From the NCBI GenBank assembly GCA_021776335.1, contig JAJFGB010000011.1, forward strand, positions 186,001 to 250,000: a stretch of DNA of 64,000 nt, given 5' to 3'. The notes beneath the pieces were generated by a model. It was not told where the DNA came from and did no database searches. It saw only the letters and a list, made by a program, of their open reading frames with translations. Positions 1 to 64,000 of this stretch are shown piece after piece. Both the position numbers and the translations under genes were made by a program. This DNA comes from Hyphococcus sp. (GTDB lineage Bacteria; Pseudomonadota; Alphaproteobacteria; Caulobacterales; Parvularculaceae). Numbering within the stretch: position 1 is the first letter of the stretch; each line of letters opens with the position of its first letter.

Positions 1-343
1 CGAGAAACGACACTGCAAAAAAATAAGTTGGCGGATATTGCCAGGTTAAACCATAGGCATCGCGTGGCGGGCCCATCTCCAAAAGCAAAGCTTGAAAATA
101 GGCGGTGTCATAAAGCGATGAAATCTCACCTGCCGCCGCCGCCTGCGCTGCCGTCCAGAAAACGACGAAATCCCCTCCCACTGGTGTGCCGGCAGGTGTA
201 ACGAAATCCTTGGCCAAAACGAGCTGAACCACAAAGACGCCATATATGGATAAAGCAACGATTGCCGCGCCGATTGCCGCTTGCCGCGCCGTCAGGCGGA
301 TATCAGTGATCTCCGTCAGCATATTGAAAAATGGCTTTGCCAT
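1..343 (-). CDS. GT87/DUF2029-type membrane glycosyltransferase, N-terminal part (cut by window edge)
   Basis: Only the first 114 or so residues are present, because the gene runs off the left edge. After an ATG start the protein has one clear membrane segment (roughly residues 23-45), then a loop with GGDFVVFWTAAQAA and LYD, and later a WQYPPTYFF stretch leading into the next hydrophobic segment. The DF...Y-rich first loop and the YPP motif are typical of family 87 (DUF2029) polyprenyl-phosphate-sugar-dependent transferases, which add sugars on the periplasmic face of the inner membrane. The family call rests on these motifs alone, and substrate and partner genes lie outside the window. Confidence 0.6.
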   Translation of the reverse strand, partial: MAKPFFNMLTEITDIRLTARQAAIGAAIVALSIYGVFVVQLVLAKDFVTPAGTPVGGDFVVFWTAAQAAAAGEISSLYDTAYFQALLLEMGPPRDAYGLTWQYPPTYFFAVSFL

Positions 344-466
344 GGGCAAAACCTATGGTTAACGCCTAAAGAAAGGATTATCGGCTTGCCTGCATGGGGC
401 TGAAGGTTTGCCCCAGACCCGGGGAAATCCGGTGGCCGACGCAAAAGCGAATCGTTTTAATTGGTA

Positions 467-1924
467 ATGATGATCAATGATGCCCTAAACAGCGCGGGCC
501 TTGCCCCAGACCAGCCATCCTTTTGGCTGGTCCTTTTTCTTTTTATCGCGACAGTTTTTTTCACGCTGGAAGCGCGCAAACAGTCGCGCCGCGCGTCACT
601 GCATCGCCGTGAGCTTGAAAATACCCGAGTCACGCTCTCGGCGGCGCAAACCCGCGCTGAAGAGGCGAGCGAAGTGAAGGCGGAACTGACCGAAGAGCGC
701 ATCCAGCGTCAACGCCTTGAAGCTGAAGCTGCCGCCAATGAAGCAAAGCTTGCCGAGCGTGAGCGCGCCATGGCGGAGCTCAAAATGCGGATGGAAAGTG
801 AATTTAAGGCGACGACGGCTGAGTTGCTCGATGGCGCTCATAAGGCGTTTTTGCAGCGCGCCGGCGAAACTTTTGAGCGCCATCGTGAGAGTGCAAAAAC
901 CGAAAATGATCAGCGGCGCAAAGCGCTTGATGATCTGTTGACGCCAGTCAGTGAAACATTGACGCGCTATGAAAAAGGGCTCGCTGACATGCGCGCTGAA
1001 CAGCAAAAATCACGAGGAGAATTACAAGGGCAGATTGGCGCACTGGCGCAATCCACGCAGGATGTCAGAGCGGAGGCGCAGAAACTTGCCACTGCGCTGC
1101 GCGCTGGCCCAAAAACCCGCGGTCGCTGGGGCGAAGAACAATTGCGCAACGTCGTCGAGATCGCCGGCATGAGCGCTTATGTGGATTTCCGGGAGCAGGT
1201 CTCCCACGGTGACGGAGACAAGCGCAAAATACCAGACATGGTTGTGAGCCTTCCGGGAGGACGTGTCATCGCCGTCGATTCCAAGGTTTCTTTGGGTGCT
1301 TATCTTGATGCGGTCGAAGCAGAAACCGATGATGCGCGCGCCGGGCATTTGGCGCGCCATGCAGATGACCTGTGGAACCACGTCAAATCGCTATCGGCAA
1401 AAGATTATGCCGCATCGCTACGCGATGCGCTGGACTATGTCGTAATGTTCGTGCCCGGAGAAAACTATTTTTCAGCAGCGCTGGAGGCCCGCCCACAACT
1501 TTACCAGGACGCATTTGATCGAAAAATATTGATCGCGAGCCCAACCATTTTGATTGCATTGCTTAAGTCCGCAGCGCTGAACTGGCGTCAGGAGAAACTT
1601 ACTGAGAATGCGCAAGCAGTTGCTCTCATGGCCAAGGATTTATATGACAGCCTTCGTGTTATGGGTGGCCATTTGGGTGGGCTGGGCAAGGCGCTGGAAG
1701 GTGCTGTCAAAAAATATAATTCAACCATTGGTGGGCTGGAGCAGCGTGTGATGCCACGGGCGCGTAAATTTGCGGAATATGAATTGCCCGGAATCGATGC
1801 GGAAATCGAAATTCTGCAAGTGGTTGAGAACGCACCGCGTGAGTTGCGCGCTGACACCGACTTGCTTCTCTCTGGCGACAATGACGCCCCGGTGGACAAC
1901 AAAGCTCAAGACGACGCCGCCTGA
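467..1924 (+). CDS. rmuC: DNA recombination protein RmuC
   Basis: RmuC is a membrane-anchored, nuclease-like protein known to limit recombination at inverted repeats and genome rearrangement. The protein has an N-terminal membrane helix (about residues 13-32), a long charged coiled coil (about 40-200) and then the RmuC core, with RGRWGEEQL, the DSK motif of the PD-(D/E)XK-like fold (D271, K273) and ASPTILIALLK near residue 365. Its length of about 485 residues fits the family. A TTG two codons upstream is an alternative start; I prefer the ATG. It converges on a gene for a degenerate version of the same domain. In many Alphaproteobacteria rmuC lies beside def, as here. Confidence 0.93.
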   Translation: MMINDALNSAGLAPDQPSFWLVLFLFIATVFFTLEARKQSRRASLHRRELENTRVTLSAAQTRAEEASEVKAELTEERIQRQRLEAEAAANEAKLAERERAMAELKMRMESEFKATTAELLDGAHKAFLQRAGETFERHRESAKTENDQRRKALDDLLTPVSETLTRYEKGLADMRAEQQKSRGELQGQIGALAQSTQDVRAEAQKLATALRAGPKTRGRWGEEQLRNVVEIAGMSAYVDFREQVSHGDGDKRKIPDMVVSLPGGRVIAVDSKVSLGAYLDAVEAETDDARAGHLARHADDLWNHVKSLSAKDYAASLRDALDYVVMFVPGENYFSAALEARPQLYQDAFDRKILIASPTILIALLKSAALNWRQEKLTENAQAVALMAKDLYDSLRVMGGHLGGLGKALEGAVKKYNSTIGGLEQRVMPRARKFAEYELPGIDAEIEILQVVENAPRELRADTDLLLSGDNDAPVDNKAQDDAA

Positions 1925-1996
1925 GGGCAACGCCCAGAGCCATTCGCTTTCAAATTGAATCACGGAATAGCTCTAGTCTATTGTTTATCGCATTTC

Positions 1997-2030
1997 TTTC
2001 GCGATAAACTGCACACACTTTATCGCGAAA
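1997..2030. repeat. Perfect 12-bp inverted repeat between two convergent genes
   Basis: The arms TTTCGCGATAAA and TTTATCGCGAAA are perfect complements separated by 10 nt (CTGCACACAC). The octamer TTTATCGC recurs at 1984 and 2034, so the spacer between rmuC and the RmuC-like gene holds three direct copies as well as the hairpin. It could act as a two-way transcription stop, though there is no clean T-run after the stem, or as a protein-binding palindrome. Which of these applies cannot be decided from sequence. Confidence 0.5.
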
Positions 2031-2034
2031 TGCT

Positions 2035-4005
2035 TTATCGCAGTGGAAAGGGTGGCCTGCCGCCCTGCTTTTCGACGGGGTGTTCTTCGCCGGTCTCAGC
2101 AAGCGTTTCCTCGCGCTCAAGGCGCTCGAAGGCTTCTTCTTCCGGAGACAGCGTGCGAAAAGGGTTGCTCGCTGGCGGTGTAAATGCCGCGTGCGGATTA
2201 TCGTCGACAGCGAGGCTTTTGCTGGATTCAGGCGCCGCCGTCATGACGTCATCTTCCCGTTCGTCTGACGCTTTTGCGCCGTTTTCCCAGAACGTCGCTT
2301 GAGGTGAGTCAACATCCGCAGAACCGGTATCATCGTGAGGAAGGTCGTGTTCCAGCATCGTCACGCGTTCGCGCAGCGCGATGATTTCTTCAAGGAGCTC
2401 ACCGCCGGCGCTATTTTTTCGCTCTGCGCCTGTTGCGGCGGCATGGGCTGTTTGCAACGTTGCGGCCAGCGTTGTCGGCGATACCATCCACAAGCCTGCA
2501 TCGCTGCTTTCTTGCACAAGATCAGCAAAGTCGGCATGGAGCGCCACAAATAGTGGTTCGGATGGAATGAGCGCGAACGCATGATCGCCGGTCTCTCCGC
2601 GGACAATGAAATTCCCGACCGCATCAGCGATGTGGCGCCGGACAATGCTCTGGAAATTATTCCGCGCCGTCGCGCCGCCGCCTGTTCCCAGACATTGACG
2701 CTGATAGGCCGCAAAGGCGTCAGCAGGAAATTGGTCGTCAATGACAACAGGCGCTGCCCCGCCAGCCATATTCGCCAGCGCCGGCGCCACCTTGCCGTTG
2801 GAGAGTTTGTGAGAAAGAGAATAGAGGCCTGGCGGCAGTGCGCGCCCCAAAACCTCGCTGAGGCCGAGCTGATTTTCTGGCGCGGTGTTGAGCGCGCCAC
2901 CAAGAATGCGATTGAGATCTGCGATTTGCCCCGATAGCGCTGCTGCGCCGGCTGGCGCCGTTTCGAGCTGCGCAATTCGGTGGGTGAGGTTTTCTATCGC
3001 CGTGTTTGCCGTTTCGCGCAGGGCTGTTATTTGCTCGCCCAATAGATCAGCGAACTCTGCAAAATGCGCCTCGGAAATGACCGCATGATCACTGATTGGT
3101 TCGGTCCGCGCCATCGCCAGTCGGATATTTTCAATTTTGGCGTCCAGCCCTTCAAACAATGAGGCCATCCGGTCTTCAAGAGCCGCGTTCAAATGATGAT
3201 AAATTTCCTCAGCATTGTCGTGACGCGCGGGCGCGTCGCCGTCGGCGCTTTTCTCGTCCATATCGGCAAATGACTGCAGGCCATGCTCAATGGCGGCCTG
3301 GTTTTTTCGTCGCTCAAATGCCGCTTCACGCTCGGCTTGTTCGCGCGCCTCTTCTTGGAGGCGTTGTTCTTCAAGCACCTCAAGATTGCGAAGGGCTTCT
3401 TCTTCAGCCAATCGTCGGCTTTCTTCTGCAGCTTCAATATCATCGTCGCGTTGTATTGTCTCGCTATAGTCGTCGCCATCGATTTCGGAAGGTGTTGTCG
3501 CGATCGGCGCGCCGTCATCCAGGGCGCCAAAATCCTGCGGGCCTTCATCCACGGTTTTTTCGCGGGCTGACTTTCTGGAAAACAAACCGGCAAAGGGCGA
3601 TTTCTTTGGTTTGCCAGCGGATCGCTCCGCGTTGAGCGACGATGCTATGGGGTCTGTTTCTGTGTCGGAATCGCTTCCTGCGTATCCGTGCGGGGCGCCG
3701 TCTTCCTTCGCTGCCGGAGCAATCGATGCCTCAACGGGCGCGTTAAATTCTTCAAAGGTAATTTCTGCGTCGTCACCGGCCGGTTCGAAGACAGGAGATT
3801 TGATCGCGCGCCGCTGCGCAGGCCGTAAGACGCGGCCGCGAATAATCAGGATCATAACGAGCAGAAAAATCGCGAAGAATGAGCCAGCGCCGACCCATTT
3901 CGCCGCCGCCGGGCCATCAAACAAAGGCGCCGGATCTTGCGCTACTTCCTGAACATCTTGAAGGCCCTCGGCCCCATTCTGGGCCGATGGCGTTAGCGTC
4001 TGCAT
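2035..4005 (-). CDS. Membrane-anchored protein with degenerate RmuC-like C-terminal domain
   Basis: I do not recognise a named family for the whole protein (656 aa). An N-terminal membrane helix lies at about residues 37-55, followed by a long acidic, glutamate/alanine-rich region with predicted coiled coil (about 170-360). The C-terminal domain lines up with the RmuC core next door: GLSEVLGRALPPGLYSLSHK matches the region before the nuclease strand, VVIDDQF aligns with the RmuC AVDSKV motif, HAFALIPSEPLFVALHADF matches the VMFVPGENYF region, and GLWMVSPTTLAATLQ matches ILIASPTILIALLK. The catalytic lysine position is glutamine (Q425), so nuclease activity is probably lost. It reads toward rmuC. 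The domain homology is inferred by eye and the role is unknown. Confidence 0.75.
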   Translation of the reverse strand: MQTLTPSAQNGAEGLQDVQEVAQDPAPLFDGPAAAKWVGAGSFFAIFLLVMILIIRGRVLRPAQRRAIKSPVFEPAGDDAEITFEEFNAPVEASIAPAAKEDGAPHGYAGSDSDTETDPIASSLNAERSAGKPKKSPFAGLFSRKSAREKTVDEGPQDFGALDDGAPIATTPSEIDGDDYSETIQRDDDIEAAEESRRLAEEEALRNLEVLEEQRLQEEAREQAEREAAFERRKNQAAIEHGLQSFADMDEKSADGDAPARHDNAEEIYHHLNAALEDRMASLFEGLDAKIENIRLAMARTEPISDHAVISEAHFAEFADLLGEQITALRETANTAIENLTHRIAQLETAPAGAAALSGQIADLNRILGGALNTAPENQLGLSEVLGRALPPGLYSLSHKLSNGKVAPALANMAGGAAPVVIDDQFPADAFAAYQRQCLGTGGGATARNNFQSIVRRHIADAVGNFIVRGETGDHAFALIPSEPLFVALHADFADLVQESSDAGLWMVSPTTLAATLQTAHAAATGAERKNSAGGELLEEIIALRERVTMLEHDLPHDDTGSADVDSPQATFWENGAKASDEREDDVMTAAPESSKSLAVDDNPHAAFTPPASNPFRTLSPEEEAFERLEREETLAETGEEHPVEKQGGRPPFPLR

Positions 4006-4071
4006 TTCAAACCCCAAAACCGTGTTACACGACAGCCCTCAATATATGAGAAAAACCCATAAAAAGCGAGG

Positions 4072-4085
4072 GGTTAGCATTAACC
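4072..4085. promoter_or_regulatory. Short palindrome GGTTA-GCAT-TAACC in a divergent promoter region
   Basis: A 5-bp inverted repeat with a 4-nt spacer sits between the divergently transcribed RmuC-like gene and def, 64 nt upstream of the def start. It is a possible regulator site or simply chance in an AT-richer spacer. No partner copy with the same spacing was found nearby. Confidence 0.2.
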
Positions 4086-4148
4086 ATGATTTCAGCCTGC
4101 CGGCGCCGCCGTCTTGACGAAGCTGGCCGGCGATCATAGGTGAACGCC

Positions 4149-4667
4149 ATGGCTATTAGACCGATTATCACAGCGCCGGATGCGCGCCTCCGACAGATAT
4201 CGAAACCTGTCGAGACGGTGAACGACGATATACGCGCGCTGATGGATGATATGCTGGAGACCATGTATGACGCGCCAGGCATCGGGCTCGCGGCGATTCA
4301 GATTGGTGTGCCCTTGCGGATCATTGTGATGGATTTGGCGGGCAAGGATGAAGACCCTGAGCCGCGCTATTATATTAACCCGGTTGTCCTCGATACAGCC
4401 GAGGAAATGGCGGTTTACGAAGAGGGCTGCCTTTCGGTGCCGGAGTATTTTGAAGAAGTGGAGCGGCCGGCTAAATGCGGCGTCCGGTATCTCGACTATG
4501 ACGGGGCGGAACAGCTGATCGAGACCGAAGGCCTGTTGGCGACGTGCATTCAGCATGAAATGGATCACCTTGAAGGCACGCTCTTCATCGATCATCTGTC
4601 ACGCTTGAAACGTGACCTGATTATAAGAAAACTAAAAAAAGAGCAGCGCCTCGCTGCGGCGGAATAA
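4149..4667 (+). CDS. def: Peptide deformylase
   Basis: Removes the formyl group from the N-terminal methionine of new proteins as they leave the ribosome. The three signature motifs are present: [10 protein letters not shown] (usually GxGLAAxQ), EEGCLSVPE with the metal-binding cysteine, and QHEMDHLEG with the two metal histidines and catalytic glutamate. The chosen ATG gives the usual MAIRPI start; a GTG three codons earlier is possible. The C-terminus ends in a basic helix ([13 protein letters not shown]). It leads the def-fmt-truA unit, so formyl removal and formyl-Met-tRNA synthesis are encoded together. Confidence 0.97.
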
Positions 4668-4707
4668 GCATCGCCCTGATCTCTGATCATTAAGGAGAGA
4701 GTTCCCA

Positions 4708-5628
4708 ATGCGGTTGGCCTTTATGGGGACCCCTGAATTTTCCGTACCCGTCTTAAGCGAGCTTGTCGCGGCGGGTCACGATATTGGCGTCGTGTACACG
4801 CGCGCGCCGAAACCTTCGGGTCGCGGCAAGAAATTGACACCTTCGCCGGTGCATCAATTCGCAGAAAACAATGGCATTGAAGTGCGTACGCCGAAGAATT
4901 TTAAGAATGAAAAAGAGCTTGAGGAATTCGCCTCCTTCGATCTCGATGTCGCAATTGTTGTTGCCTATGGTCTAATCCTGCCGCAATTAATTCTTGATGC
5001 GCCGCGCTATGGCTGCCTCAATCTTCATGCATCGCTTTTGCCGCGCTGGCGCGGCGCCGCGCCGATCCAGCGGGCGATTATGGCGGGAGATGATGTTACC
5101 GGTGTTCAACTGATGCGGATGGAAGCGGGGCTCGATACCGGCCCGGTGTTGTTGTCGGAGACAGTTCAGATCCGCGATAATGACACCGCAGGATCACTCC
5201 ATGACCGGCTATCTCATATTGCGGCGCAGCTCGCCCCTCGCGGGCTTGCCGCGCTTGAGCGAGATGCGTTGATTGAAACGCCGCAGCTCGAAGCGGGCGC
5301 GGTCTATGCTGATAAAGTTTCGCCTGCGGAAGCGCGGATCGACTGGACGAAATCTGCAGCGGCAGTTGATTGCCATATCAGGGGATTATCGCCTTTTCCA
5401 GGCGCCTGGTTTGAACATGACGGACAGCGCGTGAAAGTCTTGTTGTCGCGCGTCACGGCCGGCGACGTTGCTGCCGCAGGGGCTGTTTTGTCAGCGGAGG
5501 GCAAGCTGACCGTTTCTTGTGGAGAGGGCGCAGTTGAGCTGTTGTCGCTTCAACGTGCGGGAAAAAAGGCTCAGGATGCGCAGGAATTTGTGCGAGGGTT
5601 TAAAATCTCGCCCGCCGATCGGCTTTGA
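4708..5628 (+). CDS. fmt: Methionyl-tRNA formyltransferase
   Basis: Formylates Met-tRNA(fMet) using 10-formyltetrahydrofolate. The N-terminal Rossmann domain starts [16 protein letters not shown], and the catalytic loop [20 protein letters not shown] carries the essential Asn and His. The DxxDTGP-like stretch (GLDTGPVLL) and the C-terminal OB-like domain (about residues 205-306) are intact, and 306 residues is normal length. A clear Shine-Dalgarno AAGGAGAG precedes the ATG. It lies 40 nt after def and 6 nt before truA, which suggests one transcript. Confidence 0.97.
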
Positions 5629-5634
5629 CCCGCT

Positions 5635-6381
5635 ATGCCGCGCTATAAGCTTACCCTTGAATATGACGGATCGCCTTTTGTGGGCTGGCAAATCCAGGAA
5701 AATGGCCCTTCCGTTCAGGCCGCCCTGGAGGCGGCGGTATTTGCGCTTTCCGGCGAACGGGTGGCAGCTCATGCTGCTGGCCGAACCGATGCCGGGGTTC
5801 ACGCGTTGGGCATGGTCGCGCACTTTAATCTTTGCAAAGAGTTCCCCCCCGACAAGGTGCGCGATGGGCTTAGCCATTATTTGGCCCCAGCGCCGATTGT
5901 CGTGCTTCGCGTAGAGCGCGTGAGTGAAGAATTTCACGCCCGCTTTTCCTGCGTCGGTCGCTCATATGAATATCGCGTCATCAATCGCCGTTCGCGATTG
6001 ACGATCGATGCCGGTCGCGCCTGGCACGTATCTCAACCGTTGGATGTCAACGCCATGCACGCTGCTGCGCAGATACTGGTTGGAAAACATGATTTTACAA
6101 CTTTTAGGGCTGCGGCATGTCAGGCAGCGTCACCGGTCAAGACGCTTGATGAAATCTCTGTTAGGCGGTCGGGCGACACAATATTTGTTCGCTGTGCCGC
6201 GCGCTCGTTTCTTCATCATCAGGTGCGGAGTTTTGCGGGCGCGGTTACGCAAGTCGGTCGCGGCAAATGGAGGGTCGAGGATGTCAGAGCCGCATTGGAG
6301 GCAAAAGACAGGTCGCGCTGTGCGCCAGTGGCGCCGGCTGAGGGCCTCTATTTTCTGCGCGCTGACTACCAAACCGCCTGA
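5635..6381 (+). CDS. truA: tRNA pseudouridine(38-40) synthase TruA
   Basis: Makes pseudouridine at positions 38-40 of the anticodon arm of many tRNAs. The start YKLTLEYDGSPFVGWQ is typical, and the catalytic aspartate lies in AAGRTDAGVHALG. The second half shows RSFLHHQVRSFAG, a family signature of the C-terminal subdomain. At 248 residues it is full length. It follows fmt closely and converges on dapE. Confidence 0.97.
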   Translation: MPRYKLTLEYDGSPFVGWQIQENGPSVQAALEAAVFALSGERVAAHAAGRTDAGVHALGMVAHFNLCKEFPPDKVRDGLSHYLAPAPIVVLRVERVSEEFHARFSCVGRSYEYRVINRRSRLTIDAGRAWHVSQPLDVNAMHAAAQILVGKHDFTTFRAAACQAASPVKTLDEISVRRSGDTIFVRCAARSFLHHQVRSFAGAVTQVGRGKWRVEDVRAALEAKDRSRCAPVAPAEGLYFLRADYQTA

Positions 6382-6399
6382 TGCTGTGGTGACAGACGA

Positions 6400-7584
6400 T
6401 TACAGCGTAGCAGCAAAACGCTGATAATATTGTGTGATAATTTTCTCGTAGATATCTGTCAGCATCTCGATGTCCGCAACGGCGACATGCTCATCGGTTT
6501 GATGCATCGTTGCGCCTACAAGGCCGAATTCCGCAACCGGCGCCATGTCTTTGATGAAGCGCGCATCGGAAGTGCCGCCCGATGTGGAGTATTCGGGGCG
6601 CCGGCCGGCTTTTTCTTCTGCGCAGTCGGCGATGAGACTGAGAAATTTCATGTCGGTCGTCAGGAATGCTTCACCAGAAACTATCACATCAAGGGCGTAG
6701 GCAGCGCCGAGTTCGGATGAGAGGTTATCGAGTTTTTCGCGCAGCCATGCTTCAATCGATGTGCCGGTCCAGGTTGGGTTGAAGCGAATGTTGAACCTTG
6801 CTGTTGCTTTTTCTGGAATAACATTATGCGCGGTATTGCCGATATGAATGTCCGTGACCTGAAGGCTTGACGGTTGGAAGCGCTCATAGCCCTCGTCGAG
6901 TGGTGTTTCACTTAAGAAAAGAAGCTTTCTCATCAGCGTGGGAATGGGATTGTCTGCGCGATGCGGATAAGCGACATGGCCTTGCCGCCCGGTTACGGTC
7001 AGCCAGCAATTGATACTGCCGCGTCGTCCAACTTTGATCATATCGCCCATAGCATCAGGGTTCGATGGCTCGCCAACCAGGCAGTGATCAATCGGAATTT
7101 CTTGCTCGCGAAGCCATTGGAGCACTCTTTTGGTGCCGTTCAGGGCTGCGCCCTCTTCATCGCCGGTAATCAGAAAGGCAAGCGACCCCTTAACCGCGCC
7201 CTTTTTTACCACACGTGCTGCGGCGGCGGTGAAGGCGGCGATGGCGCCTTTCATATCAGCCGCGCCGCGGCCCCATAGTTTCCCGTGCTTCAGCGCAGCG
7301 TCAAAAGGCGGCGACGTCCAGTTTGCCTCGTCGCCCGGTGGAACAACATCCGTATGCCCGGCAAAGCAAAAATGTGGAGACGCCTCGCCGATGCGCGCAT
7401 ATAGATTATCCACATCTTCAAATTTGAGGCGCGTGCACGAAAACCCCAGACCGGAAAGCGCTTCTTGCAGAACGTCAAGAGCGCCTTCATCCGCCGGCGT
7501 CACCGACGGGCGTCGAATAAGGTCGCGTGCGAGCTTTATGGGGTCGATTTCAGTCATTGTCGTGACGTAATCTACACGCGCCAT
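6400..7584 (-). CDS. dapE: Succinyl-diaminopimelate desuccinylase
   Basis: Zinc-dependent M20-family hydrolase that removes succinate from N-succinyl-LL-diaminopimelate in lysine and peptidoglycan precursor synthesis. Metal-binding motifs are visible: FAGHTDVVPPGD (His, Asp), GRGAADMKG (bridging Asp), and ITGDEEGAALNGT with the catalytic base and metal glutamates; a late MHQTDEH carries the last histidine. The dimerisation insert lies around residues 190-305. A second ATG nine codons downstream (MTEIDPIKLA) is an equally good start. It is separated from dapD only by a cupin gene on the other strand. Confidence 0.95.
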   Translation of the reverse strand: MARVDYVTTMTEIDPIKLARDLIRRPSVTPADEGALDVLQEALSGLGFSCTRLKFEDVDNLYARIGEASPHFCFAGHTDVVPPGDEANWTSPPFDAALKHGKLWGRGAADMKGAIAAFTAAAARVVKKGAVKGSLAFLITGDEEGAALNGTKRVLQWLREQEIPIDHCLVGEPSNPDAMGDMIKVGRRGSINCWLTVTGRQGHVAYPHRADNPIPTLMRKLLFLSETPLDEGYERFQPSSLQVTDIHIGNTAHNVIPEKATARFNIRFNPTWTGTSIEAWLREKLDNLSSELGAAYALDVIVSGEAFLTTDMKFLSLIADCAEEKAGRRPEYSTSGGTSDARFIKDMAPVAEFGLVGATMHQTDEHVAVADIEMLTDIYEKIITQYYQRFAATL

Positions 7585-7609
7585 CTAAACAAGCTTAAGG
7601 GAGCCCGTC

Positions 7610-8077
7610 ATGCCAAAAGTCGATCTGTCGTCCGCGCCGGTTAGAACGGCATGCGCCTATCCCGCGCCCTACGACAAACACTGTGCCGGGCGATCAAAGC
7701 AAACGCTTGGCGATGCCGGCGGGTTGACGCAGTTCGGCGTCAATCTCACGCGGCTCGCGCCTGGCGCCGCATCAGCGCACAAACATTGGCACAAAAACGA
7801 AGACGAGCTTGTCTATATTCTCGAGGGCGAGGCAGTGCTGGTTGAGGATGACGGTGAAACCGTTTTACGGGCTGGCGGTGTTGCTACATTCAAGGCGGGT
7901 GTTGAAAACGGCCACATGCTGGTTAATCGCAGCGACAAAGACGCGGTGTTCCTGGAGGTCGGGACGCGCGCCGACGAAGAGGTCTCGTCGTACACCAACC
8001 CTGATGTCGATTTGAAAATGGTCAAAGCCGCAAGCGGATCATGGGTCGCGTATAAAAAGAACGGCGAGGCGCACTAA
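7610..8077 (+). CDS. Cupin-domain protein
   Basis: A single-domain cupin of 155 residues. Motif 1 is seen as [18 protein letters not shown] (two histidines and a glutamate as likely metal ligands) and motif 2 as [12 protein letters not shown] with the last histidine. The substrate cannot be told from sequence; related cupins include sugar isomerases and small dioxygenases. It lies between dapE and dapD on the opposite strand, and its stop overlaps the dapD stop by 4 nt. An AAGGGA Shine-Dalgarno precedes the ATG. Confidence 0.85.
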
Positions 8078-8904
8078 GCCCGCAGCAAATCATTCACGGA
8101 TGTTTTGGCGCGGGTTTTTTCATCAACCTGTTTGACAATCACCGCGCAGTAAAGGCTTGGTCCGCCTTTCTCTGATGGCAGGGCTCCAGGCACGACAACT
8201 GAAAAAGCAGGGACCTCGCCATAGGTGATGACGCCGGTCTCGCGATTGACGATTTTCGTCGACGCCGTGATGAAAACACCCATCGCGAGGACTGAGCCCT
8301 CACGCACGATCACGCCTTCGACGACTTCCGATCGAGCGCCGATAAAGCAATTATCCTCGATGATCACCGGGTTGGCCTGTAGCGGTTCCAAGACGCCGCC
8401 TATTCCAGTTCCAGCCGAGATATGACAATGGGCGCCAATTTGCGCACATGAGCCAATCGACGCCCAGGTATCGATCATCGTCCCTTCGCCTACATAGGCG
8501 CCGATATTGACGAAACTGGGCATCAGAACGACGTTCCGCGCCAAATAAGAACCGCGACGCACAGTGGCTGGCGGTACGGCGCGAAAACCGGCGCGTTCGA
8601 AATCTTCGGATGTCCAGCCGTTGAACTTTGACGGAACCTTGTCCCACCAGCCTGCGGCGCCAGGGCCACCCTCGATTGCTTCATTGGCGAATAGACGAAA
8701 TGACAGCAACACTGCCTTTTTGAGCCATTGGTGGACGACCCAGCCGCCGGTCAACCTTTCCGCAACGCGGCCTTCACCGCTGTCGAGTAACCCAATAGCT
8801 GCATTGACTGCGTCGCGAACTTCGCCTGTCGTTGTTGTTGAGATTTCGGCGCGATTCTCCCATGCGGCGTTGATTACGGCCTCTAGTTCGGCATTGTTCG
8901 TCAT
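8074..8904 (-). CDS. dapD: 2,3,4,5-tetrahydropyridine-2,6-dicarboxylate N-succinyltransferase
   Basis: Transfers succinate from succinyl-CoA to tetrahydrodipicolinate, the step that creates the substrate line for DapE. The C-terminal half is a left-handed parallel beta helix built of hexapeptide repeats (about residues 105-240), for example [20 protein letters not shown]. The chosen ATG ([18 protein letters not shown]) gives 276 residues, in line with the family; a longer start 13 codons upstream has no better ribosome site. With dapE nearby it covers two of the four steps of the succinylase branch. Confidence 0.96.
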
Positions 8905-9020
8905 AGCAATCGGTTCTTTCTGATTGTCTTCAGTAATATGCAAAAGCCATTTCGGGATTTGCCTTCTGTGTAGCCTGGCAGGTGATGCGAGAAACGGGGT
9001 CCCACCCCTTCACATCAAAT

Positions 9021-9725
9021 TTAGGCAGCGGGAGCGGCCGTCCGGACATTTTGAAGGAAAGCCGTTATATCATTTGTGGCAAAATGAACATGGGGCGCTG
9101 TTTCGCCGATGCGCGCCGGGCGTTTGTCGTGCGGTTCATCGGCAAGCCACGCAGCGTCTGAACAAACCAGCACGGTGGTCATGCCGAGAGCGTGGGGCGC
9201 TTCGAGGTTTTGGGTCAAATCTTCAAACATCGCCGCGCGCGTCGGATCGACACCGTGACTCTTTAAAAACAGCTCATAAGATTCACGCATTGGTTTGGGA
9301 GCATAGCCAGCTGCCTTGATATCGAAGATTTCGTCGAAGAGGTGTAATATACCAAGGGCCTGGCCGACATTTTCTGCATGGCGCACAGACCCATTGGTGT
9401 AGATAAACTTTCGCCCCGGCAAAGCTGTCAACGCTAGAGCGAGCGAGGGATTTTCCGGCACCACCCCAAGGTCAATGTCATGCACGAATTCCATAAACGT
9501 GTCAGGACACACATTATGCTCGGTCATCAGGCCGCTCATGGTTGTGCCGTATTTGACGTAGTAATGCTTTTGCAGCCGTCGCGCCTCATCATGGTCCAAC
9601 GAAAGATGCTCGCGAATAAACGCTGCCATGCGCACATCTATTTGCGCAAACAGCTGGCATTCGGCGGCATAAAGCGTGTTGTCGAGGTCGAAAATCCAGC
9701 TTTCGACATGGGACAGGTCGGTCAC
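9021..9725 (-). CDS. HAD-superfamily pyrimidine 5'-nucleotidase
   Basis: HAD hydrolase of the SDT1/YjjG-like pyrimidine nucleotidase type. Motif I is WIFDLDNTLY with the nucleophile Asp, motif II IYTNGS, motif III around the lysine of YAPKPMRESY, and motif IV MFEDLTQNLEAPHALGM. The GTG start (MTDLSHVES) lies 7 nt after the stop of the upstream gene; any longer reading would run through that gene in another frame. It would dephosphorylate pyrimidine mononucleotides in the cytoplasm. Family assignment is firm and the exact substrate is inferred. Confidence 0.88.
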   Translation of the reverse strand: MTDLSHVESWIFDLDNTLYAAECQLFAQIDVRMAAFIREHLSLDHDEARRLQKHYYVKYGTTMSGLMTEHNVCPDTFMEFVHDIDLGVVPENPSLALALTALPGRKFIYTNGSVRHAENVGQALGILHLFDEIFDIKAAGYAPKPMRESYELFLKSHGVDPTRAAMFEDLTQNLEAPHALGMTTVLVCSDAAWLADEPHDKRPARIGETAPHVHFATNDITAFLQNVRTAAPAA

Positions 9726-9732
9726 TGCATTT

Positions 9733-10743
9733 TTATTGCGTTGGCGGCGCGACAAACATGTCGGGCAAAAAATCGAATGTCGCTGATGGCGAGCCGCCGA
9801 TCTCGACCCGGCGAAACATCGCCTCTTCAAGATCTTGATCGGCGCAAGTTAATTCATCGCTTAGGTCGAACATCACCCCATTGACGCAAAACGCCTTGTC
9901 GCCGCCCACAAGAGGGCTTTCGGCCGCGCCCTGTTCGAGAACGCCGAATACATAATAGTGGTCTTTTTCAAGCTCACCCTTGATAATCTTGGAACAATTG
10001 CCGGGTTCAAGTTTCCACCAGCCTTTTGACGAATAAGCTTCCCCTTCGGCGGGCATTGCGATTGCGGCCCACACCGAGCTGTCTGATTTATTGCAATAGA
10101 AAAATCCAAGCTTGGCTTCGCGCGCGTTAGCGTCTTCGATAAGGGCGTCAATGACTTCATCATCGATATTGGCGCCTTCCGTCAGCCCCTTGGTTTTTCG
10201 GTAATTCGCCAAGGCGCGCTGGGTTTCTCTACCCATGGCGCCGTCAACACGGCGGATCGATTCGCCAACATCGCTCAACAGGCGCTGGACGCCGGCAACC
10301 TCTGCCGAATAAACAGTGTAATTGCTGGCTTCTGTAAAATCGGTTTGCCAGTTGCCGCCGGCTGCTTCAGTTACTTCAACATCGAAGAACTTACGTTGCC
10401 GGATTGGATCACCGCGACAGATATCCTGATTTCTGAGATTGAAAAATCCGGAATTTTCTACGCAAAGCGGCGTGTCGCCGGACCAAGCGCGCAAGGATCC
10501 CGAGTGGCCCGGTATTGCTTCAGCATAAACAAAATATCGGCCAGGGTTGGACTGCTCGGTCAGCACCACTTTGCATTGACCTGGGCGCAGGCGCCACCAA
10601 CCGCGCGTTGCGAGCCGATCACCATCCACATAACCGATGGCGGCTGACAGCGCATAGCTGGATTTATTACACAGACTATATTTCGCACTGGCGCTGGTTG
10701 CGCTTAGGGCGAGGATGAAAATAGAAAGAAAAACAATACGCAT
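9733..10743 (-). CDS. Exported protein with two DUF1036 domains
   Basis: A signal peptide (MRIVFLSIFILALSATSASA) is followed by a first DUF1036 domain (about residues 22-115: CNKSSYALSAAIGY, GWWRLRPGQC). A helical middle segment follows (about 130-205, with VDGAMGRETQRALANYRKTK, resembling a peptidoglycan-binding repeat), then a second DUF1036 copy (about 214-315: CNKSDSSVWAAIA, GWWKLEPGNC). DUF1036 proteins are small periplasmic proteins of unknown function with paired cysteines. The two copies share the GWW-L-PG-C core, so the gene looks like an internal duplication around the middle segment. It shares a transcription unit with the nucleotidase gene downstream. Confidence 0.8.
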   Translation of the reverse strand: MRIVFLSIFILALSATSASAKYSLCNKSSYALSAAIGYVDGDRLATRGWWRLRPGQCKVVLTEQSNPGRYFVYAEAIPGHSGSLRAWSGDTPLCVENSGFFNLRNQDICRGDPIRQRKFFDVEVTEAAGGNWQTDFTEASNYTVYSAEVAGVQRLLSDVGESIRRVDGAMGRETQRALANYRKTKGLTEGANIDDEVIDALIEDANAREAKLGFFYCNKSDSSVWAAIAMPAEGEAYSSKGWWKLEPGNCSKIIKGELEKDHYYVFGVLEQGAAESPLVGGDKAFCVNGVMFDLSDELTCADQDLEEAMFRRVEIGGSPSATFDFLPDMFVAPPTQ

Positions 10744-10821
10744 TGCGCTTTGCCCGCAATTTACCGAAAGGGTGGCGGGTAATTCAGCCGAAACCGACGC
10801 CAGGATCAAGCGCAAGCGCCG

Positions 10822-13038
10822 ATGAACGTGAAAGAGGCTTCAAATTTGCCCCCAAAAGCGCCTGCCGGCGCTGTGCTTCAGCGCGTCAAGGTGTTGTTTC
10901 CACTGCCGCTTTTTAAGCCCTATGATTATCTGGCGCCCGACGGCGTCAGCCCTGCCCCCGGAACGTTTGTTCGGGCGCCATTTGGTCCGCGAGAGATTAT
11001 TGGGGTTGTTTGGCCCGGCGCGCCCGATGAAGCGCCGCCTGAAAAGTTGAAAACAATTGCCGATCTCATCGATGCGCCGCCTTTGGGCGGAGATCTCATA
11101 GATTTTATCGACTGGACGGCCGGTTACACGATGTTTCCGCTGGGCTCGGTTTTGCGGATGGTGATCCGCTCAGGCGATTTCGCAGCGCCGCCGAGAATGC
11201 AGACCGGTTATCGTCTTTCCGGCGTGATGCCGCCGCGCATGACCCCGCAGCGACAGGCGGTGGTCGGTGCGGCCGGTGGAGCCCCAAAGAGCGCTTCTGA
11301 ACTTGCGGAAATCGCAGGGGTTAGCGACGCGGTCGTGAGAGGGCTGGCGGGAGCGGGGGGGCTCTCGAAAGTCGATATTGATCCCGACCCACCTTTTGCT
11401 GAACCGGATTTGTCTCGGATTGGGTGTGTGCTGAGCGAAGATCAGGCTGACGGGGTCGCTGAGATCGTCGAGCACATCAATCGCGGTGCTCATAAAACCA
11501 TTCTCATCGATGGGGTTACTGGATCTGGGAAGACGGAAGTTTATCTTGAAGCCGTTGCTGCTGCTTTGCACAAAGATCCAACAGCGCAAATTGCCATTTT
11601 GATACCCGAAATCGCGCTCACGGTAGCGTTTCTCTCCCGCGTCGAAGAGCGGTTCGCTACTGCGCCGGCGCCTTGGCATTCCGAGCTGACTGCAGCGGCA
11701 CGCCGGCGCACTTGGCGCCGGGTTGCTGACGGTCAGGCGCGAATTGTTGTCGGCGCGCGGTCAGCTTTGTTCCTTCCCTATCCAAAGTTGAGGCTTATCA
11801 TTGTCGATGAGGAGCATGACGGCGCCTATAAGCAAGAGGATGGTGTGATTTACCATGCCCGCGATCTTGCGGTTGTGCGTGGTGCTCGCAGTGGTTTCCC
11901 TGTCATTCTCGCATCCGCAACGCCATCGCTCGAAACCGTCGTCAATGTTGATGAGGGCCGCTATGACGCTATCGGCCTGCCCTCGCGTTTCGCCGGCGCT
12001 GCGCTTCCCGATATTTCCCTCATTGATATGCGCGCGGACCCTGCGGAAACAGGGCGCTGGCTGTCGCCGCCGCTTGTCGCGGCCGTTAGCGAAAACCTAG
12101 CTGCGGGCGAACAGTCGCTCTTGTTTCTCAATCGGCGGGGTTATGCGCCGCTGACTTTATGTCGTCGTTGCGGTCATAAAATGACAGCGCCGAATTCCGA
12201 TACGATGCTCGTAGAGCATCGCTTTGAAAACCGGCTTGTTTGCCATCACACCGGTTTTTCCATGCCGAAACCAGCGGCGTGCCCTGCATGCAATGCAGTT
12301 GACGCTCTCGCGCCGTGTGGGCCCGGCGTCGAGCGTGTTGCGGAGGAGGCGCGTGCGCGCTGGCCAGAAGCCGCGATCAGCGTCTTGTCGTCGGACACAG
12401 CGCCAGGCCCACGCGCGATCCGAGAAGTGATTGATGCAATGCGTGACGGCGCTATCGATATCTTGATCGCGACACAAATTGCCGCCAAGGGCCATCATTT
12501 CCCCGGCCTTACGCTGGTGGGCGTTGTCGATGCCGATCTGGGGCTGGCGGGGGGTGATCTGCGTGCTGCTGAACGGACATATCAATTGCTCAGCCAGGTG
12601 ACCGGTCGCGCTGGCCGCGCAGAAAAGCCCGGACGCGCGTTGTTGCAGACCTATCAATCCGAGGCCGCTGTCCTCAAGGCGCTTGTTTCTGGCGATCGCG
12701 ACGCTTTTCTTGCGGCAGAGGCGGAGGGGAGGCGTGCGCTTTCCTTTCCGCCCTATGGGCGGCTCGCGGCAATCATCTTGCGTTCGCGCGACGAAGCTGC
12801 GCTCGATTGCGCAGCCACGGCGTTGCGCGCCGCAGCGCCCAATGGCGACGGTATTGATGTCTTGGGGCCGGCGCGCGCGCCGATCTATCGTTTACGCGGT
12901 GAGGCGCGTATGCGGCTTTTGGTGAAGGCCCGCCGCGACGTGAATCTGCAAGCTTATCTTCAGGACTGGTTACGGCGCGTTAAGACGCCGTCATCTGTAC
13001 GGCGGATTGTTGATATTAATCCGTACTCGTTCCTTTAA
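10822..13038 (+). CDS. priA: Primosomal protein N' (PriA helicase)
   Basis: Superfamily 2 helicase that restarts stalled replication forks. The N-terminal 3'-DNA-binding domain is followed by a winged-helix region, then Walker A GVTGSGKTEVY (about residue 235), the DEEH box and the ASATPSLE motif. A zinc module and the second helicase domain with QVTGRAGRAEKPG complete the protein. In the zinc module the first and last cysteine pairs are present (CRRC, CPAC), but the middle pairs read APNS and CHHT, so three of the four ligands of the second zinc are replaced. At 738 residues the length is normal. It is otherwise intact and very likely functional. Confidence 0.96.
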   Translation: MNVKEASNLPPKAPAGAVLQRVKVLFPLPLFKPYDYLAPDGVSPAPGTFVRAPFGPREIIGVVWPGAPDEAPPEKLKTIADLIDAPPLGGDLIDFIDWTAGYTMFPLGSVLRMVIRSGDFAAPPRMQTGYRLSGVMPPRMTPQRQAVVGAAGGAPKSASELAEIAGVSDAVVRGLAGAGGLSKVDIDPDPPFAEPDLSRIGCVLSEDQADGVAEIVEHINRGAHKTILIDGVTGSGKTEVYLEAVAAALHKDPTAQIAILIPEIALTVAFLSRVEERFATAPAPWHSELTAAARRRTWRRVADGQARIVVGARSALFLPYPKLRLIIVDEEHDGAYKQEDGVIYHARDLAVVRGARSGFPVILASATPSLETVVNVDEGRYDAIGLPSRFAGAALPDISLIDMRADPAETGRWLSPPLVAAVSENLAAGEQSLLFLNRRGYAPLTLCRRCGHKMTAPNSDTMLVEHRFENRLVCHHTGFSMPKPAACPACNAVDALAPCGPGVERVAEEARARWPEAAISVLSSDTAPGPRAIREVIDAMRDGAIDILIATQIAAKGHHFPGLTLVGVVDADLGLAGGDLRAAERTYQLLSQVTGRAGRAEKPGRALLQTYQSEAAVLKALVSGDRDAFLAAEAEGRRALSFPPYGRLAAIILRSRDEAALDCAATALRAAAPNGDGIDVLGPARAPIYRLRGEARMRLLVKARRDVNLQAYLQDWLRRVKTPSSVRRIVDINPYSFL

Positions 13039-13198
13039 CGGAAAAACAAATAAAATCACGGCCAGCTATTGATTTCTGCGCGTTTACGCGGTATAAAGAA
13101 TATATTGCTGACAATTGAAAATCTGCGGGCTCCGGCGAGGCGCTTTCTGTGCGCTGCGAGCGAGTCCGATAACCGGCATTTGGCCGTATGGAGCGCTG

Positions 13199-14563
13199 AT
13201 GGACGGCCACACTCTCGATTTGACAGGCGTTGCGATTATTGTGGCGGCCGCCGTGTTGTTCGGTGGCGTTCTATCCCGACTAAAACAGCCAGCCATTGTT
13301 GGCTATATTCTCACCGGCGTGGCGTTGGGACCTACCGGTTTTGGCCTGATAGAAAATGCCGACTATATTGGCGCGCTCGCCGAGCTTGGCGTTTTAATGC
13401 TGTTGTTCATCGTCGGCATGGAACTGAGCCTCAAAGCTTTTATTCGCGAGATCGGCCCTGCATCGATGGTCGCGGGGGGCCAGATTGTGGCGGCCTTGCT
13501 GATAGGGTTCGGGTTTGGCGCCGCCCTGGGTTGGCCGGCCCAACAGTCGCTGGTCCTCGCCTTTATTGTCGCCCTGTCATCCACAGCAGTAGCGATCCGC
13601 ATGCTCGACGATATCGGCGAGCTGCGGACGGTCACTGGAGAGATCACCATTGCGGTGCTGATCGCCCAGGATCTGGCGATTGTGCCAATGTTGATTATCA
13701 TCGATTCTCTCGGCCCTGGCGGGACGGTTGGCCTTGGCGTTGCCATAAAAATATTTGCCGCCCTCGCTTTTTTGTATCTCCTCATCCGCGTGCTGGCGCG
13801 GCGTGGAAAATTGCGCCTACCGGGCACCGGCGCCATCGCTGGGCGCAGCGATCTTGTGGCCCTTGCCGCACTGGCGGCGTGCTTTGGCGCAGCGGCGCTC
13901 AGCGGGCTGATAGGATTGTCGCCTGCCTATGGCGCATTTATCGCCGGTCTCGTGGTCGCCAATTCCACGCTGCGCGCAGAAGCGGTCCGTGTCAGCGAAC
14001 CCATTCAGAGCGTGTTGATCGTCGTCTTCTTTCTATCCATCGGTTTGTTGATCGACCTCCGCTATATTATCGACAATCTTGCGCTCGTTTTCTTTTTTGT
14101 GTTCGGGGTTATCTTCGTCAAAACGGTTTTCAACTTGTTCCTGCTCAAAAGCGCCGGTCAGAAATGGGAACAGGCTTTTCCGGCAGCGTTGATGATGGCG
14201 CAGATCGGCGAATTTTCATTTGTCCTCGCCGGTGCGGGCGCGGCGAACGGGGCGCTCGACGCTGAGGCCTATAAACTCGCCATTGCAGTTATCGCAATCT
14301 CGCTGTTGGTCAGCCCAATCTGGATGATCTCGATCAGACGTTTTCATGAGATCGCAAAAGAGGGCGTCACTGACTTCCGCCTGGCCCTGGCGCAAGTATA
14401 CGCTGACGAAATCCACGATTTTGAAACCGGCACGGCGAAGATGAAAAATGCGACACGGCATATTCTGTGGCGCGCGCGCGCGATTCCCCGCATGCGCCGG
14501 ATTCGGCGCAACCGCCTGGCGACGGCGCGACAAGAAAGCGTGCCGGATCAAGCATTAAAGTAA
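13199..14563 (+). CDS. Kef-type cation:proton antiporter (CPA2 family)
   Basis: A membrane protein with about twelve helices between residues 5 and 375. The family's conserved loops are visible: GYILTGVALGPTGFG, GVLMLLFIVGMELS, and the ion-binding region LIAQDLAIVPML. It lacks the TrkA-N (RCK) domain of KefB/KefC and ends in a short basic cytoplasmic tail. It likely exchanges K+ or Na+ for H+ across the inner membrane; the ion cannot be read from sequence. The ATG MDGHTLDLTG is preferred over a longer form. It is the first of three genes lying between priA and the atp cluster. Confidence 0.85.
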   Translation: MDGHTLDLTGVAIIVAAAVLFGGVLSRLKQPAIVGYILTGVALGPTGFGLIENADYIGALAELGVLMLLFIVGMELSLKAFIREIGPASMVAGGQIVAALLIGFGFGAALGWPAQQSLVLAFIVALSSTAVAIRMLDDIGELRTVTGEITIAVLIAQDLAIVPMLIIIDSLGPGGTVGLGVAIKIFAALAFLYLLIRVLARRGKLRLPGTGAIAGRSDLVALAALAACFGAAALSGLIGLSPAYGAFIAGLVVANSTLRAEAVRVSEPIQSVLIVVFFLSIGLLIDLRYIIDNLALVFFFVFGVIFVKTVFNLFLLKSAGQKWEQAFPAALMMAQIGEFSFVLAGAGAANGALDAEAYKLAIAVIAISLLVSPIWMISIRRFHEIAKEGVTDFRLALAQVYADEIHDFETGTAKMKNATRHILWRARAIPRMRRIRRNRLATARQESVPDQALK

Positions 14564-14641
14564 CGGCCTTCCCCCCGGCGCCGAAATTGGCTAGCCAGCC
14601 TGTTAGTGCTCTTTTGCCGGATTTTGTTGGGGAAAATCATA

Positions 14642-15199
14642 ATGATCCGTTTATTGGCGCCTGCCGTCTGTGCCGCAATATTGTTGTCGCCTTTTAGCGC
14701 TCAAGCTGAGTCCGCGCTGGACGAGATCCGTGTTGGTGTGATGGGTCAAAGCTGGGGTGGGCCGGGGTCGGATAAGGAGCAAACCCCAAGCTTAAACATT
14801 GAAGCCTTGTTCAGCTCGCCGCGCTTTCTTTCGGCCATCGGCGCGCCGCGCCCGCATATTGGCGCAACGATCGCGGCCGACTTTGACGCGACCCACCAGT
14901 TTTATGGCGGACTTGAATGGGACTTTTCACTGGGCGGAAAGTTTTTTGCGGCCGCCAGCACGGGGCTTGCCGTCCATACGGGCGAAACAAAATTCGATCC
15001 GATTGCAGATGCGGCCCGCGCAAATGACACAGTGTTTTTAGGGTGTCGCGTTCTGTTTCGCGTCGGCGCCGACATCGGTTACGCGGTGACCGAGCGCGCG
15101 CGCTTATCCCTCCACGTCAACCACATCTCCAACGCCGGCGCGTGTTTCCCAAATGAAGGCCTGGATAATGCCGGGGTCAGACTGGGTTATCGTTTTTAA
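14642..15199 (+). CDS. PagL-like lipid A 3-O-deacylase (acyloxyacyl hydrolase family)
   Basis: A signal peptide (about 1-20, ending AQA) precedes a small beta barrel whose C-terminus ends in phenylalanine (GYRF), as outer membrane proteins do. The segment SLHVNHISNAG carries the histidine and serine of the PagL active site, and a glutamate follows 11 residues after the histidine in NEGLDNAG. PagL removes the 3-hydroxyacyl chain from lipid A at the outer membrane. In Pseudomonas PagL the glutamate is 14 residues after the histidine, so the loop is shorter here. The family call is good; activity is inferred. Confidence 0.75.
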   Translation: MIRLLAPAVCAAILLSPFSAQAESALDEIRVGVMGQSWGGPGSDKEQTPSLNIEALFSSPRFLSAIGAPRPHIGATIAADFDATHQFYGGLEWDFSLGGKFFAAASTGLAVHTGETKFDPIADAARANDTVFLGCRVLFRVGADIGYAVTERARLSLHVNHISNAGACFPNEGLDNAGVRLGYRF

Positions 15200-15202
15200 C
15201 GC

Positions 15203-17194
15203 TTACTCGCCAATATGCCGGTCAATAAAGTCGATTGATGTGCGGAGCATTTCTATGCGCGTCGCAGCGTCGGAGAGTCCGTGGTCCCCGCCCTCTAGCT
15301 CCACATATTCATGGGCCTTGCCAGCAGACTTGAGCGCATTGCGCATCTGTTTGCTTTGTTCAATTGGAACAACAACATCATCCCTGCCATGGATCAAGAG
15401 GATTGGCGGGCCAGCCTGGGCGGCGATTTTAGCAGGGCTGACGGCACTGAGCGCGTCACCATCTTTGAAGCGACTGCCGATGCGCTTGACCCAATATTCG
15501 TCTTCGAGTCCCGCGGCCTGTGAATTGCGGCCAAGCAGCTGCGGCAGGTTTGAAAGGCCATTGACGCTAACTGCGCAGGCGTAAAGATCGGGTGTCAGGG
15601 TTGCGCCTGCAAGCGCGGCGTAGCCGCCATAGCTGCCGCCGGCGATACAGATCCGGCGGGGGTCTGCAATGCCGTCAGTGATCAGTTTTTGAACACCTTC
15701 AGTGATGTCGTCTTGCATTTTGCGGCCCCATTCACCGTTACCGGCGGCGCGGAAATCAAATCCATAGCCGTCGGAGCCGCGAAAATTTGGTTGATAGACG
15801 AGATAACCGCGTGCCGCATAAAAGAAAGACCACCATTCAAAAGACTGGTCATCACGCGCCCAAGGTCCCCCGTGAGGCAGGACGATCAACGGCATTGATT
15901 GTTTGGCGGCGTCAGCCGGGGCTGTCAGATATCCGCCAATCTGTAATCCGTCAGAGGAAACATAATCATATTTTTCTTTTGCCGCGATCACTTTGCCATC
16001 GAGCGCCGTATAACTCGGTGACAGCATATTGAGGCTGCGGGCAGTCTGATCAAAAAGAAAAAACTGCTTCGGATGATCAGTGTAAATTGCTTCAACGATC
16101 ATGCGCGTGCCGTCGGCTGACTTCGAGACAATCATTGGCGCCGCGCCGGGCAATGCTTTTGCAAGGCTTGCCTGGAGCGAGCGATCGGCCTCGTCTAGAT
16201 GGTAAGTGCGCGGCAGGTCGTCGACATATCTGACGCCCGTCGCGGTGGCTTTCCTGGGGTCATAAACAATCCTGGAAATATCGTAGGAGGAATTACTAAA
16301 TAGGGTGTCGCCGACTTCTCCTGTCACCAAGTCAAATTCAACAAGCGAACGCTTATCGCGGCCGCCAAAAGTTGTGGCAAGAAGCGTATTTGGCTTTGTG
16401 GCCAGGCCAAGAAAGCTTATGGTGACACCGTCACTGCGCGCCTCTTCAAATGATGTTAGCAAACTGAAACGTGATGAGCCCTCAGCTTTTGTGTAGATTT
16501 TTCGAAGCTCCTGACGGTCGTCATAATCTATCCGCGCAACAGGTTCGCCGGCTTCGTTGACAATCCAGCCCCTGGTATATTCTTCCCCGCCCTCATATAA
16601 TTTAGTGTTGCCGTTGTTGAGATTGGCCGTAAAGAGCGAATAGATCCAACCGACATCGCGATTTAGACGTCCAGTGCGGCTGTTAGACCTAACTCGTCCT
16701 TGTTTTGTATATCGAGCAAATAGTGCTTTGTTGGGATCACCAGGCATCACGGAGATGAGTGATCCAGCGCTAGACATAAAAGTTCCAGGCTCGTTGCCAA
16801 AGATGACGCTTGCTTTTGCTTTTGATTTCGAGACCGTCACCCAGCGCCTGAACTGTACCGCCTTAATGCCTCCGGAAGTCACTTCTCGACTGGACTGCGA
16901 AACCAGCAACAACAGATGATCATTATCAGCCCATTCAATGCCGTGCGCATTGGCCTCGCCGACCCCAACGCCGACGGGTTCAGCGCCCTTATTGTTCAGA
17001 TCGTAAAAAAGGACGGCGCTGGCGGCGCCGATATTTTGCAAAAGCGCCACCGTCTGTCCGTCCGGTGATATCTGGGCCTCAGTTACATTAGGCAGTGCGC
17101 CATAAAGGGTTGGGTCAGTCTTTTGCGCTGACGCACCCGTGACGACGAATACGCCAAAAAACGAAACGGCGACCGCCGCAAAAAATCTTTTCAT
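15203..17194 (-). CDS. Exported S9-family prolyl oligopeptidase-like serine peptidase
   Basis: A signal peptide (about 1-24, ending ASA) is followed by a beta-propeller-like region (about 30-400) and a C-terminal alpha/beta-hydrolase domain. The catalytic serine is in GGSYGGYAALAG, the aspartate in HGRDDVVVP and the histidine in EGGDHGLSD. This layout matches S9 dipeptidyl or acylaminoacyl peptidases, which cleave short peptides, here in the periplasm. At 663 residues it is full length. It converges on the PagL-like gene with only 3 nt between stops. Confidence 0.9.
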   Translation of the reverse strand: MKRFFAAVAVSFFGVFVVTGASAQKTDPTLYGALPNVTEAQISPDGQTVALLQNIGAASAVLFYDLNNKGAEPVGVGVGEANAHGIEWADNDHLLLLVSQSSREVTSGGIKAVQFRRWVTVSKSKAKASVIFGNEPGTFMSSAGSLISVMPGDPNKALFARYTKQGRVRSNSRTGRLNRDVGWIYSLFTANLNNGNTKLYEGGEEYTRGWIVNEAGEPVARIDYDDRQELRKIYTKAEGSSRFSLLTSFEEARSDGVTISFLGLATKPNTLLATTFGGRDKRSLVEFDLVTGEVGDTLFSNSSYDISRIVYDPRKATATGVRYVDDLPRTYHLDEADRSLQASLAKALPGAAPMIVSKSADGTRMIVEAIYTDHPKQFFLFDQTARSLNMLSPSYTALDGKVIAAKEKYDYVSSDGLQIGGYLTAPADAAKQSMPLIVLPHGGPWARDDQSFEWWSFFYAARGYLVYQPNFRGSDGYGFDFRAAGNGEWGRKMQDDITEGVQKLITDGIADPRRICIAGGSYGGYAALAGATLTPDLYACAVSVNGLSNLPQLLGRNSQAAGLEDEYWVKRIGSRFKDGDALSAVSPAKIAAQAGPPILLIHGRDDVVVPIEQSKQMRNALKSAGKAHEYVELEGGDHGLSDAATRIEMLRTSIDFIDRHIGE

Positions 17195-17569
17195 GATTAT
17201 CCCCAATCAGATAGCGCTTTTTCCCGAGAGCCACGCCCACCGCCAAAGAATCCGCGAAATAGCCCGCAAGTGCAAGTCCGATCTGTTCAAATTTTGCTCC
17301 ATGTAGTCGCGAGAATGAACTGTGGGGTTTGCACTCCACAAACAGCGACCCAAAATCAGGGTCTGGGCTGCATTTCAGGCCGCAAAGCCTTGTGGCAATT
17401 CAGCCGCATGGCGGCCTTGTTGCGTCGCGGCGAGGCCCATGCTATCGCCACGCGCGATCCCGCAATGGGGTGCTGAGGGCTAATTGTTTTCGGCCCTCAC
17501 TTGGCAGTAAATTCAATGTGTTAGGCGTTGCCAAAGCGACGCCGATTCCAACAGGAGCCTCGATCGGAA
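17195..17569. other. Intergenic region upstream of the atp cluster
   Basis: About 375 nt without a supported gene lie between the start of the S9 peptidase and atpH, so promoters for both directions should be here. An imperfect palindrome with arms TGTGG and CCACA around GTTTGCACT is at about 17320-17340. No tRNA, riboswitch or convincing sigma-70 pair was recognised. Codon structure is poor in all frames. Confidence 0.4.
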
Positions 17570-18127
17570 GTGTCACGCGACCTCGCCTCCTTAACCGGCG
17601 TTGCCGGCCGTTACGCCGCAGCGCTATTTGGTCTCGCGCAGGAAGCGGGTGCGCTGGAAGTCGTAGAAGCCGATCTGGCCGCATTAGGCGTTGCTATTGC
17701 CGGCTCTGATGACCTGCGCGGATTTCTGCGCAGCCCAGTTTACGGGCGCGATGATCAGAAAAATGCGATCGCTGCGCTGGCGAAAAAGGCTTCCTTCAAC
17801 GAGCTGACGTCGAACTTCGTTGCGCTGGTGGCGCAAAACCGCCGGCTGTTTGCGCTGGAGGATATGACCAGCGCTTTTGCTGTCCTCGCCGCTCAACATC
17901 GCGGCGAAGTTTCTGCTGAAGTCGTTTCAGCGGCAGCGCTCGATGCCGACCAGGCAAAGGCCCTCCGCCATGAAATTGAAGCTATGGTCGGCAAAGCCGT
18001 TAAACTGGAAACCCGCGTTGATCCGGATCTGCTTGGCGGCCTTGTCGTCAAAATTGGCAGCCAGATGATCGACGCATCGCTTAAAACCAAACTCAATCGT
18101 TTGAAAACTGTGATGAAAGAGGCCTGA
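17570..18127 (+). CDS. atpH: F1-ATP synthase delta subunit
   Basis: Delta (OSCP-like) subunit linking F1 to the peripheral stalk. The GTG start gives [20 protein letters not shown], the usual family N-terminus; a TTG 14 codons earlier is less likely. The C-terminal part shows [20 protein letters not shown], a family signature, and the length of 185 residues fits. It opens the atpHAGDC cluster, 4 nt before atpA. In Alphaproteobacteria the F0 genes are normally at a separate locus, and none is seen here. Confidence 0.95.
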
Positions 18128-18131
18128 CGCT

Positions 18132-19661
18132 ATGGAGCTCAATGCCGCAGAAATTTCCTCCATCCTGAAACAGCAGATTAAGGATTTCGGCAAGGACGCC
18201 GAGGTTTCCGAAATCGGTCAGGTATTGTCCGTAGGCGACGGGATCGCGCGCGTATACGGCCTTGATAATGTTCAGGCCGGCGAGATGGTCGAATTCGCCA
18301 ATGGCGTAAAAGGTATGGCGCTGAACCTTGAGGCTGACAATGTCGGTGTCGTGATCTTCGGCGAAGACCGTGAGATCGGTGAAGGCGATATCGTCAAGCG
18401 CACCAAGACCATTGTTGATGTGCCTGTCGGCAAGGGCCTTTTGGGTCGGGTTGTCGACCCCCTGGGAAACCCTATTGATGGCAAGGGGCCGATCGAAACG
18501 ACGGAGCGCCGGCTCGTTGATGTGAAGGCGCCGGGCATTTTGCCGCGCAAATCCGTGCACGAACCTATGCAGACCGGGATCAAAGCGGTGGATGCGATGA
18601 TCCCGATCGGCCGCGGTCAGCGCGAGCTCGTTATTGGCGACCGTCAAACCGGCAAAACCGCAATCTGCGTTGATGCGATTTTGAATCAGAAAGACATCAA
18701 CGCATCGGGTGATGAATCAAAGAAACTCTATTGTGTGTATGTCGCCATCGGCCAAAAGCGATCGACAGTGGCGCAGATTGTCAAAACCCTCGAAGATAAT
18801 GGCGCAATGGAATATTCCATTGTTGTTGCGGCGACAGCGTCGGAGCCCGCCCCCCTGCAGTTCCTCGCGCCCTTCTCTGGTTGCGCTATGGGTGAATATT
18901 TCCGCGACAATGGCATGCATGCGCTGATCATTTATGATGATCTGTCGAAACAGGCAGTATCCTATCGCCAGATGTCGCTTTTGCTTCGCCGCCCACCGGG
19001 ACGCGAAGCTTATCCGGGTGACGTCTTCTATCTGCACTCACGCCTGCTGGAACGCGCGGCCAAGTTGAATGACGACAGTGGTTCGGGCTCGCTGACGGCA
19101 TTGCCGATTATTGAAACGCAAGCCAATGACGTGTCAGCCTATATTCCGACGAACGTGATTTCGATCACGGACGGCCAGATTTTTCTTGAAACTGACCTTT
19201 TCTTCCAGGGCATTCGGCCGGCGGTGAATGTGGGGCTCTCGGTCTCGCGTGTTGGCTCTGCGGCGCAAGTCAAGGCGATGAAACAGGTTGCCGGCAAGAT
19301 CAAAGGCGAGTTGGCGCAATATCGTGAGCTGGCGGCTTTCGCGCAGTTCGGCTCGGACCTCGACGCCACGACCCAGAAGATATTGAACCGCGGCGATCGC
19401 CTGACGGAGCTGATGAAACAAGGCCAGTTCTCACCCTTACAGGTGGAAGAGCAGGTCTGCGTAATTTTCGCCGGCACCCAAGGCTATCTCGACGGCATCG
19501 ATAAAAACAAGGTCGGTCATTTCGAGCGTGAATTCATGCGTAAACTGCACGGCGATCACGGCGATCTTTTGAAGACCATTCGTGAGACAGGCAAGCTGGA
19601 CGAAGCCTCCGAGAAAAAGCTCACCGGCATTCTCGACGCGTTTACAAAAAGCTTTGCGTAA
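18132..19661 (+). CDS. atpA: F1-ATP synthase alpha subunit
   Basis: Non-catalytic nucleotide-binding subunit of F1. The start [16 protein letters not shown] is typical. Walker A is [13 protein letters not shown] (about residue 170), and the family signature [14 protein letters not shown] lies near residue 365. The 509-residue length is standard. It is flanked by atpH and atpG in the normal order and is clearly part of one operon. Confidence 0.99.
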
Positions 19662-19674
19662 AAGGGCAAACTAA

Positions 19675-22022
<2,348 letters not shown>

Positions 22023-22028
22023 CATCAG

Positions 22029-22424
22029 ATGGCTGACAAACTTCATTTCAATCTTGTTTCCCCGGAGCGGCAATTGATGTCTGCTGATGTCGACGAAGTC
22101 GATATTCCAGGTGTGGAAGGCTGGATCGGCGTGCTGCCGAACCACGCGCCCATGATGACGACGCTGGCCCCGGGTATGGTGCGCATTAAAGACGGCGCTG
22201 AGGAAAATCGCATTTTTGTGCGCGGTGGATTCGCCGAGATATCCCCTTCAGGACTGACGATTCTGGCGGAAGAAGCGATGCCGGCGGCCGAGCTTGACGC
22301 CGCAGCGATTGCTCAATGCATCAAAGATGCGGAAGAAGATGTTGCTGACGCTGGTAGCGACGACAAAAAACTCGCTGCGCAACAGGGCCTTGATCGCCTG
22401 AAAGAGTTGCAGGCAGCGCTTTAG
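22029..22424 (+). CDS. atpC: F1-ATP synthase epsilon subunit
   Basis: Epsilon subunit, the regulatory part of the rotor. The N-terminal beta sandwich (MADKLHFNLVSPERQLMS, GVEGWIGVLPNHAPMMTTL) is typical, and a shorter helical C-terminus follows. It ends the atp cluster, and its stop overlaps by 4 nt the stop of a gene on the other strand. Confidence 0.97.
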   Translation: MADKLHFNLVSPERQLMSADVDEVDIPGVEGWIGVLPNHAPMMTTLAPGMVRIKDGAEENRIFVRGGFAEISPSGLTILAEEAMPAAELDAAAIAQCIKDAEEDVADAGSDDKKLAAQQGLDRLKELQAAL

Positions 22425-22840
22425 CCGGCGCGCAATGAACGCAGCCATTCTACATCGTTCATGATGGAGCTTAAAAGCGTTTCATCGACCGTTTGATAAT
22501 TGTCCTCATCGCTTTGTTCCGGCGCCAGATGTCGCCAGATGGCGATTTTCCCGCTGATATCATCGAGCGATGAAGAGCGGGTGTGTGCTAACTGTGAGGC
22601 GAAATCGCAGACGCTGTCCCAGACGGCGTCTGTCTGCCCCTCAGTGAGGTCCGCAAAGCCTGTTCGCCGACCTGGTTCGGCGCCGGCTGTGCTGACGGCC
22701 GTGACGAGTTTGGCAATCGCCACGCAAATTTCTGCAATTGAAGAGGCCTCCCCCACGGGTTCGTTTGTGTCCTGAGGTCTTGGTTCGTTTGCGGGCTCCG
22801 CAATATTATCAATCTGCTCGTATTGTTTTACTTGTTTCAC
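22421..22840 (-). CDS. Small acidic protein of unknown function
   Basis: I do not recognise this 139-residue protein. It is acidic and soluble, with an unstructured N-terminal third rich in Glu, Asn and Pro, then helices (IAEICVAIAKLVTAVS, AVWDSVCDFASQLAHT, LLSSIMNDVEWLRSL). The GTG start has an AAGGAA ribosome site 8 nt upstream, and the reading frame shows normal codon use, which supports a real gene. It faces atpC with overlapping stops, so expression could interfere with the end of the atp transcript. No signal peptide or membrane helix is seen. Confidence 0.6.
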   Translation of the reverse strand: MKQVKQYEQIDNIAEPANEPRPQDTNEPVGEASSIAEICVAIAKLVTAVSTAGAEPGRRTGFADLTEGQTDAVWDSVCDFASQLAHTRSSSLDDISGKIAIWRHLAPEQSDEDNYQTVDETLLSSIMNDVEWLRSLRAG

Positions 22841-23176
22841 GCAGAGAGTTCCTTCTCTGTTGGCCGCGATACGCGTCGCGGTAAATAATGATTACGCCAT
22901 GTCTCGTTTGACATAGGAGATTAAATTACGCTCAGCGCATATCCCCTAAACTGACTAGTGTCTGGTTGAGGTCTTCTGGAGTTGAATGGTGGGAGGGCCG
23001 CAAGATGCGCTCGCTTTCAGCCGTGATGACTGATTCATTGAGGTCGTCAATTGGAGTTCACGACTAGTTGATCTTAAAAACGAACGCCCTGACACTCAAA
23101 CGTAAATTCGGTGGAGGGGGGAGAGGCTCTTCACTTGATGCGCGCAGAAATAAAACTACTAGCGCTGCGTCAGTAA
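22841..23176. other. Intergenic region with a CCGCGA/TCGCGG palindrome
   Basis: A 336-nt divergent spacer. It contains a perfect inverted repeat CCGCGA-TACGCG-TCGCGG at 22864-22881, about 24 nt upstream of the acidic-protein start, a position suited to an operator. A GGAGGGGGGAGAGG tract lies near 23112, too far from the next gene for its ribosome site. No RNA gene was recognised and no small reading frame has a good start. Confidence 0.4.
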
Positions 23177-23977
23177 TTGCCCACCTTGTCTTTAAATAAG
23201 GATGTTCTTCTACGCAATGTGGAAGAAGGGGAGCGGCTTTTGGCTAATGTCACTGCATTAAAGCATTCCAAATCCGAAATATTGCCGTTTCTGGACCAGA
23301 ATGTATTTTCTGATGCGCTCGAGGTTGTTTATCGGCGCAGTGCTCTGAAATATTGCGGCCTTCTTTTTGAAAGTGGAATCGGTCAGGACAAAATTCCCGG
23401 CAGTCGGCGCGATGTTGAGCTTGATCGCGACGTGGAGGCGACATGTGATCGCTTGATTGCATTAAACAAACATCCAGGATTGCGCCTGGGCAAAAGCCGT
23501 TTTACGCCATTTGACCTCTCAGAGATAGCGGAAGAATTTGCTGGCGATCCCGATGTTGCCGCGTTCTTCGATGCTGTTGGCGCCTCGGGCTACTGCTCTG
23601 CTTACTATCTGCCGTTTCGGGATCTTGCCGGTGCGTTTTACGTTTCCGGGGTGGTTAGCCGTGACCGCATAATGAGTGCAATGGAATTGCGGCTTGTATA
23701 TTCTTATTGCCTCGATGTGCTCGAGAAACTCCAATTAACAACACCGGCGAACATCAATATCGCTGTCCTGACGGCCAGGGAGCGCGAATGCCTTGTTGCT
23801 GCCGCGAAAGGCTTAACCGAAAAACAATCGGCGCAGCTCCTGTCCATTAGTCCCTTCACCGTCCATACCCATCTGGAAAGTTGTAAACGCAAACTTGGCG
23901 CGCGCAACAAGCTCAATGCCATTATCAAAGGCCTGAATCTCGGCGAGATCATGCCGGCCGATCTGGAGTCGGCGTAA
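23177..23977 (+). CDS. LuxR-type transcriptional regulator
   Basis: The C-terminal helix-turn-helix of the LuxR/FixJ type is clear (about residues 200-255: LTARERECLVAAAKGLTEKQ, then SPFTVHTHLESCKRKLGARN). The N-terminal 180 residues resemble in outline the acyl-homoserine-lactone-binding fold (GYCSAYYLPFRDLAGAFYVSG), but the whole protein has no tryptophan, so the conserved ligand-binding Trp residues of TraR/LuxR are missing. It may sense another ligand or none. The start is uncertain: TTG here, and another TTG three codons later. No luxI-like gene is in the window. It is monocistronic between two convergent or divergent neighbours. Confidence 0.8.
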   Translation: MPTLSLNKDVLLRNVEEGERLLANVTALKHSKSEILPFLDQNVFSDALEVVYRRSALKYCGLLFESGIGQDKIPGSRRDVELDRDVEATCDRLIALNKHPGLRLGKSRFTPFDLSEIAEEFAGDPDVAAFFDAVGASGYCSAYYLPFRDLAGAFYVSGVVSRDRIMSAMELRLVYSYCLDVLEKLQLTTPANINIAVLTARERECLVAAAKGLTEKQSAQLLSISPFTVHTHLESCKRKLGARNKLNAIIKGLNLGEIMPADLESA

Positions 23978-24181
23978 AAAACAGCCGTGGGCGCCTCTGA
24001 CTGATGCGGTATGTCCGGTAATTGATCCGTTGCAGCGTTTTGCATCACTGAAAATCTTCGCAAACAGGGCGGCAAAAAGAAGCGGCTGGGGATCTAACCT
24101 GCCCTGTCTTGCGCCGGCAGTGACAGCTGTCCTGCGCTAAGCCCAGACGTTTTTGGAGAACCGGTTTTCCGAGTTTGCGCT

Positions 24182-24718
24182 TTATCGGGATTTTCGATCC
24201 GAACTCCGGGCGTCTGACTCACGCAGAAAATTGCGCAACGGTGTAAACGCTGTGACCAGCTCGTCATAGATTTTCCGTTTGAACGGAACGATCAATAACG
24301 GCGCCTCCTCGAGCTCTCCCCATCGCCAGTCGTCAAACTCCTGATGGTCATCAGCCTCAAGATCGATTTCAGCATCATCTCCTTCAAATACCATCGCCGC
24401 CCATTTCTGTCGTTGGCCTTTCCAGTTCCTCTTCCGGTATTCGGGCGGGAAGTCATAGGCCAGCCAACCAGGCGTCAGGATTAGCAGACGTGCGGATACA
24501 ACACCGGTCTCTTCTTTAAGTTCACGGAATGCTGCGGCTTCAATATCCTCGCCGCTATCGATGCCGCCCTGAGGCATTTGCCAGCGCTGGCCGTCGTGAT
24601 CGGCGGAAGTTTTGGTGAGATCACCGACCCGCTGACCGTACCAAACGCAGCCAGTGCGATTAAATAAAACAACACCGACATTGGGGCGATAGCTTTTTAA
24701 TAGGTTGTTTTGGCTCAT
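24182..24718 (-). CDS. rppH: RNA pyrophosphohydrolase (Nudix)
   Basis: Removes pyrophosphate from the 5' end of transcripts, which starts mRNA decay, and may also act on dinucleoside polyphosphates. The start YRPNVGVVLFNRTGCVWYGQR is typical of RppH. The Nudix box GGIDSGEDIEAAAFRELKEETGV is complete with its REL-EE core, preceded by WQMPQGG. At 178 residues it is slightly longer than the Escherichia protein. It is the last gene of the leftward nadD-to-rppH series. Confidence 0.93.
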   Translation of the reverse strand: MSQNNLLKSYRPNVGVVLFNRTGCVWYGQRVGDLTKTSADHDGQRWQMPQGGIDSGEDIEAAAFRELKEETGVVSARLLILTPGWLAYDFPPEYRKRNWKGQRQKWAAMVFEGDDAEIDLEADDHQEFDDWRWGELEEAPLLIVPFKRKIYDELVTAFTPLRNFLRESDARSSDRKSR

Positions 24719-24746
24719 AGGTATCTTGGTGTCACCGACAAAAGGT

Positions 24747-26006
24747 TTACCGGGTCGCTGTGCGCGCCCGCAGGATCGCCGAGGCCGGCGCTATGCTAAG
24801 TCCCCTTTCGTCGAGGCCTGCGGCCCAAAGCGCAATTTCATCGAGCGTTGCTGCGTACGCATATGTCTTGCCGATTGCGGCGCCCTCGTTTTGTGCAATA
24901 TTTTCCAGTTTTCGGAGTTCACGTTTGACCGTCCGGCGCCCGCTGTCATCGGGTGCGGCGGAAACAATTTTGTCGATCGTCGTGAATGACGCGCCAGCGG
25001 CGGCGCCTGCGCGCGTTGCGGCGCCGGTGTCATCGATGTAGCCGATACCCGCTTGACGCAACTGTAACAGCACTGGCGTCAGTGCGGCGTCGCTGGTTGA
25101 AAATTTGGACCCCATATAATTTGTCGCTGCGAAATAGCCGCCGAACCGCGAGAGCAGCCAGTCGAGGCGTTGACGGTTTTCCTGTTCTGTACGTGTCGAC
25201 AACAACGCTGCGCCGCCGAGGGCGTCTTGATTGCCGCTATGGCCTTCCATTGGCAGCTCGATGAGAATTTCGTGACCTGCTGTGCGCGCTTTTTTTGTCC
25301 AGAAGTCGAGATCTTTGGCGTAAGGTGCAAAAGCAAGTGATATCTCCGGCGGCAATTCGTCAATTGCTTGTTCGGTGAGCGCTCTATTGAGGCCCAAGCC
25401 GCCAACGATGATTGCGATCTGTGGTTTTGAATAATCGCCCTTATAGGTGCGGGCATAGGCGGTAAGCGCTTTACGCCCGTCCGGCGCAATGCGTGGTACT
25501 TTGCCGAGCGGCGTATTGCGCAAGAGTTCTGGATACGGATCAGGAATTGGCGCTTTGCGTTGCGCCGCCATTGGCTGGTCGGCGCCGACGTGACTTTCGT
25601 TCTGTTGTTTTCCATCAATAGTAATGATGACGTCAGTTTCGGTGTCATCGGCGAGTATATCCAGGGGCGTCTGCGCCTCATCAAGATAATCCAGGCTATC
25701 GCTCGTATCTTCGCCAGATTCTGCGCTGGCTATACCGGGGCTGCCGTCGCGCAAACCTGGCGCAGAAAGACGCAGCCCGTTGTTGTTGTTGTTGTCTTCC
25801 GGTGTTTCGTTTGCCTGTGGTGTAACGGCATTGCGCGCAAAGTGCTCCAGCTGCTCAACGGGCAACGCGATGCGGCCGGCGCCGTCATCAGTTGTCGTGG
25901 CATACAGAAATATGCCTCCAAGCCCGGCAATGAGGCCAAATGCGCATAGCCACGCCCAAGTCAGGCGACCCAGGATTGGACTTCGAAATGATCTGCGGCG
26001 TTGCAT
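24747..26006 (-). CDS. Divergent polysaccharide deacetylase (YibQ family)
   Basis: An N-terminal membrane helix (about 14-32) anchors a long acidic linker (about 40-175) and a C-terminal divergent deacetylase domain (about 195-410). The domain signature is IAIIVGGLGLNRALTEQAI, then SLAFAPYAKDLDFWTKKARTAGHEILIELPMEGH, and later GYIDDTG. The family is periplasmic and usually sits with envC and ctpA, as here, suggesting cell-wall work, but its substrate is not established. The linker holds five asparagines in a row from a GTT repeat on the + strand. Confidence 0.88.
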   Translation of the reverse strand: MQRRRSFRSPILGRLTWAWLCAFGLIAGLGGIFLYATTTDDGAGRIALPVEQLEHFARNAVTPQANETPEDNNNNNGLRLSAPGLRDGSPGIASAESGEDTSDSLDYLDEAQTPLDILADDTETDVIITIDGKQQNESHVGADQPMAAQRKAPIPDPYPELLRNTPLGKVPRIAPDGRKALTAYARTYKGDYSKPQIAIIVGGLGLNRALTEQAIDELPPEISLAFAPYAKDLDFWTKKARTAGHEILIELPMEGHSGNQDALGGAALLSTRTEQENRQRLDWLLSRFGGYFAATNYMGSKFSTSDAALTPVLLQLRQAGIGYIDDTGAATRAGAAAGASFTTIDKIVSAAPDDSGRRTVKRELRKLENIAQNEGAAIGKTYAYAATLDEIALWAAGLDERGLSIAPASAILRARTATR

Positions 26007-26145
26007 TTTTTATTGCCTGCGTGGCGTTGCGGCGGCCCGCACCCACTATTGTCGCCTGCGGAAATTACGAAGAATTCAGTTAACCAATCGGAAACAGCGC
26101 GCGTTGATCACGCGCACTGCCCCGGTTTTCGGTCTTTTTTATGCT

Positions 26146-27585
26146 TTATTGGGCGCGCTGGGCCCCAGCATCCGCAAGAGCTTGCCGATAGACGGTCGCA
26201 TCAGCCAGAATCGCCAGCGCCTTGTCGAGCTGGCAATCCTTGACGGTCCCGTCTTCTTTCTCGCCGCATTGGACGGGTTCGACAGGCTGCAGGCCATCCT
26301 CATCCATAATTATTTCGATATTTTCCTCGCCAGCACCCTCGGCGGCAAGGGCGCCGGGAAGATCACTTTCTGCGGGTCGTTCCGCAGGGGTTTCCTGGCC
26401 CGGATAAATCACAGGCATGCGAATATCCGGCACAATTCCAAGCGCCTGGATTGATCGGCCGGACGGCGTGTAATATTTTGCAGTGGTCAATCGCAAAGCG
26501 CCTTGCAGGCCGTTTTGCAGAGGGATCACGGTTTGCACCGACCCTTTGCCGAAACTTTTGGTGCCAAGCAGCAACGCGCGATTTCGATCTTGCAGAGCGC
26601 CAGCGACAATTTCAGAAGCGGATGCGGACCCGCCATTGACCAGGACAATCATCGGCTTGCCATTTAGTTTATCGCCGGGCGTGCCCATTTCGCGCACAGT
26701 GTCCCGCGCGCGCCGACCACGGGTTGAGACAATTTCTCCGCCTTCGAGGAACGCATCAGTGACCGCAACGGCCTGATCCAAGAGGCCGCCGGGATTGGAT
26801 CTGAGGTCCAGAATGACCCCCTTAGGCCCGCCGGGAATTTCTTTCGATAGCGATTTTAGTGCTTTTTTCAGGCCATCCGAAGTCTGTTCGCTGAAGGTGG
26901 AGATTCTGACATAACCAAAATCGCCTTCGACGCGATGGGTGACTGATTGAACGGTGACGATGTCGCGGACGATCGTCAGGTCAAATGCATCCTTATCGCG
27001 CTCACGCAAGATGGCAATGTCGACTTTCGTGCCTTTCTCGCCTTTCAGCTTGGAGATGGCCTCATCGATCGACATGCCTTGAACTTCTTCGCCGTTTATC
27101 CTCACGATCAGATCATCTGTTTGAATACCCGCTCTTTTGGCAGGCGTATCGTCAATCGGCGCGATGATTTTGATCAGCCCTTTGTCAGGCCCTTCATTGT
27201 CCATGGTGACCTGAATGCCGAGCCCCGCGAATGTGCCGCGTGTTTGCTCCTGCATGGTCTGGAAATCCTCGGCTGTCATGTAATTGGAGTGAGGGTCCAG
27301 CGTAGACAGCATCCCATCAACCGCGCCCTTGATCAGTTCGCTGTCTTCCGGCTCGCTGACGTAGTTTTCGTGAACTTGTTCGAAGACTTCGCCAAAGAGA
27401 TCGAGTTGCCGGAACGTGTCGGCGGAAATCGACGCCCGCGCAAAAACCGCGCTTGATAGCGCGCCAAAAACCAAGGCGCCGCCAAATGCCGCCGCGACAA
27501 GCGCGCCTGTTGAATAGCCACCCTGCGATGGCTGGCGGTCAGAAGGTCGCCGGTCGGGGCGAGTGCGAAGGGCGTTCTTTTTCAT
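26146..27585 (-). CDS. ctpA: Carboxy-terminal processing peptidase (S41, CtpA/Prc type)
   Basis: Periplasmic serine peptidase that trims proteins from the C-terminus, often regulators of cell-wall hydrolases. A membrane or signal segment at about 28-48 is followed by a PDZ domain (about 100-180: GLGIQVTM, AGIQTDDLIVRINGEEV) and the S41 core. The catalytic serine is in VNGGSASASEIVAGAL and the lysine in LGTKSFGKGSVQ. At 479 residues it is normal length. It lies just downstream of envC in the same direction; in other bacteria the two functions are linked. Confidence 0.95.
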   Translation of the reverse strand: MKKNALRTRPDRRPSDRQPSQGGYSTGALVAAAFGGALVFGALSSAVFARASISADTFRQLDLFGEVFEQVHENYVSEPEDSELIKGAVDGMLSTLDPHSNYMTAEDFQTMQEQTRGTFAGLGIQVTMDNEGPDKGLIKIIAPIDDTPAKRAGIQTDDLIVRINGEEVQGMSIDEAISKLKGEKGTKVDIAILRERDKDAFDLTIVRDIVTVQSVTHRVEGDFGYVRISTFSEQTSDGLKKALKSLSKEIPGGPKGVILDLRSNPGGLLDQAVAVTDAFLEGGEIVSTRGRRARDTVREMGTPGDKLNGKPMIVLVNGGSASASEIVAGALQDRNRALLLGTKSFGKGSVQTVIPLQNGLQGALRLTTAKYYTPSGRSIQALGIVPDIRMPVIYPGQETPAERPAESDLPGALAAEGAGEENIEIIMDEDGLQPVEPVQCGEKEDGTVKDCQLDKALAILADATVYRQALADAGAQRAQ

Positions 27586-27608
27586 AATCTACACCTAATT
27601 GATGCTGG

Positions 27609-28838
27609 CTAGTCCGCCAGCTCCTCCATACTTTTCCGCGATAGCCACAACGCGGGGTTAACAGGCTCTCGATTTTTTCGGATCTCGAGATCCAAAGTTG
27701 CGCCCCGTCCTGCCATTTCCGCTACAGGTTCGCCAGCGGCAATGCGCTGGCCCTCCTCTACCAGAATAGAGCCGACACCCAGTAACAGTACATAGAATCC
27801 ACCACCAACGTCCAGAACTATGAGATTTCCGATAGGCGGCCAATCCTGAGCAAATACGACATGACCCTCGAACGGCGCGGTCACAATCGCCTGATCTCGG
27901 ACCGTAAACCTTAAACCTTCGAAATTCCCGCCCTCAGGGCGGGGCTTGCCAAATCGGCCTGTTAACCTTCCTGCGACTGGCGCACGCAGGGCCCCCCGCG
28001 CGTCCGCGAAGGGGCGCGCGGCGACAAAGGCAGAGGGCGCTTCAGGTTTGATGGCGGATGCGCCGGGACTGGCGACAACCGGCGTCGACCGCTTCTTCGG
28101 TGGTGGTGGTTTGATCCGCGGCGTGACCGAGTGCGCGAGCCTTTCTAATCGTCGCAGGATTTCGCGCAGTGAGGTCGCTCGTGCCGCGAGTTGGGCTGAT
28201 TTTCTTTGGGCTGTTGTGGCAAGCCGCGCAGCCACATCCCGCTCCTTTTCTTTTTGCGCCATCAAGTCTGCAAGTGTGTCGCGGCGGGCCGCGAGGTCTT
28301 GATTGGTGGTTGCAAAGGCAGTGCGCTCTTCTTCAAGCGTTGTTGTGAGATCGGCCAGCCGCTCAATCGCTTGTCTCAGTCTTGCAGCGCGCGCCTCAAC
28401 TTCCGGCGCGGCGTCCGCGAGCAGCATCGCGGCGCGCGCTGCTTTGTTGGCGTCTTCCGGCGACACCAGGAGGGCCGGCGGGCGCGACAGCTCAAGCGAC
28501 TGCAGCGCCGCCAGCACTTCGCTCAAATTATTGCTCTCGGCGCGTAACGCTGTGTCTGCTTCTTTTTTTTCGCCTTCCAGTGCTGCAATCGATTTTTCAA
28601 GCGCTGTTATTTTTCTTTCGGCATCCTGCAACGAGTTTGCTGTTTCAATCAGACGATGGCGCAGGGCCGCGACTTCCCGCTGCCGCGCTTCAGCTTCGTC
28701 GCGCAGTTGTTTTTCTTCCTCCGCACGGTCTTTCAGACGGCGCTCGACCTCCTGCAACTCGCTTTCGCTGGATTGTGCGGCGGCAGTTGCAGCAGCGCTG
28801 CAAGTTAGAAAGACGACTATGAAAAAGCGCAACATCAT
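27609..28838 (-). CDS. envC: EnvC-like murein hydrolase activator (degenerate M23/LytM domain)
   Basis: A signal peptide (about 1-22) precedes a very long coiled coil (about 25-255) and a C-terminal LytM fold (about 290-405: GRLTGRFGKPRP, APFEGHVVFAQDW, GGGFYVLLLGVGSI). The zinc ligands of active M23 peptidases are missing: the first motif reads FEGLRFTV and the last LDLEIRKN, with no histidines. EnvC proteins are inactive in this way and work by switching on amidases at the division site. The start overlaps the rlmH stop as ATGA, so translation is probably coupled. Confidence 0.9.
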   Translation of the reverse strand: MMLRFFIVVFLTCSAAATAAAQSSESELQEVERRLKDRAEEEKQLRDEAEARQREVAALRHRLIETANSLQDAERKITALEKSIAALEGEKKEADTALRAESNNLSEVLAALQSLELSRPPALLVSPEDANKAARAAMLLADAAPEVEARAARLRQAIERLADLTTTLEEERTAFATTNQDLAARRDTLADLMAQKEKERDVAARLATTAQRKSAQLAARATSLREILRRLERLAHSVTPRIKPPPPKKRSTPVVASPGASAIKPEAPSAFVAARPFADARGALRAPVAGRLTGRFGKPRPEGGNFEGLRFTVRDQAIVTAPFEGHVVFAQDWPPIGNLIVLDVGGGFYVLLLGVGSILVEEGQRIAAGEPVAEMAGRGATLDLEIRKNREPVNPALWLSRKSMEELAD

Positions 28839-29317
28839 GAGCGGTGGTAGGGGTGTCCTGATAATATGGTCATGGCACGATAAAGTTGTTCGGCGAGCAT
28901 AACCCTAACAAGCATATGCGGCCACGTCGCCGCACCAAAGGATAAAGTTCGCGCTGCACGGGTTTTTATGTCGTCCCCGTGACCGTCGGCGCCGCCGATC
29001 AGAAAGGCTGCGCCGCCGACGCCCTCATCGCGCATGTTGGAGAGCATCGCGGCAAATTTCTCGCTGGAGGCATTGTCTCCGGTTTCGTCAAGGACAATCA
29101 GGCGTTCACAGTCTCGCGCTGACTTTAAGAGGGCGCCGCTTTCGCGTTTTTGAAGGGCGTCCGGTGGTAAATTTTTGGCCGCTTCCAATTCTGTGATATC
29201 CGGCCCTGAAAATCCCAGATTCCTGCCGACGCTCTTGGCGCGATGCAGGTAATCATTGGCCAGCGTTGCTTCCGGTCCTGCCCGGAGCTTACCAATGGCA
29301 GCGATCAGGATATGCAT
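28835..29317 (-). CDS. rlmH: 23S rRNA (pseudouridine(1915)-N3)-methyltransferase
   Basis: SPOUT-family methyltransferase acting on helix 69 of 23S rRNA in the assembled 70S ribosome. The C-terminal knot region FLIGGADGHGDD and SFGAATWPHMLVRVMLAEQLYRA is diagnostic. At 160 residues it is full length. It lies between rsfS and envC in the usual alphaproteobacterial order. Confidence 0.97.
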   Translation of the reverse strand: MHILIAAIGKLRAGPEATLANDYLHRAKSVGRNLGFSGPDITELEAAKNLPPDALQKRESGALLKSARDCERLIVLDETGDNASSEKFAAMLSNMRDEGVGGAAFLIGGADGHGDDIKTRAARTLSFGAATWPHMLVRVMLAEQLYRAMTILSGHPYHRS

Positions 29318-29341
29318 CCTGTGCTCCTCATATCGTGAAAG

Positions 29342-29716
29342 TTACGCGTCAGTTTTAATTGGTGCGTGGGCTGCTTCGGACCAAACGCGCTCCAGATTAT
29401 AAAATGCACGCACCTCTGGCCGGAAGAGGTGAACGATCACGTCTTCTGCGTCGATCAAAACCCAGTCGCCGATGCCGGCGCCTTCCACATTTGCGCGACC
29501 GAGGCCAGCCTCTTTCAGCCGGCGCATCACTTTTTCCGCGATCGCGGCGACGTGACGTTGCGAGCGTCCTGACGCGACGACCATGGCGTCGGCAATATCT
29601 GACTTTCCCGCAAGATTAATAGTGACGACCTCTTCGGCTTTGTCGTCGTCAAGTTCGTGCAGAATAAGGGAGAGAATTTCTCTACTGCGCTCCTCGGGTG
29701 AAAGACCCGTGAGCAT
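29342..29716 (-). CDS. rsfS: Ribosome silencing factor
   Basis: RsfS binds uL14 on the large subunit and blocks subunit joining in starved cells. The core ELDDDKAEEVVTINLAGKSD, DAMVVASGRSQRHVAAIA and GDWVLIDAEDVIVHLF is complete. I give the first in-frame ATG (MLTGLSPEERS), which yields 124 residues, but its ribosome site AAGGGG is only one nucleotide away. A much stronger site, GGAGGAG, lies upstream and is spaced for a CTG codon at 29815, which would add 33 residues (LNSQPGTAAAGKAALK...). The true start is therefore open. It lies downstream of egtD and upstream of rlmH. Confidence 0.93.
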   Translation of the reverse strand: MLTGLSPEERSREILSLILHELDDDKAEEVVTINLAGKSDIADAMVVASGRSQRHVAAIAEKVMRRLKEAGLGRANVEGAGIGDWVLIDAEDVIVHLFRPEVRAFYNLERVWSEAAHAPIKTDA

Positions 29717-29812
29717 GCCCCTTGATTCAAGGGCTTCGTCGTCGCCAGCTTCATTTTCGACGACAAGCTTTAGTGCGGCCTTGCCGGCGGCCGCGGTACC
29801 GGGCTGTGAGTT

Positions 29813-29826
29813 CAGCTTTCTCCTCC
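29813..29826 (-). promoter_or_regulatory. Strong Shine-Dalgarno facing a CTG codon, possible rsfS start
   Basis: On the minus strand the sequence reads TGGAGGAGAAAG followed by CTG in frame with rsfS. No ATG, GTG or TTG lies at a fitting distance in that frame. The GGAGGAG run is the best ribosome site in the 185 nt between the egtD stop and the rsfS ATG. It points to a rare CTG start, or to a short overlapping frame not recognised here. Confidence 0.4.
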
Positions 29827-29901
29827 ATAAACAACGCGAGAAAATTCTCGCCGGGCAAATATAATCACGTTCAATAGATCGTCCAAGCGTATGCCCAAAA
29901 A

Positions 29902-30885
29902 TTAATTGTTGCTCAAAAGGCACGCCGCATACCAGCCCTTTGGGTCAGTCCATACATGGTTAACCCGCCAGGGCGTTTGTTCTATAAGGTCTTTGAGCCG
30001 GTCAACTGAATACTTATGGGAGTTTTCTGTGTGTATTGTCTCGCCCTCCTGAAAATCAAATATTTGCCCGTCGATAGTGAACGAGGTTGGTTTTACAGCG
30101 CGCAAATGCATCTCGATCCGGCGGTTTTTCTCATTGTAGGGCGCGAAATGCTCAAAATCATCCATAGACAGGGTGGCGTCCAGTTCGCGCCGTATACGCC
30201 GTAATAAATTAAGATTGAAGGCCGCGGTTACACCGGCTGCATCGTCATATGCCGGTTTAAGCACCCCGATGTCTTTTTCTAGATCAATGCCAATCAAAAA
30301 TTGGGCGTTTTTTCCGAGTGTTTGGCTTGCACGAGTGAGAAACTGAATTGCTGTTTCGGGCAGCATATTGCCGAGCGTTGATCCGGGAAAATAACCAAGC
30401 CAACTGTCGGGCGGCGGGAGCACGCCTTGTGGCAATTCCACTGGTGCGTGAAAGTCCGCACAGATGGCGGCGACCGGCACTGGCAGAGCGCCGGCGAGCG
30501 CTTTAGCGCTTTCGATCAGATGGTCTTTGGATATGTCCATCGCCACATAAGCGACCGGCGCCGCCAGGCCGCGCACCAGCCACTCGATCTTTTCGCTTGA
30601 GCCGGAGCCATACTCAAAGATTGCAGATCCGTTGCCAATCGCTGCCGTAATTTCATCAGCATGACCCAAGAAAAGCGCTTTTTCAGTGCGGGTTGGGTAA
30701 TACTCCTCCAATTCCGTAATCTGATCAAAAAGTTTTGATCCGTATTCGTCATAAAGGTATTTTGGTGATATTGATTTTTGCGGCTGCGCCAGGCCTTTCA
30801 AAACGTCCGTTTTGAAATCGCCAGTGTCGGGGTGAAGGTCGAGAAAATAGGCAAGGGCGCCAAAGGGCGCCTCTAAATTGGTCAC
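29902..30885 (-). CDS. egtD: L-histidine N(alpha)-methyltransferase (EgtD-like)
   Basis: SAM-dependent methyltransferase of the EgtD family, which trimethylates histidine to hercynine, the first step of ergothioneine synthesis. Visible signatures are KYLYDEYGSKLFDQITELEEYYPTR (shown only in part: YDEYGSKLFD and EEYYPTRTE), IFEYGSGSSEK at the SAM site, YFPGSTLGN, and IGIDLEKD. The GTG start overlaps the nadD stop as GTGA, so the two are probably translationally coupled. No EgtB-type gene is in the window, so the rest of the pathway would have to be elsewhere. The position between nadD and rsfS is unusual. Confidence 0.88.
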   Translation of the reverse strand: MTNLEAPFGALAYFLDLHPDTGDFKTDVLKGLAQPQKSISPKYLYDEYGSKLFDQITELEEYYPTRTEKALFLGHADEITAAIGNGSAIFEYGSGSSEKIEWLVRGLAAPVAYVAMDISKDHLIESAKALAGALPVPVAAICADFHAPVELPQGVLPPPDSWLGYFPGSTLGNMLPETAIQFLTRASQTLGKNAQFLIGIDLEKDIGVLKPAYDDAAGVTAAFNLNLLRRIRRELDATLSMDDFEHFAPYNEKNRRIEMHLRAVKPTSFTIDGQIFDFQEGETIHTENSHKYSVDRLKDLIEQTPWRVNHVWTDPKGWYAACLLSNN

Positions 30886-31484
30886 GTTTTTTGCGCCTTT
30901 GTTGGTTTTTGCGTTGATGTTCTGATGACAGTTGATGAGCTTGGATTGTTGGTATCGGCGAAATACGCCCATGCCGGCGGTTCGGCTTCTGGCAGTTTTT
31001 CTGGCGCCAAACGAAACACAGTCAAGGCCGATGCCGCCTCGCCAGCCAGCGCTTCGTCACCATAGCCGGGCCGATTAAAAACCGCGATGGGGATTTGATC
31101 GATAATGCGTCGCCAGTCCTTCCATTTGTGGAAATTCGCCAGACTGTCGGCGCCCATGATCCAGACAAACCGGGTGGTGGGGTTTAGAAGCTGCAGCCGC
31201 TCTACCGTATCAACCGTATATTGAAGGTTATGCCGGCGTTCAAAATCGCTGACGATGATGTCCGGATGGTCGGCGGTCTTGCGCGCCAGCACCAGGCGCT
31301 CGTCAAGCGGCGCATAATGCGCCGGGTCCTTTAAGGGGTTGCCTGGCGTCACCAGCCACCAGACGGCGTCGAGCTGTAGCCGGTCCATGGCGACAAGCGA
31401 AATTTCGCGGTGACCGCTATGGGGCGGATTGAAAGAGCCGCCCAAAAGGCCAATAGAGCGATGGGCGATATTTGGGGACGTCAA
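30882..31484 (-). CDS. nadD: Nicotinate-nucleotide adenylyltransferase
   Basis: Converts nicotinate mononucleotide to deamido-NAD in NAD synthesis. The nucleotidyltransferase motif GLLGGSFNPPHSGHREIS contains the HxGH signature, and the later WIMGADSLANFHKWKDW and the SSTVIRTS motif are typical. At 200 residues it is normal. In many relatives obgE, proB, proA, nadD and rsfS lie together; here obgE adjoins nadD directly and egtD follows it. Confidence 0.96.
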   Translation of the reverse strand: MTSPNIAHRSIGLLGGSFNPPHSGHREISLVAMDRLQLDAVWWLVTPGNPLKDPAHYAPLDERLVLARKTADHPDIIVSDFERRHNLQYTVDTVERLQLLNPTTRFVWIMGADSLANFHKWKDWRRIIDQIPIAVFNRPGYGDEALAGEAASALTVFRLAPEKLPEAEPPAWAYFADTNNPSSSTVIRTSTQKPTKAQKT

Positions 31485-31556
31485 GAGCTGTTCCAGAGCG
31501 GCTACGGGAAAAACGACCTGCTACATAAGCGTCGCGCCCACAAAAACCAACGGTAA

Positions 31557-32609
31557 TCAGGGTGTCCAGCCTGATTTTTTCTCGCTTTTTGTACCCTGCG
31601 CCCGATCGGCCTCCTGCCGCCGAGCGGCTTGGGCGAGGATCATGAGCGCGCCGAGCAATCCGGGGAGCCCGGCGGCGCTGACGCCAGAAATGACGAAAAC
31701 CGCGCCATCAGAAGCCTTCTCGAGAGCGGCTTTTTTTTCTGCAATTTCCGCTTCGGATAAGGCGTCAATTTTATTGAGCGCCAGGAGTTGCTGCTTGTCA
31801 GCGAGCCCGCCGCCATAGGCTGCAAGCTCGTGGCGCACGGTTCGGTAGGCGCCCGCGACGTCTTCTTCCGTTCCGTCTACGAGATGGAGGAGCGCGGCGC
31901 AGCGCTCCACATGCCCCAAAAATCGGTCGCCAATGCCGGCGCCTTCATGAGCGCCCTCTATAAGGCCCGGGATATCGGCGAGCACAAAGCTTTGACCTTC
32001 GCCAACCCGTACGACGCCGAGATTGGGATGAAGCGTTGTAAACGGATAATCGGCGATCTTAGGCTTGGCCGCTGACACAGCTGCCAGAAAAGTCGACTTG
32101 CCGGCATTTGGCAAACCCACCAGGCCAATATCAGCGATAAGTTTCAAACGCAGCCAGACAGTTCGTTGTTCACCAACTAGTCCGGGATTGGAGCGGCGCG
32201 GCGCCTGATTTGTCGATGATTTAAACCTGGCGTTGCCAAAGCCGCCATTGCCGCCTTTGGCAAGCAAAATGCGTTCTCCAACATGATCAAGGTCGGCAAT
32301 CAACGTATCTTCATCCTCTTCAAAAATCTGGGTGCCGACAGGGACTTTGATGATGATGTCGTCCGCTTTGGCGCCTGTTCGATTTGACCCCTCGCCTGGT
32401 CCACCGGTTTTGGCCTTGAAATGTTGCTGATAGCGATAGTCGATGAGGGTGTTGAGATTATCGACGGCCTCGGCCCAGACGTGCCCGCCGCCGCCGTCAC
32501 CGCCATTGGGTCCGCCAAATTCGACAAACTTCTCACGTCGAAAGGAAAGGCAGCCAGCACCGCCGGCGCCGCTTTGAACGTATATTCTTGTGCGGTCGAG
32601 AAACTTCAT
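31557..32609 (-). CDS. obgE: Obg family GTPase
   Basis: Essential GTPase that helps large-subunit assembly and growth control. The glycine-rich Obg domain (about 1-158: [20 protein letters not shown]) precedes the G domain with [32 protein letters not shown] and a NKID motif. The ATG chosen gives 350 residues and the standard N-terminus. The open frame continues about 640 nt further upstream, but that part lies opposite the oxidoreductase gene and has no Obg similarity. Confidence 0.96.
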
Positions 32610-32726
32610 AGGGGCCCTTATAGCGACCGCACCGCTGCCGCCAAGCGATGAAATGGCTGCGCTGGGCCCGTGCGTTTTTGAAAACGGCTGATTAAGGTTG
32701 TCGCCGCCGATAATGATGGAGTGCTT

Positions 32727-33830
32727 GTGGCCGCCGATATTGATGTTCTTTTTCAGCCCGCTGATCTTGGCAATTTGAAATTGCCCAACCGCATCGTCAT
32801 GGCGCCCATGACAAGATCGTTCTCGCCGGGTAATGCGCCGGGCGCCGATGTTGCCGCCTATTATCGCCGCCGAGCTGAAGGCGGTGTCGGTCTTATCCTG
32901 TCCGAAGGCGTGTCGCCCAATACAACGACCGCGACGGGAACGCCGAATGTCCCAAATATCGCGACCGATGACGCGAAGGCCGGCTGGAAAAAGGTTATTA
33001 CGGAAGTCAAAGCGGCCGGCGGCATGATGGGCCTGCAGCTCTGGCATGAAGGCCCCTATCGTAACCCAGCCAAAACACAGCATCCGGAAACTCCGTCCTG
33101 GTCGGCATCGGGCGTCAAGGTTCCGGGGAAGCCGCTGTGGGAACCCATGACGGAAGCGGAAATCGAGACAGCGATTGACGAATTTGTAAACGCCGCGGCC
33201 GCGACCAAGGCGCTCGGATTTGATTGCGTCGAATTTCATGGCGCCCACAGCTATTTGATCGACAGCTTTTTTTGGGGCCAGACAAATTTACGCCAGGATC
33301 AATGGGGCGGCGATTGGGCGGGCCGGACGCGTTTTGCCTGTGAAATTATTCGACGAACACGCGAGCGCGTTGGGGCGGGTTTTCCGCTGATCGTCCGATT
33401 GTCGCAATGGAAGCAGCAGGATTTTGCGGCGCAGACTGCTAAAACACCCGATGAAATGCAGCAGTGGCTTTCGCCGCTTGTGGAGGCGGGGATCGATATT
33501 TTCCATTGTTCGCAGCGGCGTTTTTGGGAGCCGGCATTTCAGGACTCCACACTTAATTTTGCCGGATGGGCCAAAAAGCTGACCGGCAAACCGTCAATTT
33601 CCGTCGGTTCGGTGGGACTGTCCGGTGAGTTTACCGCCGCCTATGCAGGCGAGATATCCGAGCCTGCAAGTCTCGATGACCTCGTCAACCGTATGGATGC
33701 GGAGGAATTTGATATGATCGCTGTTGGTCGCGCTCTTTTGCAGGATCCACAATGGGCGAACAAAATTCGCGATGGGCGCGCCGGCGAATTGATGGCGTTT
33801 TCGAAAGACGCCCTAATGACGCTTTCATGA
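32727..33830 (+). CDS. NADH:flavin oxidoreductase, Old Yellow Enzyme family
   Basis: FMN-dependent ene-reductase type TIM barrel. Signatures include the FMN-binding start [18 protein letters not shown], the substrate-binding pair in [17 protein letters not shown] (HxxH usually HxAH..), [13 protein letters not shown] [14 protein letters not shown], and [12 protein letters not shown] near the end. The GTG used here has GGAG 5 nt upstream; another GTG two codons earlier is less well placed. It is followed after 24 nt by a glutathione S-transferase gene, which suggests a small detoxification unit. The physiological substrate is not evident. Confidence 0.9.
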
Positions 33831-33854
33831 CGACGATTTCATAAGGAGAATAAA

Positions 33855-34526
33855 TTGATCATTGTTCATCATTTGGAAAACTCGCGATCTCAGCGCGTAT
33901 TGTGGCTGCTTGAAGAGTTGGGCGTTGGCTATGATGTCAAACGTTATGAACGCGACAAGACAACCAGCCTTGCGCCACCCGAGTTAAAAAAAGTGCACCC
34001 TCTCGGCAAGTCACCGGTCATTGAAGATGATGGCAGGGTAATCGCTGAAACTGGCGCCATGATCGACTATATTCTTGATCACCATGGCTCGGGCCGCATG
34101 CGCCCGGCTTTTGGGACGCCTGAATTCGAGCAGTATCGCTATTGGCTTCATTATTCAGAAGGCTCTGCATTTCCACCTTTGTTGCTAAAACTAATTCTGA
34201 CGCGCATGGCGTCGGCGAAAATGCCGTTTTTCGCAAAGCCGATTGCAAAGAAAATTGTTCAGGGGGCTTTGGATGGTTTTGTTGATCCGCAATTGAGGCT
34301 GCATTTCGATTTCATCGAAGGCCAGCTTGGCAAGTCGGAATGGTTCGCCGGGCCGGAATTTTCTGGCGCTGATATAATCATGAGTTTTCCGTTGGAGGCT
34401 GCCGCCTCGCGCGGTGCGGTAGGCAAAAAGGCGCCGAATATAGAGGCCTTTTTGAAACGCATTCATGCGCGCCCGGCCTATCAAAAAGCGCTCAGCCGCG
34501 GCGGACCCTATGGGATTGTCCAATAG
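33855..34526 (+). CDS. Glutathione S-transferase
   Basis: A thioredoxin-like N-terminal domain (about 1-80: IVHHLENSRSQRVLWLLEELGV, then HPLGKSPVIEDDGRVIAETGAM) is followed by the all-helical C-terminal domain. The conserved cis-proline is in KSPVIEDD and the glutathione-binding ETGAM is present; the catalytic residue is probably Ser in NSRSQRV. The TTG start is supported by AAGGAG seven nucleotides upstream. It likely shares a transcript with the flavin oxidoreductase. The electrophile it acts on is unknown. Confidence 0.9.
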   Translation: MIIVHHLENSRSQRVLWLLEELGVGYDVKRYERDKTTSLAPPELKKVHPLGKSPVIEDDGRVIAETGAMIDYILDHHGSGRMRPAFGTPEFEQYRYWLHYSEGSAFPPLLLKLILTRMASAKMPFFAKPIAKKIVQGALDGFVDPQLRLHFDFIEGQLGKSEWFAGPEFSGADIIMSFPLEAAASRGAVGKKAPNIEAFLKRIHARPAYQKALSRGGPYGIVQ

Positions 34527-34694
34527 CGGACCGATGCGGCGGATTAGAAATTCGCGCAGCCTGACCTTCGGTAACAATATTGTGTTAGCGCTGCCTTTTC
34601 GTCGCCATGATCGCGTCGCGCTTTCGTCATCGGAAAAACCTAGCTATGGGAACGCAACACGCTGCCCTGTGCGGCCGGGCTATGGGAGGATCAT

Positions 34695-35465
34695 ATGAGT
34701 TTTGCAATGCTATCGGCCATATCGCTGATTTGTGCAGATGCGGCGATGGCGGCGCGTCCGCTGGCGGCAGTCCCGCTTGTGGGTGTGCAAAGCGCTGCTG
34801 AAACGACCGACTTGAATGCTCCGCTCGCCGAGGGTGTTGAGGCTGGTTTGCCGATAGATGATCCTTCTACAAATGAATCGCCTGCCAGTGGTGCGCCGGC
34901 TGGCGACCCTCTGGTCTTTCAAGGGGAGACAGATGAGGCGCTGGCGGGTCGATTGATGGATTATCTTGAGGGCGTTGAAACGCTGAATGGCGACTTCACT
35001 CAAATAGCACCTTCTGGGGCGATTTCATCAGGACGGTTCTATCTCCGTCGGCCGGGGTTTTTGCGCTTTGAATATGATCCGCCGACACCGCTATTAATCG
35101 TTGCCAATGGCGGCATGGTTTATGTACGCGATGAGGCGCTGGAAACGACGGACTCCTATCCGGTTGGGCGAACGCCCTTGAAATTCCTGCTGGGAAAAAA
35201 GATCGATCTTGGGGATGCAGAAATTATCGCTGTTGACCGAGGCATTGATTCCTTCGCAGTAACGCTGGGTTCCGATGATGAAGAAACCGACGGCGAACTC
35301 ACCATGATCGTTAAAGCGCCGGAATTGACGCTGATGCGCTGGATCGTTCGGGACATTCAGAACGGCGCCACGGTTGTTACCCTCGACAACGTCAAATCCG
35401 GTGAAAAACTTGCCAATAGCTTGTTTCGAACCCCGGATGCGGGCGGCCAGTTCCTTAAAAATTAG
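34695..35465 (+). CDS. lolA: LolA-like outer membrane lipoprotein carrier protein
   Basis: Periplasmic chaperone that carries lipoproteins to the outer membrane. A signal peptide (about 1-19) is followed by an unusual linker of some 60 residues rich in Pro, Glu and Asp, and then the LolA fold (about 85-255: LNGDFTQIAPSGAISSGRFY, RPGFLRFEYDPPTPLLIVANG, GRTPLKFLLGKKIDL). The length is greater than the common 200 or so because of the linker. GGGAGG precedes the ATG. It follows the GST gene with its own 168-nt spacer, so it probably has its own promoter. Confidence 0.88.
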   Translation: MSFAMLSAISLICADAAMAARPLAAVPLVGVQSAAETTDLNAPLAEGVEAGLPIDDPSTNESPASGAPAGDPLVFQGETDEALAGRLMDYLEGVETLNGDFTQIAPSGAISSGRFYLRRPGFLRFEYDPPTPLLIVANGGMVYVRDEALETTDSYPVGRTPLKFLLGKKIDLGDAEIIAVDRGIDSFAVTLGSDDEETDGELTMIVKAPELTLMRWIVRDIQNGATVVTLDNVKSGEKLANSLFRTPDAGGQFLKN

Positions 35466-35559
35466 CAAGTAGTCGAAATATCCCGGATTTGTCGCATAGA
35501 CACAGGCAAGCTTTTTTTTGCCAGCCTATTGAAAATCTCACTAGTGATGCGTTAATGTA

Positions 35560-35708
35560 ACAGTACGCGATGGGCTTTGAGGTTGGACCAGCGTTGCCCC
35601 CCCGCTTGCAGGTCCGACAGTCTGACGCGTCGCCGGAAAATCCCCTCCCGGCGTAGGCGCAACTGCGCAGCTTGGCGTCCGATCTTGAAAAAGATCGGAC
35701 GCCTTTTT
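35560..35708 (+). ncRNA. Candidate terminator-ended small RNA with a C-rich loop
   Basis: The spacer after lolA holds a possible promoter (TTGAAA, 17 nt, TTAATG at about 35529-35557) and about 150 nt later a near-perfect intrinsic terminator. In between, GTTGC (35593-35597) can pair with GCAAC (35659-35663), enclosing a hairpin CGCCGG/CCGGCG whose 11-nt loop is AAAATCCCCTC. A run of seven C lies at 35597-35603. Alphaproteobacteria are known to carry small RNAs whose loops hold CU-rich anti-Shine-Dalgarno motifs, and this looks similar. It does not match SRP RNA, tmRNA or RNase P RNA. The alternative is a terminated leader of the following gene. The 5' end is a guess. Confidence 0.4.
35674..35708 (+). 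terminator. Intrinsic terminator, 13-bp stem with GAAA loop
   Basis: The arms GGCGTCCGATCTT and AAGATCGGACGCC pair perfectly around a GAAA tetraloop and are followed by TTTTT. It ends whatever is transcribed from the lolA 3' spacer and lies 55 nt before the next start codon. Confidence 0.9.
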
Positions 35709-35762
35709 CTATTCTTGCGGTGCGTTAGAATCAGTCCTGATCGACCAAAGGATCAATTTGCC

Positions 35763-36359
35763 ATGGATGACGACGCTCTTGAGGAGCTTGAACGGGAATT
35801 ACCGGGCCTGACGACTCTGTCGCGCTTTGCGCGGTCGCTGGACCGGATTCCGTGGTTTGCCAATATGGGTGAGCCATTGACGCCGGGCGCGCGGGCCGCG
35901 GCTGAAGCTTATGTTGAAGGTCTGGGGTTTCCGGATGCGGGTGTGGCGATCCTCGTTGATTGGGAAGACGCGGCGGCGGCGGCGGAAAGCCTGGGCTGGA
36001 ACAGTCCGGCATGGGAGGCGGAGGAGCTTGCGCGATCTGACCTTACGGCGCTGGCGCTGGACTTAATGTCCGAAGAAGCCCTGCGCATTGGCATGACGTT
36101 GATCTCGGACAGAGTTTCAGCACCCGCCAAAGAAGCTATGGAACAGGCCGCTTTTATTTGGGATATGGAGGATGAAGCCGCCCAACGCCTTGCGGTCGGC
36201 GCTGCCGTACAGGCTGCCCATGGCGCCGCGCTGGCGCTTATCGCTGCTGCAGATCCCGATTTTGATGCTGAGGATCACCCCTTCGCCGCAAAATTCCGCC
36301 TTTTTGAGTTCGGGCGCTGGCCAGTGGGGATTGCTGGCTCGTCATTTAATCTATTTTAA
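35763..36359 (+). CDS. Conserved-looking acidic protein of unknown function
   Basis: I do not recognise a family for this 198-residue soluble protein. It is alanine-rich and acidic, begins MDDDALEELERELPGL, and is almost wholly helical (for example PGARAAAEAYVEGLGF and AQRLAVGAAVQAAHGAALAL). The C-terminus FEFGRWPVGIAGSSFNLF is more hydrophobic. Codon use matches its neighbours, so it is very likely real. It follows the candidate small RNA terminator and converges with the TauE/SafE gene, overlapping it by 9 nt. Confidence 0.75.
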   Translation: MDDDALEELERELPGLTTLSRFARSLDRIPWFANMGEPLTPGARAAAEAYVEGLGFPDAGVAILVDWEDAAAAAESLGWNSPAWEAEELARSDLTALALDLMSEEALRIGMTLISDRVSAPAKEAMEQAAFIWDMEDEAAQRLAVGAAVQAAHGAALALIAAADPDFDAEDHPFAAKFRLFEFGRWPVGIAGSSFNLF

Positions 36360-37115
36360 ATGGAGTGCAGCGGCGACAAGCAGATAGATCGCGATGGCGG
36401 TCAAAATATATTTGAAGCCTTCTGTGAATGTTTTTTCGGGCATTTGCCGCAAATAACGGGTCCCCAAGGCGGTGCCGGCAAAACCTGACAGCACGATCAC
36501 GGTAATGATCGCCGCCCATGGGCCATAGGCGAAGCCCAGAAATCCAAAAGCAATGATCTTGAGCCCATGTTGTGCGGTCATGCAGGCGGCATGGGTGGCG
36601 ACGATGTTGAGCCGGCCTAACTTTGTCGCCGACAGCATCGTGGCGGCAATCGGGCCCGTGGCGCCAAAGAACATTGTCAAGAATGCCCCGATCGCGCCCG
36701 TTGTGAAAAAAGTTTTGACGCCTGGGGAAAAACTCTTTGGGCGCGGCCCCCAAACGGTTAGCAGGATAAATGCACCAACCCCGGCTCTTAGCGCCCAAAC
36801 AGGCATTTCAATGGCGAGCCGACCGCCAAAGCCCGCCCCAAGGACGCCGCCAGCGGTGAACCACAGAACAATCGGCCAAATAACATCCTTGCGCTGCAGG
36901 AAAAAGCGCCCGGTATTCGAGCCGAGCTGCGCGACACCGTGGACCGGCACCACCGCGGGTGCTGGAAAGATAGCGCTCATCACTGCCAGGAGCGCCAGGC
37001 CGCCGCCCAGTCCGAAAGCGGCCGTCAGGGCGGCTGTAAAAAAGCTGGCAAATATAACAGCCATGGCGGCCCATAAGGGCAGCCCATCAGGCAAGAGAGA
37101 AGTAATGAACGTCAT
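36351..37115 (-). CDS. TauE/SafE-family membrane transporter
   Basis: A 254-residue protein with about eight membrane helices arranged as two repeats of four. The family signature appears as GLGGGLALLAVMSAIFPAPA in the first half and as a related glycine-rich stretch after residue 125. Members export sulfite, sulfoacetate or other sulfur-containing anions. Nothing in the neighbourhood fixes the substrate here. It is divergent from xth. Confidence 0.85.
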   Translation of the reverse strand: MTFITSLLPDGLPLWAAMAVIFASFFTAALTAAFGLGGGLALLAVMSAIFPAPAVVPVHGVAQLGSNTGRFFLQRKDVIWPIVLWFTAGGVLGAGFGGRLAIEMPVWALRAGVGAFILLTVWGPRPKSFSPGVKTFFTTGAIGAFLTMFFGATGPIAATMLSATKLGRLNIVATHAACMTAQHGLKIIAFGFLGFAYGPWAAIITVIVLSGFAGTALGTRYLRQMPEKTFTEGFKYILTAIAIYLLVAAALHLK

Positions 37116-37226
37116 GGATCGCTCTTATAGCGCCTCGTGTGAAGCGGCAAACACGCCGTATTGACGAGTGCGTGGCGCACGCTTAGGCCTGCGGATCTCC
37201 GCCGCCGCTATGCCCAGTTGATCCCC

Positions 37227-38030
37227 ATGAAAATCACTACCTGGAATATCAATTCCGTCCGCTTACGTATCGATCAGGTTACGCGGTTCCTGAATGAGGA
37301 AGCGCCAGACGTTTTGTGCCTGCAAGAAATAAAATGCGTCGATGATAGTTTTCCGTCGAAAGCATTTCATCAGGCGGGCTACGAGCATCTCGCAATATCC
37401 GGGCAGGCCGGATATCATGGTGTCGCGATTGCCTCTCGGTTGCCCCTAAAGAAGGTTGAAAAGCGAGAGTTTTGCAGTAAAGGCGATAGTCGACATATTG
37501 CGGCGTCACTGCCAGGCGGCGTGCGCATTCATAACTTCTATGTCCCCGCGGGCGGTGATGAACCAGATCCGGTGAAGAATGACAAATTCGCCCACAAGCT
37601 TCAATTTCTCGACGAAATGACGGCGTGGTTTTCCGAATTTGGGCCACGATCAAAATCAATTCTTGTCGGTGATCTCAATGTTGCGCCGGCCGAACACGAT
37701 GTGTGGTCGCACAAGCAGCTTTTAAAGGTCGTCTCGCACACGCCGGTCGAAGTCGAAAAGCTGCGTCAGGTAATTGACTCTCATGGTTGGCTCGATGTTG
37801 CCCGATCACTCATACCAGAACCGGAAAAGCTCTATAGCTGGTGGTCCTATCGGGCGCGCGACTGGCGCGCATCAAATCGCGGCCGTCGCCTCGATCATAT
37901 CTGGGTGAGCCCCGCGCTAAAAAAAGCCGCGCTTGCGGGTGGACGCGAGGCCTATCGCATCCATGATGATGTGCGCGGCTGGGAGCGACCGTCTGATCAC
38001 GCGCCGGTAACGCTGAAATTTGCGTTATAG
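37227..38030 (+). CDS. xth: Exodeoxyribonuclease III (AP endonuclease)
   Basis: Base-excision repair nuclease of the exonuclease III type. MKITTWNINSVRLRIDQV is the standard start, CLQEIKC carries the metal glutamate, VGDLNVAP the Asp and Asn, and the end has LDHIWVSPAL and SDHAPVTLKF with the catalytic histidine. At 267 residues it is full length. The frame is open 22 codons further upstream, but only the chosen ATG gives the family N-terminus. Confidence 0.95.
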   Translation: MKITTWNINSVRLRIDQVTRFLNEEAPDVLCLQEIKCVDDSFPSKAFHQAGYEHLAISGQAGYHGVAIASRLPLKKVEKREFCSKGDSRHIAASLPGGVRIHNFYVPAGGDEPDPVKNDKFAHKLQFLDEMTAWFSEFGPRSKSILVGDLNVAPAEHDVWSHKQLLKVVSHTPVEVEKLRQVIDSHGWLDVARSLIPEPEKLYSWWSYRARDWRASNRGRRLDHIWVSPALKKAALAGGREAYRIHDDVRGWERPSDHAPVTLKFAL

Positions 38031-38068
38031 ATATTGATCAGGATTTGGTTCACGCAATGCTGAACCTT

Positions 38069-39178
38069 CTAGAGATGCGGCGTCAGCGCTTTGATAAGCG
38101 CGTCAATATCAGCTTCATCATTATAGAGATGAATAGACACCCGAACTGCATTGAGGCGCGTGTCGTGGATAATGCCGGCTTTTGAAAGCGCCGCTGCCGC
38201 TTTGTCGTAGTCCTGCACTTTGATCAATGCGGCATTGCCGCGAGGACCCTCCCGTGTTGCAGAAATGACCGCATCACCGGGCAGCGCGCCGAGCAGTCGT
38301 GACAGCAAGGCCTGATTATGGGCGTATATTTTTTTGACGCCATGAGCCGCGAGAAGCTGCTGGCCGGCCTGAGCGCCCGCAAACGGCGCGATCGACGGTG
38401 TGCCGCCGAGATAGCGGGCAGCGCCCGGCGCATAGTCAAAACGCCGAATATCGAGTTCAAACGGCGCCTCGTGAGAAAACCAGCCGACGTCCAGCGGTGC
38501 ACATCGTACAGCGGTGTCACGAGCGGCCCAGAGAAAGGCTGCGCCGGGCCCACCACAGAGATATTTGAGCGATGTGCCGACGGCGAAATCGGGCGCCCAG
38601 TCCTTGAGGTGGATCGGAGCGCCGCCGACGGCCTGAGCGATATCCAGAATGCAGAAAACGCCGCGTTCGCGCGCGCGCCTGGATATCTCGGCCACCGGCG
38701 CCATGACGCTTGAATTGGAATATATGTGCGTCGCCAACACCAACTGAACGTCGTCATCGAATGCGGGCGCCCAGGCGTCCGGGTCCGCCAACTGTTTGCC
38801 GCCGGGTAAAAAAATGAGCTCGTATCCCATGCGCCGTGCTTGCCCCAGGGCAAAACCGACTGTCGGAAAATCGTCTTCAGTGAGAACAATTTTCCGACGC
38901 CGCGTCCGTTCCGGCAGAGAGAAGAGAATTTTCGAAATCGCGCTCGAAACATTCGTTTGCACACAAATGTCTTCGGCATCGGCGCCGACAAGCGGGGCAA
39001 GCCCGCCACGAAACTGGTCAAGCGTCTGAAACCATGCCCCCCAAACATCAGCCCCTGCCGACCTCCAGGGATCGGTATAGCCTTCGGCAACGGCGCTATC
39101 ATGGGTTTTTGGCTGCGCACCGACAGAGTGTGACAGGAAATAATGCCGACCAGGAAAGTAAAATTTCTCGCGTTCCAT
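38069..39178 (-). CDS. PLP-dependent aminotransferase class V protein (kynureninase/cysteine desulfurase-like)
   Basis: Fold type I PLP enzyme. The Schiff-base lysine is in VGTSLKYLCGGPGAAF; the PLP-contacting aspartate and histidine region is CILDIAQAVGGAP, and THIYSNSSV and GGTPSIAPF are also typical. The sequence around the lysine and the start YFLSHSVGAQP resemble kynureninase more than cysteine desulfurase, and no desulfurase-type cysteine loop was seen. The substrate is therefore uncertain. It follows the universal stress protein gene with 3 nt between them, so the two are co-transcribed. Confidence 0.85.
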   Translation of the reverse strand: MEREKFYFPGRHYFLSHSVGAQPKTHDSAVAEGYTDPWRSAGADVWGAWFQTLDQFRGGLAPLVGADAEDICVQTNVSSAISKILFSLPERTRRRKIVLTEDDFPTVGFALGQARRMGYELIFLPGGKQLADPDAWAPAFDDDVQLVLATHIYSNSSVMAPVAEISRRARERGVFCILDIAQAVGGAPIHLKDWAPDFAVGTSLKYLCGGPGAAFLWAARDTAVRCAPLDVGWFSHEAPFELDIRRFDYAPGAARYLGGTPSIAPFAGAQAGQQLLAAHGVKKIYAHNQALLSRLLGALPGDAVISATREGPRGNAALIKVQDYDKAAAALSKAGIIHDTRLNAVRVSIHLYNDEADIDALIKALTPHL

Positions 39179-39181
39179 GAA

Positions 39182-39700
39182 TTACCCTGACAGTCGGCGA
39201 AGCTCGTCGCGGGTGAGCGATCCGGGTACGACGGTTACGGGGATCGGGCGCACACCAAGATAGGCCGGTTTATGGGCAAGCGCTGAAACCAGCGGCCCGG
39301 GATTATTGGTTTCGGTTGAGGCGCCCAGAAACAGGATCGTTATCAGCGGATCTTCCTCGATCAATCTGCGGATCTCATCGACGACAACGCCCTCGCGCAT
39401 GATTTCTTCAGGCGCCTCGCCCGACTGAGCTTTCACTTCCGCGGCGAATTCACGAAGGATGGCTTCCGCTTTGTCTTCGGCTTCGGCGCGCATCGTCTCG
39501 GCGACGGTCGCCCAATGGCCAAATTCCGGAGGTTCGATCACATGCAGGAGAGAGACCCGCGCGCTTGACCGTTTTGCTCGTCGCCCTGCAAAAAAAGCCG
39601 CATGCCGGGCTTCGGGGCAATCTGTTGCGATGACGAGAAACTTGATACGTTCATCCGCAGGGGGGGCTGGTGTTTGCGATTCCGCCATGACGGGGATCAT
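39182..39700 (-). CDS. Universal stress protein family protein
   Basis: A UspA-like single domain. It shows FLVIATDCPEARHAAFFAGR at the first strand and helix, SLLHVIEPP after the second strand, EEDPLITILFLGAS, and a final IPVTVVPG. The glycine-rich ATP-binding GxxGxxxxG of ATP-binding members is not clear, so nucleotide binding is doubtful. It leads a two-gene unit with the PLP enzyme and is divergent from the RNA methyltransferase gene. Confidence 0.82.
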   Translation of the reverse strand: MIPVMAESQTPAPPADERIKFLVIATDCPEARHAAFFAGRRAKRSSARVSLLHVIEPPEFGHWATVAETMRAEAEDKAEAILREFAAEVKAQSGEAPEEIMREGVVVDEIRRLIEEDPLITILFLGASTETNNPGPLVSALAHKPAYLGVRPIPVTVVPGSLTRDELRRLSG

Positions 39701-39786
39701 GCCCTGAAACCTGCCTGCGCGTCTACTTGACCCCGGCTATGATCAGCGGCTACCGCGATATTCGGGAAGAAAACTGGAGCGCGCCT

Positions 39787-40311
39787 ATGCGCGGATATTT
39801 CGGCATTGGTTCGGAGCGTATTTCCAAAGCGATGAACCTTGGCGCAGTTCTGCGCACGGGGCACGCTTTCGGGGCAAGCTTTGCATTTACCGTGAATGCG
39901 CATCACCGGGCGCGCGAGGTTAATCTTGCAGACACCGCAAAAAGTGCGCTGCACATGCCGCTCTATGAGTGGGACGGCGTTGGCGATATCCGTCTGCCAA
40001 AGGGTTGTGTGCTGGTTGGCGTCGAGCTTGACGATGAGGCCGTGGATCTGCCGAGTTTTCGTCACCCGTTAAATGCGGCCTATCTATTGGGTCCTGAAAA
40101 GGGCGAATTGTCAGCTGAGGCAAAGGCATTGTGCGCCCATATTGTCAAAATCCCCACACAGTTTTGCGTCAACCTTTCGGTCGCTGCTGCGCTTGTGATG
40201 TATGATCGTGTTCTGACTCTTGGCGGGCACGCCCCGCGCAGCGTTCGTTCTGGTGGCGCTGCAAAACTCCCACCCGCCGCTGAATGGCCGCCTATACGCG
40301 CAACAGAATAA
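39787..40311 (+). CDS. SpoU/TrmH-family RNA 2'-O-methyltransferase
   Basis: SPOUT methyltransferase. The start MRGYFGIGSERISKAMNLGA and the motifs LRTGHAFGASFAFTV, AAYLLGPEKGELS and IPTQFCVNLSVAAALVMYD are those of TrmH-like enzymes that methylate ribose in tRNA or rRNA. The chosen ATG has GGAG 7 nt upstream and gives the family N-terminus; earlier ATG and TTG codons in frame are less likely. The exact RNA target is unknown. A strong two-way terminator follows. Confidence 0.87.
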   Translation: MRGYFGIGSERISKAMNLGAVLRTGHAFGASFAFTVNAHHRAREVNLADTAKSALHMPLYEWDGVGDIRLPKGCVLVGVELDDEAVDLPSFRHPLNAAYLLGPEKGELSAEAKALCAHIVKIPTQFCVNLSVAAALVMYDRVLTLGGHAPRSVRSGGAAKLPPAAEWPPIRATE

Positions 40312-40312
40312 A

Positions 40313-40350
40313 AAACGCCGCCGGAAAAAACCGGCGGCGTTTCGTTTTTT
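40313..40350. terminator. Bidirectional intrinsic terminator
   Basis: The arms AAACGCCGCCGG and CCGGCGGCGTTT pair perfectly around a loop of six A. T-runs follow on both strands (cgTTTTTT on plus, TTTTTATT on minus), so it can stop both the RNA methyltransferase transcript and the MarR transcript, which converge here. Confidence 0.92.
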
Positions 40351-40370
40351 GCACCTGAGAGCCCTAGTTT

Positions 40371-40904
40371 CTAGCGGCGTCCCGTCTTGCGCTTGGCTTT
40401 GCGCTTTGCGGTTTTGCGTTTGGCGGGCGCTTTACGCTTGGCTGCCTTTTTCTTCGGCGCAGGATCGCCAGCTTCGATTTTGTCGAGCGCGTCGGCATAA
40501 GCTTTCAGCGCCTTCATGAATCCTGCCTGCTGGGTTTTTGGCAGCACTGAAAGGGCGGCTTTTTCCGCTTTCGCCACTTTCGCGTTGGCAGCGTTCAGCA
40601 TTTTCCGACCAGAAGCTGTGATCGAAACGGCGTTCGCGCGGGCGTCTTCCTTGGTGCGCTTACGCGACAACAGGCCCTTTTTCATCATCCGAGCAATCAT
40701 GTCGGCAAGCGTCGACCGGTCGATGCCTGTATGGCCGACGAGATCTGTCTGGCTCAGTCCCGCATTTTGCGCAACGACGTGCAGCACTTCATATTGGCGC
40801 GGGGTTGGGCCTGATGCGCTGACTTCTTTAGCGTATAGGTCATGCGCATATTGCTGCGCACGGCGCAGAAGGTGACCCGGTGAGCTCTTAAGCGAATAAG
40901 CCAT
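40371..40904 (-). CDS. MarR-family regulator with a basic histone-like C-terminal tail
   Basis: The winged-helix MarR domain covers about residues 8-140 (SASGPTPRQYEVLHVVAQNA, then GIDRSTLADMIARMMKKGL with the recognition helix and wing). Residues from about 148 to 177 form a tail of Lys, Ala and Arg with AKRK-type repeats (17 of the last 30 residues are Lys or Arg), as in histone H1-like and some alphaproteobacterial nucleoid proteins. A tail of this kind is not a normal part of MarR proteins and should raise nonspecific DNA binding. A 10-bp palindrome lies 36 nt upstream of its start. It is monocistronic. The inducer is unknown. Confidence 0.9.
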   Translation of the reverse strand: MAYSLKSSPGHLLRRAQQYAHDLYAKEVSASGPTPRQYEVLHVVAQNAGLSQTDLVGHTGIDRSTLADMIARMMKKGLLSRKRTKEDARANAVSITASGRKMLNAANAKVAKAEKAALSVLPKTQQAGFMKALKAYADALDKIEAGDPAPKKKAAKRKAPAKRKTAKRKAKRKTGRR

Positions 40905-41231
40905 TTAATTCTCCGTTTTTGGCCTGTGGAAAAAATCTACTCAGCTGAGATGCAGTGTGCGACCGGTCCTGGCCGAAGCCTCTTTGCTCGCGGCATAGGT
41001 TGTGATCGCGTTTGATGAACGATGTTGTATTCATGATTTCCGTATCATCGTCCTCGTTGGGCTGCAAAAATGCACCTGACGCGGACTGTCGGTACTGAGC
41101 GCGTTTGTAATCCACTGCGCATAGTCCGTCATCAACAAAATAGCAACACCGTGTCACAAAGGTTTGAAGATTATGCTCTGAACGGATATTCCGCAGGCGG
41201 GGATTATTTCACCAATGGACGATAAAATGCC
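40905..41231. other. Intergenic region with a CTCAGCTGAG palindrome
   Basis: A 327-nt divergent spacer between the MarR gene and the Nudix gene. The perfect palindrome CTCAGCTGAG (40940-40949) sits in the MarR promoter region and could be an autoregulatory site. A possible 89-codon frame on the minus strand overlaps the MarR start and has an atypical composition, so I do not call it. No RNA gene was recognised. Confidence 0.4.
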
Positions 41232-41759
41232 ATGAGCAATAAACAGGAACAAAAATTCGTACGCAGCATTCCGCCGGGAGACAATCTTGAACGCTCGGTT
41301 TGCACCGCGTGCGGGTTTGTTGATTATGAGAACCCAAAAATTGTTGTTGGGTCGGTTGCGACATGGGAGGATAAAATCTTGTTGTGCCGGCGCGCTATAG
41401 ATCCGCGCAAGGGCTACTGGACTCTACCCGCAGGCTACATGGAGCTGGGAGAAACCGCCGAAGATGGCGCGTGTCGCGAGGCCTCGGAAGAAGCATGCGC
41501 AAATTTGAAAATTGATCGCCTGTTGGCCGTTTATAGCGTGCCGCGTATTTCACAGGTTCAGTTGATGTTTAGGGCGCATCTTGTGTCCGCAACGATCGCT
41601 GCCGGACCGGAGAGTGAAGAGGTCGGATTATTTGACTGGGACGATATCCCGTGGCCGGACCTTGCTTTCCCGACGGTTGGCTGGGCTTTGCGGCATTTCC
41701 GCGAGTCGCGGGGGCGCGATGATTTTCGACCCTTTTCAAACCCCGTTGACGGGCTTTAG
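41232..41759 (+). CDS. Nudix hydrolase with N-terminal zinc-ribbon remnant
   Basis: The N-terminus IPPGDNLERSVCTACGFVDYENPKIVVG is that of Nudix proteins with a short zinc-binding knuckle (only one CxxC pair here). The Nudix box is GYMELGETAEDGACREASEEA; the usual REL-EE core reads REASEEA, which is normal for this subgroup. Such enzymes hydrolyse nucleoside diphosphate derivatives, possibly NAD or ADP-ribose. At 175 residues it is full length. It converges with ispZ, 5 nt between the stops. Confidence 0.88.
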   Translation: MSNKQEQKFVRSIPPGDNLERSVCTACGFVDYENPKIVVGSVATWEDKILLCRRAIDPRKGYWTLPAGYMELGETAEDGACREASEEACANLKIDRLLAVYSVPRISQVQLMFRAHLVSATIAAGPESEEVGLFDWDDIPWPDLAFPTVGWALRHFRESRGRDDFRPFSNPVDGL

Positions 41760-41764
41760 GAAGG

Positions 41765-42511
41765 CTACGTTTCGGGCGTAGAATCATCCGACATGTGCTT
41801 AACGATGAGCGGCGCCTGCAGGCCGGTGAAGATGAAACTGATGGCCGTAAAGCCGATAGCTTTGAGCTTTACCCAGTTTGCCTCGCCGGCACATTTCGCT
41901 ACTTCAACCACGCCGGTTTCCGCGAGCAACCAGCCCCAACGTCCGTAACTTGGTGCTATGGGGGCATCCGCCGGGCAATCGCGCGTCAGCCAGCGCCAGG
42001 CAATTTCGTTCAGAAGTGCAAGCGCTGCAAAAAACACGCTGTATCGAATGGTCAGCGTGCGCCACGCATCGTCCGGCAGGTGAAGCGCGCCGTCAAAAAC
42101 CGTGCGCATGAAATTCCTGCCCGTCGCCATGCCGCCATAGAGCATGACCGCGAACAGCACATAGACAATTGTCGGTTTCATATAGAAGAACGTTTTATTC
42201 TGAAGCACGATAGCAAGCGTGCCCAAAACGCCGATGATGACTCCGCTGACCAGGAGCATCGGCGCGACGCGCTTTTCCCGCCAGACGCTGAAACCGAAAG
42301 CGACCGAAAAAGACAGCATAAAAGTGGCGACGGCGAGATACATTTCCGCGCCCTGACGCAGGTGCCATTCATGGCCCGCCATTTCGCCAATGAGCGGCAC
42401 CAATCGCCCGCCCAAAAAATACGCAATCATGAACACCGCGAGCGGGCCCATATCGACGGCGAATTTGGCGCCGCCGGAAAGTCTTGTACCTTTTGCCGCC
42501 GTATCGTTCAT
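41765..42511 (-). CDS. ispZ: Inner membrane septation protein (IspZ/YciB family)
   Basis: A protein with five to six membrane helices. Family signatures are FAVDMGPLAVFMIAYF near the start, FGFSVWREKRVAPM, and NKTFFYMKPTIVYVLFAVML. YciB/IspZ is needed for normal envelope and septum formation in several bacteria, by an unknown mechanism. It is longer than usual (248 residues) because of a loop around CPADAPIAPSYGRWGWL. It follows ftsY by about 37 nt in the same direction, which matches other Alphaproteobacteria. Confidence 0.88.
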   Translation of the reverse strand: MNDTAAKGTRLSGGAKFAVDMGPLAVFMIAYFLGGRLVPLIGEMAGHEWHLRQGAEMYLAVATFMLSFSVAFGFSVWREKRVAPMLLVSGVIIGVLGTLAIVLQNKTFFYMKPTIVYVLFAVMLYGGMATGRNFMRTVFDGALHLPDDAWRTLTIRYSVFFAALALLNEIAWRWLTRDCPADAPIAPSYGRWGWLLAETGVVEVAKCAGEANWVKLKAIGFTAISFIFTGLQAPLIVKHMSDDSTPET

Positions 42512-42548
42512 TGGCGTTCCCTTATGATGTGATCAAAGAATAAGCGCG

Positions 42549-43733
42549 TTATTCGCCGGCGCCCGCAAGGGCGCGCGCAAAATCCGCGGCGTGGAATGGT
42601 TGCAGATCGTCGACGCTCTCGCCGACGCCAACATAGTGGATCGGCAACGCAAATTTATCGGCCAGCGCCACCAGGACACCGCCGCGCGCCGTGCCGTCGA
42701 GTTTGGTCATTACGAGGCCCGTGACGCCAGCGATCTCAGAAAAAGCTTGCGCCTGGCTGATGGCGTTCTGACCGACCGTGGCGTCAAGCACCAGGACCAC
42801 GTCATGGGGCGCTGTCGCATCAAGTTTTTTGATAACGCGAACGACTTTTGCGAGCTCTTCCATCAGGACGGTTTTGTTTTGCAGACGCCCGGCGGTGTCG
42901 ATGATCAACACATCAGCACCAGCTTCTTTGGCTTCCTTGATTGCGTCAAAGGCAACGCCAGCCGCGTCAGCGCCGACATCGCGCGCGACGACGGGCGCGC
43001 CGGTGCGCTCGCCCCAAACGCCAAGCTGCTCAATGGCGGCGGCGCGAAAAGTATCGCCGGCGGCGAGCATCACGTTGAGTCCGTCATCTTTGTATTTCTG
43101 GGCGAGCTTACCGATTGTTGTCGTTTTGCCGGCCCCATTAACGCCGATCATCAAAATGACATGAGGTTTTCTACTGCGGTCAATGGTCAGCGGTTTTTCA
43201 AGCGGCGTAAGAGTTTCCGCCACTTCGTCAGCGAGTGCGGTATGAACTTCGTCATCGCTGACCTCCTTGTCGAACTTATCCTGGGCGAGCGCATCCGTAA
43301 TCCGTTCAGCGGCAGCGACGCCGAGATCTGCAGTGATCAGAAGGTCGTGCAACTCCTCCAGCGTTTCATCATTGAGCCGACGTTTGTTAAAAATAGAAGT
43401 GACGCCATCGGTGAGCTTGTCAGAGGATTTTGACAGCCCCTCGGCCAGTCGTGAAAACCAGTTTTTGTTCGGGTCAGCTGCTTGTTTGTGCGGCGCTTCC
43501 AGCGGGGCTGCGGGCGCTTGCTTAGGTTCGGGTTCCGATGGCCGGGCAGATGCCGATTCCGGTTGAGGCGGTGGCGTCTCTGTTTTTTCTTGTGGCGGTG
43601 GTTCAACTGATGCAGCAACAGCTGCCTGAGGCGTCTCAGGCGCTGCATCCTGCCTTTCGGCGGCGGGCGTCGCTGTTCCGTCCGCGGGCTTTTTCTTCTT
43701 TCCAAACAGGCCGGAGAAAAAATTATTCGACAC
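42549..43733 (-). CDS. ftsY: Signal recognition particle receptor FtsY
   Basis: Membrane-associated GTPase that receives SRP-ribosome complexes. A poorly conserved N-terminal region of about 90 residues rich in Pro, Glu and Ala precedes the N domain and the G domain, with GVNGAGKTTTIGKLAQKYK, DTAGRLQNKTVLMEEL, and TKLDGTARGGVLVAL. The final HYVGVGESVDDLQPFHA is typical. The length of 394 residues is normal for an alphaproteobacterium with an acidic tail. Confidence 0.97.
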   Translation of the reverse strand: MSNNFFSGLFGKKKKPADGTATPAAERQDAAPETPQAAVAASVEPPPQEKTETPPPQPESASARPSEPEPKQAPAAPLEAPHKQAADPNKNWFSRLAEGLSKSSDKLTDGVTSIFNKRRLNDETLEELHDLLITADLGVAAAERITDALAQDKFDKEVSDDEVHTALADEVAETLTPLEKPLTIDRSRKPHVILMIGVNGAGKTTTIGKLAQKYKDDGLNVMLAAGDTFRAAAIEQLGVWGERTGAPVVARDVGADAAGVAFDAIKEAKEAGADVLIIDTAGRLQNKTVLMEELAKVVRVIKKLDATAPHDVVLVLDATVGQNAISQAQAFSEIAGVTGLVMTKLDGTARGGVLVALADKFALPIHYVGVGESVDDLQPFHAADFARALAGAGE

Positions 43734-43790
43734 AGGCGTCTCGTTCCTTTGATGCTCTCACTAAGCTGGAATGGCGGCGTTTAGATACCC

Positions 43791-45050
43791 TTAAAGTCGC
43801 GCGCCGAGGAGGTGATCGCCGTCCCGGGCGATCAAATTCAATCGAACAACTGAACCGACCTCGCCACTTTCGCCAACCACTTTCACACTGGCAAAATTAC
43901 CGAGGCGCGCGCGGCCGCCACTTTCCTGGACAGCGTTTTCGGCGCTGCCGACCAAACTGTCGAGGAATGAGTGAAGTGCGATCTCGCCTTTTGTCCGGAG
44001 ACGCGCCGCACGGGCCTTTATAATCGGGCGCGCTAATTGCGGCATGCGTGCAGCCGGGGTTCCTTCTCGTGGAGAGAACGGAAAGACATGTAGATAATTC
44101 AGTCCGGCCTCATCGACGATATCAAGGCTGCGTTGGAACATCTCTTCACTTTCTGTTGGAAAGCCAGCGATAATGTCCGCGCCAAACGCGACATCGGGGC
44201 GGCGCTGCCGGATGGTTTGGCAAAGATCAATCGCCTGTTCACGTGAGTGACGCCGCTTCATCCGCTTCAAAATCATATTGTCACCGGCTTGCAATGACAG
44301 GTGCAGGTATGGCGCAACACGTACGTCGCCAGTAATACGTTCAAATAATGCGGCGTCGATCTCCGCACCATCGATGGATGAAAGGCGCAAACAGTAAAGG
44401 TCAGGAACCTGATTAAGGATCGCATCGACCAGCGTTCCGAGAGTCGGCGCGCCGTCAAGATCTGCGCCGTAAGAGGTAATATCAACGCCGGTTAGAACGA
44501 CTTCTCGATGGCCCAGATCCACAAGACGGCGCGCTTGTTCCACCGCGATATCGATTGGCACCGAACGAGAATTGCCGCGCCCATAAGGAATAATGCAAAA
44601 AGTGCAACGATGATCGCAGCCGTTTTGAATCTGCAAAAATGCGCGCGCGCGATCACCGTAGCCGTTTATCATATGACCCGCAGTTTCGCGCACGGACATT
44701 ATGTCATTGACGCGAATGGGGCTTGGTTCGCCCCCTGCGAGGGTGCGCCATTCGTCGGGCGCCAGCTTTTCCTGATTGCCGATGACCACATCCACTTCGG
44801 GCATCGCGGCAAAACTTTCAGCGTCAATCTGCGCTGCGCATCCAGTGACGATGATTTGCGCGCCTGGCCGTTCGCGGTGGGCGCGCCGGATGCGCTGGCG
44901 GGAGCCGCGTACTGCTTCATTGGTAACGGCGCAGGTGTTCACAACTACAGCGTCCTTGAGGCCGGCTGAGCCGGCCAGGCCGCGCATAGCTTCGCCTTCC
45001 ACTGCATTAAGGCGGCATCCAAGAGTGATGATGTCGAGCTGATTGGTCAT
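43791..45050 (-). CDS. mtaB: tRNA (N6-L-threonylcarbamoyladenosine(37)-C2)-methylthiotransferase
   Basis: Radical SAM methylthiotransferase that adds a methylthio group to t6A37 in tRNAs. The N-terminal cluster cysteines lie in TLGCRLNAVEG, VVNTCAVTNEA and VTGCAAQ. The radical SAM cysteines are in NGCDHRCTFCIIPYGRG, and a C-terminal TRAM-like region follows after about residue 365. At 419 residues it is full length. It lies upstream of ftsY in the same direction, a common alphaproteobacterial pairing. Confidence 0.95.
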   Translation of the reverse strand: MTNQLDIITLGCRLNAVEGEAMRGLAGSAGLKDAVVVNTCAVTNEAVRGSRQRIRRAHRERPGAQIIVTGCAAQIDAESFAAMPEVDVVIGNQEKLAPDEWRTLAGGEPSPIRVNDIMSVRETAGHMINGYGDRARAFLQIQNGCDHRCTFCIIPYGRGNSRSVPIDIAVEQARRLVDLGHREVVLTGVDITSYGADLDGAPTLGTLVDAILNQVPDLYCLRLSSIDGAEIDAALFERITGDVRVAPYLHLSLQAGDNMILKRMKRRHSREQAIDLCQTIRQRRPDVAFGADIIAGFPTESEEMFQRSLDIVDEAGLNYLHVFPFSPREGTPAARMPQLARPIIKARAARLRTKGEIALHSFLDSLVGSAENAVQESGGRARLGNFASVKVVGESGEVGSVVRLNLIARDGDHLLGARL

Positions 45051-45113
45051 CGCGCGCCTATTTGGGCCATGATGACGCGAAGAACAAGGCGCCGCCGATC
45101 CAGCGGGTTTTAT

Positions 45114-45503
45114 TCAGGAAGCAGAGAGTTTATTTTGCTCGCTTGCCGGTGCTTCCGGCTCAAGCATGCGGAATTGCCGCATCACCTGGTAGAAATCATT
45201 ATCGGCGATAAGACCCTCAATTTTTTCACGAGTCTCGTCACACTCCAGTATATCGACGGCGCCGCGAAGAATACCCGCTGCTTCCGTGTTTGACATTTGC
45301 CCTGCAACGGCGAGTTGCGCGACATAATAGGCGCGTTTCAGAGGCGTCGTTGCTTCTTCAGGTTTCATCGCGTCGCGCAGGCGCAAAATATGGGCGCCTT
45401 CTGTTTTGACTTTAATGCGCGTGTTGCGGTCGCCATTTTCGACCACAATGCCATTGATCAACAATTCTTCGTGGGGTCTTAGTTTCAAGATCAATCCGGC
45501 CAT
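45114..45503 (-). CDS. flbT: Flagellar biosynthesis repressor FlbT
   Basis: FlbT binds the leader of flagellin mRNA and promotes its decay until the basal body is complete. The sequence ILKLRPHEELLINGIVVENG, LRLRDAMKPEEATTPLKRAY and the rest of the 129 residues match the family well. FlbT usually sits next to flaF and flagellin genes. Here it stands alone between mtaB and lptG, with no other motility gene in the window. A 10-bp inverted repeat with long spacing lies just upstream. Expression and flagellation are inferred. Confidence 0.88.
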   Translation of the reverse strand: MAGLILKLRPHEELLINGIVVENGDRNTRIKVKTEGAHILRLRDAMKPEEATTPLKRAYYVAQLAVAGQMSNTEAAGILRGAVDILECDETREKIEGLIADNDFYQVMRQFRMLEPEAPASEQNKLSAS

Positions 45504-45521
45504 GGGCGCGTGTTCTCCGCT

Positions 45522-45581
45522 GTTGTATCAAGGCGTGGCGTAGGCATCATGGGCGCAACCTATGCGTGCAATTGATACAAC
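45522..45581. repeat. Widely spaced inverted repeat upstream of flbT
   Basis: The arms GTTGTATCAA and TTGATACAAC are perfect and lie 40 nt apart, just upstream of the flbT start. An inner imperfect pair, GCGTAGG and CCTATGC, extends the symmetry. This could be a paired operator or a leader stem-loop in the flbT transcript. The rest of the 45504-45762 spacer shows nothing else. Confidence 0.4.
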
Positions 45582-45762
45582 TAATGCTAGAAAGTTTACA
45601 AGAGATTTATGTTAGCAAAGTCTGGATTCCGGCCTGGCTGCGCGCGCAGCCCATTAAACGGGCGGCGGCGGCCTGGGGAATGGTGCGTTATGTTACGTGC
45701 ATCCGACGCTGAACCACATAAAAACCGAAAAAGCTGAAGGCGCCAATTTTTGTGTATGCGCG

Positions 45763-46857
45763 CTAGTTTTCCATTGCCACGAGGATCGAAAATCCGACGA
45801 CCATAAAAAGTGCGAATGGAAAGAACGCGCCGATAATGGCGGGCAAGACGCCCAGCTTGCCAAGTGCCAGAGCCATATTTTCGGCAACAAAATAAGTGAA
45901 TCCGAGCCCTGACCCCATGACGGCACGGGCCAATAGAACCCCCTGGCGATGAACGCCAAAACCCGCAATTGCGCCAAGCAACGGCATGACAAGCGTCGAT
46001 AATGGTTTGGAAAACCGGCTGAGAAGCGATGTCATCGCCGCACGAGTGTCGGTGCCATCTTTGTTAAGCTGGCGGATTTTAGATACCAACTCACCGAGAC
46101 CAGTGCGGTCTGGCACAAGCGTTAACGCAAATAACAATTCCGGATCGAGACTGTTGGTCCAGAGCGCTGTGTCACTTTCTATGACCTCGCTGGTTTTGGC
46201 GCGCATCCTCTTTGAGCCAGACAGAACCCATCCTTCGTTCTGGTCATATTTGGCAGATTGCGCTTCGATAGATTCGTGTAACAGGTCGTCCTCATCAAGA
46301 GTATAAATGGTCACCCCTGACAACAAGATCGCATCGCCTGATCGTGACGCACTTTCGGCGCTAATATATTCTCTATCGAAATAAATACGAACATCTGTTC
46401 GGGTGTCGGTTTTCGGCGGCAGATTAACAGCGAAATCATTGACTTCCCAATAATCAAGCGCATCCGTAGATTTTATCGTCACCGTTTCATGAAGTGTGAA
46501 ATGCGCAATCGCGATCAGGGCGCAAACAAATCCAATTGGAAATAATACGCGGTAGACGGACATTCCTGCTGCACGCATAACCGTGATCTCGCTTGTGTGA
46601 CTTAGGCCGGCGAGCGTGAAAACGATGCCTAGCAAGGCGGCAAAGGGCGTAAACTGGCTGGCGATCATTGGGGCGCGAAGCAAAATGTAGCGCGTGAGTG
46701 AATCGACGCCGGCGCCTTCAGTCGCCATGATATCCGATGATCGATTTAAGAGATCGAGCATCTGCAGAACGATTACGAAAAACAACAACAGCCCCAGAAA
46801 GCGGATTAGGAACATCCGGCCGACATAAAGCGTAAAGATTCCTTTTGCCGGATTCAC
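45763..46857 (-). CDS. lptG: LPS export ABC transporter permease LptG
   Basis: One of the two inner membrane permeases of the Lpt machine that extracts lipopolysaccharide. Three N-terminal helices, a periplasmic jellyroll domain (about residues 125-250) and three C-terminal helices are visible; GIFTLYVGRMFLIRFLGLLL is a typical start. The GTG start overlaps the lptF stop as GTGA, which also rules out the much longer open frame. At 364 residues it is normal length. LptB and LptC are not in the window. Confidence 0.92.
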   Translation of the reverse strand: MNPAKGIFTLYVGRMFLIRFLGLLLFFVIVLQMLDLLNRSSDIMATEGAGVDSLTRYILLRAPMIASQFTPFAALLGIVFTLAGLSHTSEITVMRAAGMSVYRVLFPIGFVCALIAIAHFTLHETVTIKSTDALDYWEVNDFAVNLPPKTDTRTDVRIYFDREYISAESASRSGDAILLSGVTIYTLDEDDLLHESIEAQSAKYDQNEGWVLSGSKRMRAKTSEVIESDTALWTNSLDPELLFALTLVPDRTGLGELVSKIRQLNKDGTDTRAAMTSLLSRFSKPLSTLVMPLLGAIAGFGVHRQGVLLARAVMGSGLGFTYFVAENMALALGKLGVLPAIIGAFFPFALFMVVGFSILVAMEN

Positions 46858-48035
46858 TGTGCGCCGCCCGTTGCCGGCGTCGTAATTCGTACGGTTTCTT
46901 CCGCCCTTCGCGCCATGACATTTGCGGTTCGCGCCCTGTCGATTGAGCCAGTGTAGAGAAACACAGAAAGACACGTAAACACTGCTAAAATACCCCACAT
47001 GGAAAGATAAGGAGAAAGCTCTCCTGCGCCCGCGACAACCCTACCCCATTCTTCCAGCAGTTCGTGATAAATGATCAATATTGCAACGCCGATTATCGGT
47101 TTGATATTTGATGAACCTCGACGGCTGGAGACCCCTGTGGCGACCGCCAGGATGGGCATGATCAGAAACGATAATGGATGAATGATCCGCCAATGAAATC
47201 CGGCGCGATATTTATTATAGAGAGGCGATGATTGCGGTGTTTCGGTGCGTAAGAATGCAACGACCTCGTTGAAAGTAGCTTCGCCCTCTTCGCCGCCGCG
47301 CGCCCGGAAGGCTCCAGTCGCTGGAAGATCAACTTCAAGATCGAAGGAATCGAAATCAAGGGCCTGAATGCGACTGCCTAGCGGATCGATTATTATCTGG
47401 CGGCCCTGTTCCAGCTTTAGCAATATTGAAGTGATCTCTGGTGTTGTGGAGATAGCGCCGTGCTTTGCGGTGATCGTCGTCTTGCCGCCGTCAAGGGTGC
47501 GGCGCTCTATAAAAATATCCGTCGCCTTGCGCGTTTCCTCATCTATTTCGCCAAGGCGAATTGTGACCTGATCCGAGATATCGATAAATTCGCCCGCGGG
47601 CACTTTGATTCCAAGCGCGCCACTCGTGACGTTAAAACGGATTTCCTGATATCGATATCCCGAGAAGGGTTGGATATAAGAAACCATCAAAAAATCGAGC
47701 GCCATCAGCACAACGACAAGCATATAAACCGGCCGCATCATGCGCCCGAATGACGCGCCGCTGGAACTAAATGCGTCCAGCTCACTTGAAAGTGAGAGGT
47801 TGCGAAAGGCAAGCATAATGCCGAGAAATGTGCCAAGTGGGAGCGCCAGGCTGAAATAGTGCGGAAGCAGATTAGCCAGCATCCGCCAGACGACGTCTAC
47901 AGGGCCTTGTTCGGCGAGCACAAAATCAAACAACCGCAACATTTGTTCCAGCAACAAAAGCATACCCGCAATGCAGAGCGCCAATATTAGAGGCGTGGCG
48001 ACGGCGCGCAGAATATAGCGGTCAACGAGATGCAT
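46854..48035 (-). CDS. lptF: LPS export ABC transporter permease LptF
   Basis: Partner permease of LptG. The start MHLVDRYILRAVATPLILAL and the segment HYFSLALPLGTFLGIMLAFR after the second helix, then LDAFSSSGASF, are typical of LptF. The periplasmic domain spans about residues 120-260, followed by three helices (HPLSFLIMPILAVATG). Starting at this ATG gives 393 residues; the longer open frame overlaps the neighbouring gene's 3' spacer and is not supported. Confidence 0.93.
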   Translation of the reverse strand: MHLVDRYILRAVATPLILALCIAGMLLLLEQMLRLFDFVLAEQGPVDVVWRMLANLLPHYFSLALPLGTFLGIMLAFRNLSLSSELDAFSSSGASFGRMMRPVYMLVVVLMALDFLMVSYIQPFSGYRYQEIRFNVTSGALGIKVPAGEFIDISDQVTIRLGEIDEETRKATDIFIERRTLDGGKTTITAKHGAISTTPEITSILLKLEQGRQIIIDPLGSRIQALDFDSFDLEVDLPATGAFRARGGEEGEATFNEVVAFLRTETPQSSPLYNKYRAGFHWRIIHPLSFLIMPILAVATGVSSRRGSSNIKPIIGVAILIIYHELLEEWGRVVAGAGELSPYLSMWGILAVFTCLSVFLYTGSIDRARTANVMARRAEETVRITTPATGGAQ

Positions 48036-48144
48036 GAACGGCGTTATATCCACCGGTTGGTTGGCGACGCGCCCGTCATCGCGACGGGTGAGTGCAGGTT
48101 CCCGCGTCTGTAGCGAATTCCGGGCCAATTCGAAAGGCGTTTGC

Positions 48145-49122
48145 TCAATTTTGCCGCTGAACAGCAGGTTTGTAGGAGGTCCGCGCCAAATGCACGGTGG
48201 CGAGAAACATGACGCCATTCGTAAGCTGGGAGAGACCGGCTTCGGCTACCAGCATTCCCGCGACGGCGGCTTCGGAGGCGCCAACGATTGGCGACAGGGT
48301 TAACGCGGCGCCGAGATAGACAATATCCTGATTTGGCAAAAACGGCACGCGGCTCAAAACCAGCTGGAGCGCGATAAATGTCATCCAAGCCATCAAGGGC
48401 GCTCCGGGCAAGGCCGAAGCATACATCGCCGCGTGCAGGAGGATGATCAGCAATTGGCGGCCGCCATGAACGCCGAGCAGTCGCGGCATGACGCCAACAG
48501 GCAGGGCGATCAATTTTTCGCGAAATACCATCACGGCGATCGACAATGTTCCCGCCGACAAAAAGGCCAACGAAAAGAGCCAGCCGGCCCCGGGGAAAGC
48601 GTCAAGGCCCGCCTGCAACCCTCCTGTCGCTGCAAGGGCGGCTACCAGCACGACCGTCGCAGCATTCGAAGCGAACGCGGACAGAATATTGTTGTCTTTC
48701 ACGCCCATCAAAATCTTCTTGTCGGGCAAATCCAGCCGCCGCCGCGCCCATTGGGTAAAAAACACCTCGCCGGAATAACCCATCACGGCAAAATTATAGA
48801 CGCGCTTTCGAATGAAGACGAAAAAATGGCGCACTAGCGGCTGGGCCCACACGATTTCGTAAATAGCGATTTCCGAAATTGGCAGCATCAAAAAGCGCAA
48901 GGCAAAAAAACCGTAAAACCAAGGAGAAGACGGCAGTGAGTCAAACACTTCCAGCCAGCCGACGCGGCTAAGCTTAAAGACGAGATAGATGACGATTGCG
49001 GCGAAGAGCGCGTATTGCAGGATTTTCAATCCGCGTTGCACGTCATTGCGCGTGCGCAAGGCGCGCCAGCTGTCTCTCAAATGAACCGATGTTTCGCGCC
49101 AATCGATCATGGGAAATGCCAT
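48145..49122 (-). CDS. Polytopic membrane protein, flippase-like (LPG synthase TM-type) fold
   Basis: A 325-residue protein with about eight membrane helices and a cytoplasmic N-terminus rich in charge. Its helix pattern and the final segment SRVPFLPNQDIVYLGAALTL and ASEAAVAGMLVAEAGL resemble the lysylphosphatidylglycerol-synthase-type membrane domain, often found with glycosyltransferases. I cannot confirm the family from motifs alone. It lies next to three glycosyltransferase genes and upstream of lptF, so a part in glycolipid or glycan transfer is plausible. Confidence 0.6.
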   Translation of the reverse strand: MAFPMIDWRETSVHLRDSWRALRTRNDVQRGLKILQYALFAAIVIYLVFKLSRVGWLEVFDSLPSSPWFYGFFALRFLMLPISEIAIYEIVWAQPLVRHFFVFIRKRVYNFAVMGYSGEVFFTQWARRRLDLPDKKILMGVKDNNILSAFASNAATVVLVAALAATGGLQAGLDAFPGAGWLFSLAFLSAGTLSIAVMVFREKLIALPVGVMPRLLGVHGGRQLLIILLHAAMYASALPGAPLMAWMTFIALQLVLSRVPFLPNQDIVYLGAALTLSPIVGASEAAVAGMLVAEAGLSQLTNGVMFLATVHLARTSYKPAVQRQN

Positions 49123-49193
49123 TTCTTTTCTTCGCTGCGCCGGTTACATGAACGCAGTCGCCCATTTAAGCTTGGAAACGGCCGCATGTCGTC

Positions 49194-50048
49194 ATGAGGG
49201 ATTACAGAACAGAGCCAATGGCAGCAATCCCAAAGACTGGCGTCACGCAAGATAGCGAGCGCTGGAGTGTGGTTATCCCGGCCTACAATGAGGAGCAATA
49301 TCTCGCCGAGACCCTGGCGTCGATTGCTGTGCAGACAATCAGCGATACGGTTGTGATCCTTGTGGATAACGGCTCGAGCGATGATACGGCTGCGGTGATG
49401 AAGGGATTTGTGCGCGGTCATCCGGATCGAAAAATTGTCATCCTTTCTGACTTGCGGCCGGGCAAGATCAACGCCCTTGAAACCGGCATCGCGGCTGTCG
49501 AAACTGAATTTGTCGCCCTGTGTGATGCGGATACGATTTACCCGCCGCATTATCTTGAGCGCGCGGAGGCGATGTTTGGAGCGGCCGGAAGTGATGTCGT
49601 GGCGGCGTTCGCTTTTGGCATTTACAGTGACGCGAGCCCCTTTGGCGCCTGGTTCACCAAGACAAAAGGCGCAATCGTTGCTGCGCTTTGGCCGAAGCAA
49701 GGCCACACTGGCGGATATGGACACACATTTAAGACAGCGGCGTTGCGAAAGGCTGGCGGTTACTCCGCCGAACTCTGGCCGTTTATGGTTGCGGATCATG
49801 AAGTGGTCAATCGGATCGTCAAGCAGGGCGCTCTCGCCTATCGTCGGGATCATTGGTGCCTAACATCATCGCGTCGCTCGGGTCGCGGTAATGTCGATTG
49901 GAAATTCCACGAGCGGTTGCTGTACAATTTGACGCCCGCCGCAAAAAAAGACTGGCTGTTTTATGACTATCTGCGCCCACGCTTTGAAGCGCGCAAATTC
50001 TTTAACGCGAATTTGCGACGGCGCGACTGGGAGCCTCCTGAAGCTTAG
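49194..50048 (+). CDS. Family 2 glycosyltransferase
   Basis: GT-A fold transferase. WSVVIPAYNEEQYLAETLAS is the nucleotide-sugar binding start, VDNGSSDDTAAVM follows, and LCDADTIYPPHYLE holds the metal-binding DxD-like triad. There is no membrane helix at the C-terminus, so it is probably a soluble or peripheral enzyme. A second ATG eight codons in is also possible. Donor and acceptor are unknown. It converges with the next glycosyltransferase, overlapping by 47 nt. Confidence 0.88.
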   Translation: MRDYRTEPMAAIPKTGVTQDSERWSVVIPAYNEEQYLAETLASIAVQTISDTVVILVDNGSSDDTAAVMKGFVRGHPDRKIVILSDLRPGKINALETGIAAVETEFVALCDADTIYPPHYLERAEAMFGAAGSDVVAAFAFGIYSDASPFGAWFTKTKGAIVAALWPKQGHTGGYGHTFKTAALRKAGGYSAELWPFMVADHEVVNRIVKQGALAYRRDHWCLTSSRRSGRGNVDWKFHERLLYNLTPAAKKDWLFYDYLRPRFEARKFFNANLRRRDWEPPEA

Positions 50049-51234
50049 GTTCGGCGATGCGCTGGCGCTTACCTTTTTGAGCGGCCAGCGATTGATATGT
50101 CGTAAAAAGAGAATCGAAGTGATCATCCGGCGTTCCAACACGGCGAGAACCCGCACGTGCAGCAAGGGCGAGCTCGTTGCGGTCACGTGCAACGATGCGA
50201 TGCAACGCAGCTGTTAATGCCCCCGCATCGCCGGCCCGATAGGCTTCACCATAAGTTGGATGGGTCAGGTCCGCCGCACCGCCAATATGCGGTGTGACAA
50301 GGGGCAAGCCGGAGTTCAGCGCTTCTGCGACAACGAGGCCAAATGTTTCGGCCGCACCGCCATGCACCATGTAATCCGCGCTGGCGATATGGTGCGATAG
50401 ATCGCTGCGATCATTGATTTGCCCCGCGATGACAATATTTTGATGTCGACGCGCTTTTTTCTCAACCCAATTTCGCGTTGGGCCGTCACCAATTATATAA
50501 AGTCCGGCGGTGCGTGAGTTTGTGAATTTAGCAAAAGCGTCAATGACAACACCAAGGCGTTTTTCGGGGTGATGGCGGCTGATGGCGATAAACAGCGGCG
50601 CTGTTTCATCCGTTATGCCACACGCCGAGAGCATGTCTTTGCGAATATCGCAGCGGCGATTGGAGGGTGAGAAAAGAGACTTGTCGACGCCGAAAGGCGC
50701 GGCGATTGGCCGGCGCAGTCCAAAGCCTTCGAGGCGGCTCGCCAGCCATTCGCCGCTTACCATGGTGGCGTCGTAGCGTCGGGAAAGCTTTCGCATATAG
50801 GCCCAGAACCAAAAGCAAAATTGATCAACACGGCGTTCGGATAAAAAGGGCGACAAAAAAGTATGCGGGTAAACAGCGACAGGGTCTTGGTGCATTATCA
50901 GGGCTTTCGCGGCGTTGCCGCGCCAGCCGGATGCAATCCACCCGCCGCGCCAGGTTGACGAGCCTTCGATAATGTCAGGCCGTATCTCGTCGAGCAGTTG
51001 GTGCACTGGCGCCGAATTCCAAAACATGTGGTAGCGTGGATCTGGCGGCAGCGCAGGAGACTGCACCCAGATTATTTCGCCGCCGCGAACTTTTTCGCGG
51101 CGGTCCGCTGGGCCCGGCGCAATGATCGTGGTGTCCCAGCCGAGTGCTGCCGAGGCGTCGAGTTTTTGGTGAACATAGGTCCTCACGCCGCCGCCAAGGT
51201 CGCTGTAAAACTCGTTTATATCAACTAATTTCAT
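50002..51234 (-). CDS. Family 4 (GT1-type) glycosyltransferase
   Basis: GT-B fold. The N-terminal domain begins MKLVDINEFYSDLGGGVRTY, with the glycine loop, and the C-terminal domain carries LFIAISRHHPEKRLGVVIDA, YIIGDGPTRNWVEKKA and the nucleotide-sugar motif HGGAAETFGLVVAEALNSG (E-x7-E). The ATG chosen gives 410 residues. The C-terminus is extended by a basic tail. It lies downstream of another GT4 gene in the same direction, with a perfect hairpin between them. Confidence 0.88.
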   Translation of the reverse strand: MKLVDINEFYSDLGGGVRTYVHQKLDASAALGWDTTIIAPGPADRREKVRGGEIIWVQSPALPPDPRYHMFWNSAPVHQLLDEIRPDIIEGSSTWRGGWIASGWRGNAAKALIMHQDPVAVYPHTFLSPFLSERRVDQFCFWFWAYMRKLSRRYDATMVSGEWLASRLEGFGLRRPIAAPFGVDKSLFSPSNRRCDIRKDMLSACGITDETAPLFIAISRHHPEKRLGVVIDAFAKFTNSRTAGLYIIGDGPTRNWVEKKARRHQNIVIAGQINDRSDLSHHIASADYMVHGGAAETFGLVVAEALNSGLPLVTPHIGGAADLTHPTYGEAYRAGDAGALTAALHRIVARDRNELALAARAGSRRVGTPDDHFDSLFTTYQSLAAQKGKRQRIAEPKLQEAPSRAVANSR

Positions 51235-51273
51235 TTTTGCTCTACTGGTTTTAGCGACAGTGTTACATTTACG

Positions 51274-51297
51274 CGGCATACGGATTACCGTATGCCG
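51274..51297. repeat. Perfect 10-bp hairpin between two glycosyltransferase genes
   Basis: CGGCATACGG and CCGTATGCCG pair perfectly around ATTA. There is no T-run on the strand on which the genes are read, so it is not a standard terminator. It may be an operator or an RNA processing or stability element between the two coding regions. Confidence 0.5.
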
Positions 51298-51329
51298 ACG
51301 CTAATTTTCGGTTAAGAATATTGTTTGCT

Positions 51330-52562
51330 TTAAGTGTCGCTTACAGCTGTGTCGTATGCCTCAACTGCTTCCAAATAATTACCCAACAAGTTCAAAAGAA
51401 TGACGCGCCACGAAAAGTCGAGACTGCGCTTGCGCGCCGACATCCCTAACGCAACCCTGCAATTAGGATCTAATTTAAGACGTTCAAGGGCCGGTTGGAA
51501 ATCACGGCTTGTCGGATTCGCTAACAATCCCGTGACCTCGTGTTCAACTAATGACGTACTGCCCGCAGCCTTTGCGCATAACGGCGTTGTTGCGCAGGCC
51601 ATTGCCTCTAACGTTACGTTTCCAAATGTTTCAGTGATGCTCGGGTTAAAAAAGATGTCGGCGCTGGCATAAGCGCGCGCCAGCTCTTCGCCTTTCAGGT
51701 AGCCCGTAAAATGCGCGTCCGGCATCGCCTTTTCGAAACGCTCGCGCTCTGGCCCCTCGCCGACAATCAACGCCTTGACGCCGTCGACCCGTGAGACGGT
51801 TTCGACAAAGACATCAATGCCTTTTTCAAGAACCAGGCGGCCGACGAACACCACCACGGTGTCGTCGTCGGAAAATCCGAGAGAACGCCGCCAGGCCAGG
51901 TCTCTTTTGTCAGGATTAAACAGAACACTGTCGACGCCACGCGCCCATAGTCTGATGTCGTGGCCGATGCCGTCTTCGCGTAGTTCGTCAGCCATGCTCT
52001 GGGACGGCGGATAGACATGTTCGCAACGAGCGTAGAAGTGCCGCATGTAATTAGTCAGGTATTTTTCCAGCCATTTGGCGCCGTAATAGCGGGGATAGGT
52101 GTCGAACCGCGTATGAAAGGATGCGACGGCGGGGATGGCCTTTTTCCGAGCATACCGCAGCGCCGCGTAGCCCAATAGATCCGGCGCTGATAAATGAATG
52201 AGGTCGGGCTTAAACGTGTCTAGTTTCTTGCGGATGCCGCCTGACATGCCGAGGGCGAGGCGATATTCACCGCGGCCGGGAACAGCGATCGAAGGCGCTG
52301 AAATCAGCGTGCCTGTATGTTCGAAGGCTGGTTTTTTCACTGTTGGCGCGAAGACAAGCACCTCATGGCCCTCTTCCTCCAGAAAGCCGACCAGAGTATT
52401 GAGCGCTTTTACCGGTCCGTCCACGACATAATTATAATTGCCGGAAAATAAGGCGATGCGAAGCTTTCGACCTGGCGCCTGTTTGGTTGGCGATTGTGGT
52501 GTGTTGTTCACAGAGTTTTCTATTGCGATCCTCTTGCGCGCGGCCATCGAGTGATGTCGCAC
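51330..52562 (-). CDS. Family 4 glycosyltransferase, MgtA-like
   Basis: GT-B transferase similar in motif layout to alpha-mannosyl- and glucosyl-diacylglycerol synthases: LRIALFSGNYNYVVDGPVKA at the start, ASFHTRFDTYPRYYG, GVDSVLFNP, VVVFVGRLVLEKGIDVFVE and SITETFGNVTLEAMAC with the E-x7-E motif. Some 30 disordered basic residues precede the domain. The start is a GTG; an ATG five codons on is an alternative, and neither has a strong ribosome site. Lipid glycosylation is a reasonable guess given the neighbours, but no more than that. Confidence 0.87.
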   Translation of the reverse strand: MRHHSMAARKRIAIENSVNNTPQSPTKQAPGRKLRIALFSGNYNYVVDGPVKALNTLVGFLEEEGHEVLVFAPTVKKPAFEHTGTLISAPSIAVPGRGEYRLALGMSGGIRKKLDTFKPDLIHLSAPDLLGYAALRYARKKAIPAVASFHTRFDTYPRYYGAKWLEKYLTNYMRHFYARCEHVYPPSQSMADELREDGIGHDIRLWARGVDSVLFNPDKRDLAWRRSLGFSDDDTVVVFVGRLVLEKGIDVFVETVSRVDGVKALIVGEGPERERFEKAMPDAHFTGYLKGEELARAYASADIFFNPSITETFGNVTLEAMACATTPLCAKAAGSTSLVEHEVTGLLANPTSRDFQPALERLKLDPNCRVALGMSARKRSLDFSWRVILLNLLGNYLEAVEAYDTAVSDT

Positions 52563-52659
52563 CCTTTAAAAATACTGAGTTCAATCATCGCGGCTGTTCA
52601 CCTGCAGGAGATCGCGGCGCACGCCTGACAAAAATTGTGTCTGCATTGTTAAACTTACT

Positions 52660-53604
52660 TCATTTTTCCAGGCGCCCTTCAATCCAGTCCCAGAAAAGAG
52701 CGGAAATGTCGGCGCCGCCGAAATTGCGAACTTCCTGAACGCCGGTGGGTGACGTCACGTTGATTTCAGTGAGGCATTCTCCGATGACATCAATACCAGC
52801 AAAGACCAGCCCGCGCGCCGACAGGATTGGCCCGATCCGGTCGCAAATTTCCTGGTCACGCGTACTCATTTCCACAGCTTCGGCGCGTCCGCCCACATGC
52901 ATATTGGATCTTGTTTCACCCGCCGCAGGCACTCTGTTGATGGCGCCGACCGCCTCGCCATCAAGCAAGATGATGCGCTTGTCGCCCTCGGTGACTGCAG
53001 GCAGGAATTTCTGTGCAATAATTGGCTCACGGAAGATCTGCTCAAACAGTTCCAGGAGCGCGTTGAAATTGCCGTCATCGGGCTTCATCCGGAAAACGCC
53101 GGCGCCGCCATTGCCGTAGAGCGGTTTCAAAATCATGTCGCCGTGAGCTTGTCGAAATTCTCTGACTGCGGAGATGTCGCTCGTAATAAGTGTCGGTGGC
53201 GTCAAGTCCTGAAACTCGGTGACAAATAATTTTTCCGGCGCATCGCGGATGGCGCGTGGATCGTTGAGGACCATGACATCGGGCTGCAACCGCTCCAGAA
53301 TTTGAGCGGCTGTAATATATGCCATGTCAAAAGGCGGATCCTGACGAATTAGAACTACATCGACATGATGCAGGTTGATTAATTCGGCATCTGCCAGCTT
53401 CGCGTGTTCGTTTTGTTTGCGCTGAATGTCTTCAATGCGCTGAGCGCGCGCACTGACAACACCAGCATTCAATTGAAGGGTCGAGGGCGCATAGACCCAG
53501 ATTTCATGGCCGCGCCCATGGGCTTCAAGCGCCATGTCGAATGTCGTGTCAGCATTTACGTCCACTGACCCGATCGGGTCCATTTGGATCGCGACTTTCA
53601 GCAT
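52660..53604 (-). CDS. gshB: Glutathione synthase
   Basis: Joins glycine to gamma-glutamylcysteine with ATP. The start LKVAIQMDPIGSVDVNADTT is diagnostic, and the ATP-grasp domain shows DMILKPLYGNGGAGVFRM, LPAVTEGDKRIILLDGEAVG and FAGIDVIGECLTEINVTSPT. At 314 residues it is full length. The usual alphaproteobacterial partners yraN and rsmI lie just upstream, with a BON lipoprotein between. Confidence 0.97.
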   Translation of the reverse strand: MLKVAIQMDPIGSVDVNADTTFDMALEAHGRGHEIWVYAPSTLQLNAGVVSARAQRIEDIQRKQNEHAKLADAELINLHHVDVVLIRQDPPFDMAYITAAQILERLQPDVMVLNDPRAIRDAPEKLFVTEFQDLTPPTLITSDISAVREFRQAHGDMILKPLYGNGGAGVFRMKPDDGNFNALLELFEQIFREPIIAQKFLPAVTEGDKRIILLDGEAVGAINRVPAAGETRSNMHVGGRAEAVEMSTRDQEICDRIGPILSARGLVFAGIDVIGECLTEINVTSPTGVQEVRNFGGADISALFWDWIEGRLEK

Positions 53605-53627
53605 TATTCCACCGCCAGTTTGTTGGT

Positions 53628-54173
53628 CTATCTAATCGGGCTCACATTGCGCAGGGTTGCATAGCTGACGACTTTTTTCACGCCCGAAATGGATCGCGCC
53701 AAATTATTCGCATGGTCGATTTCGATCTGCGTGCTCGCCGAGCCGATAAGATAAACAATAGCGCCTGAAACGGCGATCTTGTAGTTTCCGCTGACCACCT
53801 CGTCGCTTGCGATCATTCGTGCGCGCAGGGTCTGATCAATGCGCGTGTCTTCGAAGCCTTGCCCAAAGGGCGTTCGATCACCCACAAAAATCTCATCGAT
53901 AATTTGTACGACGCCATCAGATTTCCAGGCGTTCTCGATAAGTTTCTTGCGGCCGTCATCGGACCGCATAGTACCAGTTAAAAGAAGCCGACCTTCATAG
54001 ACAGTGATATCGATATCGGAATAATCATGGCTTCGATCGACAAAAAGAACGCCTTTGAGATCTGCATTTGCAGACAAATCGCTGACGCTCTTGTCCAGTG
54101 ATCGGCTCGATGCGCAGCCAGCAAACACGAGTGCCGCCGCGACAAATACGATGCGCATGGGAATCGAAATCAT
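53628..54173 (-). CDS. BON-domain lipoprotein
   Basis: A signal peptide ends in the lipobox VFAGC, so the mature protein should be a lipoprotein of the envelope. Two BON domains follow (about residues 38-110 and 110-175), with DITVYEGRLLLTGTMRSDDG in the first and KIAVSGAIVYLIGSAS in the second. This layout matches DolP (YraP), which supports outer membrane integrity. The start at MISIPMRIV has GGAGAGAG upstream; an ATG five codons later is also possible. Location near yraN and rsmI matches the DolP locus of other bacteria. Confidence 0.88.
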   Translation of the reverse strand: MISIPMRIVFVAAALVFAGCASSRSLDKSVSDLSANADLKGVLFVDRSHDYSDIDITVYEGRLLLTGTMRSDDGRKKLIENAWKSDGVVQIIDEIFVGDRTPFGQGFEDTRIDQTLRARMIASDEVVSGNYKIAVSGAIVYLIGSASTQIEIDHANNLARSISGVKKVVSYATLRNVSPIR

Positions 54174-54268
54174 AAACTCTCTCCGCTGATGGGGTCGGCA
54201 ACTGAAATTAGCGCTTTTTCTTGCGCTGTTTTGAGCGTGATGAAAACATCCATTGCGTTACTTTTCGG

Positions 54269-54646
54269 CTATTCGCCGTCGCGCCATGCGTTGGCGATAT
54301 GGCGAATGCGCCATCCGGCGACGGCAATGATATCGTATCGAACCTCGCAATCTGCAAGTCCGCGATGGCGGGCAATGTACATGGCAGCGGCGGCGGAGAT
54401 GCGCCGGCGCGCTTTGGCGGTCACTGCCATTAGGGCCGTATCCGTCTTGGCGCGAGCCTTGACCTCGACAAAAGCAATCAACTTCCCCCTTCGCGCGACA
54501 AGATCAATCTCTCCGCCAGGTGTTTTCTCTCTGGACGCGAGGATGGAAAAGCCATTTAGCCGCAGCCATTGGGCGGCAATCCATTCCGACCGACGACCGC
54601 TTTTCTCGGCGCGGCGGCGGGCGACGGTGTCGGGGCGCTTATTCAT
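54269..54646 (-). CDS. yraN: YraN-family endonuclease-like protein (UPF0102)
   Basis: A 125-residue protein with a Holliday-junction-resolvase-like PD-(D/E)XK fold. The core GGEIDLVARRGKLIAFVEVKARA shows the acidic and EVK residues. The function of the family is not settled. Its ATG overlaps the rsmI stop as ATGA, so the two are translated together. A 95-nt gap follows before the BON lipoprotein start. Confidence 0.9.
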   Translation of the reverse strand: MNKRPDTVARRRAEKSGRRSEWIAAQWLRLNGFSILASREKTPGGEIDLVARRGKLIAFVEVKARAKTDTALMAVTAKARRRISAAAAMYIARHRGLADCEVRYDIIAVAGWRIRHIANAWRDGE

Positions 54647-55497
54647 TCTTTCAGGAAAAGCGCGCGGCTGTATGCGTCATTGCGCGACACGCCAAGTTCT
54701 GCGACGGCTTTGGCGGCTGCTTTTTTGACCGTTGTTTCCCGTAAGGCGACTTTAAGAAAATCATCGAGCTGTTCCGTCGACACGGAGATCTTCTCCGGCG
54801 GGAAAACGATGATAACAATTTCGCCTTTGGGCGCTGCCAACGCATAGCGGGCCGCGAGTTCACTCAGTTTTCCGTCACGAAACTCCTCATGCATCTTTGT
54901 TAGTTCGCGAGCGACCAGCGCTTGCCGGTCGCCGAGCGCAGTGATCATCGCAGTGAGGCTGGCGGCAAGTCGTGGCGCCGTTTCGTAAAAAATCAACGAT
55001 GCGTTGATGCCAGCAAGCGCCTTCAGGGCCTTATCCCGGGCGCCGCTCTTGGCGGGCAGAAATCCCGCAAAGAAAAATTGGTCACTTGGCGCGCCAGCAG
55101 CGGAAAGAGCTGCAATCGCAGCGGCAGGCCCGGGAATTGGGAACACCGCAATCTCCGCGTCGCGCGCATCACGCACCAACTTAAAACCCGGATCGGAGAT
55201 CAGCGGCGTTCCGGCGTCGGAAACGAGGCAGATCACAGCCCCATTCTTCAACCGCTCAATAATGCCAGGCCGGACGTGTGCAGCATTGTGATCGTGATAC
55301 GGCGTGCGGGGTGTCTTGATGTCGTAGGCAGCACACAATTTGGCCGTTTGTCTTGTGTCTTCACACAAGATGAGATCGGCAGCTTTCAGCATTTCCACGG
55401 CGCGGTATGTGATGTCGCCAAGATTGCCGATAGGCGTGGCGGTCACATAAAGGCCCGGTTCCTGTGTCAGGTTCTGTTTTGGCCCGGTCTTGGTCAT
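54643..55497 (-). CDS. rsmI: 16S rRNA (cytidine(1402)-2'-O)-methyltransferase
   Basis: Methylates the ribose of C1402 in 16S rRNA. GLYVTATPIGNLGDITYRAV is the family start, followed by LILCEDTRQTAKLCAAY and CLVSDAGTPLISDPGFKLV and VFPIPGPAAAIAALSAAG. At 284 residues it is full length. It is divergent from the LpoA-like gene, the usual arrangement in Gram-negative bacteria. Confidence 0.97.
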   Translation of the reverse strand: MTKTGPKQNLTQEPGLYVTATPIGNLGDITYRAVEMLKAADLILCEDTRQTAKLCAAYDIKTPRTPYHDHNAAHVRPGIIERLKNGAVICLVSDAGTPLISDPGFKLVRDARDAEIAVFPIPGPAAAIAALSAAGAPSDQFFFAGFLPAKSGARDKALKALAGINASLIFYETAPRLAASLTAMITALGDRQALVARELTKMHEEFRDGKLSELAARYALAAPKGEIVIIVFPPEKISVSTEQLDDFLKVALRETTVKKAAAKAVAELGVSRNDAYSRALFLKE

Positions 55498-55630
55498 AGG
55501 CAGAACGCATGGCGTTACAGGACCTTCACGTCAATTGTGCGGCGGCAAGGGCGTCTTGGCCGGCATGTGTGTTTACGCCGACGGCGGTGGGCGGTAGTCT
55601 CGCCGCCGATTGTTGCGGAAGGGACGAGTG

Positions 55631-56965
55631 ATGCTGCGTTGGTCGGTTAAGTCTTTGAAAGCAGGGTTGTTTTTTGCAGCCTTCGTGATGTTGGCTGCTT
55701 GCGCGACCTCTGCGCCGCAATCTGGTCCGGTCGTCGCCCAACCGGACCGGAACGATATTGATCCCTTGCCGCGGCCGGATATCGAAATCGAAGCTGAGCG
55801 CTATGATCGCCGGGGTTTTGTCCGGCCGCCTCATTTGGGCGATGACGCGCCTGTGCGGGTGGCTTTATTGCTGCCTTTCACAGCAAACAGTGAAACGGCG
55901 CAAAAAGTTGCTGCAGCAATGTTTGACGCAGCTCAGCTGGCGGTTTTTGACGCTGGCGACGAGCGCTTTTTGCTGATCCCAAAAGATACAAGAGGCGACC
56001 CTGAAGGCGCTGCGGCGGCCGCGCGCTCAGCATTGGCGGATGGCGCCGAAATTGTTCTCGGTCCGCTATTTTCAGAATCGGTCGAAGCGGCCGCTGCTGT
56101 GACGCGCGCGGCGAGTGTCCCCATGATTGCCTTTTCATCGGATATTAAATCCGGTGGTGACGGCGTTTATCTTCTTAGTTTCCCTCCCGAACTCGAGATT
56201 GCGCGCGTCACGGATTACGCGGTGTCGCAGGAAATGACCCGGTTCGGTGTGCTTGCGCCGCTGACGGCTTATGGTGACCGTGTCTCGAGCGCTTTTGCGG
56301 AAGAAGTATTCGTGCGCGGTGGCGTGATCATTCATGAAGAGCGCTATGAGCAGGAACCGGACGCGATGCTCGCGCCAGCCAAACGGCTGGCTGAATATTC
56401 CGAAGAAATCATTCCGATTGAGATGCGTCATGATTTCGATCCTAATGACCCGGAGCCTCAACCTGCGGAAGCCGGTTATACATATGGTTATCAGGCAGTG
56501 ATGATGCCGGAGCAGGGAACCTTGTTGCGCGCGCTGGCGCCGCTTCTGCCCTATTATAATGTTGACATTAACCGGGTAAAAATTCTTGGTGTTTCCTCCT
56601 GGAACAATCCGCGCCTGACGAGAGAGCCCGCGCTTCGGGGCGGCTGGTTCGCCGCGCCCGATCCCGAAATCAAGCGCAATTTTGACGAGCGTTTTGCAGC
56701 TGCGTTTGGCGCGCCACCGCCGCGTCTTGCTTCGCTCGCCTATGACGCCAGTCTTTTGTCTGCGCGACTTGCGGCGACGCAGCGCCGCCGCAGCCGGTTT
56801 GACAAGCGCGCCATCACGGACCCCAACGGCTATTATGGCGCGGATGGGCTCTTTCGCCTGAACGCAGATGGTTCGGTAGAGCGCGGCCTCGCCATTCTTG
56901 AAATCCAGCCCGGCGGCATTCAGGTAGTCGACCCGGCGCCAAGGAGCTTCGCGCCGAGTTTCTGA
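55631..56965 (+). CDS. LpoA-like penicillin-binding protein activator (periplasmic binding fold)
   Basis: A signal peptide ends at the lipobox MLAAC, giving an envelope lipoprotein. The rest is a type 1 periplasmic binding fold (about 80-440: RVALLLPFTANSETAQKVAA, GAEIVLGPLFSESVEAAAAV). It corresponds to LppC/LpoA, which activates class A penicillin-binding proteins, although the N-terminal TPR part of LpoA is missing, as in other Alphaproteobacteria. The ATG MLRWSVKSLKAG is preferred over an earlier one. It converges on the DUF2721 gene. Confidence 0.87.
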   Translation: MLRWSVKSLKAGLFFAAFVMLAACATSAPQSGPVVAQPDRNDIDPLPRPDIEIEAERYDRRGFVRPPHLGDDAPVRVALLLPFTANSETAQKVAAAMFDAAQLAVFDAGDERFLLIPKDTRGDPEGAAAAARSALADGAEIVLGPLFSESVEAAAAVTRAASVPMIAFSSDIKSGGDGVYLLSFPPELEIARVTDYAVSQEMTRFGVLAPLTAYGDRVSSAFAEEVFVRGGVIIHEERYEQEPDAMLAPAKRLAEYSEEIIPIEMRHDFDPNDPEPQPAEAGYTYGYQAVMMPEQGTLLRALAPLLPYYNVDINRVKILGVSSWNNPRLTREPALRGGWFAAPDPEIKRNFDERFAAAFGAPPPRLASLAYDASLLSARLAATQRRRSRFDKRAITDPNGYYGADGLFRLNADGSVERGLAILEIQPGGIQVVDPAPRSFAPSF

Positions 56966-56979
56966 GGCATTACTGAGGC

Positions 56980-57429
56980 TCAATCCTTCATGAGCAATTC
57001 TGCGCGCACGCGCAGCATACGCGTAGCAATGGTGACCTCCGCTAGAAACATCAAAAGGCCGGTGATCAATGACGCCATGGCGGCGACGAACAAAAAAGCC
57101 ACCGGTGCTGTGACATTGATGTCGGCTAGCACGCCGACAAACAAGGCAGCGACGACGAAACAAACGAAGAGGGCTGCAATGGTGCAAAGGCCGATGGCGC
57201 GCTGGCAGAAAACCATCCGCCGGTCGAGAACGCCGAGTTCGGCGCGCACACGGCATTCGGCTTTTTCGTCAGGATCGGGCCTGGGGGCGTCTTCAAGCTG
57301 ACGCGCGCGGTCAACGACCCGGCCAAGCCGCATGGTGACAACGCTTAAAATGGCGCCAATACCGGCAAGCAGGAAAACTGGCGCTACGGCGAGCTGAATA
57401 ATATGGGCAATGTCTGACAGTTCGTTCAT
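56980..57429 (-). CDS. DUF2721 membrane protein
   Basis: A 149-residue protein with three membrane helices (about 13-32, 74-100 and 105-130). The family pattern is IIQLAVAPVFLLAGIGAILS, the RxxR-rich cytoplasmic loop RLGRVVDRARQLED, and the second and third helices. Function is unknown. It follows hemW by 15 nt in the same direction, so it probably ends the rdgB-bla-hemW unit. Confidence 0.85.
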   Translation of the reverse strand: MNELSDIAHIIQLAVAPVFLLAGIGAILSVVTMRLGRVVDRARQLEDAPRPDPDEKAECRVRAELGVLDRRMVFCQRAIGLCTIAALFVCFVVAALFVGVLADINVTAPVAFLFVAAMASLITGLLMFLAEVTIATRMLRVRAELLMKD

Positions 57430-57444
57430 TTCATATTCTCGCAG

Positions 57445-58590
57445 CTATCCAAGCAAATCATAAAGCAGTGTGTTCAAAACCCGCCGGCCATTGGTTGTTG
57501 CACGCAGACGTCCGCAATCATGGGTTAAAAACCCGTCCGCGATAAGTTGTTTCAAGGTCTTCGCGCGGTTGTCGTCAGCATAGAAATGATCGTCGGCATA
57601 GAGATTGATGCCGTCTGTAAGGCGAAGACCCATGGTGAGGCGTTCGGTTAACTGAGCATCTTTGTCAAGCGGATCCTTAAGCGACTGGCCTGAACCGGTT
57701 TTTTCCGTCGCCTCTAAATAGCCGCCTGGTGCGCGATGGGTCTCCGTCGCCAGGCGCTCGCCGCCAACAGTAACGCGCCCATGCGCGCCGGGCCCAACGC
57801 CGATATAATCCTGATAATTCCAGTAAATGAGATTGTGCCGGGACTGATCGCCCGGCGCGGCATGATTGGATATCTCATAAGCGGGAAGGCCAGCCTCGTT
57901 TGTCATCTCCTGGATGAGGTCGAACTGATCGGCGCAGGCATCCTCGCTTGCCGGCATCCAGCGCCCTTTATCAACTGCCTTGGCAAATGCGGTGCCTGGT
58001 TCAATGGTGAGCTGGTACAGAGATAGATGCGTCGGGCCGAGCGCTAAAGCATCGTCCAGTTCGGAGCGCCAATCCTCCAGCCCCTGTCCCGGGCGTCCAT
58101 AGATGAGGTCGAATGTCATGCGCGGAAAGGTTCGTTGCGCGATATCAATAGCATTGCGGGCAGACGCGGCGTCATGATCACGTCCCAAAAATTGTAGCGC
58201 ATCATCACGAAGAGATTGAACGCCGAGGGATAATCGGTTCACCCCGGTTTTTGCAAAAGCGTCAAATCGCGTTTGCTCTGCGTTTGTTGGATTCGCTTCC
58301 AGTGTTATTTCAGGGTTGGAATGAAATCCCCAAAGCCGATCACAGGTTTCAATGATCGCTTCGATCACAGAAACCGGCGCCAGTGAGGGCGTGCCGCCAC
58401 CAAAATAAAGGCTCGTCAGTTTGCGCGGCTCAATACGATCGGCCCAAAATTCGAGGTCGCGTGTCAGCGCCTGCGCCCAGCGCGCAGCATCAATGTCGCG
58501 GTTTTTATAAATATTGAAATCGCAATAAGGGCAGATTCGCGCGCAATAGGGCCAATGGACATAAACCCCTAGCGGTGAGGCTTCACTCAT
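57445..58590 (-). CDS. hemW: Radical SAM heme chaperone HemW
   Basis: Heme-binding radical SAM protein related to coproporphyrinogen III oxidase HemN. VYVHWPYCARICPYCDFNIY holds the CxxxCxxC cluster motif (C16, C20, C23), and LYFGGGTPSLAP and LSLGVQSLRDDALQFLGRDH are family signatures. At 381 residues it is full length, with the C-terminal HemW extension. Its start lies inside the last codons of the beta-lactamase gene (8-nt overlap), so it is translationally coupled to it. Confidence 0.95.
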   Translation of the reverse strand: MSEASPLGVYVHWPYCARICPYCDFNIYKNRDIDAARWAQALTRDLEFWADRIEPRKLTSLYFGGGTPSLAPVSVIEAIIETCDRLWGFHSNPEITLEANPTNAEQTRFDAFAKTGVNRLSLGVQSLRDDALQFLGRDHDAASARNAIDIAQRTFPRMTFDLIYGRPGQGLEDWRSELDDALALGPTHLSLYQLTIEPGTAFAKAVDKGRWMPASEDACADQFDLIQEMTNEAGLPAYEISNHAAPGDQSRHNLIYWNYQDYIGVGPGAHGRVTVGGERLATETHRAPGGYLEATEKTGSGQSLKDPLDKDAQLTERLTMGLRLTDGINLYADDHFYADDNRAKTLKQLIADGFLTHDCGRLRATTNGRRVLNTLLYDLLG

Positions 58591-59380
58591 TGGCGGCGTC
58601 GGCGAGCGCGATCGTGTGGTCTAACAGCTCGCGTCCGCCTTTTGCCCCATGAGAGGGGATGATAATTTCAGCGTCGGGAAATTCGGCGGCGACTTTACGC
58701 ACCGCATTCGCCCAATTAGCGATGTCAGCATCGGCAGTATTGCCCAGGCTGTTGGACTTGCCCGGTCTGATCAGGCAACCGCCGAACAATATTTTTGCGG
58801 ACTCATAATAGATAACGATATTGTCTCGAGTGTGCCCCGGACCTGGGATGAAGGTCATCAAGCCGCTGTCTATGCTTGCGCCGCTAATGACATCGTGGAA
58901 TTGAAAACTGCTCGAGCGGCCGGCAAAAGTGTTTCCAAACCAGCCTCCTGCCGGAATGAGGTCCCGATCAACAGCATCGTCATTCGTGAGCACATATGCC
59001 GATGTTTGTATGCTCGCATCATGCAGGGCTTGCATGCCGCCCATTTTGTCTTGGTGCGCATGAGTGAGAATGGCGGCTTTTGGCGGCTCGCCCGCCGCTG
59101 TCTCGATCAAGGCCAATATTTTTTTGGTGGCCTCGTTATCCCAGGCTGTATCAACCAGAACGACTCCGTCATCTGTTTTCACCACCAATCCTTGGGAGAG
59201 GACCGGCCCCCAGGGCTCTATGATTTCATAGCTCTTGTGGATCCATACACCGTCCGCGACTTTTTCCAGCGCCGGCTCAGGGAGGGCTTTATTTTCGGCG
59301 GCGTCCAAACTGTCTGCAGCCATGGTGGCGCAGGCGCTGAACACAGCACCCAAAAACAGCAGGCGTAAATATCGGATCAT
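58583..59380 (-). CDS. bla: Subclass B1 metallo-beta-lactamase
   Basis: Zinc hydrolase of the metallo-beta-lactamase superfamily with every B1 ligand: H107, H109 and D111 in LTHAHQDKMGGMQALH, H183 in PGPGHTRDNI, C202 in FGGCLI and H244 in PSHG. The spacings 183-202 and 202-244 (19 and 42) equal those I recall for NDM-1 (189, 208, 250). N214 fits the substrate-binding asparagine, while the NDM lysine after the cysteine is Arg205. The N-terminus is a signal sequence ending FSAC, perhaps a lipoprotein site (the -3 residue is Phe). B1 enzymes hydrolyse carbapenems and other beta-lactams in the periplasm; activity here is inferred. The ATG overlaps the rdgB stop and the end overlaps hemW. Confidence 0.88.
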   Translation of the reverse strand: MIRYLRLLFLGAVFSACATMAADSLDAAENKALPEPALEKVADGVWIHKSYEIIEPWGPVLSQGLVVKTDDGVVLVDTAWDNEATKKILALIETAAGEPPKAAILTHAHQDKMGGMQALHDASIQTSAYVLTNDDAVDRDLIPAGGWFGNTFAGRSSSFQFHDVISGASIDSGLMTFIPGPGHTRDNIVIYYESAKILFGGCLIRPGKSNSLGNTADADIANWANAVRKVAAEFPDAEIIIPSHGAKGGRELLDHTIALADAANE

Positions 59381-59991
59381 CAATTAAAAACCACTTTAAT
59401 CAGCTTACGGAAGGCATCAGCGCGATGCGACATGGCATGTTTTGCGGCAGGGTCCATTTCGCCGAAAGTTATATCATGGCCATCAGGAATAAAGATCGGA
59501 TCATAGCCAAAGCCATTGTCGCCGCAGGGCGGGAAAGCGAGTTGGCCGCGCACTTCGCCCTCAAAGATTTCTTCGCGACCATCGGGCCAGGCGAGGCAAA
59601 GGGCACAGATAAAGCGGGCGCTGTGGTCTTCGCTGCCGGTCGCCTCAAGCGCTTTTTCGACTTTTTTCATGGCGTTGGTGAAATTTCGAGGCTCACCGGC
59701 CCAGCGCGCCGAATATATGCCTGGATCGCCGCCAAGGGCGACGACATCCAACCCTGAATCATCGGCCAGGGCGGGCAGGTTTGAGCCCTCTGCAGCGGCC
59801 CTCGCCTTGATAATGGCGTTCTCGGCGAAGGTTTTTCCGGTCTCTTCCGGGTCATTTAAACCGATTTTTTTTGCCGACACCGCCTCAATCCCAAAAGATT
59901 TAACTAAGTCATTGATCTCAATGATTTTTCCGTCATTGTGAGAGGCTATAATTAGCCTCTCAGAACCCAGTTTTGACACCTTTTCGCCCAT
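59380..59991 (-). CDS. rdgB: RdgB/HAM1-type XTP/dITP pyrophosphatase
   Basis: Removes inosine and xanthosine triphosphates from the nucleotide pool. LIIASHNDGKIIEINDLVK is the start motif, EETGKTFAENAIIKA and LADDSGLDVVALGGDPGIYS hold catalytic residues, and GFGYDPIFIPDG and SHRADAFRKL follow. The ATG (MGEKVSKLG) gives 203 residues; the frame continues upstream from a TTG, but that part covers the promoter region. It leads the rdgB-bla-hemW unit. The usual neighbour rph is missing. Confidence 0.95.
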   Translation of the reverse strand: MGEKVSKLGSERLIIASHNDGKIIEINDLVKSFGIEAVSAKKIGLNDPEETGKTFAENAIIKARAAAEGSNLPALADDSGLDVVALGGDPGIYSARWAGEPRNFTNAMKKVEKALEATGSEDHSARFICALCLAWPDGREEIFEGEVRGQLAFPPCGDNGFGYDPIFIPDGHDITFGEMDPAAKHAMSHRADAFRKLIKVVFN

Positions 59992-60002
59992 GTTTTTATC
60001 CC

Positions 60003-60030
60003 TTTTCGGCAAAAATTTATCGTTTTTCGG
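60003..60030. repeat. Direct repeat TTTTCGG(C)AAAAA, 21-nt period
   Basis: TTTTCGGCAAAAA occurs at 60003 and again, nearly unchanged, 21 nt later at 60024. The period is close to two turns of DNA, and the copies lie between the rdgB start and the promoter of the micropeptide operon. This is a plausible pair of binding sites for the downstream HTH protein or another regulator. Confidence 0.35.
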
Positions 60031-60040
60031 CAAAAAAGAC

Positions 60041-60068
60041 TTGCATCGTTATTCGATAAGTATATATT
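60041..60068 (+). promoter_or_regulatory. Sigma-70-like promoter of the micropeptide-DUF2975-HTH operon
   Basis: TTGCAT and TATATT are separated by 16 nt within a markedly AT-rich stretch, facing the four-gene operon. It leaves a leader of about 200 nt before the first start codon. Direct repeats lie just upstream. Confidence 0.5.
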
Positions 60069-60163
60069 GATAATCAACAAGACGGCGGATCAACCGCTGC
60101 AAGGGAAAACCGGCCCAGAAAGCCCAAAAGGGAAAAAACAAGACCGGCGACCCACAGACTGCC

Positions 60164-60217
60164 CCGGCAAAGCCGGAAAATAAAAAAAAGAGCGGCTGGG
60201 AAAAACCCAAACCGCTC
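60164..60217 (+). promoter_or_regulatory. Structured, A-rich mRNA leader with two hairpins
   Basis: The leader holds CCGGC-AAA-GCCGG (60164-60176), an A-rich link, then GAGCGG-C-TGGG-AAAAA-CCCA-AA-CCGCTC (60190-60217). Neither is followed by a T-run, so they are not ordinary terminators. A cis-acting RNA control element, or a binding site for a protein or small RNA, is possible. No known riboswitch class was recognised. Confidence 0.35.
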
Positions 60218-60275
60218 AGAAGATCAGAATGACTTGCGTTGGTTCAACAAGGGAAAAAAGAAAAGGAGAAATCCC

Positions 60276-60410
60276 ATGTCTCACAATCACTCAACAGATA
60301 ATCTCGGCGGCTTTGGTGGAATTGTCAATGGTCTTGCCGTGTTGGTGACCATCTCGCTGATCGGCGCCGGCTATTTTGCGGCTCTCGGTTCTTTCGCGGG
60401 GATTGTTTAA
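60276..60410 (+). CDS. Micropeptide of 44 residues with one membrane helix
   Basis: A short frame with an excellent ribosome site (AAAAGGAG, 7 nt before the ATG). It begins MSHNHSTDNLGGFGGIVNGL and continues as a single hydrophobic helix (about residues 16-40). The stop overlaps the start of the next small frame as TAATG. I know no family for it. The strong ribosome site and the overlap support a real gene. It likely sits in the inner membrane, perhaps as a partner of the DUF2975 protein. Confidence 0.55.
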   Translation: MSHNHSTDNLGGFGGIVNGLAVLVTISLIGAGYFAALGSFAGIV

Positions 60411-60556
60411 TGTCCCGCTTACTTCACATCGCCGCCGCAGGCGTATTTGCGGCCATCGCGGCGGCGAGCTTTGTCGGGCTCGCCACAGCGGCCCCTCAAG
60501 AGGGCGCAGCTGCCGAATCGTGCCAAGCAACGGTCTGCCTCGTCTCATTTTTCTAG
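60410..60556 (+). CDS. Micropeptide of 48 residues, membrane or exported, two cysteines
   Basis: Begins MSRLLHIAAAGVFAAIAAAS, a hydrophobic alanine-rich segment that could be a signal peptide or a membrane anchor, then a short tail with two cysteines (C38, C43) ending VCLVSFF. The ATG overlaps the preceding stop by one base, so it is translated with the first micropeptide. No family was recognised. It lies 38 nt before the DUF2975 gene. Confidence 0.5.
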   Translation: MSRLLHIAAAGVFAAIAAASFVGLATAAPQEGAAAESCQATVCLVSFF

Positions 60557-60594
60557 GACGCGGCCTCTTACGCTAAATCACACGGAGACTGACG

Positions 60595-61113
60595 ATGCGA
60601 GCGATTGGAAAAGGCTCACTGGCCTCTATCCTGGCCGTGGGCCTGCACATAACACGTGTCATTTTGTGGGTCGGGTTTGTCGGGCTTTCAATAGCCATGG
60701 TCATTGTGCCGCTCGTGCCATTTTTTGTCGATGCGGCGACCGGTGTGGCGGACGTAAATATTGACGGCGATGTTAGCGTTGACAGCGAAGACTATTTGAA
60801 TATCGCCCACCACTTTGTGAATTTCGGCGTGATGCTATTTGTGGTGAACCGGCTTCTCGAAATATTAAAAACGCTGCGCTTCGGATCTCCGTTTGTGAAG
60901 GAAAATGCCGATCGGTTTCGCGGCGTCGGTTATGCGCTGTTGATTGGTCAAGGCGCTCTTATTGCCTTTGGGATTTTATCAGCGGTTTTTGATGCTGACA
61001 TTGACATTGACATGAACCCCATCGCCTGGCTGGCGATCATCGCGGTTTTTGTACTCTCGGAGGTTTTCCGCGAGGGTGCGCGCATGAAAGAAGAACAGGA
61101 TTTAACAGTCTGA
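60595..61113 (+). CDS. DUF2975 membrane protein
   Basis: A 172-residue protein with four membrane helices (about 12-42, 68-84, 108-130 and 138-156). Acidic loops with repeated D-I-D patterns lie between the first and second and between the third and fourth helices. DUF2975 proteins are regularly found with a small Cro/CI-type regulator, as here. The function of the family is unknown. GGAG lies 8 nt before the ATG. The stop overlaps the start of the regulator gene. Confidence 0.85.
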   Translation: MRAIGKGSLASILAVGLHITRVILWVGFVGLSIAMVIVPLVPFFVDAATGVADVNIDGDVSVDSEDYLNIAHHFVNFGVMLFVVNRLLEILKTLRFGSPFVKENADRFRGVGYALLIGQGALIAFGILSAVFDADIDIDMNPIAWLAIIAVFVLSEVFREGARMKEEQDLTV

Positions 61114-61334
61114 TGGCGATTTCGGTCAAACTCGATCGCGTCCTCCTCGACCGCGGCATGTCGCTGACGGAGTTGTCGGAGCGCGTCGGTGTGACCATCG
61201 CTAATCTGTCGATCTTGAAAACCAGCAAGGCCAAAGCAATCCGCTTTTCAACGCTTGAAGCGATCTGCAAAGAACTTAATTGCCAGCCCGGCGACATACT
61301 TTTTTATGGGGATGGCGAGACGGCGGCGGAATAA
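61113..61334 (+). CDS. Small Cro/CI-type (Xre, YozG-like) HTH regulator
   Basis: A 73-residue protein that is almost entirely helix-turn-helix: LLDRGMSLTELSERVGVTIA is helix 1 to 3, and KAKAIRFSTLEAICKELNCQ follows with the C-terminal GDILFYGDGE. It is the YozG type that accompanies DUF2975. Its start overlaps the DUF2975 stop by one base (TGATG). It probably controls its own operon; the direct repeats near the promoter are candidate sites. Confidence 0.88.
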   Translation: MAISVKLDRVLLDRGMSLTELSERVGVTIANLSILKTSKAKAIRFSTLEAICKELNCQPGDILFYGDGETAAE

Positions 61335-61343
61335 TTTCAACAA

Positions 61344-62642
61344 TTACTGATAGGGCGCCGAAGCTGGTTTTTCTTCTTCTAGGGCGTCGGTCATGCGTGA
61401 TGGCCCGGCATTTCCGATGGCGCGACTGCGCCAGGCAAACCCCAACAGAAAAAGCGCCAGTAGCGTAGAGAAAATATAGGGCGCTTCGGGGGCCATCGCA
61501 TAAAGTCCAAATGCGATGATGGGTGAAACAATAAATCCAGACGCGCCCGCGGAGCCGCTCAGCCCGATGGCGCCGCCCTGTTCATCCGCGTTAACAGCGA
61601 GCGACGCGGCGGCGTTAAAACCGGGAAAGGCGAGGCCAGCGCCAAATCCGCCGAGCACCATACCAAAGACGACGGGCCCAAAATCACTCGACAACCAGAT
61701 CAACGCATGACCCAGCGCGAGCAGCACCGGCGCCATTCGCATCAACAGCCGCGGTTCGATTCGGAAGCGCTGCACGACGACAAGCTGCGCAAAGAGCGAC
61801 GCCATGGCGCTGCCGGTGAGGCCGATGCCCACATATTGCGGCGCCTGATCGGTGGTAAAGCCAAGCCCGTCAATAAAGTAAAACCCAACGGTTTGTATCG
61901 GGATGGCATTCACAACGCCGAAGATGAGACCAAAGATGAGGATTGGCCGCAGGCGTGGATCCGTTAGTTTCACATCGCGTCGCGCCTCGCGCTGCGCGGG
62001 CCTTGAACGTTCGGGTAAAAACAAAAAAACGGCGCCGCCCATTATGGCAGCGAGCGCCGCCATCGCAAAAAACGGCGCCACCGGGCCGATTACCGAGGCG
62101 GCGGCGCCAAAAGCAGGGCCGATCATGGCGCCAAGTCCAAACGCGGCGGCAAAGCTCGAAATGCCGGCGGTGCGATCGGTAATACTGGTGCGATCGGCAA
62201 TATAGGCTTGCGCTGCAGGCGGCCCGGCCGAGCCGAAGACACCATAAAAGCTACGCGTCAAAACCATCAGGACATAAAGTGGTAGGCCGGATAGCGCGCC
62301 CGCGAGGCCAAGCCGAACAGATGCGCCAAAGAGCAGCATCGAAATGGCAAATCCAAAAAGGCCGATTAGAATAAAACTCTTGCGGCCTTGACGATCGCTG
62401 CGCCGGCCCCAGCGCGGGCCGAGAAAAACCCAGCACATTGCCGAGATCATAAAAATCAGCCCGACCTGGAAATTGGATAGACCGATATCGCGCGCGAGTG
62501 GCGGCAGCACAGAAAAAACGATGGTCTGTCCCATACCCGCGCAAACAGCGCCCGCCAGCAACAACGCAATGGCAATTGCGCGCGCGCGCGGGGTGGTGGG
62601 GCTGTCCGCAATAGCGGTCGCGCTTTTGTTTTCAATGTCCAT
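61344..62642 (-). CDS. Major facilitator superfamily transporter (drug-efflux type)
   Basis: Twelve membrane helices in two halves. After the second helix the loop GPRWGRRSDRQGRKSFILIG matches motif A of the drug:H+ antiporters, and the fifth helix carries AFGLGAMIGPAFGAA, resembling motif C. This fits the TetA/YajR-like exporters. The substrate cannot be told. It converges on the HTH gene with only 9 nt between, and has no clear operon partner. Confidence 0.88.
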   Translation of the reverse strand: MDIENKSATAIADSPTTPRARAIAIALLLAGAVCAGMGQTIVFSVLPPLARDIGLSNFQVGLIFMISAMCWVFLGPRWGRRSDRQGRKSFILIGLFGFAISMLLFGASVRLGLAGALSGLPLYVLMVLTRSFYGVFGSAGPPAAQAYIADRTSITDRTAGISSFAAAFGLGAMIGPAFGAAASVIGPVAPFFAMAALAAIMGGAVFLFLPERSRPAQREARRDVKLTDPRLRPILIFGLIFGVVNAIPIQTVGFYFIDGLGFTTDQAPQYVGIGLTGSAMASLFAQLVVVQRFRIEPRLLMRMAPVLLALGHALIWLSSDFGPVVFGMVLGGFGAGLAFPGFNAAASLAVNADEQGGAIGLSGSAGASGFIVSPIIAFGLYAMAPEAPYIFSTLLALFLLGFAWRSRAIGNAGPSRMTDALEEEKPASAPYQ

Positions 62643-62772
62643 GGGTGTTTAGCTTTCTCTCACCGCTGTCAGATCATGGGCCGGGCGCGGACGCAATGTT
62701 TTGTGGCGCCCACCATTGGCGATGTGATGAACGCATCACTAGAATGGTAAGTGAAAAGTTTCAGGAGGTTGC

Positions 62773-63258
62773 ATGTCGACACAGGGTGAATTCACAGCAG
62801 AAGGCGGCTGTGCCTGCGGTGGTGTGCGGTATCGCATCACGTCGCGGCCGATGTTTGTTCATTGCTGTCACTGCCGCGGTTGCCAGCGTGAAACTGGCGC
62901 CGCGTTCGCGTTAAACGCTTTGATCGAAACCGAATGTGTCGAGATCATCAAGGGCGCCCCCGGTGCTGTGATGACGCCGTCAGAGAGCGGCAATGGCCAG
63001 ACCATCATACGTTGTCCGGTATGTCATGTCGCGGTATGGAGCCATTACAGCGGCGCAAAAGACAAAATAGCATTCATACGCGTTGGTACGCTTGATGAAC
63101 CGGACCTTCTGCCGCCGGATATTCACATCTATACGGTGTCGAAACAGCCTTGGATCATGCTGCCGGATGGCGTTCCTGCTTACGCAGAATTTTATCGCTG
63201 GAGCCAAGAATGGTCGGCTGAGGCTCTGGCGCGTCGCGCCGCGGTGTTGAAACGCTAG
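62773..63258 (+). CDS. GFA-family (glutathione-dependent formaldehyde-activating-like) zinc protein
   Basis: A 161-residue zinc protein of the GFA/CENP-V family. The zinc cysteines are in GGCACGGVRYRI, HCCHCRGCQRETG and IRCPVCHVAVWSHY. Gfa was described as speeding S-hydroxymethylglutathione formation, though most family members have unknown roles. A strong AGGAGG lies 4 nt before the ATG. The stop overlaps the next gene's stop on the other strand. Confidence 0.88.
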   Translation: MSTQGEFTAEGGCACGGVRYRITSRPMFVHCCHCRGCQRETGAAFALNALIETECVEIIKGAPGAVMTPSESGNGQTIIRCPVCHVAVWSHYSGAKDKIAFIRVGTLDEPDLLPPDIHIYTVSKQPWIMLPDGVPAYAEFYRWSQEWSAEALARRAAVLKR

Positions 63259-63809
63259 GGAACCTTGCGCCATACAAACTCAAAATATCTGGGCCAGTGA
63301 TCCGGCGGATCGGTTTCCAGGTGGTTGTATTCTTCGCTGCGAATTTCATTTCCATCTTCGCTGACGCGCCAAAAAGTGCGTTCCTGGCCGGCAACACCGT
63401 CAGAATCTTCAAAATCACTTAGGCCGATATAAGCGCTGGCTTTTGCGTCATAGTTGAGCAAATAGCTCACCTGTCGCGGCCAGTTATCGTAGACAAAAAG
63501 TGTCTGATATGCGCCGTCGAGATCATTGTAGTTGAAGTGCAATCGAAATGTGCGCGTCTCGCCATCTTCACGTGTCCAAGCAGTGTCGCACTGAATATAG
63601 GTGTCCTTGAGGACATAAGCGCACGCTGCTTCGACGGTTTCCAGTCGCGCGCTGCGATTTTCTTCCCGCGGATAGGAAAGTGTAGCTTCGCCGCGCCATG
63701 CACCGACCAAAAAGCCCAGATCCTCGATCGACTTTTCGCGCTCCTGGCCAAACGCCAGCGCGGGTAAAATGTAAATGACGACCAGAGATGAGGTGATTAT
63801 CTTTTTCAT
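63255..63809 (-). CDS. Exported protein of unknown function (DUF1579-like)
   Basis: A signal peptide (about 1-21, ending AFG) is followed by a single domain of about 160 residues. It starts IEDLGFLVGAWRGEATLSYP, a pattern seen in DUF1579-type lipocalin-like proteins (FLxGxW), and holds one cysteine pair (CAYVLKDTYIQC). I cannot confirm the family. It is likely periplasmic. It lies just after the end of a PQQ-type dehydrogenase gene in the same direction. Confidence 0.7.
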   Translation of the reverse strand: MKKIITSSLVVIYILPALAFGQEREKSIEDLGFLVGAWRGEATLSYPREENRSARLETVEAACAYVLKDTYIQCDTAWTREDGETRTFRLHFNYNDLDGAYQTLFVYDNWPRQVSYLLNYDAKASAYIGLSDFEDSDGVAGQERTFWRVSEDGNEIRSEEYNHLETDPPDHWPRYFEFVWRKVP

Positions 63810-63818
63810 GAAAGCCCA

Positions 63819-64000
63819 CTAATTTTCTACTGGCTCAAGGCGATAAATGCCGCCAGGGTCTGCATCTGTCAGAATGTAAAGATAGCCGTCGGGGCCCATG
63901 CGGACGTCTCGAATGCGCTCGTCAAGTTCCGCAAGAAGATGTTCCTGAAACAGGATGCGATCGTCGCGAAGTTCCATACGGACCAACCGCCGATCGCCAA
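63819..64000 (-). CDS. PQQ-dependent sugar dehydrogenase-like protein, C-terminal part (cut by window edge)
   Basis: Only the last 60 residues are present. They read RLVRMELRDDRILFQEHLL, then ERIRDVRMGPDGYLYILTDA and IYRLEP before the stop. The blade motif RDVRMGPDGYLYILTD near the C-terminus is typical of the soluble glucose/sorbosone dehydrogenase beta propellers (YliI/Asd family). Such proteins oxidise sugars in the periplasm with PQQ. The gene continues beyond the right edge. Confidence 0.75.
   Translation of the reverse strand, partial: GDRRLVRMELRDDRILFQEHLLAELDERIRDVRMGPDGYLYILTDADPGGIYRLEPVEN

Follow-up and report, generated by a model that had tools for sequence, protein, structure and literature searches.

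A predicted subclass B1 metallo-beta-lactamase gene resident in the variable rdgB–hemW gap of Parvularculaceae

Introduction

The groups B1-1 and B1-2 of Berglund et al. 2017 include NDM, FIM, VIM, IMP, and other metallo-beta-lactamases (MBLs), and the hosts of the chromosomal B1-1 genes are given there as Alpha- and Deltaproteobacteria (PMC5637372). FIM-1 is an acquired enzyme of Pseudomonas aeruginosa, and NDM-1 and ElBla2 of Erythrobacter belong to subclass B1; the NDM enzymes are described as membrane anchored (PMC12326980). The B1 MBL of Hirschia baltica (PDB 6v54 series) is called HBA in a naming review (PMC10740994). In the open-access literature, which leaves subscription papers mostly uncovered, we found no paper on an MBL of Parvularcula, Hyphococcus, Marinicaulis, Amphiplicatus, or Euryhalocaulis and no report of an rdgB–bla–hemW gene order or of a variable gap between rdgB and hemW.

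Here, a 64,000-nt stretch of DNA from Hyphococcus sp. (Parvularculaceae; assembly GCA_021776335.1, contig JAJFGB010000011.1, positions 186,001–250,000, forward strand), referred to as the window, was analyzed. A preliminary description of this DNA had reported an intact NDM-like subclass B1 gene between rdgB and hemW, read it as an old resident coupled in translation to both neighbors and as a possible relative of the NDM ancestor, and named a synteny survey and a phylogeny as checks. The product of this gene (window Bla) was about 40% identical to NDM, 42–43% identical to the Hirschia enzyme, and 44% identical to FIM-1 (structural alignment), and it would fall in group B1-1.

Results

Gene context and enzyme class

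The features of the locus are listed in Table 1. The rdgB stop and the bla start had one base in common (TGATG), and the 3′ end of bla overlapped the hemW ATG by 8 nt, in agreement with the preliminary description. A domain scan of the eight ORFs around bla revealed neither a mobile-element domain nor a regulator. The GC and GC3 values of bla were native when compared with the 56 ORFs of the window, and no clear repeats were found in its flanks, those present being short and imperfect. An LppC/Peripla_BP_6 protein, from a family to which activators of penicillin-binding proteins belong, was observed at window positions 55610–56965 (plus strand), two genes past hemW and beside rsmI and a UPF0102 gene.

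Table 1. Features of the bla locus and of the gaps with other cargo (positions in the window)
Feature	Position	Strand	Basis or remark
bla, predicted subclass B1 metallo-beta-lactamase	58583..59380	-	265 aa from ATG; profile, PDB match, ligands, tree
rdgB, non-canonical purine NTP pyrophosphatase, upstream of bla	59380..60033	-	TIGR00042, 173 bits (cutoff 145)
hemW, radical SAM heme chaperone, downstream of bla	57445..58590	-	TIGR00539, 272 bits (cutoff 205)
Lipobox-like FSAC, residues 14–17, end of N-terminal hydrophobic stretch	59330..59341	-	by eye; possible lipoprotein anchor
Zinc ligands His107, His109, Asp111 (HxHxD)	59048..59062	-	invariant in 15/15 aligned rows
Zinc ligand His183	58832..58834	-	sequence, alignment
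Zinc ligand Cys202 and Arg205 (standard position 224)	58766..58777	-	both invariant, 15/15 rows
Zinc ligand His244	58649..58651	-	sequence, alignment
Gaps with other cargo, L043–L050			G005, G273, G134, G179, G253, G094, G144, G300

Window Bla scored 224.5 bits (E 1.2e-66) against the NCBIfam model of subclass B1 (NF033088, cutoff 200), and its best PDB match was a B1 enzyme (E 3.4e-53), with a metallo-beta-lactamase fold in agreement with B1 structures. All six B1 zinc ligands were present (H107, H109, D111, H183, C202, and H244; standard positions 116, 118, 120, 196, 221, and 263), as were the THAHQDKMGGM and GGCLI motifs, and the ligand spacings were 19 (183 to 202) and 42 (202 to 244). The spacings of NDM-1 are likewise 19 and 42. 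The sequence, the profile, and the PDB match thus confirmed the intact B1 gene of the preliminary description. In comparison with the named families, the scores of window Bla were far under the cutoffs for NDM (NF000259, 161.5 bits versus 580) and FIM (NF000437, 190.4 bits versus 590), indicating that it is, as predicted from these models, a B1 enzyme of neither family. Window Bla was the sole match to the B1 model at E 1e-50 or better in its genome, in which 14 Lactamase_B superfamily matches were found. Among the matches listed, several proteins of the genus already carried the NCBI name "subclass B1 metallo-beta-lactamase," and genes of this kind are therefore already annotated. Two matches to PF13354, a class A beta-lactamase-type domain, were observed elsewhere in the genome (C8:674256-674699 and C10:792641-793084), in long frames of 503 and 393 aa.

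Two residues had been singled out as notable in the preliminary description. Arg205 proved to be ordinary among its kin, since 15/15 aligned rows (window Bla included) have it, as do FIM-1 and the Hirschia enzyme. DIM-1, GIM-1, and TMB-1 are also described as Arg224 enzymes (PMC4599830), whereas NDM-1 and ElBla2 have Lys at this position (alignment; PMC4599830). As to the Phe at lipobox position −3, by eye in the alignment the lipobox Cys was present in nine of the 13 Parvularculaceae copies lying between rdgB and hemW (slot copies) and absent in four, and among the nine only the window copy had Phe at −3.

bla resides between rdgB and hemW

A bla match at E 1e-20 was found in 12 of the 28 genomes of the genus, and the synteny survey located it between rdgB and hemW in all 12. 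The same order was found in Amphiplicatus, another genus of Parvularculaceae, and in Euryhalocaulis (Maricaulaceae). In the order sample, 33 of 299 genomes passed the B1 cutoff, including 12/27 of the genus (window genome counted); 14 of 30 B1 loci lay in the slot, and 16 were without rdgB or hemW within ≤1.5 kb per side. In a second set of 56 B1 loci, 12 lay in the slot. The cutoff was passed by 3/385 genomes of the class sample (window genome counted), the other two (L177 and L178) showing neither rdgB nor hemW in the surrounding sequence examined.

The rdgB-to-bla junction measured −8 to +1 nt in 12 of the 13 Parvularculaceae copies and +76 nt in Amphiplicatus, and the bla-to-hemW junction measured −11 to −4 nt in 13/13; where several starts fitted, the ATG closest to the rdgB stop was used. 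In Euryhalocaulis, a 4-nt overlap was present at both bla junctions. The proposed coupling to rdgB and hemW therefore agrees with the overlapping or abutting junctions of all copies but one, and the 76 nt before the Amphiplicatus ATG indicate that coupling is not universal. The dN/dS values of bla were 0.12–0.19 in five pairs (dS 0.5–2.3, the larger values being rough), showing purifying selection in these pairs. Taken together, the position in 13 genomes, the single clade described below, purifying selection, native composition, and lack of a mobile-element domain in the scanned ORFs support well the earlier view of bla as an old chromosomal resident of the rdgB–hemW gap, with the qualification that bla is not fixed: 16/28 genomes of the genus, some of them incomplete, had no match at E 1e-20.

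Slot enzymes form a clade separate from NDM and FIM-1

The bla tree contained 65 rows, namely the window, 45 of the 56 second-set loci, 12 order-sample loci, four plasmid references, and three PDB sequences. L083, L101, the short L110, the distant L114, and seven apparent NDM copies (L102–L104 and L106–L109, judged such by equal scores only) were left out. The 13 Parvularculaceae slot copies formed one clade (100/97) with nothing else inside. NDM-1 fell in a separate 10-row clade (100/100) consisting mostly of Erythrobacteraceae/Sphingomonadaceae enzymes, with ElBla2 and a Comamonas gene. The Hirschia PDB sequence, in another clade, was at zero distance from the G110 gene (L010), which is identical to it over the compared columns and, unlike the slot copies, is flanked by neither rdgB nor hemW within 1.5 kb. 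The phylogeny thus placed window Bla inside the set of B1 enzymes such as FIM-1, NDM, ElBla2, and VIM rather than beyond it.

The AU test rejected a clade uniting NDM-1 and the Comamonas gene with the 13 slot enzymes (p 0.0005). The separate clades and this rejection place window Bla outside the line of descent of NDM in this sampling. Beyond membership in a common large B1 group, the suggested kinship with the NDM ancestor was not supported; the term "NDM-like" is loose, the Hirschia baltica MBL, ElBla2, and FIM-1 being closest in sequence among solved enzymes. The Comamonas gene, on a scaffold of Comamonas testosteroni SWCO2 (L111), encodes a B1 enzyme that shares 91% identity with NDM-1 across 216 columns.

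FIM-1 was the top PDB match of the slot-family profile (269 bits) and had the GGCLIRP and GNTADAD stretches in common with window Bla. In contrast to the slot enzymes, it grouped with other environmental enzymes, those of a proteobacterium and Lujinxingia (100/96). A joint clade of FIM-1 with the 13 slot enzymes was rejected (AU p 0.016), and FIM-1 ancestry was also undercut by the nearest database relatives of FIM-1 (74–83% identity), which had no identifier in common with those of window Bla among the 120 + 120 matches listed. These relatives include P0122–P0127, two of which are on contigs >200 kb, and may be leads to where FIM-1 came from.

The Euryhalocaulis caribicus B1 gene (L099/L005) was 37% identical to window Bla, with HSHED instead of HAHQD. 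It fell outside the 13-row clade on a very long branch of 1.59, or of 2.65 without Inquilinus and L020, and a clade joining it with the slot enzymes was not rejected (AU p 0.24). Also outside the clade were L081 and L096, two further B1 genes from Parvularculaceae; neither had rdgB or hemW in the surrounding sequence examined. Within the clade, a grouping of the genus copies without Amphiplicatus was not rejected (p 0.46), and without the long rows the best bla tree nested Amphiplicatus weakly among the genus copies (77/38). The bla trees preferred G040 with G099 and G124 (99/93, 100/93, and 98/93), whereas rpoB preferred G189 there (100/99); the rpoB groups, tested as a constraint on the bla tree, were not rejected, and no significant conflict was found. 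The G189 and G278 assemblies each had two rpoB copies (L125, L126, L121, and L138); those of G189 were far apart in the tree, hinting at contamination of that assembly.

The rdgB–hemW gap is a variable slot

The slot was surveyed in 62 genomes of the family from match coordinates, which are approximate, and 59 genomes were readable (G283, G194, and G228 were not). The gap was closed in 38 (about 5–128 nt between the rdgB and hemW matches), held bla in 13, and held other cargo in eight. This cargo was an AAA ATPase of 394–395 aa in six genomes (G273, G179, G253, G094, G144, and G300; Pfam AAA_16, checked on the G094 copy only). G134 instead carried a pair of NUDIX genes, and the G005 gap contained a transposase-like ORF bearing an rve domain. 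At E 1e-30, an ATPase match was found in 8/62 genomes, among them G298, whose slot holds bla and whose ATPase relative lies elsewhere, and none was found in the window genome.

On the rpoB tree (codon-aligned DNA, 40 rows; count made without G283 and any second rpoB copy), the fewest changes were five for presence or absence of bla and 11 for all slot states; on the rdgB + hemW tree, they were seven and 14, with Euryhalocaulis counted only in the 14. One tight group contained bla (G278 and G258, the latter only in the rdgB + hemW tree), a closed gap (G299), and the ATPase (G273 and G179), suggesting that exchange at the slot is still going on. The rdgB–hemW gap of Parvularculaceae is thus a variable slot in which whole genes come and go, an observation new here.

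Discussion

Our results make it likely that the window gene, the middle gene of an rdgB–bla–hemW row, encodes a two-zinc B1 beta-lactamase, putatively exported, and belongs to a private chromosomal lineage. As predicted from its sequence, the enzyme would open beta-lactam rings in the periplasm, and a lipid on Cys17 may tether it to a membrane. The three genes would be cotranscribed; expression of bla would probably be steady, its translation being taken up by ribosomes that leave rdgB. The same gap holds unrelated genes in other species, so being located there would more probably serve steady expression than a common function with RdgB and HemW. If descent was mainly vertical, bla would have entered the gap no later than the common ancestor of Marinicaulis/Hyphococcus and Amphiplicatus, and many descendants would later have lost it or exchanged it for other genes, loss being preferred here to repeated gain.

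Alternatively, the enzyme could have retained the B1 scaffold but act mainly on another substrate, for instance a lactone or a compound derived from the cell wall, and cleave beta-lactams weakly or not at all. The housekeeping row and the lack of a regulator among the scanned neighbors would fit such a role; enzymes with Arg224 reportedly have lower efficiency on some substrates, especially penicillins (PMC4599830), and in the study of Berglund et al. three of 21 predicted B1 genes were inactive on imipenem, against 18 that hydrolyzed it (PMC5637372). We nevertheless consider this quite improbable, given that all B1 ligands and a B1 equivalog score are retained, that the enzyme sits among FIM-1, NDM, ElBla2, and VIM in the tree, and that ElBla2, a chromosomal marine B1 enzyme, hydrolyzes meropenem and cefotaxime, albeit with a turnover lower than that of NDM-1 (PMC5770381). 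Still far less credible is recent acquisition of bla as a mobile resistance gene. Many B1 genes are mobile, and B1-type relatives were present in 2,708 plasmid records; however, no plasmid record had a copy of at least 60% identity to window Bla, no near relative was found in viral contigs, and the gene has the same place in 13 genomes. Mobile origin was accordingly rejected on the plasmid, viral-contig, and flanking-repeat searches.

The distribution of bla is patchy. An insertion hot spot that received bla several times from outside would explain the ATPase, NUDIX, and transposase-like cargo of the same gap, the mixture of states within one tight group, and the divergent Euryhalocaulis gene in the gap of another family. 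Had bla been gained independently several times, other B1 lineages should have arrived in the gap as well, whereas the Parvularculaceae copies form one clade that excludes every other sampled B1 enzyme, and a clade that also includes the Euryhalocaulis gene was not rejected; repeated gain is therefore an unlikely account. The pattern is most simply read as a single gain of bla followed by vertical inheritance with recurrent loss or swap, since the bla and rpoB trees do not conflict significantly, and the weak resolution and the five or seven changes leave room for some gain or exchange. A broader proposal, which we put forward tentatively and regard as somewhat doubtful, is that the gap is a standing cargo site in a housekeeping operon, where the B1 lactamase, the AAA ATPase, and the NUDIX pair are exchanged by recombination through the flanking genes while the lactamase retains its start–stop overlaps at either end, and that the lactamase lineage is deep and vertical. 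The Euryhalocaulis gene, in the same gap with overlapping ends, would allow an age up to the split of Parvularculaceae and Maricaulaceae.

The origin of mobile carbapenemases is a standing question, on which this lineage bears without identifying the source of NDM or FIM. Judged by its sequence relationships, window Bla is a long-resident relative of the carbapenem-destroying FIM, NDM, and VIM enzymes and not the ancestor of NDM. Its lineage has a fixed chromosomal address, shows no evidence of mobility across the searched collections, and offers a test bed for the roles of B1 enzymes in non-clinical bacteria. With its changing content, the operon gap also lends itself to studies of how genes of the resistance type become established in housekeeping operons.
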